IMG/VR virus record: IMGVR_UViG_3300030329_003549
Span: 1-37,045 of that record
From: a virus
Length of the DNA stretch: 37,045 nucleotides
Direction: 5' to 3' (one strand)
A program made the translations under genes and the position numbers. Below are positions 1 to 37,045 of this stretch, piece after piece. Position 1 is the first letter of the stretch. Every line of letters begins with the position of its first letter. The notes under the pieces were generated by a model, which was not told the DNA's origin, searched no databases, and worked only from the letters and a program-made list of their open reading frames with translations.

Positions 1-1853
1 CCATCATCATCATCTACATAAGTAATTTTTAAAGCACTAGTATCATTTGCTATTGTATTACTACCTTCAGCAGTCCATCCACCCGTACTATCACCATAAT
101 CTCCAACCCCACTATCAAATAAATCATCACCTAAAAACTCAGAAGCTCCATGATGTTTGTCGTTTACAGGTTTGATAGATAATTGTCCAAGATAAAATGT
201 TGTTGTTCCTGAATTTGAAGTCTGAATATATATACCTGTACCACTATCTACAGGGCTATCCGAATCACAAGTCATATAACAAACAACTTCTGTCCATTCG
301 TTTGTTGCTGTAGAATTTACTGTGTTATTAGCATCTGCGAACCATCCATTAGGTGGATTTACAGTAATAATATTAGTGGCATATATCCATGCCGACACCT
401 TATATGTAACACCTGAAACATATTGACCATTTATTCCAGCAAGAACGCCATCTCCAGAAGTGGGTACAATGAATTTTAAAGATTGAGAATTATTTCCATA
501 AACTTGTTCAGTTGATGTTGTCATAGTAACATTTTCACCAATCGCTGTACTTGCATTCTCATCTACAGAATATCCAGTAGTGCCATTACTAATATCGCCA
601 TTAGCAGCCATTTCGTCACCCAATCCTGCATTAGATCCATCAAGTAAATCAGATTCTTGACCTCTATGTCCATCTTGCATAGGATACCAAAGCTTTAGAT
701 TAGACTCTGTAAGTGAAGTGCCACCATTATTTAATACTAAAGATTCAGGATTAAGGTAATCATAAGTAACATCAGATTGAGTCCATTCAGAATCCCATAC
801 CTGTGCATCACACATCATTCCTTTAAACATTCTATCGTTAAAATTGACAGTTCCCGCTCCTAGAGCTAAATTTCTAGCTGCATCAGAATCATAATTAGCA
901 TCCAAAGCTTGACTCGTTCCTAGAGTTGATTTAATACCATTTATATATATACTTGCAGCTTCACCACTCATACTTGATACAGAACTTCCTAAATTATAAG
1001 TGACAACAACTCTATACCATGTTTTATCTTGCAATATTTCACTAGTTACAAAATTACCATCATTAGTACCTGTAGTATCGCAAGTAAACCTTAATTTACC
1101 ATTAGTTTGTATATGAAAAGACCATCCTTGACTCGGACCAGTTCCAGCCCCTTTGTATAATATTTCCATATCTGCAGATGGAGTAGCATCTTCGCAGTAA
1201 ATCCATACAGCTATAGTAGCACCATTAATCCAAATATCATCTAAACTAGATGCACTCCCAGCATTTATATAGTCACTAACACCATCAAACTCTAATGCTC
1301 TACCTGAATATATCTGTCCATGATTGTTGTTATTAAAGGATTCTAATTTTTTAATAGATACATTTGTAATTTTACCACTAAGAGGATCATCAATGCTTTG
1401 AATGAGCAATCTATTAGCAACACTTCCCTTGGAAGAGTCTTCTTGAATAGTTATATCTTCTGTAAAAGTTTCATTAGTAGTTCGCTTTGTCCCTACATTT
1501 ACGCTTTTATCGCTGGCATACAAAAGCCATCTAAATCCACCTGAGCCACTATGTTGATTAATTCCACTTACTGTATAAGTACATCTATATGTCTGTCCTA
1601 TTTCAAACACATGGTCTGATGTTTGATATAAATTTCCTTCACTCCCCGTATCATCTGCAAGTATTGCCTCATTGTCAGTTATCGACCAATGAGTCCCACA
1701 AGTCCATCCAAATGTTGAACCAGTAGCGTCTTCAGATACATCTTCTGAAAAAGTACCATCTTTTACCATTTCAATAGTTTCCTGTGTAGACGTAGAAGTA
1801 TCTACTGCTCTGTATTTAGTTGGTTTTAATATTTTCTGTATTGTAGCAGCCAT
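1..1853 (-). CDS. LamG/CBM-like tail fibre or adhesin, 3' truncated by window edge
   Basis: The frame opens at an ATG (1851-1853) that overlaps the upstream stop as TAATG and stays open for 617 codons to base 1, so the C-terminus is missing. The first ~160 residues look like a beta-sandwich carbohydrate-binding module. A LamG/concanavalin-like domain follows (about residues 175-300, with an LEFDGVSDYI strand and a later WYRVVVTYN segment). A second CBM-like module comes at about 410-560, and a third is just starting when the window ends in four aspartates. The likely role is a host-surface glycan-binding fibre or appendage. It is the last gene visible in the left late block, directly after another LamG gene. 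The domain calls come from my reading of the translation; the virion role is inferred. Confidence 0.8.
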   Translation of the reverse strand, partial: MAATIQKILKPTKYRAVDTSTSTQETIEMVKDGTFSEDVSEDATGSTFGWTCGTHWSITDNEAILADDTGSEGNLYQTSDHVFEIGQTYRCTYTVSGINQHSGSGGFRWLLYASDKSVNVGTKRTTNETFTEDITIQEDSSKGSVANRLLIQSIDDPLSGKITNVSIKKLESFNNNNHGQIYSGRALEFDGVSDYINAGSASSLDDIWINGATIAVWIYCEDATPSADMEILYKGAGTGPSQGWSFHIQTNGKLRFTCDTTGTNDGNFVTSEILQDKTWYRVVVTYNLGSSVSSMSGEAASIYINGIKSTLGTSQALDANYDSDAARNLALGAGTVNFNDRMFKGMMCDAQVWDSEWTQSDVTYDYLNPESLVLNNGGTSLTESNLKLWYPMQDGHRGQESDLLDGSNAGLGDEMAANGDISNGTTGYSVDENASTAIGENVTMTTSTEQVYGNNSQSLKFIVPTSGDGVLAGINGQYVSGVTYKVSAWIYATNIITVNPPNGWFADANNTVNSTATNEWTEVVCYMTCDSDSPVDSGTGIYIQTSNSGTTTFYLGQLSIKPVNDKHHGASEFLGDDLFDSGVGDYGDSTGGWTAEGSNTIANDTSALKITYVDDDD

Positions 1854-2674
1854 TATGATAGTGTCCCATTGTTTGAACCATGTGAATCATTTGCATCCGC
1901 ATCTAAATTCCACCATGATATTAAATCAGTTTTTTCAGTAGTTGTCAAACCTGCATACTGTTTCCACATAATTGATTTTACTTCTGATTGAGTTAATGCT
2001 CTTTTCCATATACCTGCATTACATAAATATCCTTTATACCAATCACTTAACGCTGGTCCTGAATCATATTCTGCTCCAATAACAGCTAAGTTAACATCAC
2101 CCCAAGCAGGGTCTAAAACAGCTGTATCGCCATTTCCACTTATATCATAAGCATTGGTTAATTGAATACCATCTACATAAACTTTAGCAACTTGGTCACC
2201 TGCTCCGCTAGCTCTTGTCAGAGCAACATGATGCCATTTTTCATCTCTATAGTCAGTTCCACCCGTTGCGCTACTACTATCTGTTGCAATAAAAGTATTC
2301 GAACGATTAGCATCTGAAACATAAATTCCTCCCGTTATTTGAGAAGTATTGCGATTAATACCAAGCCTAAATTTATTAACTGAATCGTTATTAAAGCCAA
2401 AAATTATTTCTTCATGCTCATCACTATCACCACCATCTGCTGCTTGATTTAAAAACCAAACTGAAAAAGTAAATGCATCATCTTCTGATAATTCTCCAGC
2501 CATTCCTACTATATTAACATAATCATTTGAACCATCTAAAAATACAGCACCATCACTCAGTGGCTGTACTTCTCCTACAGGATACATATGTTTCATAACC
2601 AGACCATCTGTTATGACACCTGGGGCAACAATTCCTGAGCGACCCAAACCTTGTGATAATCCTAGCTTGGGCAT
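1853..2674 (-). CDS. LamG-domain tail/adhesin protein (273 aa)
   Basis: A concanavalin A-like (LamG/Laminin_G_3) domain fills most of the protein. The signs are a strand AVFLDGSNDYVNI near residue 45, FTFSVWF near 70, KWHHVALTR near 147, VYVDGIQL near 165, and a closing IWKRALTQSEV near 225. The C-terminal segment (ISWWNLD then NNGTLS) repeats the theme of LamG-containing phage fibres. Such domains bind surface glycans, so an adsorption role is likely. The stop overlaps the next ATG by one base (TAATG), giving translational coupling with the larger LamG gene downstream. The start has a weak AGG-type RBS. The N-terminal ~40 residues are Gly/Val-rich and may attach to the virion. Confidence 0.85.
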   Translation of the reverse strand: MPKLGLSQGLGRSGIVAPGVITDGLVMKHMYPVGEVQPLSDGAVFLDGSNDYVNIVGMAGELSEDDAFTFSVWFLNQAADGGDSDEHEEIIFGFNNDSVNKFRLGINRNTSQITGGIYVSDANRSNTFIATDSSSATGGTDYRDEKWHHVALTRASGAGDQVAKVYVDGIQLTNAYDISGNGDTAVLDPAWGDVNLAVIGAEYDSGPALSDWYKGYLCNAGIWKRALTQSEVKSIMWKQYAGLTTTEKTDLISWWNLDADANDSHGSNNGTLS

Positions 2675-2675
2675 A

Positions 2676-3008
2676 TTAACCTAAATATAGTATGCATTTA
2701 CCAGCAGTAATAACAACCTTATCAAATCTTCCATACAACGTAATTCCTGATGGGACTGTCAATGTACTCATTGCAGCTCCACCTAAAGCAGATGCTGCCG
2801 CTGGACTTGCATGATCTGTACTATCTGAAGTTGTGCTAGCTGAAAATGTTATGTCATCTATAACTTGAATTGCTACAACCGTTTTAGCTGTTGTGCTTGT
2901 ATCATAAGTAGCCGAGCCTGATAAATATACTGTACCAGCTTGACCTAGTGTAGAGTTTTGGGCTTCTTGCACAGTATATGTGTGCAGACCCTTTCCTGGT
3001 CTTGACAT
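2676..3008 (-). CDS. Small putative virion protein (110 aa)
   Basis: I do not recognise a named family. The protein is Ser/Thr/Ala-rich and beta-like, with a VVAIQVIDDITFSAS strand near residue 45, a low-complexity Ala/Ser stretch, and a C-terminal GITLYGRFDKVVITAGKCILYLG pattern of alternating hydrophobics. Short proteins of this style sit beside fibre genes in many environmental phages and are usually annotated only as structural. A strong RBS (AAGGAG, AATAAA spacer) fixes the start. It leads the two LamG genes and follows the endolysin after a 56-base gap, the widest gap in this part of the late block. The role as a virion or fibre-base component is inferred from position. Confidence 0.6.
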   Translation of the reverse strand: MSRPGKGLHTYTVQEAQNSTLGQAGTVYLSGSATYDTSTTAKTVVAIQVIDDITFSASTTSDSTDHASPAAASALGGAAMSTLTVPSGITLYGRFDKVVITAGKCILYLG

Positions 3009-3064
3009 TTTATTCTCCTTTCGAGTTGTACTTTAAGCTCTTGTCTTGAGCGTGAACGTACTAG

Positions 3065-3457
3065 TTATTTTTTTAATTCAAAGTGGGGAAAGTCATCAAA
3101 ACGATTATCTTTAACTTCAAAGTCTTGATCCCAATCGCCTCCCCATCTAAGGTTTATACCCATCTGATTAGCCACACCCAAAACAAAACCAGCAAACAAA
3201 GTTTGACGCTCTCTATCATCCCAATCGACAGGATAAGGTGTAACGTCCACTGCGCAGCTAGGACTAGCATTATGGCGGCCATTAGGATAACGAACCTTTG
3301 TCTTTCCGTCTTCGTAGAGAGCATTTTGTCTATCCTTGCTGCGATGTCCTTCAAGTATGCTGCAATCAACGTGCTTGATGACTTCATTGAAAACCATTTG
3401 TAAATCTTTTTCACAAGTTGCTAACCTTTCTCTTGATCTTCTTCCAAATCTTGGCAT
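3065..3457 (-). CDS. Endolysin, M15-type (VanY-like) peptidase (130 aa)
   Basis: The sequence has the hallmarks of M15 L-alanyl-D-glutamate/D-Ala peptidases used as phage endolysins. These are ILEGHRSKDRQNALYEDGKTK (near residue 35), a zinc-binding H-x6-D block with H63 and D70 (HNASPSCAVDVTPYP), an aromatic WGGDWD segment near 109, and the C-terminal PHFEL with the third zinc histidine. It would cleave peptidoglycan cross-link stems at lysis. There is no signal peptide or transmembrane segment, so a holin must release it. A candidate holin lies inside this gene in another frame. The start ATG overlaps the upstream TAA (TAATG), and its RBS is encoded by the end of the upstream tagged basic gene. 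Confidence 0.9.
   Translation of the reverse strand: MPRFGRRSRERLATCEKDLQMVFNEVIKHVDCSILEGHRSKDRQNALYEDGKTKVRYPNGRHNASPSCAVDVTPYPVDWDDRERQTLFAGFVLGVANQMGINLRWGGDWDQDFEVKDNRFDDFPHFELKK
3154..3414 (-). CDS. Embedded out-of-frame ORF with two transmembrane segments; candidate holin
   Basis: A second reading frame lies wholly inside the endolysin gene on the same strand. From a GTG at 3414 it gives 86 residues. An internal ATG at 3321, preceded by AAGGAT at good spacing, gives 55 residues. The short product has a charged head (KTERQR), then a hydrophobic run FVILMAAIMLVLAAQW, a short turn, and a second run with VKLCLLVLFWVWLIRWV. That is the topology of small class II holins. Its position inside the only lysis gene, with no other holin visible nearby, supports the idea. 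Against it, out-of-frame reading of an AT-rich gene can create hydrophobic runs by chance. Treat it as a candidate only. Confidence 0.35.
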   Translation of the reverse strand: MKKIYKWFSMKSSSTLIAAYLKDIAARIDKMLSTKTERQRFVILMAAIMLVLAAQWTLHLILSIGMIESVKLCLLVLFWVWLIRWV

Positions 3458-3810
3458 TATTTACCTTCTACATAGCCACCAGAGGCATATGTTTTAATAG
3501 AATCTCCAACTTTACCACCACCCGCCTTCTTGACGACTTTTCTGCTGAAGTTAGATTTTCTTTTTTCACCTGGAGAATACTTTGTTCCATAATTTTTAGC
3601 TTTATCTCTAGCATCCTTTACTTTTGGCTTTAATCCTCCGTACTTATGCTCTCTTCTTTCTGACTCAGACATTTGCCTTACATTTCTTGATTTGTTCCAG
3701 TAAACATTCGTATTGAATGAGCTACCTTTATGTTTTAAATGATCAGAGGCTTTTTCTTTTCTCTTGTGAGGTAGAGCTTCTGTTCTTTTTCTATGCTTTT
3801 TTATTGCCAT
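3457..3810 (-). CDS. Basic tagged protein 3 of a tandem trio (117 aa)
   Basis: No known family. The protein is strongly basic, rich in Lys and Arg from the N-terminus (KKHRKRTEALPHKRKEK), with no hydrophobic core evident, so it is probably disordered or nucleic-acid binding. Its last ~20 residues (GGGKVGDSIKTYASGGYVEGK region) match the ends of the two genes upstream, although the rest of the three proteins differs. The tag codons GTAGAAGGTAAATAATG provide the RBS and start of the endolysin gene. The likely role is a virion or DNA-associated small protein, inferred from basicity and late-operon position. The tag could be a virion-targeting sequence. Confidence 0.75.
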   Translation of the reverse strand: MAIKKHRKRTEALPHKRKEKASDHLKHKGSSFNTNVYWNKSRNVRQMSESERREHKYGGLKPKVKDARDKAKNYGTKYSPGEKRKSNFSRKVVKKAGGGKVGDSIKTYASGGYVEGK

Positions 3811-4206
3811 TTATTTACCCTCCACATATCCGCCTGAGGCATATGTTCTTATAGAAGTTCCAACAGAACCACCATGTTTCATTGATTTCAATTTTTCTTT
3901 TCTTTTTTTATTACGTTCTTCCATTTTCTTGGTTCGTCTTTTTCTTCTTTGGATTTTCTTATCGACTCTTTCCGATTTAGATGTCATTCTTTGCTTTTTT
4001 CTAGCTTTACGATTTTCGGCTCTTTTCTTTCTTCTAGCTTTACGATTTTCGGCAGAGAAATAATCTTCAACATCTCTTTTCTTTTTCTCGTAACCTTCAC
4101 TCCACTCTTTATGGGTCTTGCCAAAGAATTTTCCACCTGAAGGAGCATCATCTCTTTTAACTAACATCCTTGCGCCACTTTCAGTCTCTACCCACTTTTT
4201 TGCCAT
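3811..4206 (-). CDS. Basic tagged protein 2 of a tandem trio (131 aa)
   Basis: No known family. The N-terminal 45 residues are mixed (KKWVETESGARMLVKRDD). The middle is an extreme Arg/Lys-rich helix containing two 11-residue repeats (AENRKARRKKR, then AENRKARKKQR). The C-terminus carries the shared tag ending in YASGGYVEGK. Net charge is very high and no transmembrane segment is present. Such proteins could neutralise packaged DNA or form coiled-coil assemblies, but the function is unknown. The start has a strong RBS (GGAGGGTAAATAAATG) made from the last codons of the upstream gene, and its own last codons do the same for the next gene, so the trio is translationally chained. Confidence 0.75.
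   Translation of the reverse strand: MAKKWVETESGARMLVKRDDAPSGGKFFGKTHKEWSEGYEKKKRDVEDYFSAENRKARRKKRAENRKARKKQRMTSKSERVDKKIQRRKRRTKKMEERNKKRKEKLKSMKHGGSVGTSIRTYASGGYVEGK
3999..4053. repeat. 33-nt-period direct repeat inside the 131-aa basic gene
   Basis: The bases at about 3999-4020 recur exactly at about 4032-4053, a period of 33 nt. Each copy encodes the 11-residue unit starting AENRKAR. The phase is in frame, so copy number could change without breaking the gene. Confidence 0.8.
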
Positions 4207-4833
4207 TTATTTACCCTCCACGTAGCCACCGCTACTGTATGATTTAATAGGCGACCCTACCGAGCCTCCCTTTTTATAAGATCCCATTTCACCTTCGGGA
4301 TATGCTTTTTTTACCTGCTTCTGACGTTTCTTTTGAGTCCTAGCTAAACGTTTCTGATTTCTAGCTTTTCGTTTTTCTAAATGTTTATATCTTAGATTTT
4401 TTTCTTTAGTTTTTTTTCTTTGTTCGCGACCAGCTTTAGTAACTTGCACAACATCGCTTAGATGATAATCAGGACTAATATCTTCTGCTGATGGCAAGTT
4501 AAGCTCTTTAGCTTTTCTTCTCTCAGCTTTTTCAGCTTTTTTCTTTAATAATTTTTCTTGCTTAGTATCAATTTTACCGAGCCTTTTGTATGTCTTAACA
4601 TCTTTTTTATAAAGTTTCTCTAACTTTTTCTTAGCTCTATTACGTTTTCTTTCACTAGACACAGGTAACTTCCCCTCTCTGTTTATTTTATCTAGTTTCT
4701 TCTTGCCTATTTTCTTTACACTAGATTTTTTAATTATATATTCGCCACCTTCTGCTTCAAGCAGGATACCACCCTTTGCATGGGATGGTCCAGTCAATTT
4801 ACCTGGTTTCATTTTTTTTACGCGGTTACCCAA
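4207..4833 (-). CDS. Basic tagged protein 1 of a tandem trio, with GGI/GGEYII motif (208 aa)
   Basis: The first 50 residues contain a motif found in assorted phage virion proteins: GPSHAKGGI followed by EAEGGEYIIKKSSVKKIG and a K-x-L-D-x-I-N ending. The remainder is Lys/Arg-rich and helical (runs such as KRNRAKKKLEKLYKK). The C-terminus has the same tag as the next two genes (GGSVGSPIKSYSSGGYVEGK). It overlaps the terminase large-subunit gene by 16 bases, so it is translated from within it. The GGI/GGEYII element suggests a structural role, while the basic tail suggests DNA or RNA contact. No enzymatic motif is visible. It is the probable parent of the trio, because only this member has an extra N-terminal domain. 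Confidence 0.78.
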   Translation of the reverse strand: MGNRVKKMKPGKLTGPSHAKGGILLEAEGGEYIIKKSSVKKIGKKKLDKINREGKLPVSSERKRNRAKKKLEKLYKKDVKTYKRLGKIDTKQEKLLKKKAEKAERRKAKELNLPSAEDISPDYHLSDVVQVTKAGREQRKKTKEKNLRYKHLEKRKARNQKRLARTQKKRQKQVKKAYPEGEMGSYKKGGSVGSPIKSYSSGGYVEGK

Positions 4834-6371
4834 CTTTTAGCCTTTGGTTTTTGTTTTCGCCAACCCTCTTTAGTTTCCGATAAACCTTGAGGAGGATGTG
4901 CATACTTACACGCATACGCCAACGCATCAATAGTATCATCATGCGCCATCCTTGGTCCAAATGTAAGAATTTCTCGGTGTAATTCATAATGATTTTTTTT
5001 CATATGAATTTGCCCGACTGCAAATCGTTGTGCTAATATCTCCTGTATCCTATCTCTTTTGCTCATTCTATTGCCTGGAGTCTCAGCTTTAAAGCCTAAA
5101 TTAAATATATTTCGCCTTCTCATCTCACCATAAATAGCTTGAAATACAGGTTTACTCATAGTTGTATCTTCAATAGTAAACATCTTGGGTTTATAGAAAT
5201 CATTTATTTCAAATATATAATCAACAATACCTTTTTGACCACTTCCTGGAATACCAAGTACAGGTAAAGTTCTATTACGCACATAATCAAGTACATATAT
5301 ATTATTATTAGGAGTTACTGCTACTGTAATAAGAACACTAAAGTCACTATTCCTCCTAGCACTATCTGTTGCTGGATCTACTCCCACAAATATATTACAA
5401 GGTTGAGGGTCTTCTCCATTAGGGACAATAAAGGTTATATCACTATCAGGGTCTTTTGTAAAAGTTCCATCCCAAAATTTAATATGATCTCTAGTAAATA
5501 AGGAATCTTCTTCGCTCTGAACTTCCATCATATATTCTTGATAAAACTTATGAGGAGTACCACTATCAGCATAGAATTTCTTCTTACGTTCCATTTCTTT
5601 ATGACCAAACCACGAAGGCCATAATGGAGTGCCATCTTCTTGCAGCGCTTTATAGGTAATTACTTTCCAAGAATAATCTTTCTTTTCCTTTAAAGACTGG
5701 TCATATCCTACTAATATTTTTTGAATAAAAGAATCAAAGTGAACAGGAGTTCCATTTATTCGGAGTCTACCTGTTTTGGGTTCAAGTGCTGGAAATACGA
5801 CTGCTGTGACGAGATTAGCGATTTTAGCACGACTCTCTGGCGTGACCGTATTATTCTCATCTTCAAAGTCATCAAGTACAATAAGATCATAACGCTTATG
5901 TAGCTTGGCACCGCCACGAATACCAGATAGATTACTTTTAGAAATGAGTTTACAGCCATTGTTAAGTTCGATATCATCTTCAGTCCACTTCTTTCCTTTT
6001 AAGTTCCCAAAATAATACTTAATTCTATCATTATATTCAATATGGTATTTGATATAATCAAGGTTAGGAACGGATATTTTACTAGATGCAGCAACCCAAC
6101 CATAAAATAAGGGTTCATCTGCAAAACAAAAATCATGTAATATACTACATTTGGTAAGTACTGTCTTTCCATGTCCTCTAGGTAAGATTACTGCGAGCTG
6201 TCTATGGTCGTGATTATTCAGTGCATCACACACCTCATAATGAAAAAAAGGAGATTCACTCCTCATAAAATCATCTGGTAGGAATAACTTACCAAATGCT
6301 ACTAAATCTGTATATGCTAACCTTAATTCTTCTTCTGCTTCAGATATATTGCGACTATTTATATTAGCCAT
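4818..6371 (-). CDS. terL: Terminase large subunit (517 aa)
   Basis: This is the DNA-packaging motor, with an ATPase followed by a nuclease. Walker A is LPRGHGKT at residues 63-70 and Walker B is LIVLDDFE at 163-170. The RNase H-fold nuclease shows D332 in VGVDPATD, E401 in FTIEDTT, and D478/D479 in MAHDDTIDALAY. The PRGHGK form of Walker A and the overall length fit T7/phage-type TerL proteins. The start at 6371 is seven bases after the upstream stop. The C-terminus overlaps the start of the first basic tagged gene by 16 bases. It anchors the left late block as packaging and lysis. Identification is firm; the packaging mode (cos, pac or terminal repeat) cannot be told from here. Confidence 0.97.
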   Translation of the reverse strand: MANINSRNISEAEEELRLAYTDLVAFGKLFLPDDFMRSESPFFHYEVCDALNNHDHRQLAVILPRGHGKTVLTKCSILHDFCFADEPLFYGWVAASSKISVPNLDYIKYHIEYNDRIKYYFGNLKGKKWTEDDIELNNGCKLISKSNLSGIRGGAKLHKRYDLIVLDDFEDENNTVTPESRAKIANLVTAVVFPALEPKTGRLRINGTPVHFDSFIQKILVGYDQSLKEKKDYSWKVITYKALQEDGTPLWPSWFGHKEMERKKKFYADSGTPHKFYQEYMMEVQSEEDSLFTRDHIKFWDGTFTKDPDSDITFIVPNGEDPQPCNIFVGVDPATDSARRNSDFSVLITVAVTPNNNIYVLDYVRNRTLPVLGIPGSGQKGIVDYIFEINDFYKPKMFTIEDTTMSKPVFQAIYGEMRRRNIFNLGFKAETPGNRMSKRDRIQEILAQRFAVGQIHMKKNHYELHREILTFGPRMAHDDTIDALAYACKYAHPPQGLSETKEGWRKQKPKAKSWVTA

Positions 6372-6377
6372 TGAGAA

Positions 6378-6866
6378 TTACATTCTCCCGTCATCCAAGA
6401 AACCTAGTTTAGATAGAGCTGTCCTCACCTTCTCTAATTGCATTCTACCTTCTTCTGCCGTAGCCTCTCTCTCCTCATCGTCTAATAGTAAATCCTCATC
6501 TTTATGTACATCTTCTTTCCATCTCCAATAGCTATCTTTAGTATTTTCCTTCCATCTATTAATAGCATAATCCGTCTGCCTTCCTCTCCTTCCATCAACA
6601 TGCCAAGGATCTAAATACCCTAATTCTACTAATCGCTTTTGAGCTCTATAAGCATCTGCCTCACCCGCTGTATCACGCTTTAATCTATCAAATATAAGAG
6701 AGGTTCTTCTATCCCATTTTGTTTCAGATGCTCGAGGAGAATCTTTAGGCATTAAAACAGAATAATAATAAGGAGCAGAAAACTCACCCATAGGTTGCTC
6801 CTTCATAAGGATATCCATCATCTTATCTCTATCAAAAATTCCCTTTGATTCTTCATTCTTCGCCAT
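6378..6866 (-). CDS. Peptidoglycan-binding-like protein between the terminase genes (162 aa)
   Basis: Residues about 73-108 read like a PG_binding_1 repeat: QKRLVELGYLDPWHVDG, then G-x-Q-T-D-Y-AINRW, matching the usual L-x2-LGY, DG-x-G-x2-T-x2-AI-x2-F/W spacing. The flanks are acidic and helical (DEDLLLDDEE), and the last 25 residues form a second short LGF element. No catalytic domain is present, so it may act as a cell-wall-binding virion or lysis accessory rather than a hydrolase. It starts inside the terminase small-subunit gene (14-base overlap) and ends just before TerL. A wall-binding module is an unusual occupant of that slot. The domain call is from pattern only. Confidence 0.6.
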   Translation of the reverse strand: MAKNEESKGIFDRDKMMDILMKEQPMGEFSAPYYYSVLMPKDSPRASETKWDRRTSLIFDRLKRDTAGEADAYRAQKRLVELGYLDPWHVDGRRGRQTDYAINRWKENTKDSYWRWKEDVHKDEDLLLDDEEREATAEEGRMQLEKVRTALSKLGFLDDGRM

Positions 6867-7590
6867 TTGACAACTCCTTGCGCTCTACGCCTTTTAATTC
6901 TTCTTTACTGAAGCCCTGGAAGACTGCCCCTGATACCTGCTGCACATTTGTAGTAGTCTTATCCTCTAAATCTAAAATGTCGGATAACTTAAATAAGGCT
7001 TTCAGCTTTGTATCATCTTTTTCAGCAGTCTGTGCTATTAGCTTAATACCATGAAGGACGCCTCTAGCATCTATTCCCAGTTCTTCACAAATCTCTTTAT
7101 GTTCTTCTTTCATATATGTATCAACCCTTTCAGTTTTAATTAATTGAGCCGCTTTAATACCAGCATACCCAGGGTTATTAGTAGGATATACCTTCATATA
7201 TGCTTCTTTAGGGTCCATTCCCTTTAGCAAATTTAATACAAACAATTTTTCTTTACTATTTAAATCTTTCCTAGCCTCTATAACTTCCTCTGAAGAAAGA
7301 CTACCACCAAAAGAATATATGTTAACTCTCTTAGATGTATCCATCTTAGTCTTAGGCGTAACAGTAAAAGTTCCTGTGCAAGTACCTATATAATTAACTT
7401 CACGCACCTTACCCTTCGCCTTTAACATAACGCCTTTTCTTAATATCTGGATTACACAATCGTCATCTGCCTTAACCCAATCACCTATGTGACCTTCCCT
7501 CCAGTCCCTCAAATAATGAATATCTTCAGGTACCTCGTCAGGTGAGTCAAAGACAGTATGATCTATCTTATTTACTCTATATGTTCTCAT
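6853..7590 (-). CDS. terS: Terminase small subunit (245 aa)
   Basis: Residues about 110-165 match the small-terminase N-terminal DNA-binding pattern: a NSKEKLFVLNLLKGMDPKEAYMKVYP helix pair, an AGIKAAQLI segment, then VDTYMKEEH. It would recognise the packaging site and recruit TerL. The ~105-residue N-terminal extension is unusual and looks beta-rich (WVKADDDCVIQILRKGV), possibly an SH3/KOW-like fold. I chose ATG 7590. A TTG four codons upstream is possible, but neither start has a clear RBS, and a perfect hairpin (7601-7618) sits directly in front. It overlaps the next gene by 14 bases. The order TerS, accessory, TerL supports the call. Confidence 0.82.
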   Translation of the reverse strand: MRTYRVNKIDHTVFDSPDEVPEDIHYLRDWREGHIGDWVKADDDCVIQILRKGVMLKAKGKVREVNYIGTCTGTFTVTPKTKMDTSKRVNIYSFGGSLSSEEVIEARKDLNSKEKLFVLNLLKGMDPKEAYMKVYPTNNPGYAGIKAAQLIKTERVDTYMKEEHKEICEELGIDARGVLHGIKLIAQTAEKDDTKLKALFKLSDILDLEDKTTTNVQQVSGAVFQGFSKEELKGVERKELSNGEE

Positions 7591-7600
7591 GGTTAAAATC

Positions 7601-7618
7601 AAACCTCGCCAGAGGTTT
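7601..7618 (-). promoter_or_regulatory. Perfect 7-bp hairpin in the leader of the terminase small-subunit gene
   Basis: AAACCTC (7601-7607) pairs with GAGGTTT (7612-7618) around a GCCA loop. On the minus strand it is followed by GATTTTAACC and then the ATG. It could be a weak terminator after the 56-aa gene, or a translational operator that hides the only GAGG upstream of terS. Confidence 0.55.
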
Positions 7619-7624
7619 GGAAGA

Positions 7625-7795
7625 CTATGCTAATCCTATAGTGTCAAGTTCAATGATATCTGCAATCTCTTCATCTAACTCTACATCTTTATCATCAATT
7701 TGCAGTACAGCCCTAGCACCTTCTATATACTCCTTAATATAGATTATCTTTTCAGTAACAGGATCAAACCCAATCTTTAATACATATTCTTTCAT
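7625..7795 (-). CDS. Small acidic hypothetical protein, first gene of the late unit (56 aa)
   Basis: I do not recognise it. The product is acidic, with a KIGFDPVTEKIIYIKEYIEG strand-helix start and a tail rich in Asp/Glu/Ile (DKDVELDEEIADIIELD). I placed the start at the ATG ending at 7795 because GGAGATATT precedes it. An upstream in-frame ATG at 7855 would add 20 residues but has only a poor RBS. It is the first gene of the leftward late unit and is separated from terS by a hairpin, so it may be regulated on its own. Small acidic proteins in this position are often regulators or inhibitors, but nothing in the sequence proves that. Confidence 0.65.
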   Translation of the reverse strand: MKEYVLKIGFDPVTEKIIYIKEYIEGARAVLQIDDKDVELDEEIADIIELDTIGLA

Positions 7796-8224
7796 AATAT
7801 CTCCATATATAATGGTTGTAGTATCCCCCTGAGTAGCAAAACTCCATTTTTTCATCTCAACTTTACCTTTACTTGAAGCCAGTAATTTCTCCCATACTTC
7901 AAGATATATGATAAAGCAATTTTCGTCAGTTGGAGGGGAAACCTCTTTATCCTATATGGAGAGTAACCCACCTTCTGACCCCTACAGCAGAACTATTTCA
8001 AGGGTACTGTCTGGGTGATAATCATTTGATTACTGACATCTTAATATATACTAAATAATATTATCAAGCAAGAAGGTTTCAAAATTATAGCATTTTATCG
8101 TGTGGCTTTATTTATAAGGGTATCCCCTTATCAGGGGATTTTCACTAACGTGTTTACGTTATTTTTGATTTAAGTTTTTGAGTTTTTTTTGTAGTTTAAT
8201 TTAATTAATTAAGGAGAAATAAAT
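7796..8224. promoter_or_regulatory. Divergent control region with several inverted repeats
   Basis: This ~430-base stretch has no convincing gene and separates the leftward late unit from the rightward early unit, so promoters for both should lie here. Visible pairings are CTTGAAG 7872-7878 with CTTCAAG 7897-7903, GTCAG 7925-7929 with CTGAC 7975-7979 enclosing GAGG/CCTC 7933-7945, ATCCCC 8122-8127 with GGGGAT 8134-8139, and AACGT 8147-8151 with ACGTT 8156-8160. I cannot point to a convincing sigma70 promoter. The final 60 bases before 8225 are almost pure A/T. Confidence 0.6.
8147..8166 (+). terminator. Hairpin plus T-run ahead of the first early gene
   Basis: AACGT-GTTT-ACGTT is followed at once by ATTTTTG. 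It looks like a small intrinsic terminator pointing rightward, 60 bases before the 118-aa gene, and could act as an attenuator or insulator. A hairpin-type phage promoter is an alternative reading. Confidence 0.4.
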
Positions 8225-8581
8225 ATGGGCGCAAGAATAATGCCTGGTAGAAGCTGGACTAATAAGATCAGACTACCTGAAGATGTAACTAGCTTGGATG
8301 TGAGTACACCCGTTGGTGCTGCTGCAGCTGGTGCTACTGTTAGAATACTTAATAGCTGTACTACCATTGAAGATATTGGTAATGTACTAGCTGTTGCTGG
8401 GTCTGTTAATACAAGTGACTCAAGTAGTAAAGCACCTGTTGTTATAGGTAAGGTAGAGTATACTTATCTTGTTGATGGTAATGGTGTTGAACATAAAGTT
8501 AGTAATCCTGAAACTATTAAGACATTTATGTCTAGTGGAATGACGGTTACTAAGGTAGTAGAGGAGGATATTACTGGATAA
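8225..8581 (+). CDS. Isolated first rightward gene, hypothetical (118 aa)
   Basis: No family recognised. The product is Ala/Val/Thr/Ser-rich with a TPVGAAAAGATVRILNSC segment near residue 28 and a beta-like second half (KVEYTYLVDGNGVEHKV). It has one cysteine and no transmembrane segment. The RBS is strong (TTAAGGAGAAATAAAT before ATG). Hairpins lie on both sides (a hairpin with T-run upstream, a G5/C5 terminator ten bases after the stop), so it is probably a single-gene transcript. Its composition resembles small virion proteins more than the charged early proteins that follow, so a separately expressed structural protein is possible, but this is a guess. Confidence 0.75.
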   Translation: MGARIMPGRSWTNKIRLPEDVTSLDVSTPVGAAAAGATVRILNSCTTIEDIGNVLAVAGSVNTSDSSSKAPVVIGKVEYTYLVDGNGVEHKVSNPETIKTFMSSGMTVTKVVEEDITG

Positions 8582-8590
8582 TATTGTATT

Positions 8591-8612
8591 GGGGGATTAA
8601 TTTCCCCCTTTA
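8591..8612 (+). terminator. Intrinsic-terminator-like hairpin after the 118-aa gene
   Basis: GGGGGA (8591-8596) pairs with TCCCCC (8603-8608) around TTAATT and is followed by TTTACTT. The stem is strong and the U-tract short. Confidence 0.65.
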
Positions 8613-8626
8613 CTTCAATTAATTTT

Positions 8627-8880
8627 AATTATTAGGTATGTAACTGCTTGAATACAGATGTAGAATGTGTTTAAAGACATAATTGTGTGCCTGTGTGCAA
8701 GTATATATAATAAACTTATACCTAACAATTGTAGCATAGATACATAAAGGAGCCTAAGTGTGTCTTGTGTGAGGTGGGGCTCTATGGAGAAGACTTACTA
8801 TGTTTTAACAGGCGTGAAAACTACCTGAGCAAATGTAGATGAGCATATGTTAGGGAGAGGGTGTAAAAGCCCTCCTTCCC
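8627..8880 (+). ncRNA. Candidate structured RNA between the first two early genes
   Basis: About 330 bases (8582-8912) lack a convincing gene but hold nested complementarity. AATTATTAGGTAT (8627-8639) pairs with ATACCTAACAATT (8718-8730) with one mismatch in thirteen. GTCTT 8762-8766 pairs with AAGAC 8790-8794, CAGG 8809-8812 with CCTG 8824-8827, and a 9-bp bulged hairpin closes the region at 8853-8880. A 22-codon frame from GTG 8760 with an upstream AAAGGAG is possible as a leader peptide. No T-loop or acceptor stem identifies a tRNA. Class and function are unknown. Confidence 0.5.
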
Positions 8881-8893
8881 GATATTTATTTTT
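8853..8893 (+). terminator. GC-rich hairpin with U-rich tail
   Basis: GGGA and GAGGG (8853-8861) pair with CCCTC and TCCC (8870-8880) with a two-base bulge and an eight-base loop. The tail GATATTTATTTTTAAC follows. It is likely the 3' end of the structured transcript, or an attenuator before the gene at 8913. Confidence 0.55.
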
Positions 8894-8912
8894 AACTAAA
8901 ATGGAGATGACA

Positions 8913-9248
8913 ATGATGAAATTAATATGGAATTATATTCATGAATGTGTTGCTAGACATGCTGCAAGAAAAGTAATGGATCAACATCAATCTAGTAATG
9001 AATGGAAGAGTTACGAATATGGTGTAACATCAGTAGAGTTTCATGATGAAGCTGTTAATTTGCTATATCAAGAAGTAACTAATCTAAGTGATACTAATAA
9101 TGCTTTAGCTCTAGAAGTTGTTGAGTGTAATACTAAGATAAAATGCCTTGAAAAGACTATAAAAGATTTGAATAGACCTTGGCATGTTAAGCTTAAAGAT
9201 AAACTAAGTAATATTAAGCTACCAAGTATTAGTATTAAATGGAAGTAA
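8913..9248 (+). CDS. Hypothetical protein with coiled coil (111 aa)
   Basis: No family recognised. The start ATG at 8913 follows GGAGATGACA, the spacing used by neighbouring genes. An earlier in-frame ATG at 8847 would place the N-terminus across a terminator-like hairpin and is unlikely. The first 30 residues are helical with a few aromatics. Residues ~45-90 form a coiled-coil-like stretch (EAVNLLYQEVTNLSD, LALEVVECNTKIKCLEKTI). The basic tail alternates Lys with hydrophobics (KLKDKLSNIKLPSISIKWK). No signal peptide or enzymatic motif is visible. It is the first gene after the structured region. Confidence 0.7.
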   Translation: MMKLIWNYIHECVARHAARKVMDQHQSSNEWKSYEYGVTSVEFHDEAVNLLYQEVTNLSDTNNALALEVVECNTKIKCLEKTIKDLNRPWHVKLKDKLSNIKLPSISIKWK

Positions 9249-9257
9249 ACAATTAAG

Positions 9258-9422
9258 CTTCAGTGAAGAAGACTATGGTTATCAACCTTGTAGCACTAAG
9301 AATGATCAACTTGGTGGTCTACTAAAGGATGTAAAAAGAGCTATTTATATGGTAGTTCACTAAAAGGCAAAATGATGGAATACAGTCTAGTGAGTAGCGC
9401 TCCATAGCAGTGAAAACTAGAC
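9258..9422 (+). ncRNA. Structured intergenic segment (candidate small RNA or leader)
   Basis: The 194-base gap 9249-9442 shows several short helices. These are CTTC/GAAG 9258-9268 with a 3-nt loop, GGTT/AACC 9277-9287 with a 3-nt loop, CCTT-GTAG 9286-9293 with CTAC-TA-AAGG 9319-9328, and GTCTAGT 9385-9391 with ACTAGAC 9416-9422. The second and third helices overlap by two bases and are alternatives at that point. The last hairpin ends 20 bases before the next start codon, so it could affect its translation. Confidence 0.4.
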
Positions 9423-9442
9423 ATTAAATAAGGAGATAAACT

Positions 9443-9637
9443 ATGTGGGTAAACATACATCACAAACTATATAATCTTGATAAATATGATATAATTCAAG
9501 GTGATGAAACAGCTAATGGTAAGACTTATTTATCATTATCTAGTCGTAATAAACATGAAGTAAGAATACAGATGAAGCCTGAAGATATAACTAGAGTAAT
9601 GATGGGCATTACAGCTTTATCTGGTAATAATAAATAA
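9443..9637 (+). CDS. Small hypothetical early protein (64 aa)
   Basis: Not recognised. It is predicted to be a compact beta-rich domain: WVNIHHKLYNLDKYDIIQ, KTYLSLSSRNKHEVRIQM, then a helix EDITRVMMGITAL. The pattern of short strands ending in a single helix resembles many small phage early proteins of unknown function. The RBS AAGGAGATAAACT precedes the ATG. The start lies just after a 7-bp hairpin (9385-9422), so translation or transcript stability may depend on that fold. The next gene begins 18 bases after its stop. Confidence 0.7.
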   Translation: MWVNIHHKLYNLDKYDIIQGDETANGKTYLSLSSRNKHEVRIQMKPEDITRVMMGITALSGNNK

Positions 9638-9655
9638 TTAAGAAAGGAGTTGACG

Positions 9656-10078
9656 ATGGATAAAGAATTAATGGAATTAAAGAATGATGAGGTAGCATTC
9701 AATGATGGGCTAACCTCTTATTCAAGTGGTAAATATTTAGAAGAAGATAGATATAAATATGAAAAAGTAATACAAATGAGAGATATTAAATCACCTGATG
9801 ACTTTCCATTTTTTCCAGACCATGGAAGAAAAGGTGTTTCTCACTGTAAGATACGTTTTCAAAATGGTAATCATATAAGTATAGTTAAAGAGGTTAGTGG
9901 AGATGGTAGAGATTATGATGTATGGGATGATGTTGAAAATAGAGAATGTACTAACTACGAAAATAAAGAAGATTGCTTTAGAATCTTTCAATTAAACTAC
10001 AATAAAGCATATGTAGAGAAAACATGTGAACATTGTGGTGCAACTAGTGAGGAATTGGAGGTAAGAGTTAATGAATGA
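9656..10078 (+). CDS. Hypothetical early protein with C-terminal CxxC (140 aa)
   Basis: No family recognised. I use ATG 9656, with AAAGGAG six bases upstream; a TTG two codons earlier is less likely. The first 40 residues are acidic helix. The middle has beta-like segments (HCKIRFQNGNHISIVKEVSGDGRDYDVW). The end carries TCEHCGATSEE, a single CxxC knuckle that could bind zinc with the nearby Cys/His residues or by dimerisation. Its 3' end overlaps the next small gene by eight bases. It may be a small nucleic-acid or regulatory protein; the sequence does not say more. Confidence 0.75.
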   Translation: MDKELMELKNDEVAFNDGLTSYSSGKYLEEDRYKYEKVIQMRDIKSPDDFPFFPDHGRKGVSHCKIRFQNGNHISIVKEVSGDGRDYDVWDDVENRECTNYENKEDCFRIFQLNYNKAYVEKTCEHCGATSEELEVRVNE

Positions 10079-10220
10079 AGGAATGTTTGATATAGTATGG
10101 TTATTAAATTCAAGTATCGATGTGTATTTGAAAATGTTAGTAAGTATAGTAATACTCAGATACTTATGTAAACCAAAGGAGAAATGTGATGTGGGAGATA
10201 TTAAAAAGCTGGATAAGTAA
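10071..10220 (+). CDS. Microprotein with one transmembrane segment (49 aa)
   Basis: The frame starts at ATG 10071, overlapping the previous gene by eight bases, with GGAGG upstream inside that gene (GGAGGTAAGAGTTA). The first half is hydrophobic (MFDIVWLLNSSIDVYLKMLVSIVILRYL) and the second half charged (CKPKEKCDVGDIKKLDK), giving a likely single-pass inner-membrane protein with its tail in the cytoplasm. Two cysteines flank the Lys-rich turn. Small membrane proteins of this type in phage early regions often interfere with the host envelope or other phages; that is only inference here. It overlaps the following 22-residue frame. Confidence 0.5.
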   Translation: MNEGMFDIVWLLNSSIDVYLKMLVSIVILRYLCKPKEKCDVGDIKKLDK

Positions 10221-10257
10221 ATGGTTATTTAACAGAAAAGGAGTTGATAATGACTAA
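10189..10257 (+). CDS. Possible 22-residue amphipathic microprotein
   Basis: An ATG at 10189 with AAAGGAG seven bases upstream opens a frame encoding MWEILKSWISKWLFNRKGVDND. It has four aromatic or large hydrophobic positions on one helix face, so it may be a membrane-active amphipathic helix. It overlaps the 49-aa gene in another frame and the next gene by eight bases. The excellent RBS is the main support; the size makes it uncertain. Confidence 0.35.
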   Translation: MWEILKSWISKWLFNRKGVDND

Positions 10258-10417
10258 TACAACTAGGGAAATAGTTAGGCTTTATGATGAGCTTATCAAA
10301 AGAGCTTCATTTAAACTTGGTAGGAAGATCAAGTGTGACTGGGGTGAATGGCAACCAACTGAAAAAGGTATTAATAGGTTAATATCAAGAAGAAACAAGT
10401 TAATGAAAGGAGCTTGA
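10250..10417 (+). CDS. Small basic hypothetical protein (55 aa)
   Basis: The frame starts at ATG 10250 with AAAAGGAGTTGATA upstream and ends at 10417. The product is helical and basic: REIVRLYDELIKRASFKLGRK at the start, then an aromatic DWGEWQPTEKG, then INRLISRRNKLMKGA. No known family, cysteine motif or membrane segment. The codons for the final KGA encode the RBS of the next gene (GAAAGGAGCTTGACAATG), the same coupling style seen throughout this unit. A small nucleic-acid-binding role is possible from the charge but not shown. Confidence 0.6.
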   Translation: MTNTTREIVRLYDELIKRASFKLGRKIKCDWGEWQPTEKGINRLISRRNKLMKGA

Positions 10418-10419
10418 CA

Positions 10420-10704
10420 ATGAGTGAAGGAGCATTAGAATACAAACTAATAGAAGAAACTAAAGTTAATATAAAGGTAAGTGATATTATTGACAGATTA
10501 GCTAGTATTGTAGATAATAGGTTAGAAGAGTTCTGGCTATATGATGAAGAACCATATCTAAGTAATAATGATAATGGGGATAGCGTAGAAGTATATCTTG
10601 TAGCTGATAGTGTTCAACAAGGGAGTCCATGTGATTGGAAAATATTGTTTGATAAAGCTATTGAAAAATTAGCTAAAGAGATATTAGAAGAAGAATCTGA
10701 ATAA
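10420..10704 (+). CDS. Acidic hypothetical early protein (94 aa)
   Basis: Not recognised. ATG 10420 is preferred to a TTG two codons upstream because AAAGGAG lies seven bases before it. The product is acidic and mostly helical (VSDIIDRLASIVDNRLEEFWLYDEE), with a short strand (DSVEVYLVADSV) and a closing helix (KILFDKAIEKLAKEILEEESE). The regular alternation suggests a compact folded protein. It is followed by a structured 100-base gap, so it may end a sub-operon. A charge-mimic or inhibitor role is conceivable for so acidic a protein, but nothing specific supports it. Confidence 0.72.
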   Translation: MSEGALEYKLIEETKVNIKVSDIIDRLASIVDNRLEEFWLYDEEPYLSNNDNGDSVEVYLVADSVQQGSPCDWKILFDKAIEKLAKEILEEESE

Positions 10705-10718
10705 TTGTCAACCCAACG

Positions 10719-10791
10719 AGTGAGCCCAAGGGTAATGTAAGTCCTTGAATGTTAAGAGACAGAAGGCAATCATCCCTAGGGCGAACTCACT
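10719..10791 (+). ncRNA. Structured intergenic segment closed by a long bulged stem
   Basis: AGTGAG-CCC (10719-10727) pairs with GGG-CGAA-CTCACT (10779-10791), with a four-base bulge. Inside, CAAGG 10727-10731 pairs with CCTTG 10743-10747; base 10727 is shared, so the two helices compete there. It holds the 10-mer TGTAAGTCCT (10736-10745), also found in the structured gap at 18251-18260. It may be a leader, processing site or small RNA. Confidence 0.4.
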
Positions 10792-10807
10792 AAATAAGGA
10801 GTTTAAA

Positions 10808-10888
10808 ATGGAGTTAGCAGGAATAGTAATATTTATAATAGTAATAGGATTTATATATCACACATTCTTTATAAAGGAGGATAAGTAA
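10808..10888 (+). CDS. 26-residue transmembrane microprotein
   Basis: ATG 10808, with AAGGAG nine bases before it, encodes a product that is almost all membrane helix (ELAGIVIFIIVIGFIYH) followed by TFFIKEDK. The stop TAA directly abuts the ATG of the next gene, and its last codons (AAG GAG GAT AAG) supply that gene's RBS. It may therefore be a real membrane peptide, a coupling leader, or both. The clean hydrophobic helix with a charged end favours a real product. Confidence 0.5.
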   Translation: MELAGIVIFIIVIGFIYHTFFIKEDK

Positions 10889-11413
10889 ATGGGATATGAT
10901 TTATATGGTAATTCACCACAAGCCTATGAAGGGAAAGAGTTTCCAATTTATACTAAATATAAAGATATGGATTGGAATGAAAAGGAAGAACATGCTGATT
11001 GGAAGGAAGAATGTCAGAAATTTTGGGAAGAGCAGCATACTTTAGATAGAGAGACAGGTAGTTATTTTAGAGCAAATGTGTGGTGGTGGCGTAGATTATG
11101 GATGTTTACATGTCATGTATGTGAAGATGTGATGACTGAAGATGAGATGAATGCTGGTGATAGTAATAGTGGCCTTGAAATATCTGAAGAGACATGTGTT
11201 AAAATGTTGCCATTGATGAAAGAAGCTTTAAAAGATGGTAAAGCTATTGAATATGAAAAGGCAGTAAAAGAATATCATGAATCTGTACCAAAAGATAAAA
11301 ATGGATGGGTAAAGAATGATGATGATTTTATGGCCAATTATCCATTTACTGTGCCATTCTTTGAAGAGTTCATTACATTCGTAGAACGTAGTGGAGGATT
11401 TACAATATCTTAA
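10889..11413 (+). CDS. Conserved phage protein of unknown function (MGYDLYG... type, 174 aa)
   Basis: The N-terminus MGYDLYGNSPQ and the block GSYFRANVWWWRRLWMF (near residue 57) match the style of a widespread phage/prophage protein with an MG-x-D-L-x-G start and YFR-N-VW-WRPLW signature. I know of no assigned function. The middle has CHVC, and residues ~100-150 are helical and Lys/Glu-rich. The end returns to aromatic residues (YPFTVPFFEEFITFVERSGGF), possibly packing on the WWW block. The start is fixed by an ideal RBS and abuts the upstream microprotein stop. The large structured RNA region begins right after its stop codon. Confidence 0.8.
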   Translation: MGYDLYGNSPQAYEGKEFPIYTKYKDMDWNEKEEHADWKEECQKFWEEQHTLDRETGSYFRANVWWWRRLWMFTCHVCEDVMTEDEMNAGDSNSGLEISEETCVKMLPLMKEALKDGKAIEYEKAVKEYHESVPKDKNGWVKNDDDFMANYPFTVPFFEEFITFVERSGGFTIS

Positions 11414-11414
11414 A

Positions 11415-11989
11415 CCCAACCAACCCTGTTGGGCATGGGTTATGTGCACGGGGGTGACCATAATACCACTCAAAAACTAGTCAGAAGTAAATATGCCTCA
11501 CCCCAAAGTTTATAGTAGCTAACTATAGCTATGGCAGTCCTGAGAAGTTAGCCTAAGTTTATTCCAGGAACTCTTGTGTAAATCTGATACGTTCAAACGA
11601 AATGTTTCAAGAGCACTACCATAGAATGAGAAAAAAGCTATAAAATTGATGTAATCATGTCAGTCACGGACACTGAGTTATCATGTAGGGATCTATGAAA
11701 AGAGATAACGGTAGTTTGTAGATCAGTCTAAGAGAACCTGTATGGCGCTATTATGCCTCGGCTAGCTAATTCGAGTAGACGCATATTAGTTGCATTGATT
11801 ACATCATTAATTTAGGTAATGCCAGGGAACTGGTGTTTTCTAGTCGAAAAGAAATAAGGTGGATATTGACAGGCGAAGTGCCAGTGCCACTGTTGAGAAC
11901 TAACTTGAAGCTTCTGCAGATATGTAGTTGCTCATAAGAAAAGCTCATCAAGTAAACTCACTTAACGAGGGTCAAGCCACCTTTATTTC
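11415..11989 (+). ncRNA. Large structured non-coding RNA candidate (~575 nt)
   Basis: No gene-length frame with an RBS fills 11414-12023, yet the stretch is full of complementarity. CCCAAC 11415-11420 pairs with GTTGGG 11428-11433. GGGGTGA 11451-11457 pairs with TCACCCC 11498-11504. GCTAAC 11518-11523 pairs with GTTAGC 11547-11552, and CTCTTG 11571-11576 with CAAGAG 11608-11613. GATGTAATCA 11648-11657 pairs with TGATTACATC 11796-11805 (10 bp) and encloses GTTATC/GATAAC 11677-11709 and AGCTAAT/ATTAGTT 11764-11791. CCAG-GGAA-CTGG 11822-11833 is a GNRA hairpin. GAAATAAGGTGG 11851-11862 pairs with CCACCTTTATTTC 11977-11989 (12 bp, one bulge) and encloses two more hairpins. The density of long-range helices implies a folded RNA. 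Its size recalls the ornate phage RNAs GOLLD and ROOL; membership is unproven. Confidence 0.7.
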
Positions 11990-12023
11990 TATATCTATAA
12001 ATATCAATATAAGGAGAAAAACA

Positions 12024-12335
12024 ATGGAATTATTAACAAAAGTGATAAAAGAAGAGGCAGAGAAACAATTCACTAAAGCTGATGATATGAATCAGAAAGT
12101 AGTAGCTAAGTTCTTTGATCCAGTAGGTAGTTGGACATGGTATCTAATGAATAAAGACCCTGAATCTGATTATTGTTGGGGTATTGTAGATGGTAATGCA
12201 GTAGAAATAGGATCATTTGGATTAAATGAATTGCAAGAGTATACAGGACATTTTGGATTAGGTATTGAGAGAGACACATCTTATGAACCTGAAAAAGCTA
12301 TAGAAGTATGGGATAGATTGAATGCGCGCGACTGA
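12024..12335 (+). CDS. DUF2958-like protein (103 aa)
   Basis: The sequence VVAKFFDPVGSWTWYLMNKDPESDYCWGIVDGNAVEIGSFGLNEL has the DUF2958 pattern: KFF-P, a W-TWY strand, an acidic loop, WG-V-G, then an E-x-G-x-F-x-L-x-EL helix. That family is common on plasmids and phages and its function is unknown. The start ATG 12024 follows AAGGAGAAAAACA; an upstream TTG at 11928 would run into the structured RNA and is rejected. It ends in helix (YEPEKAIEVWDRLNARD) and overlaps the next gene by 14 bases. It is the first gene after the large RNA, so any regulatory effect of that RNA in cis would fall here. Confidence 0.82.
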   Translation: MELLTKVIKEEAEKQFTKADDMNQKVVAKFFDPVGSWTWYLMNKDPESDYCWGIVDGNAVEIGSFGLNELQEYTGHFGLGIERDTSYEPEKAIEVWDRLNARD

Positions 12336-12504
12336 GTATATAGATTATATAACTAGAAATGATGTTCATTTAGGTAAGAATGTTAAACCAAGTGAGTACA
12401 CACATATAACAATACGCATGATACATAAGCGTCAGCGTTATGAATATCAAGTGCAAAGGAGAAAAGATGCAAGAATTAAAGAAAAACTTGCAAAAAATAG
12501 TTGA
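12322..12504 (+). CDS. Small basic hypothetical protein (60 aa)
   Basis: Not recognised. The product is rich in Arg, Lys, Tyr and His (ITIRMIHKRQRYEYQVQRRKDARIKEKL) and probably helical in its second half, so nucleic-acid binding is plausible. The ATG at 12322 overlaps the DUF2958 gene by 14 bases, with no strong RBS of its own, so it is likely translationally coupled. Its C-terminal codons contain AAAGGAG, which serves the 47-aa gene starting inside it at 12467. The context of chained small genes favours a real product despite the weak start. Confidence 0.6.
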   Translation: MRATEYIDYITRNDVHLGKNVKPSEYTHITIRMIHKRQRYEYQVQRRKDARIKEKLAKNS

Positions 12505-12610
12505 TTATCTTTATGAAGATGAGCTTAGGAGCTATATAGAGCTAAATAAACCAGATGATCACATATTTATAGCAGTAAATGAAGTAGAAAAGTATTTAAA
12601 CTTAAAATAA
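12467..12610 (+). CDS. Small acidic helical protein (47 aa)
   Basis: ATG 12467 has AAAGGAG five bases upstream and runs to TAA at 12610, overlapping the previous gene by 38 bases in a different frame. The product reads as two helices: QELKKNLQKIVDYLYEDELRSYIEL, a PDDH turn, and IFIAVNEVEKYLNLK. It is soluble, with no cysteine and no known family. The good RBS, regular heptad-like hydrophobics and tight spacing to the gene at 12621 make it a likely gene. Its last codons also precede the AAAGGAG used by the next gene. Confidence 0.6.
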   Translation: MQELKKNLQKIVDYLYEDELRSYIELNKPDDHIFIAVNEVEKYLNLK

Positions 12611-12620
12611 AGGAGCAATA

Positions 12621-13136
12621 ATGGCTAAAATATCAGTACAACAGAGAAAATATTTCGTAACAAGGATAGAAAACTCTATTAATGAGAAGATTAGTGAGTT
12701 AAAACAGACAAAAGCAGCACAGGTACAGACATTATCTGAGAAAGAGTTTGGCAAATATCTTAAAATGTTAAAAATAGATAAAGATATGGCAAAATTTGAG
12801 AAAATAGATTTAGAATATAAGAATTTACAATCTAAACTATATGATGTATATAATGAAGTTCGAAGAACTTTAGGAATTGATGCATATTCAAGTAATAGTC
12901 CTAGTGTATATAGTAGCTCAGGATCTGATGATTTACACAGAGGGTTTAGATATTTATGCAATCAAACTGCAGCTAAACAGGAAACAGAAACAGCGGAAGG
13001 TAAAATTATTAAACAGCTTGAAGCTAAGAAAAGAGCTGCAATTGATGAATTACATGGTATAAATGAACTTGAAGGACTTAAAGCTACTGTTAACAACATA
13101 CTTAAAGGTGCTGATGTACCTTTGTTAGGAGAATAA
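12621..13136 (+). CDS. Coiled-coil hypothetical early protein (171 aa)
   Basis: Not recognised. Residues 5-80 are a long charged helix (ENSINEKISELKQTKAAQVQTLSEKEFGKYL, FEKIDLEYKNLQSKLYDVYNEVRR). A Ser/Tyr-rich linker follows near 90-105, then a second helix (EGKIIKQLEAKKRAAIDELHGI) and a short hydrophobic end. The shape suggests a helical hairpin or coiled-coil dimer. A strong RBS (AAAGGAGCAATA) fixes the start. It is followed by one base and the ATG of the 88-aa gene. There is no enzyme motif. A structural or host-takeover role is possible but not indicated. Confidence 0.75.
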   Translation: MAKISVQQRKYFVTRIENSINEKISELKQTKAAQVQTLSEKEFGKYLKMLKIDKDMAKFEKIDLEYKNLQSKLYDVYNEVRRTLGIDAYSSNSPSVYSSSGSDDLHRGFRYLCNQTAAKQETETAEGKIIKQLEAKKRAAIDELHGINELEGLKATVNNILKGADVPLLGE

Positions 13137-13137
13137 A

Positions 13138-13404
13138 ATGAATGTAATAACTATTGAAAAAAATGTTCCAATACCACCAGCTATACGCCCATTTGATTAT
13201 AGTAAATATAAATTTATACATGATTTAGAAGTGGGTGATAGTTTTGTTATAAATGGAAATACCCCTGATTATAAAGCTCATAGAGTAAGACAATATGTTT
13301 ATTCAGATAAAACATATAAGCGTTATAAAATGAGATTTTCTATTAGAACATTAGATGGTCCTAGCAAAAAACCTACAGCTATTAGAGTATGGAGGGTAAA
13401 ATAG
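13138..13404 (+). CDS. Conserved phage small protein, RvWRv-ending family (88 aa)
   Basis: The architecture matches a common small phage protein: an N-terminal NVPIPPAIRPFDYSKYKF (short, proline-rich), then LEVGDSFVINGN, a helix with Tyr/Arg (HRVRQYVYSDKTYKRYKMRFSIR) and a final RVWRVK. In many phages this form is written as mevGDSF ... k...R ... RVWRv, and it is often near recombination or replication genes. The function is unknown; the basic strand-helix arrangement suggests a DNA-binding or regulatory fold. The RBS is provided by GTTAGGAGAATAAA at the end of the upstream gene. It is followed by a 44-aa gene after one base. Confidence 0.75.
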   Translation: MNVITIEKNVPIPPAIRPFDYSKYKFIHDLEVGDSFVINGNTPDYKAHRVRQYVYSDKTYKRYKMRFSIRTLDGPSKKPTAIRVWRVK

Positions 13405-13405
13405 T

Positions 13406-13540
13406 ATGAAAAAAATGAGTCAGTCAAAAAGAAGAAAATTGATTCATTATGTATTTAATATTATGAGTCGCAAAGATAAAGGTAGAGCTAAAAAACCTGC
13501 AATGACAAATAGTTGGGGCAGAATCATTAAAAGGAGATAA
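13406..13540 (+). CDS. Very basic small protein (44 aa)
   Basis: ATG 13406 follows the upstream TAG by one base; GGAGGG lies 14-19 bases before it. The product is strongly basic from end to end (KKMSQSKRRKLIHYVFNIM, SRKDKGRAKKPAM, then WGRIIKRR), without acidic clusters or cysteines. A DNA- or RNA-binding role fits the composition. Its final codons (AAA AGG AGA TAA) are the RBS of the next gene, again showing overlap of coding and initiation signals in this unit. It is below the size most gene finders report, so comparison with related phages would matter. Confidence 0.6.
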   Translation: MKKMSQSKRRKLIHYVFNIMSRKDKGRAKKPAMTNSWGRIIKRR

Positions 13541-13541
13541 T

Positions 13542-13850
13542 ATGTCTAAGAAAAAAGATTATACAAAAATATGGACTGAGTATGCTAAAGAAAGATTAGT
13601 TGGTAGAACTATAACTGATGTTTCTTATTTAACAAGCAAAGAATGTGAAGATGGATTTGGTTGGTATAAAAGACCAATAACATTCACACTTGATGATGGC
13701 AAAGAAGTTGTAGCTCAAATGGATGATGAAGGCAATGATGGTGGCGTGTTGTTAATTCTGTATCCAGGTGAAACTGTTACTAGTGAATATTTTCCAGGTG
13801 AGAAATTTACTAAGTCAGAAGTATTGCCTGTATTAGGATTGCGGGATTAG
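13542..13850 (+). CDS. Conserved phage/plasmid domain of unknown function (DDEGNDGG type, 102 aa)
   Basis: The run LVGRTITDVSYLTSKECEDGFGWYKRPITFTLDDGKEVVAQMDDEGNDGGVLL follows a pattern seen in small proteins of phages and mobile elements: lvGrtI-V-ylt-eE, a W-x-R-P strand, LDDG, then DdEGNdaG. No function is known to me. The fold should be a small beta-barrel. The start is set by AAAAGGAGATAAT upstream of ATG 13542. The gene following starts one base after its TAG. Soluble, no cysteines except one in the KEC segment. Confidence 0.75.
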   Translation: MSKKKDYTKIWTEYAKERLVGRTITDVSYLTSKECEDGFGWYKRPITFTLDDGKEVVAQMDDEGNDGGVLLILYPGETVTSEYFPGEKFTKSEVLPVLGLRD

Positions 13851-13851
13851 T

Positions 13852-14148
13852 ATGAGTGCAATGGACGCAACTAATTATTTCTGTGATAAATGCGGATACA
13901 TCGAAGAAGGGTGTGTCTGCAAACCTATAGTTAATCCAAAGAAAAAACAATTCCCATATGGTGAATGTCCCGAATGTGGTAGTCGGGATATAAGTGTATA
14001 TTTACTTGCAGACTACAATAGTACAATAGATGCAATAAATTGCAAAGGTCATATTGAATGGTATTATTCAGATGCTATGCAAGATATGTATTGTAATGAT
14101 TGTGATGCTGAATTTAGAGACGCAAAGGAGGTTAAAGATGGTGTTTAA
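13852..14148 (+). CDS. Zinc-ribbon-like small protein (98 aa)
   Basis: Three cysteine pairs are visible: CDKCG (C11, C14) with the nearby CVC (C21, C23), GECPECG (near residue 41), and MYCNDCDAEF (near 83). The last two probably form one zinc ribbon across the intervening beta region, and the first four Cys may form another site. Zinc-ribbon proteins of this size in phages often bind nucleic acid or act as transcription cofactors, but no specific family stands out. The ATG at 13852 follows the previous TAG by one base. It overlaps the next gene's start by 11 bases, with that gene's RBS (AAAGGAGG) inside its final codons. Confidence 0.78.
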   Translation: MSAMDATNYFCDKCGYIEEGCVCKPIVNPKKKQFPYGECPECGSRDISVYLLADYNSTIDAINCKGHIEWYYSDAMQDMYCNDCDAEFRDAKEVKDGV

Positions 14149-14320
14149 AGAAATAAAAAGGTTTGATGTTGAATCTAAACCTACTCATGAAGAAATCCCT
14201 GAGGAAGAATTATGGGAAGATGGTGAGTTAAACTCTGCTGAAGTGCAGCGAAAGATATTGTATCATGCTTTTCAACAAGGAGATTGGATGTTGGTTAGGA
14301 GTATAAATGGGGAAGATTAA
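14138..14320 (+). CDS. Small acidic hypothetical protein (60 aa)
   Basis: Not recognised. ATG 14138 has an ideal RBS, AAAGGAGGTTAAAG. Upstream in-frame starts would run deep into the zinc-ribbon gene and are rejected. The product begins MVFKEIKRFDVESKPTHEE, has an acidic proline-linked middle (EEIPEEELWEDGELN) and a helix (AEVQRKILYHAFQQGDWMLVRSI). Its end overlaps the next gene by 14 bases, within which GGAG for that gene sits. No cysteine or membrane segment. Confidence 0.68.
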   Translation: MVFKEIKRFDVESKPTHEEIPEEELWEDGELNSAEVQRKILYHAFQQGDWMLVRSINGED

Positions 14321-14528
14321 AGAAGCAGTGCAAGAATGGCTTGAAGATTATGGCTATGACTTAGATTATGATATGAGCAATTATCCAGATATTAAAGATT
14401 TTAAATGGATTGCTAACAATAAAGTAAAATCTACAGTTTATTATAGCCATAAAGATGCAATGAAGCAAAACGATCTAGCTATTAAACATGGAGCACCTGA
14501 ACCACCTGAGGTATTTGACGATGAATAA
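14307..14528 (+). CDS. Small acidic hypothetical protein (73 aa)
   Basis: Not recognised. ATG 14307 follows TTAGGAGTATAA. The N-terminal half is helical and rich in Asp/Tyr (IKEAVQEWLEDYGYDLDYDMSNYPDIKDFKW). The second half has a short strand and a helix (KSTVYYSHKDAMKQNDLAIKHG), ending in an acidic proline-rich tail (APEPPEVFDDE). It overlaps its neighbours at both ends (14 and 8 bases). The charge pattern fits a small protein-binding factor, but no partner is apparent. Confidence 0.68.
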   Translation: MGKIKEAVQEWLEDYGYDLDYDMSNYPDIKDFKWIANNKVKSTVYYSHKDAMKQNDLAIKHGAPEPPEVFDDE

Positions 14529-14772
14529 AGAAGATATGATAAGAATGATAGAGTCTGGTGAGAAATTGCCAGACTACTGTCAAGAAGAGTTTGATAATAT
14601 AATATTCTGTAAAATAAAGGAGCATAAAGATGGCAAGATCAATATCAAACGCACTAGACGAGTGTTCACGAATGTTGGTAAATCACACAGGATGGGCTTA
14701 TCTAGATTGCATGACAAAAAGAGAGCAATTAGAAGTGATAACGACATACAGAGACCAAAGCTTGACAGGTAA
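14521..14772 (+). CDS. Hypothetical protein whose 3' half overlaps the next gene (83 aa)
   Basis: ATG 14521 overlaps the previous stop by eight bases, with GAGG about ten bases upstream. The first 38 residues look normal (KEDMIRMIESGEKLPDYCQEEFDNIIFCKIKEHKDG). From residue 37 on, the reading frame lies over the next gene in another frame and becomes Arg/Lys-rich (INIKRTRRVF, HRMGLSRLHDKKRAI), typical of out-of-frame translation. Either the gene has lost an earlier stop, or the two genes truly share 143 bases. The N-terminal part is the better-supported coding region. Confidence 0.5.
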   Translation: MNKEDMIRMIESGEKLPDYCQEEFDNIIFCKIKEHKDGKINIKRTRRVFTNVGKSHRMGLSRLHDKKRAIRSDNDIQRPKLDR

Positions 14773-14860
14773 ATACATAGTAGTAGTATTCGAAAAAGAT
14801 GAAAGACGCCTTAAGCATGAAGAGAGATGTGAAGAACTAGGATTAAATCAGGAGGAATGA
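14630..14860 (+). CDS. Small hypothetical protein starting inside the previous gene (76 aa)
   Basis: ATG 14630 has a strong RBS (AAAGGAGCATAAAG) and the frame looks natural throughout: a helix (SISNALDECSRMLVNHTGWAYLD), then KREQLEVITTYRDQSLTGKYIVVVFEKD with a clear beta strand, and a charged helix (ERRLKHEERCEELGLNQEE). No family recognised. It shares 143 bases with the preceding frame; of the two, this one has the more protein-like composition in the shared part. Its stop overlaps the next ATG. Confidence 0.65.
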   Translation: MARSISNALDECSRMLVNHTGWAYLDCMTKREQLEVITTYRDQSLTGKYIVVVFEKDERRLKHEERCEELGLNQEE

Positions 14861-15039
14861 TGGAGCTAATAAAAGTTATCATTGATTATGTTGAACAACG
14901 GATGCAACAAATCGATGAACTAGGAGATCATTTTATGAAGCTTGAAATGTATGATGATGTTAGAAAAGCAGACATTGAAGGTAGAGGAAATGAATTAGTA
15001 AAAATATATGAAATATTGCGAGGAAATTCCAGTAAGTAG
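14860..15039 (+). CDS. Small helical hypothetical protein (59 aa)
   Basis: Two tandem ATGs (14857 and 14860) follow AGGAGGA. The second has the better spacing, so I start there; the first would add one Met. The product is a pair of charged helices (ELIKVIIDYVEQRMQQIDELGDHFMKLEMYDD, VRKADIEGRGNELVKIYEILRG), with spacing like a small helical bundle. No family recognised. It is the last gene before a clear rightward terminator (15083-15104), so it likely ends a sub-operon that begins after the large RNA. Confidence 0.68.
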   Translation: MELIKVIIDYVEQRMQQIDELGDHFMKLEMYDDVRKADIEGRGNELVKIYEILRGNSSK

Positions 15040-15082
15040 TCGTATATTACGAGGTCGCATAATCACACTTAATAGCAGAATT

Positions 15083-15104
15083 GGAGGAGACGTTCCTCCT
15101 TTTC
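15083..15104 (+). terminator. Intrinsic terminator
   Basis: GGAGGA (15083-15088) pairs with TCCTCC (15094-15099) around GACGT and is followed by TTTTCTGT. It separates the small-gene cluster from the recombination/replication genes starting at 15131. Confidence 0.75.
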
Positions 15105-15130
15105 TGTCCCCATAACTGTAAGGAGTAAAT

Positions 15131-15622
15131 ATGGAAGAAAATAACCAAGAGGTATCTATACCTCAAATTGAAGAACTAACCCCAAAATCATGGAAATCAG
15201 GGCAAATAAATGAACTTGCTGAAGCATTAGCTAAAGCTCAAGGAGAGATGGATGGTGCTGCAAAGAAAAGTACTAATCCATTCTTTAATTCAGGATATGC
15301 TGATTTGCATGAAGTAATATCATCAACATTCCCATATTTGAGTAAGTATGGACTATCAGTAACGCAAGGAAATGAAATTATCCCTGGAGCTGTGTGTGTA
15401 ACAACAACATTGTTGCATAAATCAGGTCAATGGATAAGATCTAAAATCAAACTACCAATGGATAAAGTAAATGCACAAGGTGTAGGAAGTGCTACTACAT
15501 ATGGTAGAAGATATGGTCTTGCTGCTATGGTAGGTGTTGCACAGAAAGATGATGATGCAAATTCTATTTCTAATGCAAATCCAAAAAGTGCAGTTGATAA
15601 ATATAACGCTAACAAACAATAA
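15131..15622 (+). CDS. erf: Erf-family single-strand annealing protein (163 aa)
   Basis: The protein matches the ERF superfamily recombinase pattern: a helix LAEALAKAQGEM, NPFFNSGYADLHEVISSTFPYLSKYGLSVTQ, a strand pair TTLLHKSGQWIRSKIKL, then the hallmark QGVGSATTYGRRYGLAAMVGVAQKDDDA. ERF proteins anneal complementary single strands for phage recombination and genome circularisation or concatemer formation. The length fits the family. The start has GTAAGGAGTAAAT upstream, just after a terminator, so a new transcript probably begins here. It sits directly before an SSB-like gene, the usual partner. The Lys/Asn tail is variable in the family. Confidence 0.92.
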   Translation: MEENNQEVSIPQIEELTPKSWKSGQINELAEALAKAQGEMDGAAKKSTNPFFNSGYADLHEVISSTFPYLSKYGLSVTQGNEIIPGAVCVTTTLLHKSGQWIRSKIKLPMDKVNAQGVGSATTYGRRYGLAAMVGVAQKDDDANSISNANPKSAVDKYNANKQ

Positions 15623-15634
15623 CAAGGAGATAAT

Positions 15635-16165
15635 ATGGCAATTAAAACAATGTCACATAGTTCAGGTAATGGTAAATGGACCGAAGGATGGCATACATTA
15701 ACTATTAATGATGCAAAATATGGTGATTGGAATGGTAAAAGATTTCTTGATATATTCTTTGAAGGATATCCAAATACATTCAATCTAAGAGTATATGAAG
15801 CTGTTAACAATGAAACCCATGAAGAATTTGCTTTAGCTAAATTATTTAAGCTAGCAAATGCAGGGATTATTGATAAAGTTAAATCACCTAGCGGTAAGGA
15901 AGCTATCCAGTATGATGATGATGAAAAAGGATTGATAGGTAAAAGTATTAATGGATTTTTCTACAAAGAAGGAGAATACACAAGAGTTTCTGATAGAATT
16001 GCACCTGTAGCTCAACAAGGTAAAATAATATCTTATAATGAGTCAGATGTAGACTTTTGGAAAAGTGTTACTGAAAAGCATATTAACGAAAGAAAATATG
16101 GAAAGAATACTCCCACAGCTGCTGATACAGGAGGGAATGAAAGCGAAGCGAACATTCCATTCTAG
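15635..16165 (+). CDS. Putative single-stranded DNA-binding protein (176 aa)
   Basis: Position next to erf and the C-terminal tail NESEANIPF, resembling the acidic -IPF tip of SSB proteins that recruits partners, suggest an SSB. The body is beta-rich with aromatic residues (WTEGWHTLTINDAKYGDWNGKRFLDIFFEGYP, FNLRVYEAV). A helical middle follows (EEFALAKLFKLANAGII), then a second strand region (IGKSINGFFYKEGEYTRV). The N-terminal fold may be an OB fold; the insertion is larger than in E. coli SSB. The RBS ACAAGGAGATAAT precedes ATG 15635. Some phages place a DUF669-like protein at this spot, which is a fair alternative. Confidence 0.65.
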   Translation: MAIKTMSHSSGNGKWTEGWHTLTINDAKYGDWNGKRFLDIFFEGYPNTFNLRVYEAVNNETHEEFALAKLFKLANAGIIDKVKSPSGKEAIQYDDDEKGLIGKSINGFFYKEGEYTRVSDRIAPVAQQGKIISYNESDVDFWKSVTEKHINERKYGKNTPTAADTGGNESEANIPF

Positions 16166-16173
16166 TATCTAGC

Positions 16174-16230
16174 TTAAAGGGGATGCAACTCACACACACT
16201 TACCCATTCGACAATTGTGTCCCCTTTTAA
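16174..16230 (+). terminator. Terminator-like inverted repeat after the SSB-like gene
   Basis: AAAGGGGA (16176-16183) pairs with TCCCCTTT (16220-16227), enclosing 36 bases. The 3' arm contributes TTTT and is followed by AAAAC. It may terminate, or stabilise the 3' end of the erf-SSB transcript. The GGGGA/TCCCC closing theme recurs at 18230-18323. Confidence 0.55.
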
Positions 16231-16252
16231 AACAAATATTAAGGAGATTATT

Positions 16253-16507
16253 ATGACAGTAAGAGAACATCTAATATTGTTTCTAGATTGGCATTTGACA
16301 AATAAGAAACTATTTAGAACTCATAACATACAAGACTTATCACAAAGAGGATTATCTAAGTTTGGAAAAAGACTTGGTAGTCCTGAGACCTATACTAGGC
16401 AATTTAGAGAACTAAGGCAAGATGGCTATTATGAAGTTGATAAGTTAACTAGTGCTGGAAGCAATGAAAAATCATGGTATGTTAAAAGAAGGAGTGAAAC
16501 ATTATGA
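16253..16507 (+). CDS. Winged-helix-like small protein (84 aa)
   Basis: ATG 16253 follows TTAAGGAGATTATT; an upstream in-frame start inside the hairpin is rejected. The chain reads as a helix (VREHLILFLDWHLTNKKLF), then a winged-helix-like unit: HNIQDLSQRGLSKFG as helix-turn-helix, SPETYTRQFRELRQDGYYEV as recognition helix and wing, and a final KSWYVKRR strand. Similar short proteins appear as regulators or replication-initiation helpers in phages. Its stop overlaps the primase-helicase start by four bases (ATGA type), so the two are coupled and it may assist replication. Confidence 0.68.
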   Translation: MTVREHLILFLDWHLTNKKLFRTHNIQDLSQRGLSKFGKRLGSPETYTRQFRELRQDGYYEVDKLTSAGSNEKSWYVKRRSETL

Positions 16508-18225
16508 TAAAAGAATTTGCCTTTGGTACAAATAATAGGCATCACTTTGCAGATGTAAATAAAATGGAGAGTTATATGAATATGGCACAAGATACATTTA
16601 TGTCGCTATATGATTATGATGAACATGTAATAGAATATGTAAAAAGCAAACGGAGCTTATCAGGATATGATGGTATTATGTATATGCCTGATGAGTTCAT
16701 TCTAGACGTAGATGGTTCCAATCCTGAAGATGCATTGAACAAACTACAAGGCTTACTATTGTTGCTTGAAGACTTAGATGTCACCAAACAAACATACTTT
16801 AGTGGCACTGGATTTCATGTCCACATACCTCAAGAAGCATTCAGGTGGAAACCATGTGATGATTTACATCTAAAAGTAAAAGAAGAATTAAAATCTAAAG
16901 GAATATTTGATTTTGCAGATCCATCTGTAACAGATAAGACTAGATTGATAAGAGTTCCAAATACATTAAATACAAAATCTAATTTATGGAAAGTTCAACT
17001 TAATGGTAGCCCCATGGATATCAAGAATATTATGGATTATGCTACTACAGCTAAAGAAATAAAAGAATTAGACCATGAATGTGACCCTGTATTTGATGTA
17101 TTGAAAAGAAAAGTTAAGGCAACTGCAGAGTATCAAAAAGTTTCATTAGGAAGGCAGCCTGATCCAGTCAACTTTCCTTGCATACAAACTATGTTAGAAG
17201 GTACAGCTCAAGGACAGCGTCATCAAGTAGCATTAAGATTAGCTGCACATTTTAGATGGCTATACCCTGAAGACATTGTAAGAAATGTTATGGAAATGTG
17301 GAGAAAGCAAGTAGATAATAGTGAACATCCATTTACAGAAAAAGAGATGGATGGTATTATTACTAATTGTTATACAGGACACGATGGAGCAGGTTATAGA
17401 TATGGATGTAGTGATATTGTAATGGATGAGTATTGTAAAAATACTTGCAAATTATATAAATCAAAGAAGTCCCAAACTATGATGGATGCAAAAACTATGG
17501 AAGCAGAGTTTATGGATTTCTTAGCTACAAATAGAGAGCCACTCAATCTAGGAAAGTTATATGGTCAAGACTTTCCAATTTATCCAGGAGAAGTAGTAAT
17601 AGTTCAAGCTCCTCCTAAGTCTATGAAGACTATGTTATTACAAAACTGGGTAAATTCATTCAAACGACCTACATACTTCATTGAAATGGAAATGAGTCCA
17701 AGACAGATATGGTCTAGATTCTGTATGATTGAAATGGGGTGGAATGATGAGCAATTAAAAGAACATTATGCACAAATGAGTCAAAGTTTAACTGATAAAT
17801 TCAATTGGCTAACAGTAGAATATGGTTCCTGTTACCCCTCTGAATTAGAGAAAAGATTATCTTTACTTGCAGTTAAACCAGAGATTGTTGTTGTGGATCA
17901 CTTAGGCCTATTAAGGTCTAAGCAAAGAGATAACAATATGAAAGTTGAAGAAGCATCTCAAGCATTAATGGAATTAGCTGTTCAGCATAAAGTTATTATA
18001 TTTGCTGTATCTGAAATCACTAAGACTGCTATGACTGAAGGTATGAATATAGCATCATCTAGAGGTTCATTTAGAATAGCATATAATGCAAACAAAGTAT
18101 TGTCAATCACTCCCTATAAGAATGATGACAATGTCATAAGGTCTCTACAGGTAGAATCAACTGCCAATAGGGAAAAGGAATGGTTAAATGTCAACCTTCC
18201 TATCACTGGAGTTCAAATCCGATGA
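16504..18225 (+). CDS. Primase-helicase fusion: AEP-type primase plus RecA-like ATPase (573 aa)
   Basis: The N-terminal third is an archaeo-eukaryotic-type primase: catalytic ILDVDG (D68, D70), SGTGFHVHIP (H105/H107) and TRLIRVPNTLNTKSN (R147/R150). A middle domain has four cysteines (C226, C302, C311, C315) in the C-x75-C-x8-C-x3-C layout that recalls primase C-terminal metal or Fe-S domains. The C-terminal third is a RecA/DnaB-like motor with Walker A-like QAPPKSMKT (368-376), YFIEMEMS, and Walker B EIVVVDHLGLL (D465). It should prime and unwind at the phage fork. The Walker A lacks both usual glycines (A369, M374), though K375 and T376 remain. It overlaps the upstream winged-helix gene by four bases. 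Confidence 0.9.
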   Translation: MIKEFAFGTNNRHHFADVNKMESYMNMAQDTFMSLYDYDEHVIEYVKSKRSLSGYDGIMYMPDEFILDVDGSNPEDALNKLQGLLLLLEDLDVTKQTYFSGTGFHVHIPQEAFRWKPCDDLHLKVKEELKSKGIFDFADPSVTDKTRLIRVPNTLNTKSNLWKVQLNGSPMDIKNIMDYATTAKEIKELDHECDPVFDVLKRKVKATAEYQKVSLGRQPDPVNFPCIQTMLEGTAQGQRHQVALRLAAHFRWLYPEDIVRNVMEMWRKQVDNSEHPFTEKEMDGIITNCYTGHDGAGYRYGCSDIVMDEYCKNTCKLYKSKKSQTMMDAKTMEAEFMDFLATNREPLNLGKLYGQDFPIYPGEVVIVQAPPKSMKTMLLQNWVNSFKRPTYFIEMEMSPRQIWSRFCMIEMGWNDEQLKEHYAQMSQSLTDKFNWLTVEYGSCYPSELEKRLSLLAVKPEIVVVDHLGLLRSKQRDNNMKVEEASQALMELAVQHKVIIFAVSEITKTAMTEGMNIASSRGSFRIAYNANKVLSITPYKNDDNVIRSLQVESTANREKEWLNVNLPITGVQIR

Positions 18226-18229
18226 TTAT

Positions 18230-18323
18230 AATGGGGACAATAACTGGTCCTGTAAGTCCTAGCCTCTGTGGAATCGTACTGAAGCCAATACAAGTTAGGC
18301 AAAGGAATATGTGAGTCCCCATT
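18230..18323 (+). promoter_or_regulatory. Inverted repeat spanning the gap and the start of the 61-aa gene
   Basis: AATGGGGAC (18230-18238) pairs exactly with GTCCCCATT (18315-18323). The right arm begins two codons into the next gene, so folding would bury its GTG start. Inside, CCTAG 18258-18262 pairs with TTAGG 18295-18299 (one G-T). The 10-mer TGTAAGTCCT at 18251-18260 is shared with the structured gap at 10736. Confidence 0.5.
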
Positions 18324-18496
18324 GTATAAATTGTAAGTATTTAGATGAAGAAAAATGTACTTACTTCGAAAGATTCAGGATATCTGAGTCTAAAAAAATT
18401 CCTTGGAATATTGCAGATAAAGGTTGTAAAGTTTATTTGCCAAAAAAGAGTAAGGAGCACCCTTTGTTAGACATTGTGCTTGATTTATTTAAATGA
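18311..18496 (+). CDS. Cys-rich small protein, GTG start (61 aa)
   Basis: Not recognised. The GTG at 18311 follows AAAGGAATAT. Cys residues at 5, 8, 16 and 39 (HCINCKYLDEEKCTY and GCKVYLP) could bind one zinc or iron-sulfur centre. The middle is charged (FERFRISESKKIPWNIADKG) and the end hydrophobic (HPLLDIVLDLF). Initiation may be controlled by the inverted repeat whose right arm covers codons 2-5. It overlaps the next gene by four bases (ATGA). Confidence 0.65.
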   Translation: MSPHCINCKYLDEEKCTYFERFRISESKKIPWNIADKGCKVYLPKKSKEHPLLDIVLDLFK

Positions 18497-18738
18497 TAAT
18501 AAAGTTCTATATAGTAGCAACGCTTTTAACAATATTTGATGAAGCCTGGAATATTAAAAATCCAAGACCATATCCTAAGCAAATCTACTACTCAGTTCAA
18601 TGGGAAGAAAAAGATTTTTATACATTTAAAATAGACGATGAATGGGTCCTTAGAAAGTATCGTAAAACAGATAACAACATAAAGCGAGAAGTTCGCAAAC
18701 AATATTGGGAGAAAAGAAATGGCAGATCCAAGAGATGA
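18493..18738 (+). CDS. Hypothetical protein with N-terminal hydrophobic helix (81 aa)
   Basis: Not recognised. The first 16 residues (IIKFYIVATLLTIFDE) are hydrophobic enough for a membrane anchor or a buried helix. The rest is aromatic and charged (PYPKQIYYSVQWEEKDFYTFKIDDEWVLRKYRK), ending in a basic tail (IKREVRKQYWEKRNGRSKR). The ATG overlaps the upstream stop by four bases and its own 3' end overlaps the next gene by 20. The basic tail may contact nucleic acid or membrane lipids. No enzyme motif. Confidence 0.62.
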   Translation: MIIKFYIVATLLTIFDEAWNIKNPRPYPKQIYYSVQWEEKDFYTFKIDDEWVLRKYRKTDNNIKREVRKQYWEKRNGRSKR

Positions 18739-19057
18739 AATACGAGTAAGATATCCTAAGACATTAAAAGAATTTGAGACTATCCAAAAAGAAATGCTGT
18801 ATTTATTTTGTGAAAAGCAGCTTGACTATGGTCCTACTAATATAGGACTGGGTAATAGCAAGGTGGAGAAGGATAGTGATATACAACTTTCTTTAATAGG
18901 ACTAGGAACTAGATTAAATGATAAAATATCTAGATTCTTAAACCTAACAATGAATAACAAGAAACCTAAGAACGAAAGTATTGATGACACACTCATTGAT
19001 ATAGCTAACTATGCTGTAATGGCATTAATTGTAAGGAGTAAATTATGGGGAAAGTAA
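18719..19057 (+). CDS. DUF1599-like nucleotide-modification-associated protein (112 aa)
   Basis: The pattern FCEKQLDYGPTNIGLG, then LIGLGTRLNDKISRFLNLTM, then ESIDDTLIDIANYAVMALIV matches DUF1599 (nucleotide modification associated domain 1). Its usual form is a DYG loop, a Rl-DKi-Rl-nl helix and an E-x-DT-x-DianYa helix. The family is linked by genome context to phage nucleotide or DNA-base metabolism and resembles all-alpha MazG-like folds. The conserved acidic and Lys residues of those helices are present here. The ATG at 18719 overlaps the upstream gene by 20 bases. The actual reaction is unproven. Confidence 0.82.
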   Translation: MADPRDEIRVRYPKTLKEFETIQKEMLYLFCEKQLDYGPTNIGLGNSKVEKDSDIQLSLIGLGTRLNDKISRFLNLTMNNKKPKNESIDDTLIDIANYAVMALIVRSKLWGK

Positions 19058-19299
19058 AAGAAAAACCACTACCAACACCTGATACAAATCCTGTAGATGG
19101 TGATAAATTAATTGAAGAGACTAAACCTAAAAAAGTTAAGAAAACTGAAGAAAAACCTAAAAAAGTTAAGGAAGAGATTGATATAAAGCAATTGAAAAAG
19201 GATTTAGATAAAATAGGTTCTTGGGTTGCTGATGTTGATGATGACTTAAAACAACTTGAAGATCTTGTAGATAGAATTGCAAAGAGAATGGGGTTATAA
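19045..19299 (+). CDS. Lys/Glu-rich protein with KPKKVK repeat (84 aa)
   Basis: Not recognised. The first half is disordered and highly charged, with the hexapeptide KPKKVK occurring twice (near residues 28 and 38). The second half is a predicted helix pair (KQLKKDLDKIGSWVADVDDDLKQLEDLVDRIAKRMGL). ATG 19045 lies 13 bases inside the previous gene, with AAGGAGTAAATT upstream. The stop overlaps the next ATG as TAATG. The charged linker plus coiled coil suggests a scaffold-like or protein-bridging role, with no more detail available. Confidence 0.68.
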   Translation: MGKVKEKPLPTPDTNPVDGDKLIEETKPKKVKKTEEKPKKVKEEIDIKQLKKDLDKIGSWVADVDDDLKQLEDLVDRIAKRMGL

Positions 19300-19613
19300 T
19301 GAGTAAAAGAAAAAAGGTAACTTATGGTGAATTAATGGATAGAAATTTGTTACTTCTAAAGAAGACTATAGATATGGAGAGATCTATTGATTATCTTCAT
19401 ATGGTAATCCTTTCATACATTGAATGCAATGGAGATGAAGAAAAACTTAAAAAATATCTAAAGGAGAAAGGTGATGAACAATCAAACAAAAGTGATTCTG
19501 ACGGAGATAGAGAAGATAAATCAGGAGATACTGTTACTGACACAGAGAGTCCAGAGGCTGGAGGAGAGCCTGAAGCAGGAGCAAATAAAAATCAAGCCCA
19601 AAAATATTGCTAA
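19299..19613 (+). CDS. Helical protein with disordered acidic tail overlapping next gene (104 aa)
   Basis: The first 60 residues form a helical, protein-like segment (KRKKVTYGELMDRNLLLLKKTIDMERSIDYLHMVILSYIECNG). The last ~45 are low-complexity (Ser/Asp/Glu/Gly/Pro) and lie entirely over the next gene in a different frame. Start is a TAATG overlap. Either the tail is a true disordered extension or the original stop was lost. No family recognised. It may work with the coiled-coil protein encoded by the overlapping frame. Confidence 0.6.
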   Translation: MSKRKKVTYGELMDRNLLLLKKTIDMERSIDYLHMVILSYIECNGDEEKLKKYLKEKGDEQSNKSDSDGDREDKSGDTVTDTESPEAGGEPEAGANKNQAQKYC

Positions 19614-19695
19614 TAGTAATAATTTGGATAGGATTATAGAGAGTGCTAATATAGCTATGGATAGATTTAATAAGAGAATAAATCGTGAAAGCTAA
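19474..19695 (+). CDS. Small coiled-coil protein starting inside the previous gene (73 aa)
   Basis: ATG 19474 follows AAAGGAGAAAGGTG, a strong RBS. The product is a clear coiled coil (TKVILTEIEKINQEILLLTQRVQRLEESLKQEQ) with a short second helix (LDRIIESANIAMDRFNKRIN). The first 140 bases are shared with the 104-aa frame. The heptad pattern (I/L at a and d) argues that this frame is the functional one in the shared stretch. No family recognised. Overlaps the nuclease gene by 11 bases. Confidence 0.65.
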   Translation: MNNQTKVILTEIEKINQEILLLTQRVQRLEESLKQEQIKIKPKNIANSNNLDRIIESANIAMDRFNKRINRES

Positions 19696-20023
19696 ATCAG
19701 CAAAAGCAAAGGGTAGAAAATTGCAAAACTTAGTTGTTAAAGAATTAAGAAAAGCATATCCTGAGCTTGAAGATGATGATATAAAGTCACAAATAATGGG
19801 AGTGTCTGGAGAAGATATTGTATTCTCTCCGCTAGCTAAACGCTTAATAGGACTCTCATTTGAATGTAAGAACCAAGAAAGACTCAACTTGTGGGATTCT
19901 TTGACGCAAGCTGAAACTAATTCCGAAGAACGTACGCCTGTGTTAGTATTTAAGAAAAACAGAAGCCAGGTTTATGCCGCTATTCCCTTTAAGTATTTAA
20001 TTAAACTACTATCAACTAACTAA
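19685..20023 (+). CDS. PD-(D/E)XK-type nuclease / resolvase-like (112 aa, GTG start)
   Basis: The run KAKGRKLQNLVVKELRKAYPELEDDDIKSQIMGVSGEDIVFSPLAKRLIGLSFECKNQERLNLWDSLTQAETNS matches a common small phage nuclease with the PD-(D/E)XK core: E/D in SGEDI, then E-x-K in FECKN, with the Q-AE helix behind. The usual annotation is Holliday-junction resolvase or endonuclease. The expected role is processing recombination or replication intermediates alongside Erf. The start is GTG 19685 with a weak AAGAGA. Length is typical. A 41-aa gene follows after ten bases. Confidence 0.82.
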   Translation: MKAKSAKAKGRKLQNLVVKELRKAYPELEDDDIKSQIMGVSGEDIVFSPLAKRLIGLSFECKNQERLNLWDSLTQAETNSEERTPVLVFKKNRSQVYAAIPFKYLIKLLSTN

Positions 20024-20033
20024 GGAGAACATA

Positions 20034-20159
20034 ATGCCGACTGTTTTGTACAGACCGAGGAAGAAACACGCCCAGAATAATCATAATTCCAACAATATTT
20101 TAGTTAATCGTGTTGAGAAATTGATTGAGAGGGTAAATATGCTATTGAAAAGAATGTAG
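20034..20159 (+). CDS. Small basic protein, last gene of the early unit (41 aa)
   Basis: ATG 20034 follows TAAGGAGAACATA. The product starts PTVLYRPRKKHAQNNHNSNN, a basic Asn-rich segment, and continues as an amphipathic helix (ILVNRVEKLIERVNMLLKRM). It is the last gene before the convergent terminator. The good RBS and amphipathic helix support it; the function is unknown. It could form a short coiled coil or bind nucleic acid. Confidence 0.6.
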   Translation: MPTVLYRPRKKHAQNNHNSNNILVNRVEKLIERVNMLLKRM

Positions 20160-20168
20160 CATTCTATT

Positions 20169-20199
20169 ATAGGGATGGGGGTTAGCGCCCCTATCCTAT
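20169..20199. terminator. Bidirectional terminator between the convergent units
   Basis: ATAGG-GAT-GGGG (20169-20180) folds on CCCC-TAT-CCTAT (20188-20199), with an internal mismatch. It overlaps the final codons of the 1007-aa gene and follows the last early gene by nine bases. It is placed to stop both units. Confidence 0.7.
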
Positions 20200-23100
20200 T
20201 CTAGATAAAGAACGTAGAACCTTACGCCTTTCCAATTCTGACATTCGTCCTGTAGCAGGAGCTTTCTTCTTACCTTTTTTACCAGTACCATAAAGCCACC
20301 TTGACCATTCTTTTTGTTCTTTGTCAGGGAAGAATCCAAGTTCTAACCAGAAAAAATCTTTTACACCACCTGATTTCCATGCATTAGAAGAATATGCATA
20401 TGTTCTAGCAGCTTGAGCATTTATCCAAGATAATTGTTCATAAAGTTCTTGGTTTTCATTTCTATTTACAGATTTACGAATTGATTCATTGAATACTTTA
20501 TGTTTCCATCCATGCCTTGGATCTTCTGGACTTCCCATAGATGCGTGTAATAAATATTCATATATGCCTGCAGCCATATCGAAATTAGGGAACCATCCTC
20601 TTGGACCAAATCCTTGGCCATAAGTAACTTCATCAACCCATTCTTGAGTTTCTTTACTAATTTCACCTTCTTCGAACTTTTCCTTACTAGACATTAACCA
20701 TGCAGTCATTTTCTCTGCAGTTTCCGCTATATCATTACTTGCTAATTGTTCGAAGTCAGTCCTAGTTACAACAGAAAGCATTCCTATCATCGGCATCAAC
20801 ATACCCATTCTAATTGCTTTGCCAACTTCAGAACTAGTAAAATCCTTAGCTTTTATAGAATGTCCTGCATCTCTAGCCCATCCATACATAAGGTTAAACA
20901 TATTAAATCTATAATGTGCAAATTGTCCCAATCCAGCTTTAGCAAACTGCACTGTTTTTGATTCATCTCCACGAACTCTTATAGCTTTAGCTTTGGCCCA
21001 CTTAGAATATTCAAAATGCAAGTCCAATGTAGCATTATATGCAATTTCACCTGCAGTATTTTCTATCCACTCAGCAGCTACTCTTTCATGCTTAGCTCCA
21101 TGAATATTCATAACATCATCATAAGTAATTACATAATCTTTACCTTTTTCTCCCTTAATCTTTTCGATAGTAGCTTTCCCTAACATATTTCTTGCCAGCC
21201 AGCTACGATCAGATGCTTCTAAATTTTGATGAGCTAAAGCAAATGCAGTATCAAATGTTTTAGATCTGTTCCAGTCTTCTACAATTTTATGAAACTTTCC
21301 AGTGAGCTTTGTAAGACCTGTTGTTGCTCTAACAACACGCTCTGTCGCTCTTTCACCATCTTTAACTTGTAATTCTCCATTTTTATCTACAAATAAATCT
21401 TTCTCTAACATATAAGCATCATCCAATGCTCCACGAGATTGCTCACTTATATTTGCTGTACCATCTTTGCCCATAACAGCATCCCAAGCATTTGAAGTTT
21501 TACTTTTACCATCATACCATTGAAGACCACGTTTCTTTTTTTGCCTAAGAGCTTTTCCTTTATTATCCTCTGTAGTACCTGAATCTCTATACCATCTAGC
21601 TGCATCCCATAAAGCCCTTCCACCAAATTCAACAAATTCATACATTCTTTGAGTAGCATTTCTAGCAGCAGAACGAAGGTTGCCTCCCATTAATCTAAAG
21701 TAAGTCACAGAAGTCATGAGTCTAATAGCATCTGTCATATAGTTTTCTTTCAATGGATCTACAACTTGAATTTCAGTTCTAACATCATCTAATAAGTTCA
21801 ACATATCCATAGATGCTTCTTCTAAATCCTTCCTGCCTGCTTCTTTAGCTGGATTTAAATGTTCTTTCTGGATAGTTCTAACAGCATCTTCAAATGTAGC
21901 CTTTACATGAGTTTTGTAATTAAAAATACCAATATCATTCACATATTTTTTCAAGAAATAATAAGGATCTGCGTCATAATATTTATCAATAATAGGGCTT
22001 CTATGTTTTGCGATATCTACTATCGTCTCGTCCCACTTATTTAATTCCAGCTCTAACTTTTTATCTAAACTTAATTCATGCCTATCAACTGCACTTTCTA
22101 AGTTTTTAATTGTCTTCATTATACCTAATGTATATTTAGACATATAATGTGGGGAGAAAGCAAGCTTTCCATCACTTACCAATCTTTCACCAGGTTTAAA
22201 TCCTAAAGCCAAGAAATCTTTATCACCAACCATATCTTTATAAGCAATAGTTTTTCCTTCAGTGTCAACAGTATGCTGAAACTCAATAGCCTTTATCATA
22301 CCCTTTATTCTTTCAACAGTTTTGTCTACCCAAGGAAGATTTTTTTCCTTAGAAATTTGTAAGATTTTCTCCAATCCACGAGTAAGACTCACAACACCAT
22401 TTTTGCGAATCTCAACCATATTCTTCTTCATTTTGTATAGGTAATTTTTTTGACGACTATTTAAGTTAACTCCATCTAATTGAATACTTTCTACATCAGC
22501 ACCTTGCAATACGCTATTAATAACTTTATAAGCTCTTCCTGCTCCAATTTCATAAAATCTTTTCAAATCATTTTGGATTCCTGACATTTCAGCTACCAAT
22601 CTTTGCTTTTCAAGTACATTGGTAGTATTTGCAATTTTCTGTTCTAAAATTTGCCTACTATTCTGTAAAGCTCTAATTCTTTTTTGCCCTGCATCGCTAA
22701 GAGTTCTGAGTCCTGGAGTATCCATAACAGAAGAACCTAGGCTTAATCCCAAATTTTTAAATTCAGATAAAAATTCATTCACCTGCTTATTAGATGTTGT
22801 AGTAAAGTCCCTAAAAAAAGAAGTTTCTTTTATTAATTGAGTCTCAAACTTTTTTAACTCAGGAACATTTTGCATAGCTGCACGTGGCAAATGAAACTTG
22901 CTCCAAATCAAACCATCTTTCTTGGCAATCTTTTTATTATACAACCTCAATCCAAATTCAAACTTTCTAAAATCTTTAAAATTAGGTGGATGCTGAGAAG
23001 GATCTAGTGATTTATGAGTATATTTATTCCACAACCATTCAAATGTTTCTGGATTATTCCAACCAGAATCTTGAACATTTTTATAGGCAGCCCCTCTTTC

Positions 23101-23214
23101 CCATGCTTGAGCTAAATCCATCATTTTTCTATGAAGTTTCTCTTTATCAGCTGGTTTCATTTTATCTTCTCTTTTTCTAAGAAAAGATCGTAATCCACAT
23201 GTGAAAACTGACAT
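20191..23214 (-). CDS. Large putative internal/ejected virion protein (1007 aa)
   Basis: No catalytic family recognised. The protein is mostly helical and charged, with coiled-coil stretches (NSRQILEQKIANTTNVLEKQRLVAEM near residue 185) and an RLMGGNLRSAARNATQR element near 508-524 of a type I associate with large phage internal proteins. A methionine-rich hydrophobic helix (MGMLMPMIGMLSVV) lies at about 800-815, with a Gly/Pro/Trp-rich segment after it (GQGFGPRGWFPNF). It is the last gene of the late unit and directly follows the giant polymerase candidate with a TAATG overlap, so both are probably made together and carried in the particle. The start has GAAAGGAGATAGTTA. Confidence 0.7.
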   Translation of the reverse strand: MSVFTCGLRSFLRKREDKMKPADKEKLHRKMMDLAQAWERGAAYKNVQDSGWNNPETFEWLWNKYTHKSLDPSQHPPNFKDFRKFEFGLRLYNKKIAKKDGLIWSKFHLPRAAMQNVPELKKFETQLIKETSFFRDFTTTSNKQVNEFLSEFKNLGLSLGSSVMDTPGLRTLSDAGQKRIRALQNSRQILEQKIANTTNVLEKQRLVAEMSGIQNDLKRFYEIGAGRAYKVINSVLQGADVESIQLDGVNLNSRQKNYLYKMKKNMVEIRKNGVVSLTRGLEKILQISKEKNLPWVDKTVERIKGMIKAIEFQHTVDTEGKTIAYKDMVGDKDFLALGFKPGERLVSDGKLAFSPHYMSKYTLGIMKTIKNLESAVDRHELSLDKKLELELNKWDETIVDIAKHRSPIIDKYYDADPYYFLKKYVNDIGIFNYKTHVKATFEDAVRTIQKEHLNPAKEAGRKDLEEASMDMLNLLDDVRTEIQVVDPLKENYMTDAIRLMTSVTYFRLMGGNLRSAARNATQRMYEFVEFGGRALWDAARWYRDSGTTEDNKGKALRQKKKRGLQWYDGKSKTSNAWDAVMGKDGTANISEQSRGALDDAYMLEKDLFVDKNGELQVKDGERATERVVRATTGLTKLTGKFHKIVEDWNRSKTFDTAFALAHQNLEASDRSWLARNMLGKATIEKIKGEKGKDYVITYDDVMNIHGAKHERVAAEWIENTAGEIAYNATLDLHFEYSKWAKAKAIRVRGDESKTVQFAKAGLGQFAHYRFNMFNLMYGWARDAGHSIKAKDFTSSEVGKAIRMGMLMPMIGMLSVVTRTDFEQLASNDIAETAEKMTAWLMSSKEKFEEGEISKETQEWVDEVTYGQGFGPRGWFPNFDMAAGIYEYLLHASMGSPEDPRHGWKHKVFNESIRKSVNRNENQELYEQLSWINAQAARTYAYSSNAWKSGGVKDFFWLELGFFPDKEQKEWSRWLYGTGKKGKKKAPATGRMSELERRKVLRSLSRIG

Positions 23215-26200
23215 TAACTATCTCCTTTCAATAAGCAATCCCAATGGTTTTTCATCATCTGAGTAGTAGATTGATTAATACCGCCTCTTTCACCTAAATC
23301 TTTACGCCTCAAAGCATCTGCTTCATTTATAAATATCCTTTGTGAACCATATTCTCTAACAGTTCCATCTTCATTGGTGAGATATCGCTGCTTACCCCAT
23401 ATCCTATCTACAGGAATACCTGATGCCTCCATAACTTTAGTTGCTTTATATAATATTGAAGGATCAACTAGTTTCCCTGTTGCATATTCAATTAGAACCT
23501 TAGCAGCATTCCTTTCATTTGCATCTGAAGACTCACGTTTATTAAATATATCTTGAGATATCATTTTCTTTGTAGTTAAAGCTCCATCTAAACTAGCAGG
23601 CTCTGTATACATTCTAGATGTTAATAATTCAATGTCAATATGTCTATTTTTTGATGCGATATAAGCAATGTTTTTCATAATAGTAACATCATTTAAGACT
23701 TCATTAGCAAAGTCTTTTAGCATATAATCTGGCTTATATTCTCCACTAGCAATATCAGTAAGAAGGGCCATTGTAGGTTCATTTAATTTATTTTCTAAAT
23801 ACATATAATCAAATACTGCTTTTTTAGGACCACCTTGATTTACGCTTCTAATATTAACAATTTTATCAGATACATCTGGAGCAAGTAATCGTAATATCAA
23901 TGCTTTTCTATACACAGGATCATCTATATCCTTGAACAATGCATCAAATAATGTTGCTTTTCTTCTAATAGAATACTTAGCAAAATCTTCTCTTGACCTG
24001 AAATCTTTTTCTGCTAACTCTGCACCTAAACTTCTAATTTTAGCTTGTAATGAGCCATAATCTATATTTAAATATTCAACTAATTCATAAATATCCATTC
24101 TATGAACTTTACCATCAGAATCCCTAATTACAGGATTACCACCAAAAGCTTCTGCCAATATACGAAGTCCTTGTTGCTCATCCCCTGAAGTCACCTGATA
24201 TCTTTTCCCATTTTCAATCATTTTATGACGAGTTTTTGATATTGAATTTCTATTAGTTCTGTTTGGTTGAACGACTTCTACTATCTTTCCTTTATTGTCT
24301 AGTACAACAACAGCTTTCCCGCTTCTATTGTAAAAGTCCCCTTGGCCATAACCATAATTTGAAAGCAGCTTAGGAGGATTTATTTCATCATTTTTGCCAA
24401 ACATATAAGAAACAGATTCCTCCATGTCAGCTTTTAATTCTTTAACTCTACTCAATTGAGCAGTTAAATTAGCTAATTCCGTATTTTCTTCTGTAGGTTT
24501 TACAAATTTCTTTTTAGATTCAATTTCTATTGTTAAAGAACGTTCTCTTTTAGCTAATTCTAATAGCCTTAATACTCTAGATTCATCTTTTACATATTCA
24601 TTTAATGCTATATTAAATAATCTATTCTCTTGCTGCAATCTAGTTTCTCTTGCTCCCTCAATAAATCCATTCTCAATATAATCTACTATTTCATCAGATT
24701 TTTTATAACCCTTACCGAATGAACCTTCTTCTTTCATTGTACTTGATTTTATATGTACTCCATGCAATTCACGCATAGCAACATCATAAGGATTTTGAGA
24801 TTCATCGAAATATCTCATAGCACGATTCAATCCAGCTTCAAAATTAACCCTTGGGTCCAATCCCCATTTCCCAGCCTTAGAAATATCTAATGTCTTATTA
24901 TATAAATTAACAAAAGCTCTATTATAGTCTTCTATAGTAGCTCTAGTCTGAACTCCTGCTACATCAGTCTGAACACCTCTATTATATTTTAAATAAGAAT
25001 TTAAAGGATCGATAAGTCTAGCTCTAATTGCATCTCTGACAAATTTAAATCTATCATCCGTCAATTTATATTCATTGACCTTTTTAAAATTACCATAACT
25101 ACCTCTTTCTTCAACTCCTATGTCAAATATACCATTTTCTCCAAACCATATTTCGTCTTGCATGGATCTAATCTTATCTACTGAGGCAGTGGATGGCAAT
25201 CTGTCATACATATCTATAAATCTTTTAGCCATGTCGCTAATATTGTCAACTAAATTAACATACTTACCTGAATTATTTAAACGAACTTGAAGAGTAGCTT
25301 GATTAATATCTACTATATCACCAACATCAAAAGTAAGAAGTAAATTATCTGATTTAAACATATTAGATAGATAAGTAGAAGTTTGATGCATTTTTATAAA
25401 CTGTCCTCTAGCAACATTAACCTCGGCTAATATCATATCATTTGTATAATCCCCAGAAATTAAATCTGGCAATGTTTTGGCAAAGAATCCTGTCTGCACA
25501 TTAGGGTCAAATAGTCTATTGATAGCTCCATCTTGTCCTTCACTAGAACCAGTTATATACCCTGCAACTTTATTTGTTTCTCTCCAAAACTCCCCAGGAG
25601 CTGCAACATAATTAAATGATTTATCAAAGTCGAAATCAGCATCTTGGGGTTTAATCGCATCGACTGAGTTCATCATACTTGTATTCCCTGCATTCTCATC
25701 TACATGAGCTTTACCATCTACTATAGCCATCTTACTGATAACAACATCACCAATCATATTTCTAGGCTGTCTTACATTTAGCATTCCTACGCTCAATCCT
25801 AGTGGATCTAAAGACAATGCTGCGCTTGCAAGAGTAGTGTTTTCATCTATAAGCAATCTTCCTTCCTGATCTTTCATTTCATATGCTTCTTTTTCTATTC
25901 TTTCTGCACGTCTATATGCAGCAGAATTATTACTATCATATTCAAGATGGAAAAAACCTGGATCATCAATATCTCTCAATCTACCTTTCTCATCTATAAA
26001 TCTTCCCTCTACTTGAAGAAACTTCTCTCCCTGAATATCTACTAGGAAGGCATCTGCTTCCCTCATATTCCCATCTTCAGCTTTATACTTAATTCTTTGT
26101 ATTAATACATTATGTACTCCATTTAGCTCAGAACCAGGCTTTTTAAAGAGTTTTTGTGATGCATAGTATGAGGGTAGGAACTCTCCGTAATATTGCACTG

Positions 26201-29200
26201 TAGGCCTATCATTGATTGTAGAACGCACACTTATATCTAAGTTACCGTAATCTGCAGTCATAACGTCCAAAGAACCATCTTCAACGACTCCACCTGAAAT
26301 AGAACCATTGTTTATATAATAATTTATAAGATTTTCTTCAAGTTTTCTTTGAGCCCAAGGCTCTAATATTAATCCATCTCTAGATAGTATTGAACTGATA
26401 GCACTATTAGTCATAGAAGGATCACCAGTTTCTGTCATAGATGATACAACTTTTTGACCTAATGCTGTTCTGAAATAGGGGTCTGTATACATAGTATTCA
26501 AGTCATCTTTATACGCTGTAATCTTTCTTTGTAATCCAATCCATTCAGAGATACCATTCTTATCACTCATATGGATACCTGTATTTGCAGCTACTGAAGG
26601 ATCATGCTCTTTAGATATTGTTCTCAAGCTAAAGGATTCCAATGGAATTTCAGTTATGACATCCTCAACTCGCTCCCTAATAGTATTTCTGTTAACATAA
26701 TCATGCCATCTAATAGGTAATTGCTCTGACGCTACAGGGTTTAAGTTAGCAAATCTATCGGTAGTATCTTCTCCTACTCTACGTTTAAATAAATTCTTTT
26801 TATTAGATGAAGAAAAGGTAAGCATATCAACCCCTAAATCACTCATTAAATCATTCATAACAGGATTATATTTAAATGCAGTTTTACCAAACCACTGTTC
26901 TACTTGACCATAATCAGAACCATCTATTCCCTTACCTTCTGTGACTATCTTAGAATGAGATATTGTAGGTTTTATTCCTCCAGATTTAAATCCAACTACA
27001 TTACCCGTAGCATCAGTTCTAACCATATCTGGATGCAACCCAATCATAGCCATTGAAGCTAAATAAAATTCCTTTGTGACAAAAGTCTCTCCATCAACAA
27101 TTGATTTCTGAGCATCTCCTATCAACTTTAAATTATAAAGATAATCTGGATTGCCTCCTGATCTATCATCACCAAAATCTCCATTGGCAAGCTTTTCATC
27201 TAACTTTACTTTAGCTCTATCTAAACTATTAAATATATTATATTCATTGTTGCTTCTATCAAAGTCAGTTTTTTCATCTTTTATAGTAATAGATTTTACT
27301 TTCTTATCGGCTTCAAACCAATCTTTCACTTGGTCATAAACATTATTGTACAATCTAGACTTACTATTTTGATACATCTTAGCTGTTTTAGCACGATTTT
27401 CAACCGTAGGGACATATCCATTTTTAGTTTCATTCAATTTATCATACTTATAATTACGCTTAATTCTAGAATGTTCTAAATTTATATCTCCATTTCCTAC
27501 TACAAACTCAACATCGTTAGGCATATTTAATAGTAATCTAGTTAGTTTTATTCCCTGAACTACAGACATGTCATCTTTACCACCTCTTATAGTTTGCAAT
27601 AAATCTCTAATAACTTTATGCTTTGGAGTGTCTAAACCTAAATCACCATCATATAGAGCTTCAATTTTTTTATATAACTCTCCACCTTGTGAATATTGAA
27701 TAGCTAATTCCCTATGAATAGAACCAGGACTTTTATCTACTCTAACAACCAAGGAAGTAGATTCATTTATTGGAATAATCTCAAATCTCTCACCTTCTAA
27801 CGAATGGTCTTGATTTACATCTTTTAATTTACTTACATCATCTGTTTTATAAAATTCAGATTCAGCCTTTGAATGTTCTATGCTAAAATTACCTGACTTC
27901 AATGCAGAGTTATATGCTGCTAAATCTCTAGTATTAATGTCCCTAATAGACTTTCCATCCATATCAATGCCTGTACGCTCTGCTAAATAAATAAAGTTTT
28001 GACTAGGGTCTAATAGCTCTAAAATACCTGTTAAGCCACGCTCCTTTGTATTCCCTACTACAGACTCACTTTGTATTAATTTATTGGTACGCAAGTCAAG
28101 CTTTAAAGTTTTAACAACTCTTTTAGAGAAATAATTAGAAGTGATACCATATAAATCCGAATCCATTTGAGCTTGTGAGGGCTTAAGTTCATTAGGCATA
28201 TTTTCAACTTCAATTCTCATTTTAAGTTCTAATGGCTTAACTACAAAGTTCATAAAATTATCATCACTTAAAAGAACATCTCCAGATAATTGTTCTATTT
28301 TCCTAACAAGACTCTTCACATCTGATCTCAATTGAAGACTTCGGATATCTCCTGTTAATTCATAATAATCACCTAGAATATTTCTAGTCATAGATTTTAA
28401 ATCTTCAGAAGATCTCCTTGTAGACCTATCTATTTCAAATAACTTATCAATTTCATTCATAGGCATACGATACTTATTAGAAAAGATAGGAGTAGTAATC
28501 CTCATTGAATTATCCTGAACATCTTTATCTTGAATATTCTTTGAACGTAGTTGCTCTCTAATAAAAGCTTGAGCTGAAGTTTCATTTAATACAATTTGTT
28601 GAGCTTTATCCTGAACCTCTTTAGCTATTCTTAATACATTCTCTGCATATTCCATTCTAGATGAATTGGCTGGACTTTGAGATAATAAATTGAGTACACT
28701 TTCTATATCTCCTTCTTTTCTAGCTAAAGCTCTCAATGTATAGGGGTCATTGTCTTTTAATGCAGTCTTTAAAATTTTCACCAAATCCATAGTTGCTTTC
28801 ATTTCCTTAACAACTATATCCATCTGCTTCTGAACTTTCTCTCTACCTGTAGTATCAAGATTATTCATACCTGATGAAAGCCATTCTAATTGCTTTTCAA
28901 ATTTAGTAACCTCATTATTTAAAAATTCAGAATATTGACCAATCCTATCAAATGCTATATGATCAAGCGCAGCTTCGCCTGTAGCTTTAGATTTCAATAA
29001 TGCTCTATACCAATCACCTTCTTTATTTTCAATAAGATTATCATCAAATGTCATTGGATATTTTGAATCAGCAGCTATAGCCATAACCTTTTCATAATGT
29101 GTTTTTAATGAATTGTAAGCTTCATCGCTTATAGCTCCACTTTCTTTCATAGCCTTTAAATGATTGCCTATAGATTCTACAGATGGAAGAACGACCTTAT

Positions 29201-32162
29201 AACCATCGCCTTGATAATTCATACCTGCATCATTTATAATAGTTCTAAAACTAGCCTTAACATCTATCCCTGCATTAGCATCATGCAATTGCAATTTATC
29301 CAAAGACCTATCAAGTATATCATTTTTAAAATCTCTGAAAGCATCAGGATTCCTAATCAAATCTCCTACAACACTTTCTATTCTTTCTTTTATTGCAGTA
29401 GCTTGTTCAAGTGTTAGCTTTGTAGGACTATTCTTAACAACAGTTGGATTTAAATCAAGAACTACACTATGCAATTTATCTATAAAATCCTTCACCTCAC
29501 CATAACCTTCCACATCTTTGGCTGGCTTTTCAATTGAAGGTAATTGCTTATTTAATATTAAATTTTGCAACATAACGAAAGTATCTCTTGCTTCACCAAG
29601 AGGAGCTCCATGCTCATTCCCTCCTGTTAATAGCTGATAGCCTCTTTCTATTTGCTGCAATTTCAATGCAGTATCATAAGTAAAGTGGAATGATCTATCT
29701 CTTAATATATTTAAGTCCAAATCAATCTCATCTCTCCATCTAGGACCATAAACTGAATCCATCATTCTCTCAGAATATTTATTAAAGATTTCAGAAGCTT
29801 TGGTTTGTTGGTCTCCAGACATACCTCTAAATTCTGAAGGTAAAGCTGTTCCAGGTCTTATCCAATTATTATCTATTCCAAATTGATATACAGTAGCAAA
29901 TGTTTTACCTGCATCAAAATCTGCAAAATTTAAAGCTTCTCTTATATCAGGCACTACCATTTCGTCAAGCTTAGTCCCTGCTTCAATAGGAATACCCAAA
30001 GCTTCATAAGTTTCAATTATATAATTTCTCATTATCTCATGTTTCTCTGAGATACTTTTAATTATATTGCTTCTAGTCCACTCTTTAAACTCAGGGTCAA
30101 TATTTAAAGTACTTAATTCCTTACCATTAAATTTAATAGTTGCAAGTTCATTGACTATTTCAAATGCCTGGACTGGTGTATATTGTTTGATATTAATAGG
30201 ATCACCACTATTACCTTCATATATATCTATAATTTTTCTAGCTATATGTAATTTATCTTGATACATAGTAGCTTGCTCTAAAGTAAGATCACCATTTTTC
30301 ACAAGTTCGCTTGTATATTTATTAAAACCTGTAACTAAATCAACTCCTGTTAAATCTTCATTCCCTACATACTTTTTAAATACATTTTCTATTTCTTTAA
30401 ATTCAGGGGTAGCATCCATTTGCCTTTTAATACTATTGCTAGCAGCTTTATTGGCTTCATCGCTCATTCTACCATCGCCAAAAACATAACTAATAGATTT
30501 CAACTTATCCTTATCCATTCCAAATGTTTCAAGACCACCCATTATTTTCTTAAGCTTATTAGCCTTTCCTACTATATCTCCTTGTATCTTACTGGTCCAC
30601 ATAGGAACATCACCTGTTTGGAATACTTTATTAAACCATCCAGGTTTAGTAGTATCGGTATGGAAGCTATGTGGCTTTCTAGTAAAAAACATAGCAGTCA
30701 TAACATTAGCTGCTATTTCATGTAGAGTTTCTCCCATAGCCATTCTAAGCGATTCCATGCTTAATCCATTATTATAGAAACTATGAGCTAAGCCCATGCC
30801 ATTCATTGCAACTACACCAACTCCCATTCTAGGAAGAGAGTAAAACATATCTTTACCAAATTCTTTAGTCCATTCTATTGGAGCATTAACTATGAACTTT
30901 CTTCTAAGAGCACTTAAGTACTCTCTCATCTCAGCAGTCCCTGCATCATCTGTAGCTGTAGCCCACCAATTATCAGGCTTATTTCTCCACTTCATGGGTA
31001 ATTTAGCATCTAAATAGCCACCAGATATCTTATGCATAGCTGTAATCTGAGCTCTCAACTCTTCATTGCTATATTTCTTTAAAGGCTTGTAATAACTAGA
31101 GGAAGCTTTACTTACTATTTTACGCATTCTAGATAAATGCTGTCCCGAAGTACCACCTCTCCAGAACTGAACGGGACCCAATATTGACATAAACAGACCT
31201 TCAAATAAGGCTTCTCGCGCCCAATTCCCTGCTATTTTACCATAATTTAAATCATAATTATCTGGTTTGTACTTATATCCATCCATCCCTTCAAATTCTA
31301 CACCATAAGCCTTTTGCCAAGCTATATTTTGAGCTGTTCTTAAAGTAGCTATTCCAACCCCAATAGCTGCATCATAAGCCATAGCTCCAACAATATATCC
31401 AGACCGAGGACCTAAACCAGCTCTATTGGCTACGATATTCATCATTTGCATTGCATTTTTGGGGTTATTTCGAGAAACTATCTTAACAGCTTCAGTAGAA
31501 AGAGCATCAAGTATCTCGTCATCAGCTATATTTAGAGTCTTCTGCATATTACTACGCACAGTAGATCTCATCGTTTGCTCTATTATTTCAGCTCCTAAAG
31601 CTGATTCTATTTTATGAATAGCTGCACTTGCTTCTGCGACCTCATAGGCATCATCAATAATTTGAGTCGCTTTTTTAGAAGTAAGAACTTCACTTACTTT
31701 TTTACGACCAGGAGATACAGGGAAATTCCCAGCCGCTTTAACTAATTCTTTTGTAGATTTAGCTGAAGCCCATTTAGTTCCAATTCCAGTAACTCTACCT
31801 AGAGTAGTAACACCTTTTCCAACAGCTTTTCCAACTAAAGAATATGGGATAAGATATCCGAGAGCTGTTCCTATCATATTACCAGCTCTACCTGAAGCAG
31901 ACAATTCATCCCAATCTCCAGCAGCATCCCCAGCTATCATCTCCTCCCAGGTATCTGCATCATCGCCATACACCCCTTCTTTGTAAGCATCTGCTGCATT
32001 CAGCAAACCCAATGAGCCTGTATCTGTAAATCCCCAAGCAGCTTGACCTAGAAAATCGTATAATGCATTTCCAGTAGTACCTTGACCTGTCTCTTCTATA
32101 AAGGTTCTTCTATTCTTACGTTCTCTTTCTTGGAATAAATCGTAAAGAGCATTATTGGACAT
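23214..32162 (-). CDS. Giant protein, candidate virion RNA polymerase of two-barrel type (2982 aa)
   Basis: One frame of 8949 bases. The segment 2129-2190 reads VRQPRNMIGDVVISKMAIVDG, then a variable loop, then KPQDADFDFDKSFNYVA. An R-x-P element (R2131, P2133) ~40 residues before a D-x-D-F-D-F-D motif (D2174, D2176, D2178, D2180) is the layout of the catalytic double-psi barrel: NADFDGD in bacterial beta-prime, D-x-DGD in QDE-1/RDR, DFDID in the crAss-like virion polymerase. An earlier LTFSSSNKKN segment (K1788/K1789) could be the partner-barrel lysine region. The N-terminal ~450 residues have several Gly/Ala hydrophobic helices (near 95-135, 255-275, 445-460), as in ejected proteins. It has a good RBS (AGGAGAATAATAA) and sits beside internal-protein genes. 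It would be ejected with the DNA to transcribe early genes; the rest of the chain is unassigned. Confidence 0.72.
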   Translation of the reverse strand: MSNNALYDLFQERERKNRRTFIEETGQGTTGNALYDFLGQAAWGFTDTGSLGLLNAADAYKEGVYGDDADTWEEMIAGDAAGDWDELSASGRAGNMIGTALGYLIPYSLVGKAVGKGVTTLGRVTGIGTKWASAKSTKELVKAAGNFPVSPGRKKVSEVLTSKKATQIIDDAYEVAEASAAIHKIESALGAEIIEQTMRSTVRSNMQKTLNIADDEILDALSTEAVKIVSRNNPKNAMQMMNIVANRAGLGPRSGYIVGAMAYDAAIGVGIATLRTAQNIAWQKAYGVEFEGMDGYKYKPDNYDLNYGKIAGNWAREALFEGLFMSILGPVQFWRGGTSGQHLSRMRKIVSKASSSYYKPLKKYSNEELRAQITAMHKISGGYLDAKLPMKWRNKPDNWWATATDDAGTAEMREYLSALRRKFIVNAPIEWTKEFGKDMFYSLPRMGVGVVAMNGMGLAHSFYNNGLSMESLRMAMGETLHEIAANVMTAMFFTRKPHSFHTDTTKPGWFNKVFQTGDVPMWTSKIQGDIVGKANKLKKIMGGLETFGMDKDKLKSISYVFGDGRMSDEANKAASNSIKRQMDATPEFKEIENVFKKYVGNEDLTGVDLVTGFNKYTSELVKNGDLTLEQATMYQDKLHIARKIIDIYEGNSGDPINIKQYTPVQAFEIVNELATIKFNGKELSTLNIDPEFKEWTRSNIIKSISEKHEIMRNYIIETYEALGIPIEAGTKLDEMVVPDIREALNFADFDAGKTFATVYQFGIDNNWIRPGTALPSEFRGMSGDQQTKASEIFNKYSERMMDSVYGPRWRDEIDLDLNILRDRSFHFTYDTALKLQQIERGYQLLTGGNEHGAPLGEARDTFVMLQNLILNKQLPSIEKPAKDVEGYGEVKDFIDKLHSVVLDLNPTVVKNSPTKLTLEQATAIKERIESVVGDLIRNPDAFRDFKNDILDRSLDKLQLHDANAGIDVKASFRTIINDAGMNYQGDGYKVVLPSVESIGNHLKAMKESGAISDEAYNSLKTHYEKVMAIAADSKYPMTFDDNLIENKEGDWYRALLKSKATGEAALDHIAFDRIGQYSEFLNNEVTKFEKQLEWLSSGMNNLDTTGREKVQKQMDIVVKEMKATMDLVKILKTALKDNDPYTLRALARKEGDIESVLNLLSQSPANSSRMEYAENVLRIAKEVQDKAQQIVLNETSAQAFIREQLRSKNIQDKDVQDNSMRITTPIFSNKYRMPMNEIDKLFEIDRSTRRSSEDLKSMTRNILGDYYELTGDIRSLQLRSDVKSLVRKIEQLSGDVLLSDDNFMNFVVKPLELKMRIEVENMPNELKPSQAQMDSDLYGITSNYFSKRVVKTLKLDLRTNKLIQSESVVGNTKERGLTGILELLDPSQNFIYLAERTGIDMDGKSIRDINTRDLAAYNSALKSGNFSIEHSKAESEFYKTDDVSKLKDVNQDHSLEGERFEIIPINESTSLVVRVDKSPGSIHRELAIQYSQGGELYKKIEALYDGDLGLDTPKHKVIRDLLQTIRGGKDDMSVVQGIKLTRLLLNMPNDVEFVVGNGDINLEHSRIKRNYKYDKLNETKNGYVPTVENRAKTAKMYQNSKSRLYNNVYDQVKDWFEADKKVKSITIKDEKTDFDRSNNEYNIFNSLDRAKVKLDEKLANGDFGDDRSGGNPDYLYNLKLIGDAQKSIVDGETFVTKEFYLASMAMIGLHPDMVRTDATGNVVGFKSGGIKPTISHSKIVTEGKGIDGSDYGQVEQWFGKTAFKYNPVMNDLMSDLGVDMLTFSSSNKKNLFKRRVGEDTTDRFANLNPVASEQLPIRWHDYVNRNTIRERVEDVITEIPLESFSLRTISKEHDPSVAANTGIHMSDKNGISEWIGLQRKITAYKDDLNTMYTDPYFRTALGQKVVSSMTETGDPSMTNSAISSILSRDGLILEPWAQRKLEENLINYYINNGSISGGVVEDGSLDVMTADYGNLDISVRSTINDRPTVQYYGEFLPSYYASQKLFKKPGSELNGVHNVLIQRIKYKAEDGNMREADAFLVDIQGEKFLQVEGRFIDEKGRLRDIDDPGFFHLEYDSNNSAAYRRAERIEKEAYEMKDQEGRLLIDENTTLASAALSLDPLGLSVGMLNVRQPRNMIGDVVISKMAIVDGKAHVDENAGNTSMMNSVDAIKPQDADFDFDKSFNYVAAPGEFWRETNKVAGYITGSSEGQDGAINRLFDPNVQTGFFAKTLPDLISGDYTNDMILAEVNVARGQFIKMHQTSTYLSNMFKSDNLLLTFDVGDIVDINQATLQVRLNNSGKYVNLVDNISDMAKRFIDMYDRLPSTASVDKIRSMQDEIWFGENGIFDIGVEERGSYGNFKKVNEYKLTDDRFKFVRDAIRARLIDPLNSYLKYNRGVQTDVAGVQTRATIEDYNRAFVNLYNKTLDISKAGKWGLDPRVNFEAGLNRAMRYFDESQNPYDVAMRELHGVHIKSSTMKEEGSFGKGYKKSDEIVDYIENGFIEGARETRLQQENRLFNIALNEYVKDESRVLRLLELAKRERSLTIEIESKKKFVKPTEENTELANLTAQLSRVKELKADMEESVSYMFGKNDEINPPKLLSNYGYGQGDFYNRSGKAVVVLDNKGKIVEVVQPNRTNRNSISKTRHKMIENGKRYQVTSGDEQQGLRILAEAFGGNPVIRDSDGKVHRMDIYELVEYLNIDYGSLQAKIRSLGAELAEKDFRSREDFAKYSIRRKATLFDALFKDIDDPVYRKALILRLLAPDVSDKIVNIRSVNQGGPKKAVFDYMYLENKLNEPTMALLTDIASGEYKPDYMLKDFANEVLNDVTIMKNIAYIASKNRHIDIELLTSRMYTEPASLDGALTTKKMISQDIFNKRESSDANERNAAKVLIEYATGKLVDPSILYKATKVMEASGIPVDRIWGKQRYLTNEDGTVREYGSQRIFINEADALRRKDLGERGGINQSTTQMMKNHWDCLLKGDS

Positions 32163-32165
32163 TTA

Positions 32166-33392
32166 TTATTCTCCTAATAGCGTTCTAATTTCTTCTTCAG
32201 TGGAATATCCATGTAATATTAAATCATCTATAAGCGTAGTAGCTATTGCATTTAGATTTTTACTTTGCTGTTGATCAAGCTCTTTAAGGCCCTGATAAAG
32301 TTCGTCTTTAACATTTAGTTCCACTAATCTATCTTGTACATCATAAAGAGAAGCTTGAATTGAAGAAATCTGAGGGCCCACTTCATCTCCATAACTTATA
32401 GTATTGCCTTCAGCATCGTGAGCAAATTTAAACATACGATTCTCAATTCTCTCTTGACCTTCACCTCTAAACCAATCAGTCCAACCAGCAAATACTTGGG
32501 TGATAGGGACAGCTAAACCTGATATAATAGTATGTGCAGACCGCTCATCCCAATCTTTCCTAAGATTATTCAACGAGCTAAGTAATTCTTTCTTTTGTGC
32601 CCTTAATGATTCCTTCTCCTTTTCTTTGCCAATTATATGAGCATGCATTTCCTCATATCCTTCTTGGCCACCATATTTTTCTTCGATTACTTGCTCATTC
32701 TTATCAATAGTATCTAGTAATTTCAGTATTGCATTATTACTCACTTCTTTCGAGAAAGTAAAAGTTTCTGGAGCATTAGGATCTTTACTAATTTCTATAG
32801 CACTAGCTAACATATGTGCATTAATTTCTTGCTGTAATTCAGGTCTATCGCTAATTATATCTGATATTTTAATCTTTCCAAGACTACCTGCATCAATAAC
32901 TGTTTCATCAATATATCTATGTTTAGCTTCATAAGTATCATAACTTTCCACTTTACCAAGAATATAACCTCTTATTGCTTCATACTTCTTAGCTTGAGCA
33001 TCAGTTTCCTCTGGAACATTTCCTTGCATAGATTCTCTTGAATTAACTTCTGAAAACTCAGACGTAGTATAAACATTAGCCACGCTATTCTCATTTACTG
33101 CATTAAAATAGTCTTCAGGATTATTCATCATTGCTTCTTCAACTGTGCTTAAAGCAAAATCAGCTTGTTCTTCAGTATATCCAAGCTCAGTTGTATAAAC
33201 ATCTTTAAATATATTAGGGTAAAATGCCAAAGCTAAAAGTTCTTCTCCAGCATATGCAGAATCTGCTCCCACATCTCCTCTATTTGCAGATGTCTTGTGA
33301 TGCATATTTATAAATATATTCTTAATATTCTCTTCAGAACCTAAATCTGGAATAGTTTCAAATGTGGGGTCATTGTAATATAAATTTGCCAT
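32166..33392 (-). CDS. Putative internal virion protein (408 aa)
   Basis: Not recognised. It is acidic and mostly helical, with a coiled-coil region (MHAHIIGKEKEKESLRAQKKELLSSLNNLRKDWDER near residue 255) followed by a hydrophobic stretch with aromatic residues (TIISGLAVPITQVFAGWTDWF). It lies three bases before the giant gene and one base after the previous one, without a clear RBS of its own, so translation is probably coupled. Its place between virion-like genes and the polymerase candidate suggests a part of the ejection machinery. No enzyme motif. Confidence 0.65.
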   Translation of the reverse strand: MANLYYNDPTFETIPDLGSEENIKNIFINMHHKTSANRGDVGADSAYAGEELLALAFYPNIFKDVYTTELGYTEEQADFALSTVEEAMMNNPEDYFNAVNENSVANVYTTSEFSEVNSRESMQGNVPEETDAQAKKYEAIRGYILGKVESYDTYEAKHRYIDETVIDAGSLGKIKISDIISDRPELQQEINAHMLASAIEISKDPNAPETFTFSKEVSNNAILKLLDTIDKNEQVIEEKYGGQEGYEEMHAHIIGKEKEKESLRAQKKELLSSLNNLRKDWDERSAHTIISGLAVPITQVFAGWTDWFRGEGQERIENRMFKFAHDAEGNTISYGDEVGPQISSIQASLYDVQDRLVELNVKDELYQGLKELDQQQSKNLNAIATTLIDDLILHGYSTEEEIRTLLGE

Positions 33393-33393
33393 A

Positions 33394-34713
33394 CTATTTT
33401 AAATGAAATTCCCAGTCAAATTCATTATTATTATTATCGGTTTCATCTAAAATATTTTGATTTGATTTCGCTAAAGGTCCCAGTATAAGGTCAGTTCTAA
33501 ATGATCTATATTCAGATACAAATTCTTCAAATGTCATTCTAGTATACCCAAACAATCTTTGAGTTATCTCATCCAACTCTTTCCTCGCATCTGGATCTTT
33601 ATCTTTATATGTATCCCAAGCATCTTCAATAAATCCCTCAAAATAAGTAAAATCAGAATCAGAAATAAGTCCTGTACCCTGATTATAAACAGGCACAGAA
33701 GCCTCATGAGCTGATATGTATTCTTGAAATACTTTAGATACATATTCAGATCTTTCTATTGGATCTATAGGAAATACCTCATCTCTTATTCTTGAGATAG
33801 CATATGCAATACCCTCTTGAATTTCAACTTGTTTCTGCTGGGAATACTCAACTGAATCTGCAGTATATTCTCCTTCAGGAGCTTTTACAACCAAAGCATG
33901 AGTATCAAAACCTTGCAAACCACTTTCTCTATATGCATTATTTACTCTAGTCATTACATATAATCTAGATTTATCTTCTTTCTCGTCAACAGTCTCATCA
34001 GTCTTCTTACTTTTCCATGATTCCGTTCTTGCCTCATCATACTCTTTTGAGACTCTACCTGCTTCTAGTATATTTAAAGATTTAGTAAGTTCTCCTGGGA
34101 CATTTTTATATAAGTTTTCTATTATCGGATTCTCTCCATAAAGACTTTTGTAGACATTGTAATCTATATCTCCTATATCCCAAGCCTCTGGATCATCTCC
34201 ACCTGTATATCCAGCTTCTGGATCTCCTCCTTGAATAAGCTGCTTAGCTTTTAATATATCGCCATAGATAACTTCTTTTAATTGCTCAATCTTAATTTCT
34301 GCATTATCCGCTTTATCTGAATAATACTCAGCCTTTTTAGCATAATCATCAGCTTGTATAGTACTTAAATTTTCCAGTACCTTTAAAGATTCATTTGTTC
34401 TAAATAGCTCATTCAAATCTTCAATCTCTGCGCCTGAAGCTAGATAGGTATTAGTCAACTCTTCCAATAGCCTTTCATTATCTCTATATTCATCCTTCAT
34501 ATCCTTATAATGAAGTAGATTAGCTTCCAACTCATTTCTATCTTCTATTAAATCTTTTTCATGCTGAAGCTTAGCGTCAAATCTCTCTTGTACAGCTTTT
34601 CGCTCTGCTGCTTCTCTTTCTCTTTCACCTTGAGCAGAATAGTATTGCATCAATAGTTGGGGTAATTGTTCTAAGAAGATTCCTAAATCACTTTTTTCAT
34701 ATACAATTGCCAT
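33394..34713 (-). CDS. Coiled-coil putative internal virion protein (439 aa)
   Basis: Not recognised. Residues ~30-165 form a long charged coiled coil (EREREAAERKAVQERFDAKLQHEKDLIEDRNELEANLLHYKDMKDEY, then AEIKIEQLKEVIYGDILKAKQLIQ). A Gly/Asp-rich linker (GGDPEAGYTGGDDPEAWDIGDID) and a helical C-terminal half follow, with an acidic Asn-rich tail. The RBS AAAGGATAAATAA is fair. A long coiled coil followed by a globular part fits core/internal proteins of podovirus-like ejectosomes, but no homologue is recognised. Confidence 0.68.
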   Translation of the reverse strand: MAIVYEKSDLGIFLEQLPQLLMQYYSAQGEREREAAERKAVQERFDAKLQHEKDLIEDRNELEANLLHYKDMKDEYRDNERLLEELTNTYLASGAEIEDLNELFRTNESLKVLENLSTIQADDYAKKAEYYSDKADNAEIKIEQLKEVIYGDILKAKQLIQGGDPEAGYTGGDDPEAWDIGDIDYNVYKSLYGENPIIENLYKNVPGELTKSLNILEAGRVSKEYDEARTESWKSKKTDETVDEKEDKSRLYVMTRVNNAYRESGLQGFDTHALVVKAPEGEYTADSVEYSQQKQVEIQEGIAYAISRIRDEVFPIDPIERSEYVSKVFQEYISAHEASVPVYNQGTGLISDSDFTYFEGFIEDAWDTYKDKDPDARKELDEITQRLFGYTRMTFEEFVSEYRSFRTDLILGPLAKSNQNILDETDNNNNEFDWEFHLK

Positions 34714-34717
34714 TTAT

Positions 34718-35179
34718 TTATCCTTTAATTGCACCTAACATTTGCATGAATTGGTCTTCATATTGTTTGTAAGCTGATTTTTTTTCTTGCTCCATATCTA
34801 CTCCCATTTGCTGCATTCCTAAAGTTCTTTGTTTAGATACATCTCCAACCTGGGAAAATAAATTACTTTGGAATTTTAATGGATTCATAGCACCACCTGA
34901 TAGTCCTGACTTACCCATAGCAAATCGAGATGCTTGTCCCACTTTCTTCATTTCTCCTTTTAGACCTTGAATCTTCGCTTTGGTTCCTTGGTCTAAACTC
35001 TTCATTTTACCTTCAAAGGAAGCTATAATATCACTAATTTCAGTTGGATCAAATTTAGCAAAAAACGTTCGCTTTTTACTCCCAACATCAAGGTCTTTTA
35101 ATAAATCCGTTAGAGTAGTAGGGTCGCTAGCTAAATTAGCTAATTCTTCTGCTGTATAATTTTCAATATCAAATGCCAT
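34718..35179 (-). CDS. Small putative virion protein (153 aa)
   Basis: Not recognised. The N-terminal part is acidic helix (IENYTAEELANLASDPTTLTDLLKDLD). The middle is Lys-rich (GKMKSLDQGTKAKIQGLKGEMKKVGQASRF). A Gly/Met-rich segment (MGKSGLSGGAMNP) precedes a Gln/Met-rich C-terminal helix (LGMQQMGVDMEQEKKSAYKQYEDQFMQMLG). It is separated by two bases from the upstream gene and four from the downstream one; its own RBS is weak, so coupling is likely. Composition fits a small internal or connector-associated protein. Confidence 0.65.
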   Translation of the reverse strand: MAFDIENYTAEELANLASDPTTLTDLLKDLDVGSKKRTFFAKFDPTEISDIIASFEGKMKSLDQGTKAKIQGLKGEMKKVGQASRFAMGKSGLSGGAMNPLKFQSNLFSQVGDVSKQRTLGMQQMGVDMEQEKKSAYKQYEDQFMQMLGAIKG

Positions 35180-35181
35180 AA

Positions 35182-35652
35182 TTAACTAGTTTTTACCCAG
35201 TCAAAAGCACTTGGATCTTTACCCATATAAAGTTGTTTCATCAATTCCAATGAATCCGCTGACTCCATAAATCCTGCTGATACTCCTGATTTTACAGCGC
35301 TTGAAGTTATATCTCCCCTAAGGTCTTCTCCTAGCTTTTTAGCATCTTTTTTATGGAATATAGTATCTTCATGCTCCCCTCTAAGTATCTGTTTATTTTT
35401 TTTCGAAGTGAGGCCTTCTGCTCCTGCATGTCCTCCTACAAGTGATCCTATCCCTGTAGCTAATCCTGCTGCTAAAGCTGTTGAACCAACTACAGCTCCA
35501 ATAGGATTTGCTAGAAGAGCCATTCCTGCTAAACTTCCAAGAGTTCCACCTACTGAACCCCATAAACCTTTTTTCTTAGCTGCTGACTCAGTGGCCCTCA
35601 GATCTTGCTTAGACTTTAGCCCCATTTGATATTGCTTAGCTGCCCAACTCAT
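35182..35652 (-). CDS. Gly/Ala-rich membrane-active internal virion protein candidate (156 aa)
   Basis: Residues ~30-78 are a glycine-zipper-like hydrophobic segment (LWGSVGGTLGSLAGMALLANPIGAVVGSTALAAGLATGIGSLVGG), flanked by a basic, Gln-rich N-terminus and a charged C-terminal half. Such Gly/Ala-rich stretches occur in ejected proteins that span the host envelope, for example the T7 gp14 type. An ideal RBS (AAAGGGAGTTATAT) fixes the start. It is the first of four virion-like genes preceding the giant polymerase candidate and follows a small AT-rich hairpin (35685-35711). The channel-forming role is inferred. Confidence 0.65.
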   Translation of the reverse strand: MSWAAKQYQMGLKSKQDLRATESAAKKKGLWGSVGGTLGSLAGMALLANPIGAVVGSTALAAGLATGIGSLVGGHAGAEGLTSKKNKQILRGEHEDTIFHKKDAKKLGEDLRGDITSSAVKSGVSAGFMESADSLELMKQLYMGKDPSAFDWVKTS

Positions 35653-35684
35653 ATATAACTCCCTTTTTTTACTTAGTTTCTATC

Positions 35685-35711
35685 AATATAAAATACACCT
35701 TGTATTATATT
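35685..35711 (-). promoter_or_regulatory. AT-rich hairpin with three-base loop upstream of the internal-protein genes
   Basis: AATATAAAATACA (35685-35697) folds on TGTATTATATT (35701-35711), 11 bp with a two-base bulge; on the minus strand the loop is AGG. It lies 13 bases after the fibre stop and 33 bases before the next start, so it may terminate or start transcription. The lack of a T-run right after it makes simple termination doubtful. Confidence 0.45.
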
Positions 35712-35723
35712 ATTCCAAATCAA

Positions 35724-37045
35724 TTATTGCCCATCATATATAGTTGAAGGCAATGCTGTTGCTTTAATTACAAATGGATGTTCACCTAGGCCAAAAGATG
35801 CCCTATATCCATAGGTTAAGTTCGCAGTTTTAGTAACACCTGCTGTTGAAAATCCAATCCAAAAAGTATTACTTGAACCAATACTTGCTAAATGACTTGC
35901 AGATAATACCCATTTTATAGTTTTGACATGGTCATCAACTTCATCGTCAGTAAACATGATTCCATTGGCATCATACTCTAATTCAGCAGATACAGCAGAA
36001 TACCCATCTGTAGCATTTGCAGTACTCAATCCAACTTCTATCCTTGTATCTGAACTTGAGCAATTTATTAAAAATGTTGCTTCAATCTCAACCAATTCGC
36101 TAGGTGGAGTCTTAAATGTGATTTTATGAGTATCATCTTCCACTGTCATTGAGTTTTGTATTTCAAAAGCATTTGTGTTAGTTAAATCTCCTTGTAATCT
36201 TGTATAGCCAAGTATCATACCAGCATAAGCAGAACCTGTTTCACTAAATTCAGTTCCACTATTTAACATATGAAAACTACCAGATGCTGAATCCATTTTC
36301 ACTGCACCATCTACATCTAACAATAAATCAGAATCTCTAGCTCCATCTCCAATGGTAGCTATTGTCAAGTCCCCTGTATCTGCTACAGCTAAAGTAGCAT
36401 AATCATCAGCAGGATCAGCATCTGCTGTTAATTTTATGTGAGTACCAGTTGTATTAATAACCATTCCAATATTTGTATCAGCGCCATCTGCATCTACGTC
36501 AAGTCCTATAGCTGTAGAAGTTCCACTAGTAGCTCCAACTACATCAATATCTATACCCCTAACAGTACCAGTTCCTAGCGTAGCTGAATTAACATCTAAA
36601 TTAATACCCGAATCTAAATGATTTTCTGTCCCTGAGCTAGCTACTGTTCTATCAAAATCAATATATAAGCCAGTACCATTGCTAGCATCATCTCCAGATA
36701 AGTTACTATCTATTTTGAGTCCTTCTGAAGTAGCTGTTGCAGTATGAGTTAAATAGCTACCTCCAGCTGAACTAAATTCAGCAAATTGAGTCCCCATGGC
36801 AAAGCTAGCTCCAGCAGGTGCCATACCTCCACTAAAGAACTGTATATTATTATTACCTGTTCCAAGTCTTAAATCATCTACTGCACTTATGCTAATATCA
36901 GCTCCAGTACCACTATCTATCATATTCCATATTTGAACCTCTCCATCGCTTTGAGCTTCTATATGACCAGCCTTAGTTCCAGAGCCATACCAAGTAGCCC
37001 TCTCTTCATCAGCATCAAATGCCCATTTCACACCACCACCACCTG
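35724..37045 (-). CDS. Tail fibre / appendage protein, 5' truncated by window edge (>=440 aa)
   Basis: The frame is open to the right edge: a GTG at 37031 is preceded in frame by four GGT codons, so the start lies outside and only the C-terminal ~440 residues are present. The chain is acidic, Thr/Ser/Gly-rich and beta-like, with ~25-residue pseudo-repeats (LYIDFD-x-TVASSGT, INLDVNSA-x-LGTGT, IDIDVVGA-x-SGTS, LDVDADGADTN), as in beta-helical fibres. A domain of long strands follows (EIEATFLINCSSSDTRIEVGLS, HKITFKTPP), ending in YGYRASFGLGEHPFVIKA. Environmental phage fibre proteins often look like this. It is the most upstream gene visible in the right late block. Confidence 0.75.
   Translation of the reverse strand, partial: GGGGVKWAFDADEERATWYGSGTKAGHIEAQSDGEVQIWNMIDSGTGADISISAVDDLRLGTGNNNIQFFSGGMAPAGASFAMGTQFAEFSSAGGSYLTHTATATSEGLKIDSNLSGDDASNGTGLYIDFDRTVASSGTENHLDSGINLDVNSATLGTGTVRGIDIDVVGATSGTSTAIGLDVDADGADTNIGMVINTTGTHIKLTADADPADDYATLAVADTGDLTIATIGDGARDSDLLLDVDGAVKMDSASGSFHMLNSGTEFSETGSAYAGMILGYTRLQGDLTNTNAFEIQNSMTVEDDTHKITFKTPPSELVEIEATFLINCSSSDTRIEVGLSTANATDGYSAVSAELEYDANGIMFTDDEVDDHVKTIKWVLSASHLASIGSSNTFWIGFSTAGVTKTANLTYGYRASFGLGEHPFVIKATALPSTIYDGQ

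Follow-up and report, generated by a model that had tools for sequence, protein, structure and literature searches.

Does a 2,982-residue open reading frame (ORF) in an environmental phage fragment encode an RNA polymerase, and if so, does the enzyme travel in the virion? The window, that is, the whole stretch of DNA that we analysed, covers the full length of one IMG/VR virus record (37,045 bases), which is classified as linear. The original prediction placed the ORF in a compact phage. The phage is less compact than the window makes it look, because these 37 kb are an incomplete fragment with both ends open and the contigs of its relatives are mostly 49–61 kb. Our preferred reading, to which we give a probability of roughly 0.82, is that the ORF encodes a single-chain two-barrel DNA-dependent RNA polymerase that is packed in the virion, ejected into the host and used on early genes, with activity, template and packaging being inferred. 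The ORF starts with ATG and is not interrupted. We divide it as follows, the functional labels being our reading.

23214–32162, minus strand: giant ORF, 2,982 residues, single-chain two-barrel RNA polymerase flanked by large N- and C-terminal extensions
27243–32162, minus strand: N-terminal extension, residues 1–1640, weakly hydrophobic at 96–114 and 256–274, mostly without a model
24903–27245, minus strand: modelled polymerase core, residues 1640–2420 (AlphaFold2 model; RDR2, QDE-1 and gp66 matched over model residues 4–781)
26523–27098, minus strand: lysine-bearing barrel (DPBB-B, beta-like), residues ~1689–1880, edges approximate (117 hhalign columns, model strands, invariant K1731, K1760 and K1788)
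26970–26972, minus strand: K1731 (G-[GA]-[IV]-K-P), candidate active-site lysine, invariant in 40 of 40 sequences, role inferred
26883–26885, minus strand: K1760 (K-T-[AS]), candidate active-site lysine, invariant in 40 of 40 sequences, role inferred
25548–26297, minus strand: catalytic barrel (DPBB-A, beta-prime-like), residues ~1956–2205, edges approximate (Rpb1 structural match)
25764–25772, minus strand: R2131-x-P2133, counterpart of the beta-prime NRAP motif, R and P invariant in 40 of 40 sequences
25623–25637, minus strand: D2176-x-D2178-x-D2180, putative metal-binding triad, invariant in 40 of 40 sequences (hhalign against crAss gp66 GSDFDIDK)
25359–25442, minus strand: long conserved helix, residues 2241–2268 (aRG-x-F-[VI]-KMHQT-x-TYL; model helix 602–629 and conservation)
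23217–24902, minus strand: C-terminal part, residues 2421–2982, fold not resolved

The motifs on which the original prediction rested are all present. R2131-Q-P2133 precedes D2174-A-D2176-F-D2178-F-D2180, which is the sole D-x-D-x-D site in the whole 2,982-residue protein, and what had been described as a GD/IDG strand pattern reads IGD (2137–2139) and VDG (2147–2149).

We collected relatives by scanning IMG/VR with residues 2050–2250, which gave 17 loci. Further alignment-based scans of IMG/VR raised this to ~40 distinct members that are 19–70% identical to the window protein over the core. A whole-protein pattern scan of IMG/VR had no matches, whereas the slice around the motif did retrieve relatives. 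Complete giant ORFs among the relatives are ~2,950–3,210 residues long. A scan of genome contigs also detected one contig in a metagenome-assembled bacterium (NZBM01000018.1) with the same gene order and ORFs of 479, 3,071 and 991 residues; this is likely a phage contig that was binned with its host or by mistake.

In the first whole-protein alignment, the block richest in invariant columns was 2126–2181. Across 40 aligned sequences, 24 of the 781 core columns are invariant (K1731, P1732, G1752, K1760, T1761, F1783, K1788, G1913, G1930, M1968, G1993, R2131, P2133, G2159, N2165, D2168, Q2173, D2174, D2176, D2178, D2180, K2181, D2317 and P2386). All five residues named before any alignment was made (R2131, P2133, D2176, D2178 and D2180) are among them (chance p ~1e-6 given composition). 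The prediction would have been refuted had the three aspartates varied among relatives; they are unchanged in all 40 sequences, including relatives down to ~20% identity. The residue between D2178 and D2180 is F, M or L, as in a site where, judging from the alignment, only the aspartates are constrained. In two-barrel RNA polymerases, lysines of one barrel contact the substrate. The DxDxD motif of the other barrel holds Mg2+ (PMC10770324). As far as conservation alone can tell, the invariant residues fit this chemistry.

Database searches did not name the protein. No relative was found in Pfam, in PHROGs, by phmmer against the PDB or by tblastn against isolate-phage genomes, and the PDB, Pfam and PHROG sequence searches gave no polymerase match. 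The PF00623 profile had no match in the window and did match the control genomes (n = 14). Searching PDB sequences with the family profile returned chance items only. A match to Wza (E 0.0015) is a 27-residue near-copy at the Wza N-terminus, containing QDADFDLDK, and was rejected as chance. Structure matches of the core model in BFVD were unnamed viral proteins (E down to 8e-18), so relatives have been deposited without a name. The family is absent from Pfam, PHROGs and isolate-phage records.

We therefore relied on a predicted structure. The first AlphaFold2 model (residues 1450–2640, 17 sequences) had a pTM of 0.44 and no structural match. A deeper alignment and a shorter stretch yielded a usable, template-free model of residues 1640–2420 (40 sequences; pLDDT 81.1, pTM 0.82). 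The best 13 Foldseek matches in the PDB were all QDE-1 or RDR2, with weak E-values (0.03–0.6). With VIA-align, RDR2 scored Z 13.5 and QDE-1 Z 12.4–13.3, over 365–390 residues; Pol I, Pol II, archaeal and viral RNA polymerases came after these, and gp66 of crAss phi14:2 scored Z 7.9 over 490 residues. All 50 VIA-align matches listed were RNA polymerases or complexes containing one; for the entry titled influenza polymerase, we assume that the match is to the Pol II chain in the complex. Model residues 2–753 aligned with QDE-1 694–1149, a range that presumably spans both barrels. Model residues 317–564 aligned with yeast Rpb1 341–510 (rmsd 2.7 Å, 112 residues, 19% identity). Counting back from the end of this alignment (model 564, Rpb1 510) places model D541, which is D2180, no more than about two residues from Rpb1 D485.

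The original prediction had proposed modelling residues ~1600–2300, and our slightly different slice bears it out in that the core matches two-barrel RNA polymerases. Metal-site geometry is not shown, because the loop that carries the aspartates has low model confidence (the block around 2170–2179 averages 46). We accept the catalytic barrel on the invariant DxDxD motif together with the Rpb1 barrel match, with that reservation about the loop, and the lysine barrel on the QDE-1-aligned range together with K1731, K1760 and K1788, whose roles are inferred. The helix at 2241–2268, which follows the catalytic barrel, is possibly a bridge-helix equivalent; the equivalence is not established and the role is inferred.

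We also compared the 40-sequence profile with ~70 crAss-like vRNAPs using hhalign, with 30 column shuffles as a score control. One of the two best local matches includes DADFDFDK against GSDFDIDK, and the other covers 117 columns of the lysine barrel, KSIVDGETFVTKEFYLA...VDMLTFSSSNKKN against TDAQAWITPKRW...ESIVLDGVKVG. Both are collinear, with the lysine barrel preceding the DxDxD barrel. Their scores were 27.4 and 25.2, and the shuffle maximum was 25.6, followed by 22.2 (n = 30). This profile link is not significant alone, and we treat it as suggestive. The fold comparison, the catalytic residues invariant in 40 sequences and the collinear profile match together support the proposed polymerase identity, and we are nearly certain that the giant ORF belongs to the two-barrel RNA polymerase family, from which RNA synthesis is inferred.

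Whether the protein is carried in the virion depends on its genomic setting, which includes the following neighbours.

20191–23214, minus strand: 1,007-residue ORF directly downstream of the giant ORF, no Pfam or PHROG match
32166–33392, minus strand: 408-residue protein encoded directly upstream, with poor conservation; by inference a candidate internal or ejection protein
33394–34713, minus strand: 439-residue coiled-coil-like neighbour, candidate internal protein by inference
35182–35652, minus strand: 156-residue Gly/Ala-rich hydrophobic protein, composition like that of podovirus ejection proteins, by inference

In the relatives, TerS, TerL and endolysin are followed by portal (phrog_156), a ~310-residue protein, major capsid protein (phrog_1328) and other late genes. 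Next come between two and four large, variable proteins, the giant ORF and the ~1,000-residue ORF. Beyond them, for the most part on the opposite strand, lie small genes, the primase-helicase and an Erf-type annealing protein. The primase-helicase of the original prediction was confirmed as a primase with a DnaB-like helicase. The giant ORF is co-directional with the terminase and, in relatives, also with portal and capsid, which the window lacks because it is a fragment. At 3–2674, after the endolysin and at the portal position of the examined relatives, the window has two adjacent Laminin_G_3 (concanavalin-like lectin) ORFs, probably inserted receptor-binding or decoration proteins.

TerL is 64–90% identical across the family, whereas the giant ORF falls to ~20%. 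The best TerL matches among isolates were podoviruses at ~25% identity, with no crAss-like phage among the best 40 of 605, and we infer a podovirus-like virion morphology. The proposal of a divergent lineage outside the crAss-like phages is supported by the lack of Pfam, PHROG and isolate-phage matches and by the podovirus TerL matches, among the matches listed. An ORF of ~940–1,055 residues directly follows the giant ORF in 32 of 33 loci, and the remaining locus ends inside that ORF. The 1,007-residue protein has invariant residues of its own (R270, P417, E646, N649, R650, T653, H733 and others) and no profile similarity to crAss gp65, gp66 or gp67; it may be the polymerase's partner.

Virion carriage was inferred from the late-gene position, the constant size of ~3,000 residues, the linked ~1,000-residue partner and the precedents of crAss-like phages, P23-45 and N4. 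There is no direct virion evidence; given the polymerase identity, we nevertheless consider carriage very probable. The gene, its family, the invariant residues, the predicted core fold and the synteny rest on the analysis itself, and what follows is inferred. The giant protein would be made with the late virion genes, both barrels (~1689–1880 and ~1956–2205) lying in one chain, and would be packed in the capsid with its ~1,000-residue partner and small internal proteins. On infection, it would be threaded into the host as the first DNA enters, and would transcribe early phage genes from a DNA template, with D2176, D2178 and D2180 holding the catalytic magnesium. The N-terminal 1,640 residues may, by analogy, serve packaging and ejection. 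Two weakly hydrophobic stretches give this role thin support: the membrane-like helices claimed earlier turned out to be no more than weakly hydrophobic, with best 19-residue Kyte–Doolittle means of 1.24 (96–114) and 1.51 (256–274).

The alternative that we take most seriously, although we consider it unlikely, accepts the two-barrel polymerase and denies its virion location: the enzyme would be made after infection for middle or late genes, like P23-45 gp64. The fold and the residues are silent on location, and there is no virion proteomics. The giant ORF nevertheless sits among the late genes, on the same strand as terminase, portal and capsid and away from the primase-helicase and Erf. Its non-polymerase extensions are giant and constant in size, and the neighbours to which it is linked are of internal-protein type. 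Catalysis might instead have been lost, leaving a degenerate or repurposed structural ejection protein that keeps the two-barrel fold. The missing glycine of DFDGD would fit this, as would the minor share of the protein that is polymerase and the absence of demonstrated activity. We regard it as improbable, given that the catalytic residues are all invariant in 40 sequences down to ~20% identity and that crAss gp66, also without the glycine, is a validated polymerase (PMC7886860).

Two further explanations seem to us more improbable still. An enzyme that copies RNA, like QDE-1 and RDR2, would agree with the top Z-scores of those two proteins, but the genome is that of a dsDNA phage, and DNA-dependent gp66 aligns over more residues (490), its lower Z perhaps reflecting its longer chain. 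Equally hard to sustain is a chance motif within an ordinary tape-measure or ejection protein. Short motifs can match randomly, as QDADFDLDK of Wza did (E 0.0015), but the invariance, the fold match and the second-barrel match contradict this explanation.

Turning to the non-coding DNA of the window, one segment is conserved even where the giant ORF is ~20% identical.

7856–8224, plus strand: conserved intergenic DNA, 369 bp, between the divergent late (TerS) and early operons, 66–81% across the family

It contains a CCCC/GGGG hairpin ~90 bp before the first early ORF and ACGT...ACGT near 8144–8160, and is a candidate early promoter or, equally, packaging site. It is conceivable, though we doubt it, that the window family is an independent single-chain two-barrel branch and not a crAss offshoot, possibly matching the crAss enzyme in its closeness to the ancestor of the eukaryotic RNAi polymerases, and that this hairpin-bearing late/early intergenic DNA is the promoter of the virion RNA polymerase. 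In the early region, ~600 bases (11410–12024) have no convincing ORF. Their predicted folding is more stable than that of shuffled sequences (z -3.0), and parts of them are conserved in a close relative; a large structured RNA is possible. A stable extended hairpin (z -2.8) lies in non-coding DNA at 10700–10800, one of several gaps among small early ORFs. Rfam searches of the window detected no RNA family.

Few single-chain two-barrel RNA polymerases are known from phage particles, and the window adds a further family of ~40 diverse sequences. Its podovirus-type packaging genes broaden the range in which cell-type polymerases are fused into injected virion proteins, and its ~40 sequences give depth for placing the phage and eukaryotic RNAi polymerases. 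The compact core of ~780 residues makes an expressible, testable enzyme. The case further suggests that polymerases missed by profile libraries may be concealed in giant, uncharacterised proteins of environmental phages.

We compared the window protein with known polymerases. It shares the barrel fold and the order RxP ... ADFDxD with cellular beta and beta-prime, which are separate subunits with a glycine in the motif (NRAP and NADFDGDQ in E. coli), whereas the window protein is a single chain without it. QDE-1 and RDR2 have the highest structural scores and the same single-chain two-barrel core, but they are eukaryotic RNAi polymerases of ~900–1,100 residues in solved chains, with another function and template. 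The virion RNA polymerase of the podovirus N4 is also giant (~3,500 residues) and its role is presumed similar, but it is a T7-type enzyme whose fold is unrelated to the two-barrel one. The window core has the two-barrel fold in place of the T7-type fold of N4, and the T7-type profile PF00940 was absent from 15 family contigs while matching the T7 positive control, which leaves the giant protein as the sole recognised RNA polymerase. P23-45 carries a virion two-barrel RNA polymerase fused to its tape measure (PMC10770324), and we read the presence of such a polymerase within a giant virion protein, gp96, as a likeness. The layout differs: the gp96 polymerase is N-terminal in a 5,002-residue tape measure (PMC10770324), whereas the window core is mid-protein (1640–2420 of 2,982). 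gp96 also keeps the glycine (VDFDGDT), which the window family lacks, and the window phages differ in having a podovirus-like terminase.

The comparison with crAss gp66 has two sides. There is no significant sequence match, the window protein is longer (2,982 against 2,180 residues) with ~1,640 rather than ~920 residues before the core, its DxDxD barrel lies farther from the lysine barrel, and the window phages have different terminase and replication genes and mostly smaller contigs. The original prediction had likened the loss of the DFDGD glycine to the crAss-like motif, and this stands: both proteins have DFDxDK, in which the usual glycine gives way to a hydrophobic residue and the third aspartate is followed by lysine. 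Both are also single chains in which the lysine barrel precedes the DxDxD barrel and RxP precedes the motif, with large flanking regions and neighbouring giant proteins. In crAss-like phages, the particle carries this polymerase, which passes into the host together with the DNA and there transcribes the early genes (PMC7886860).
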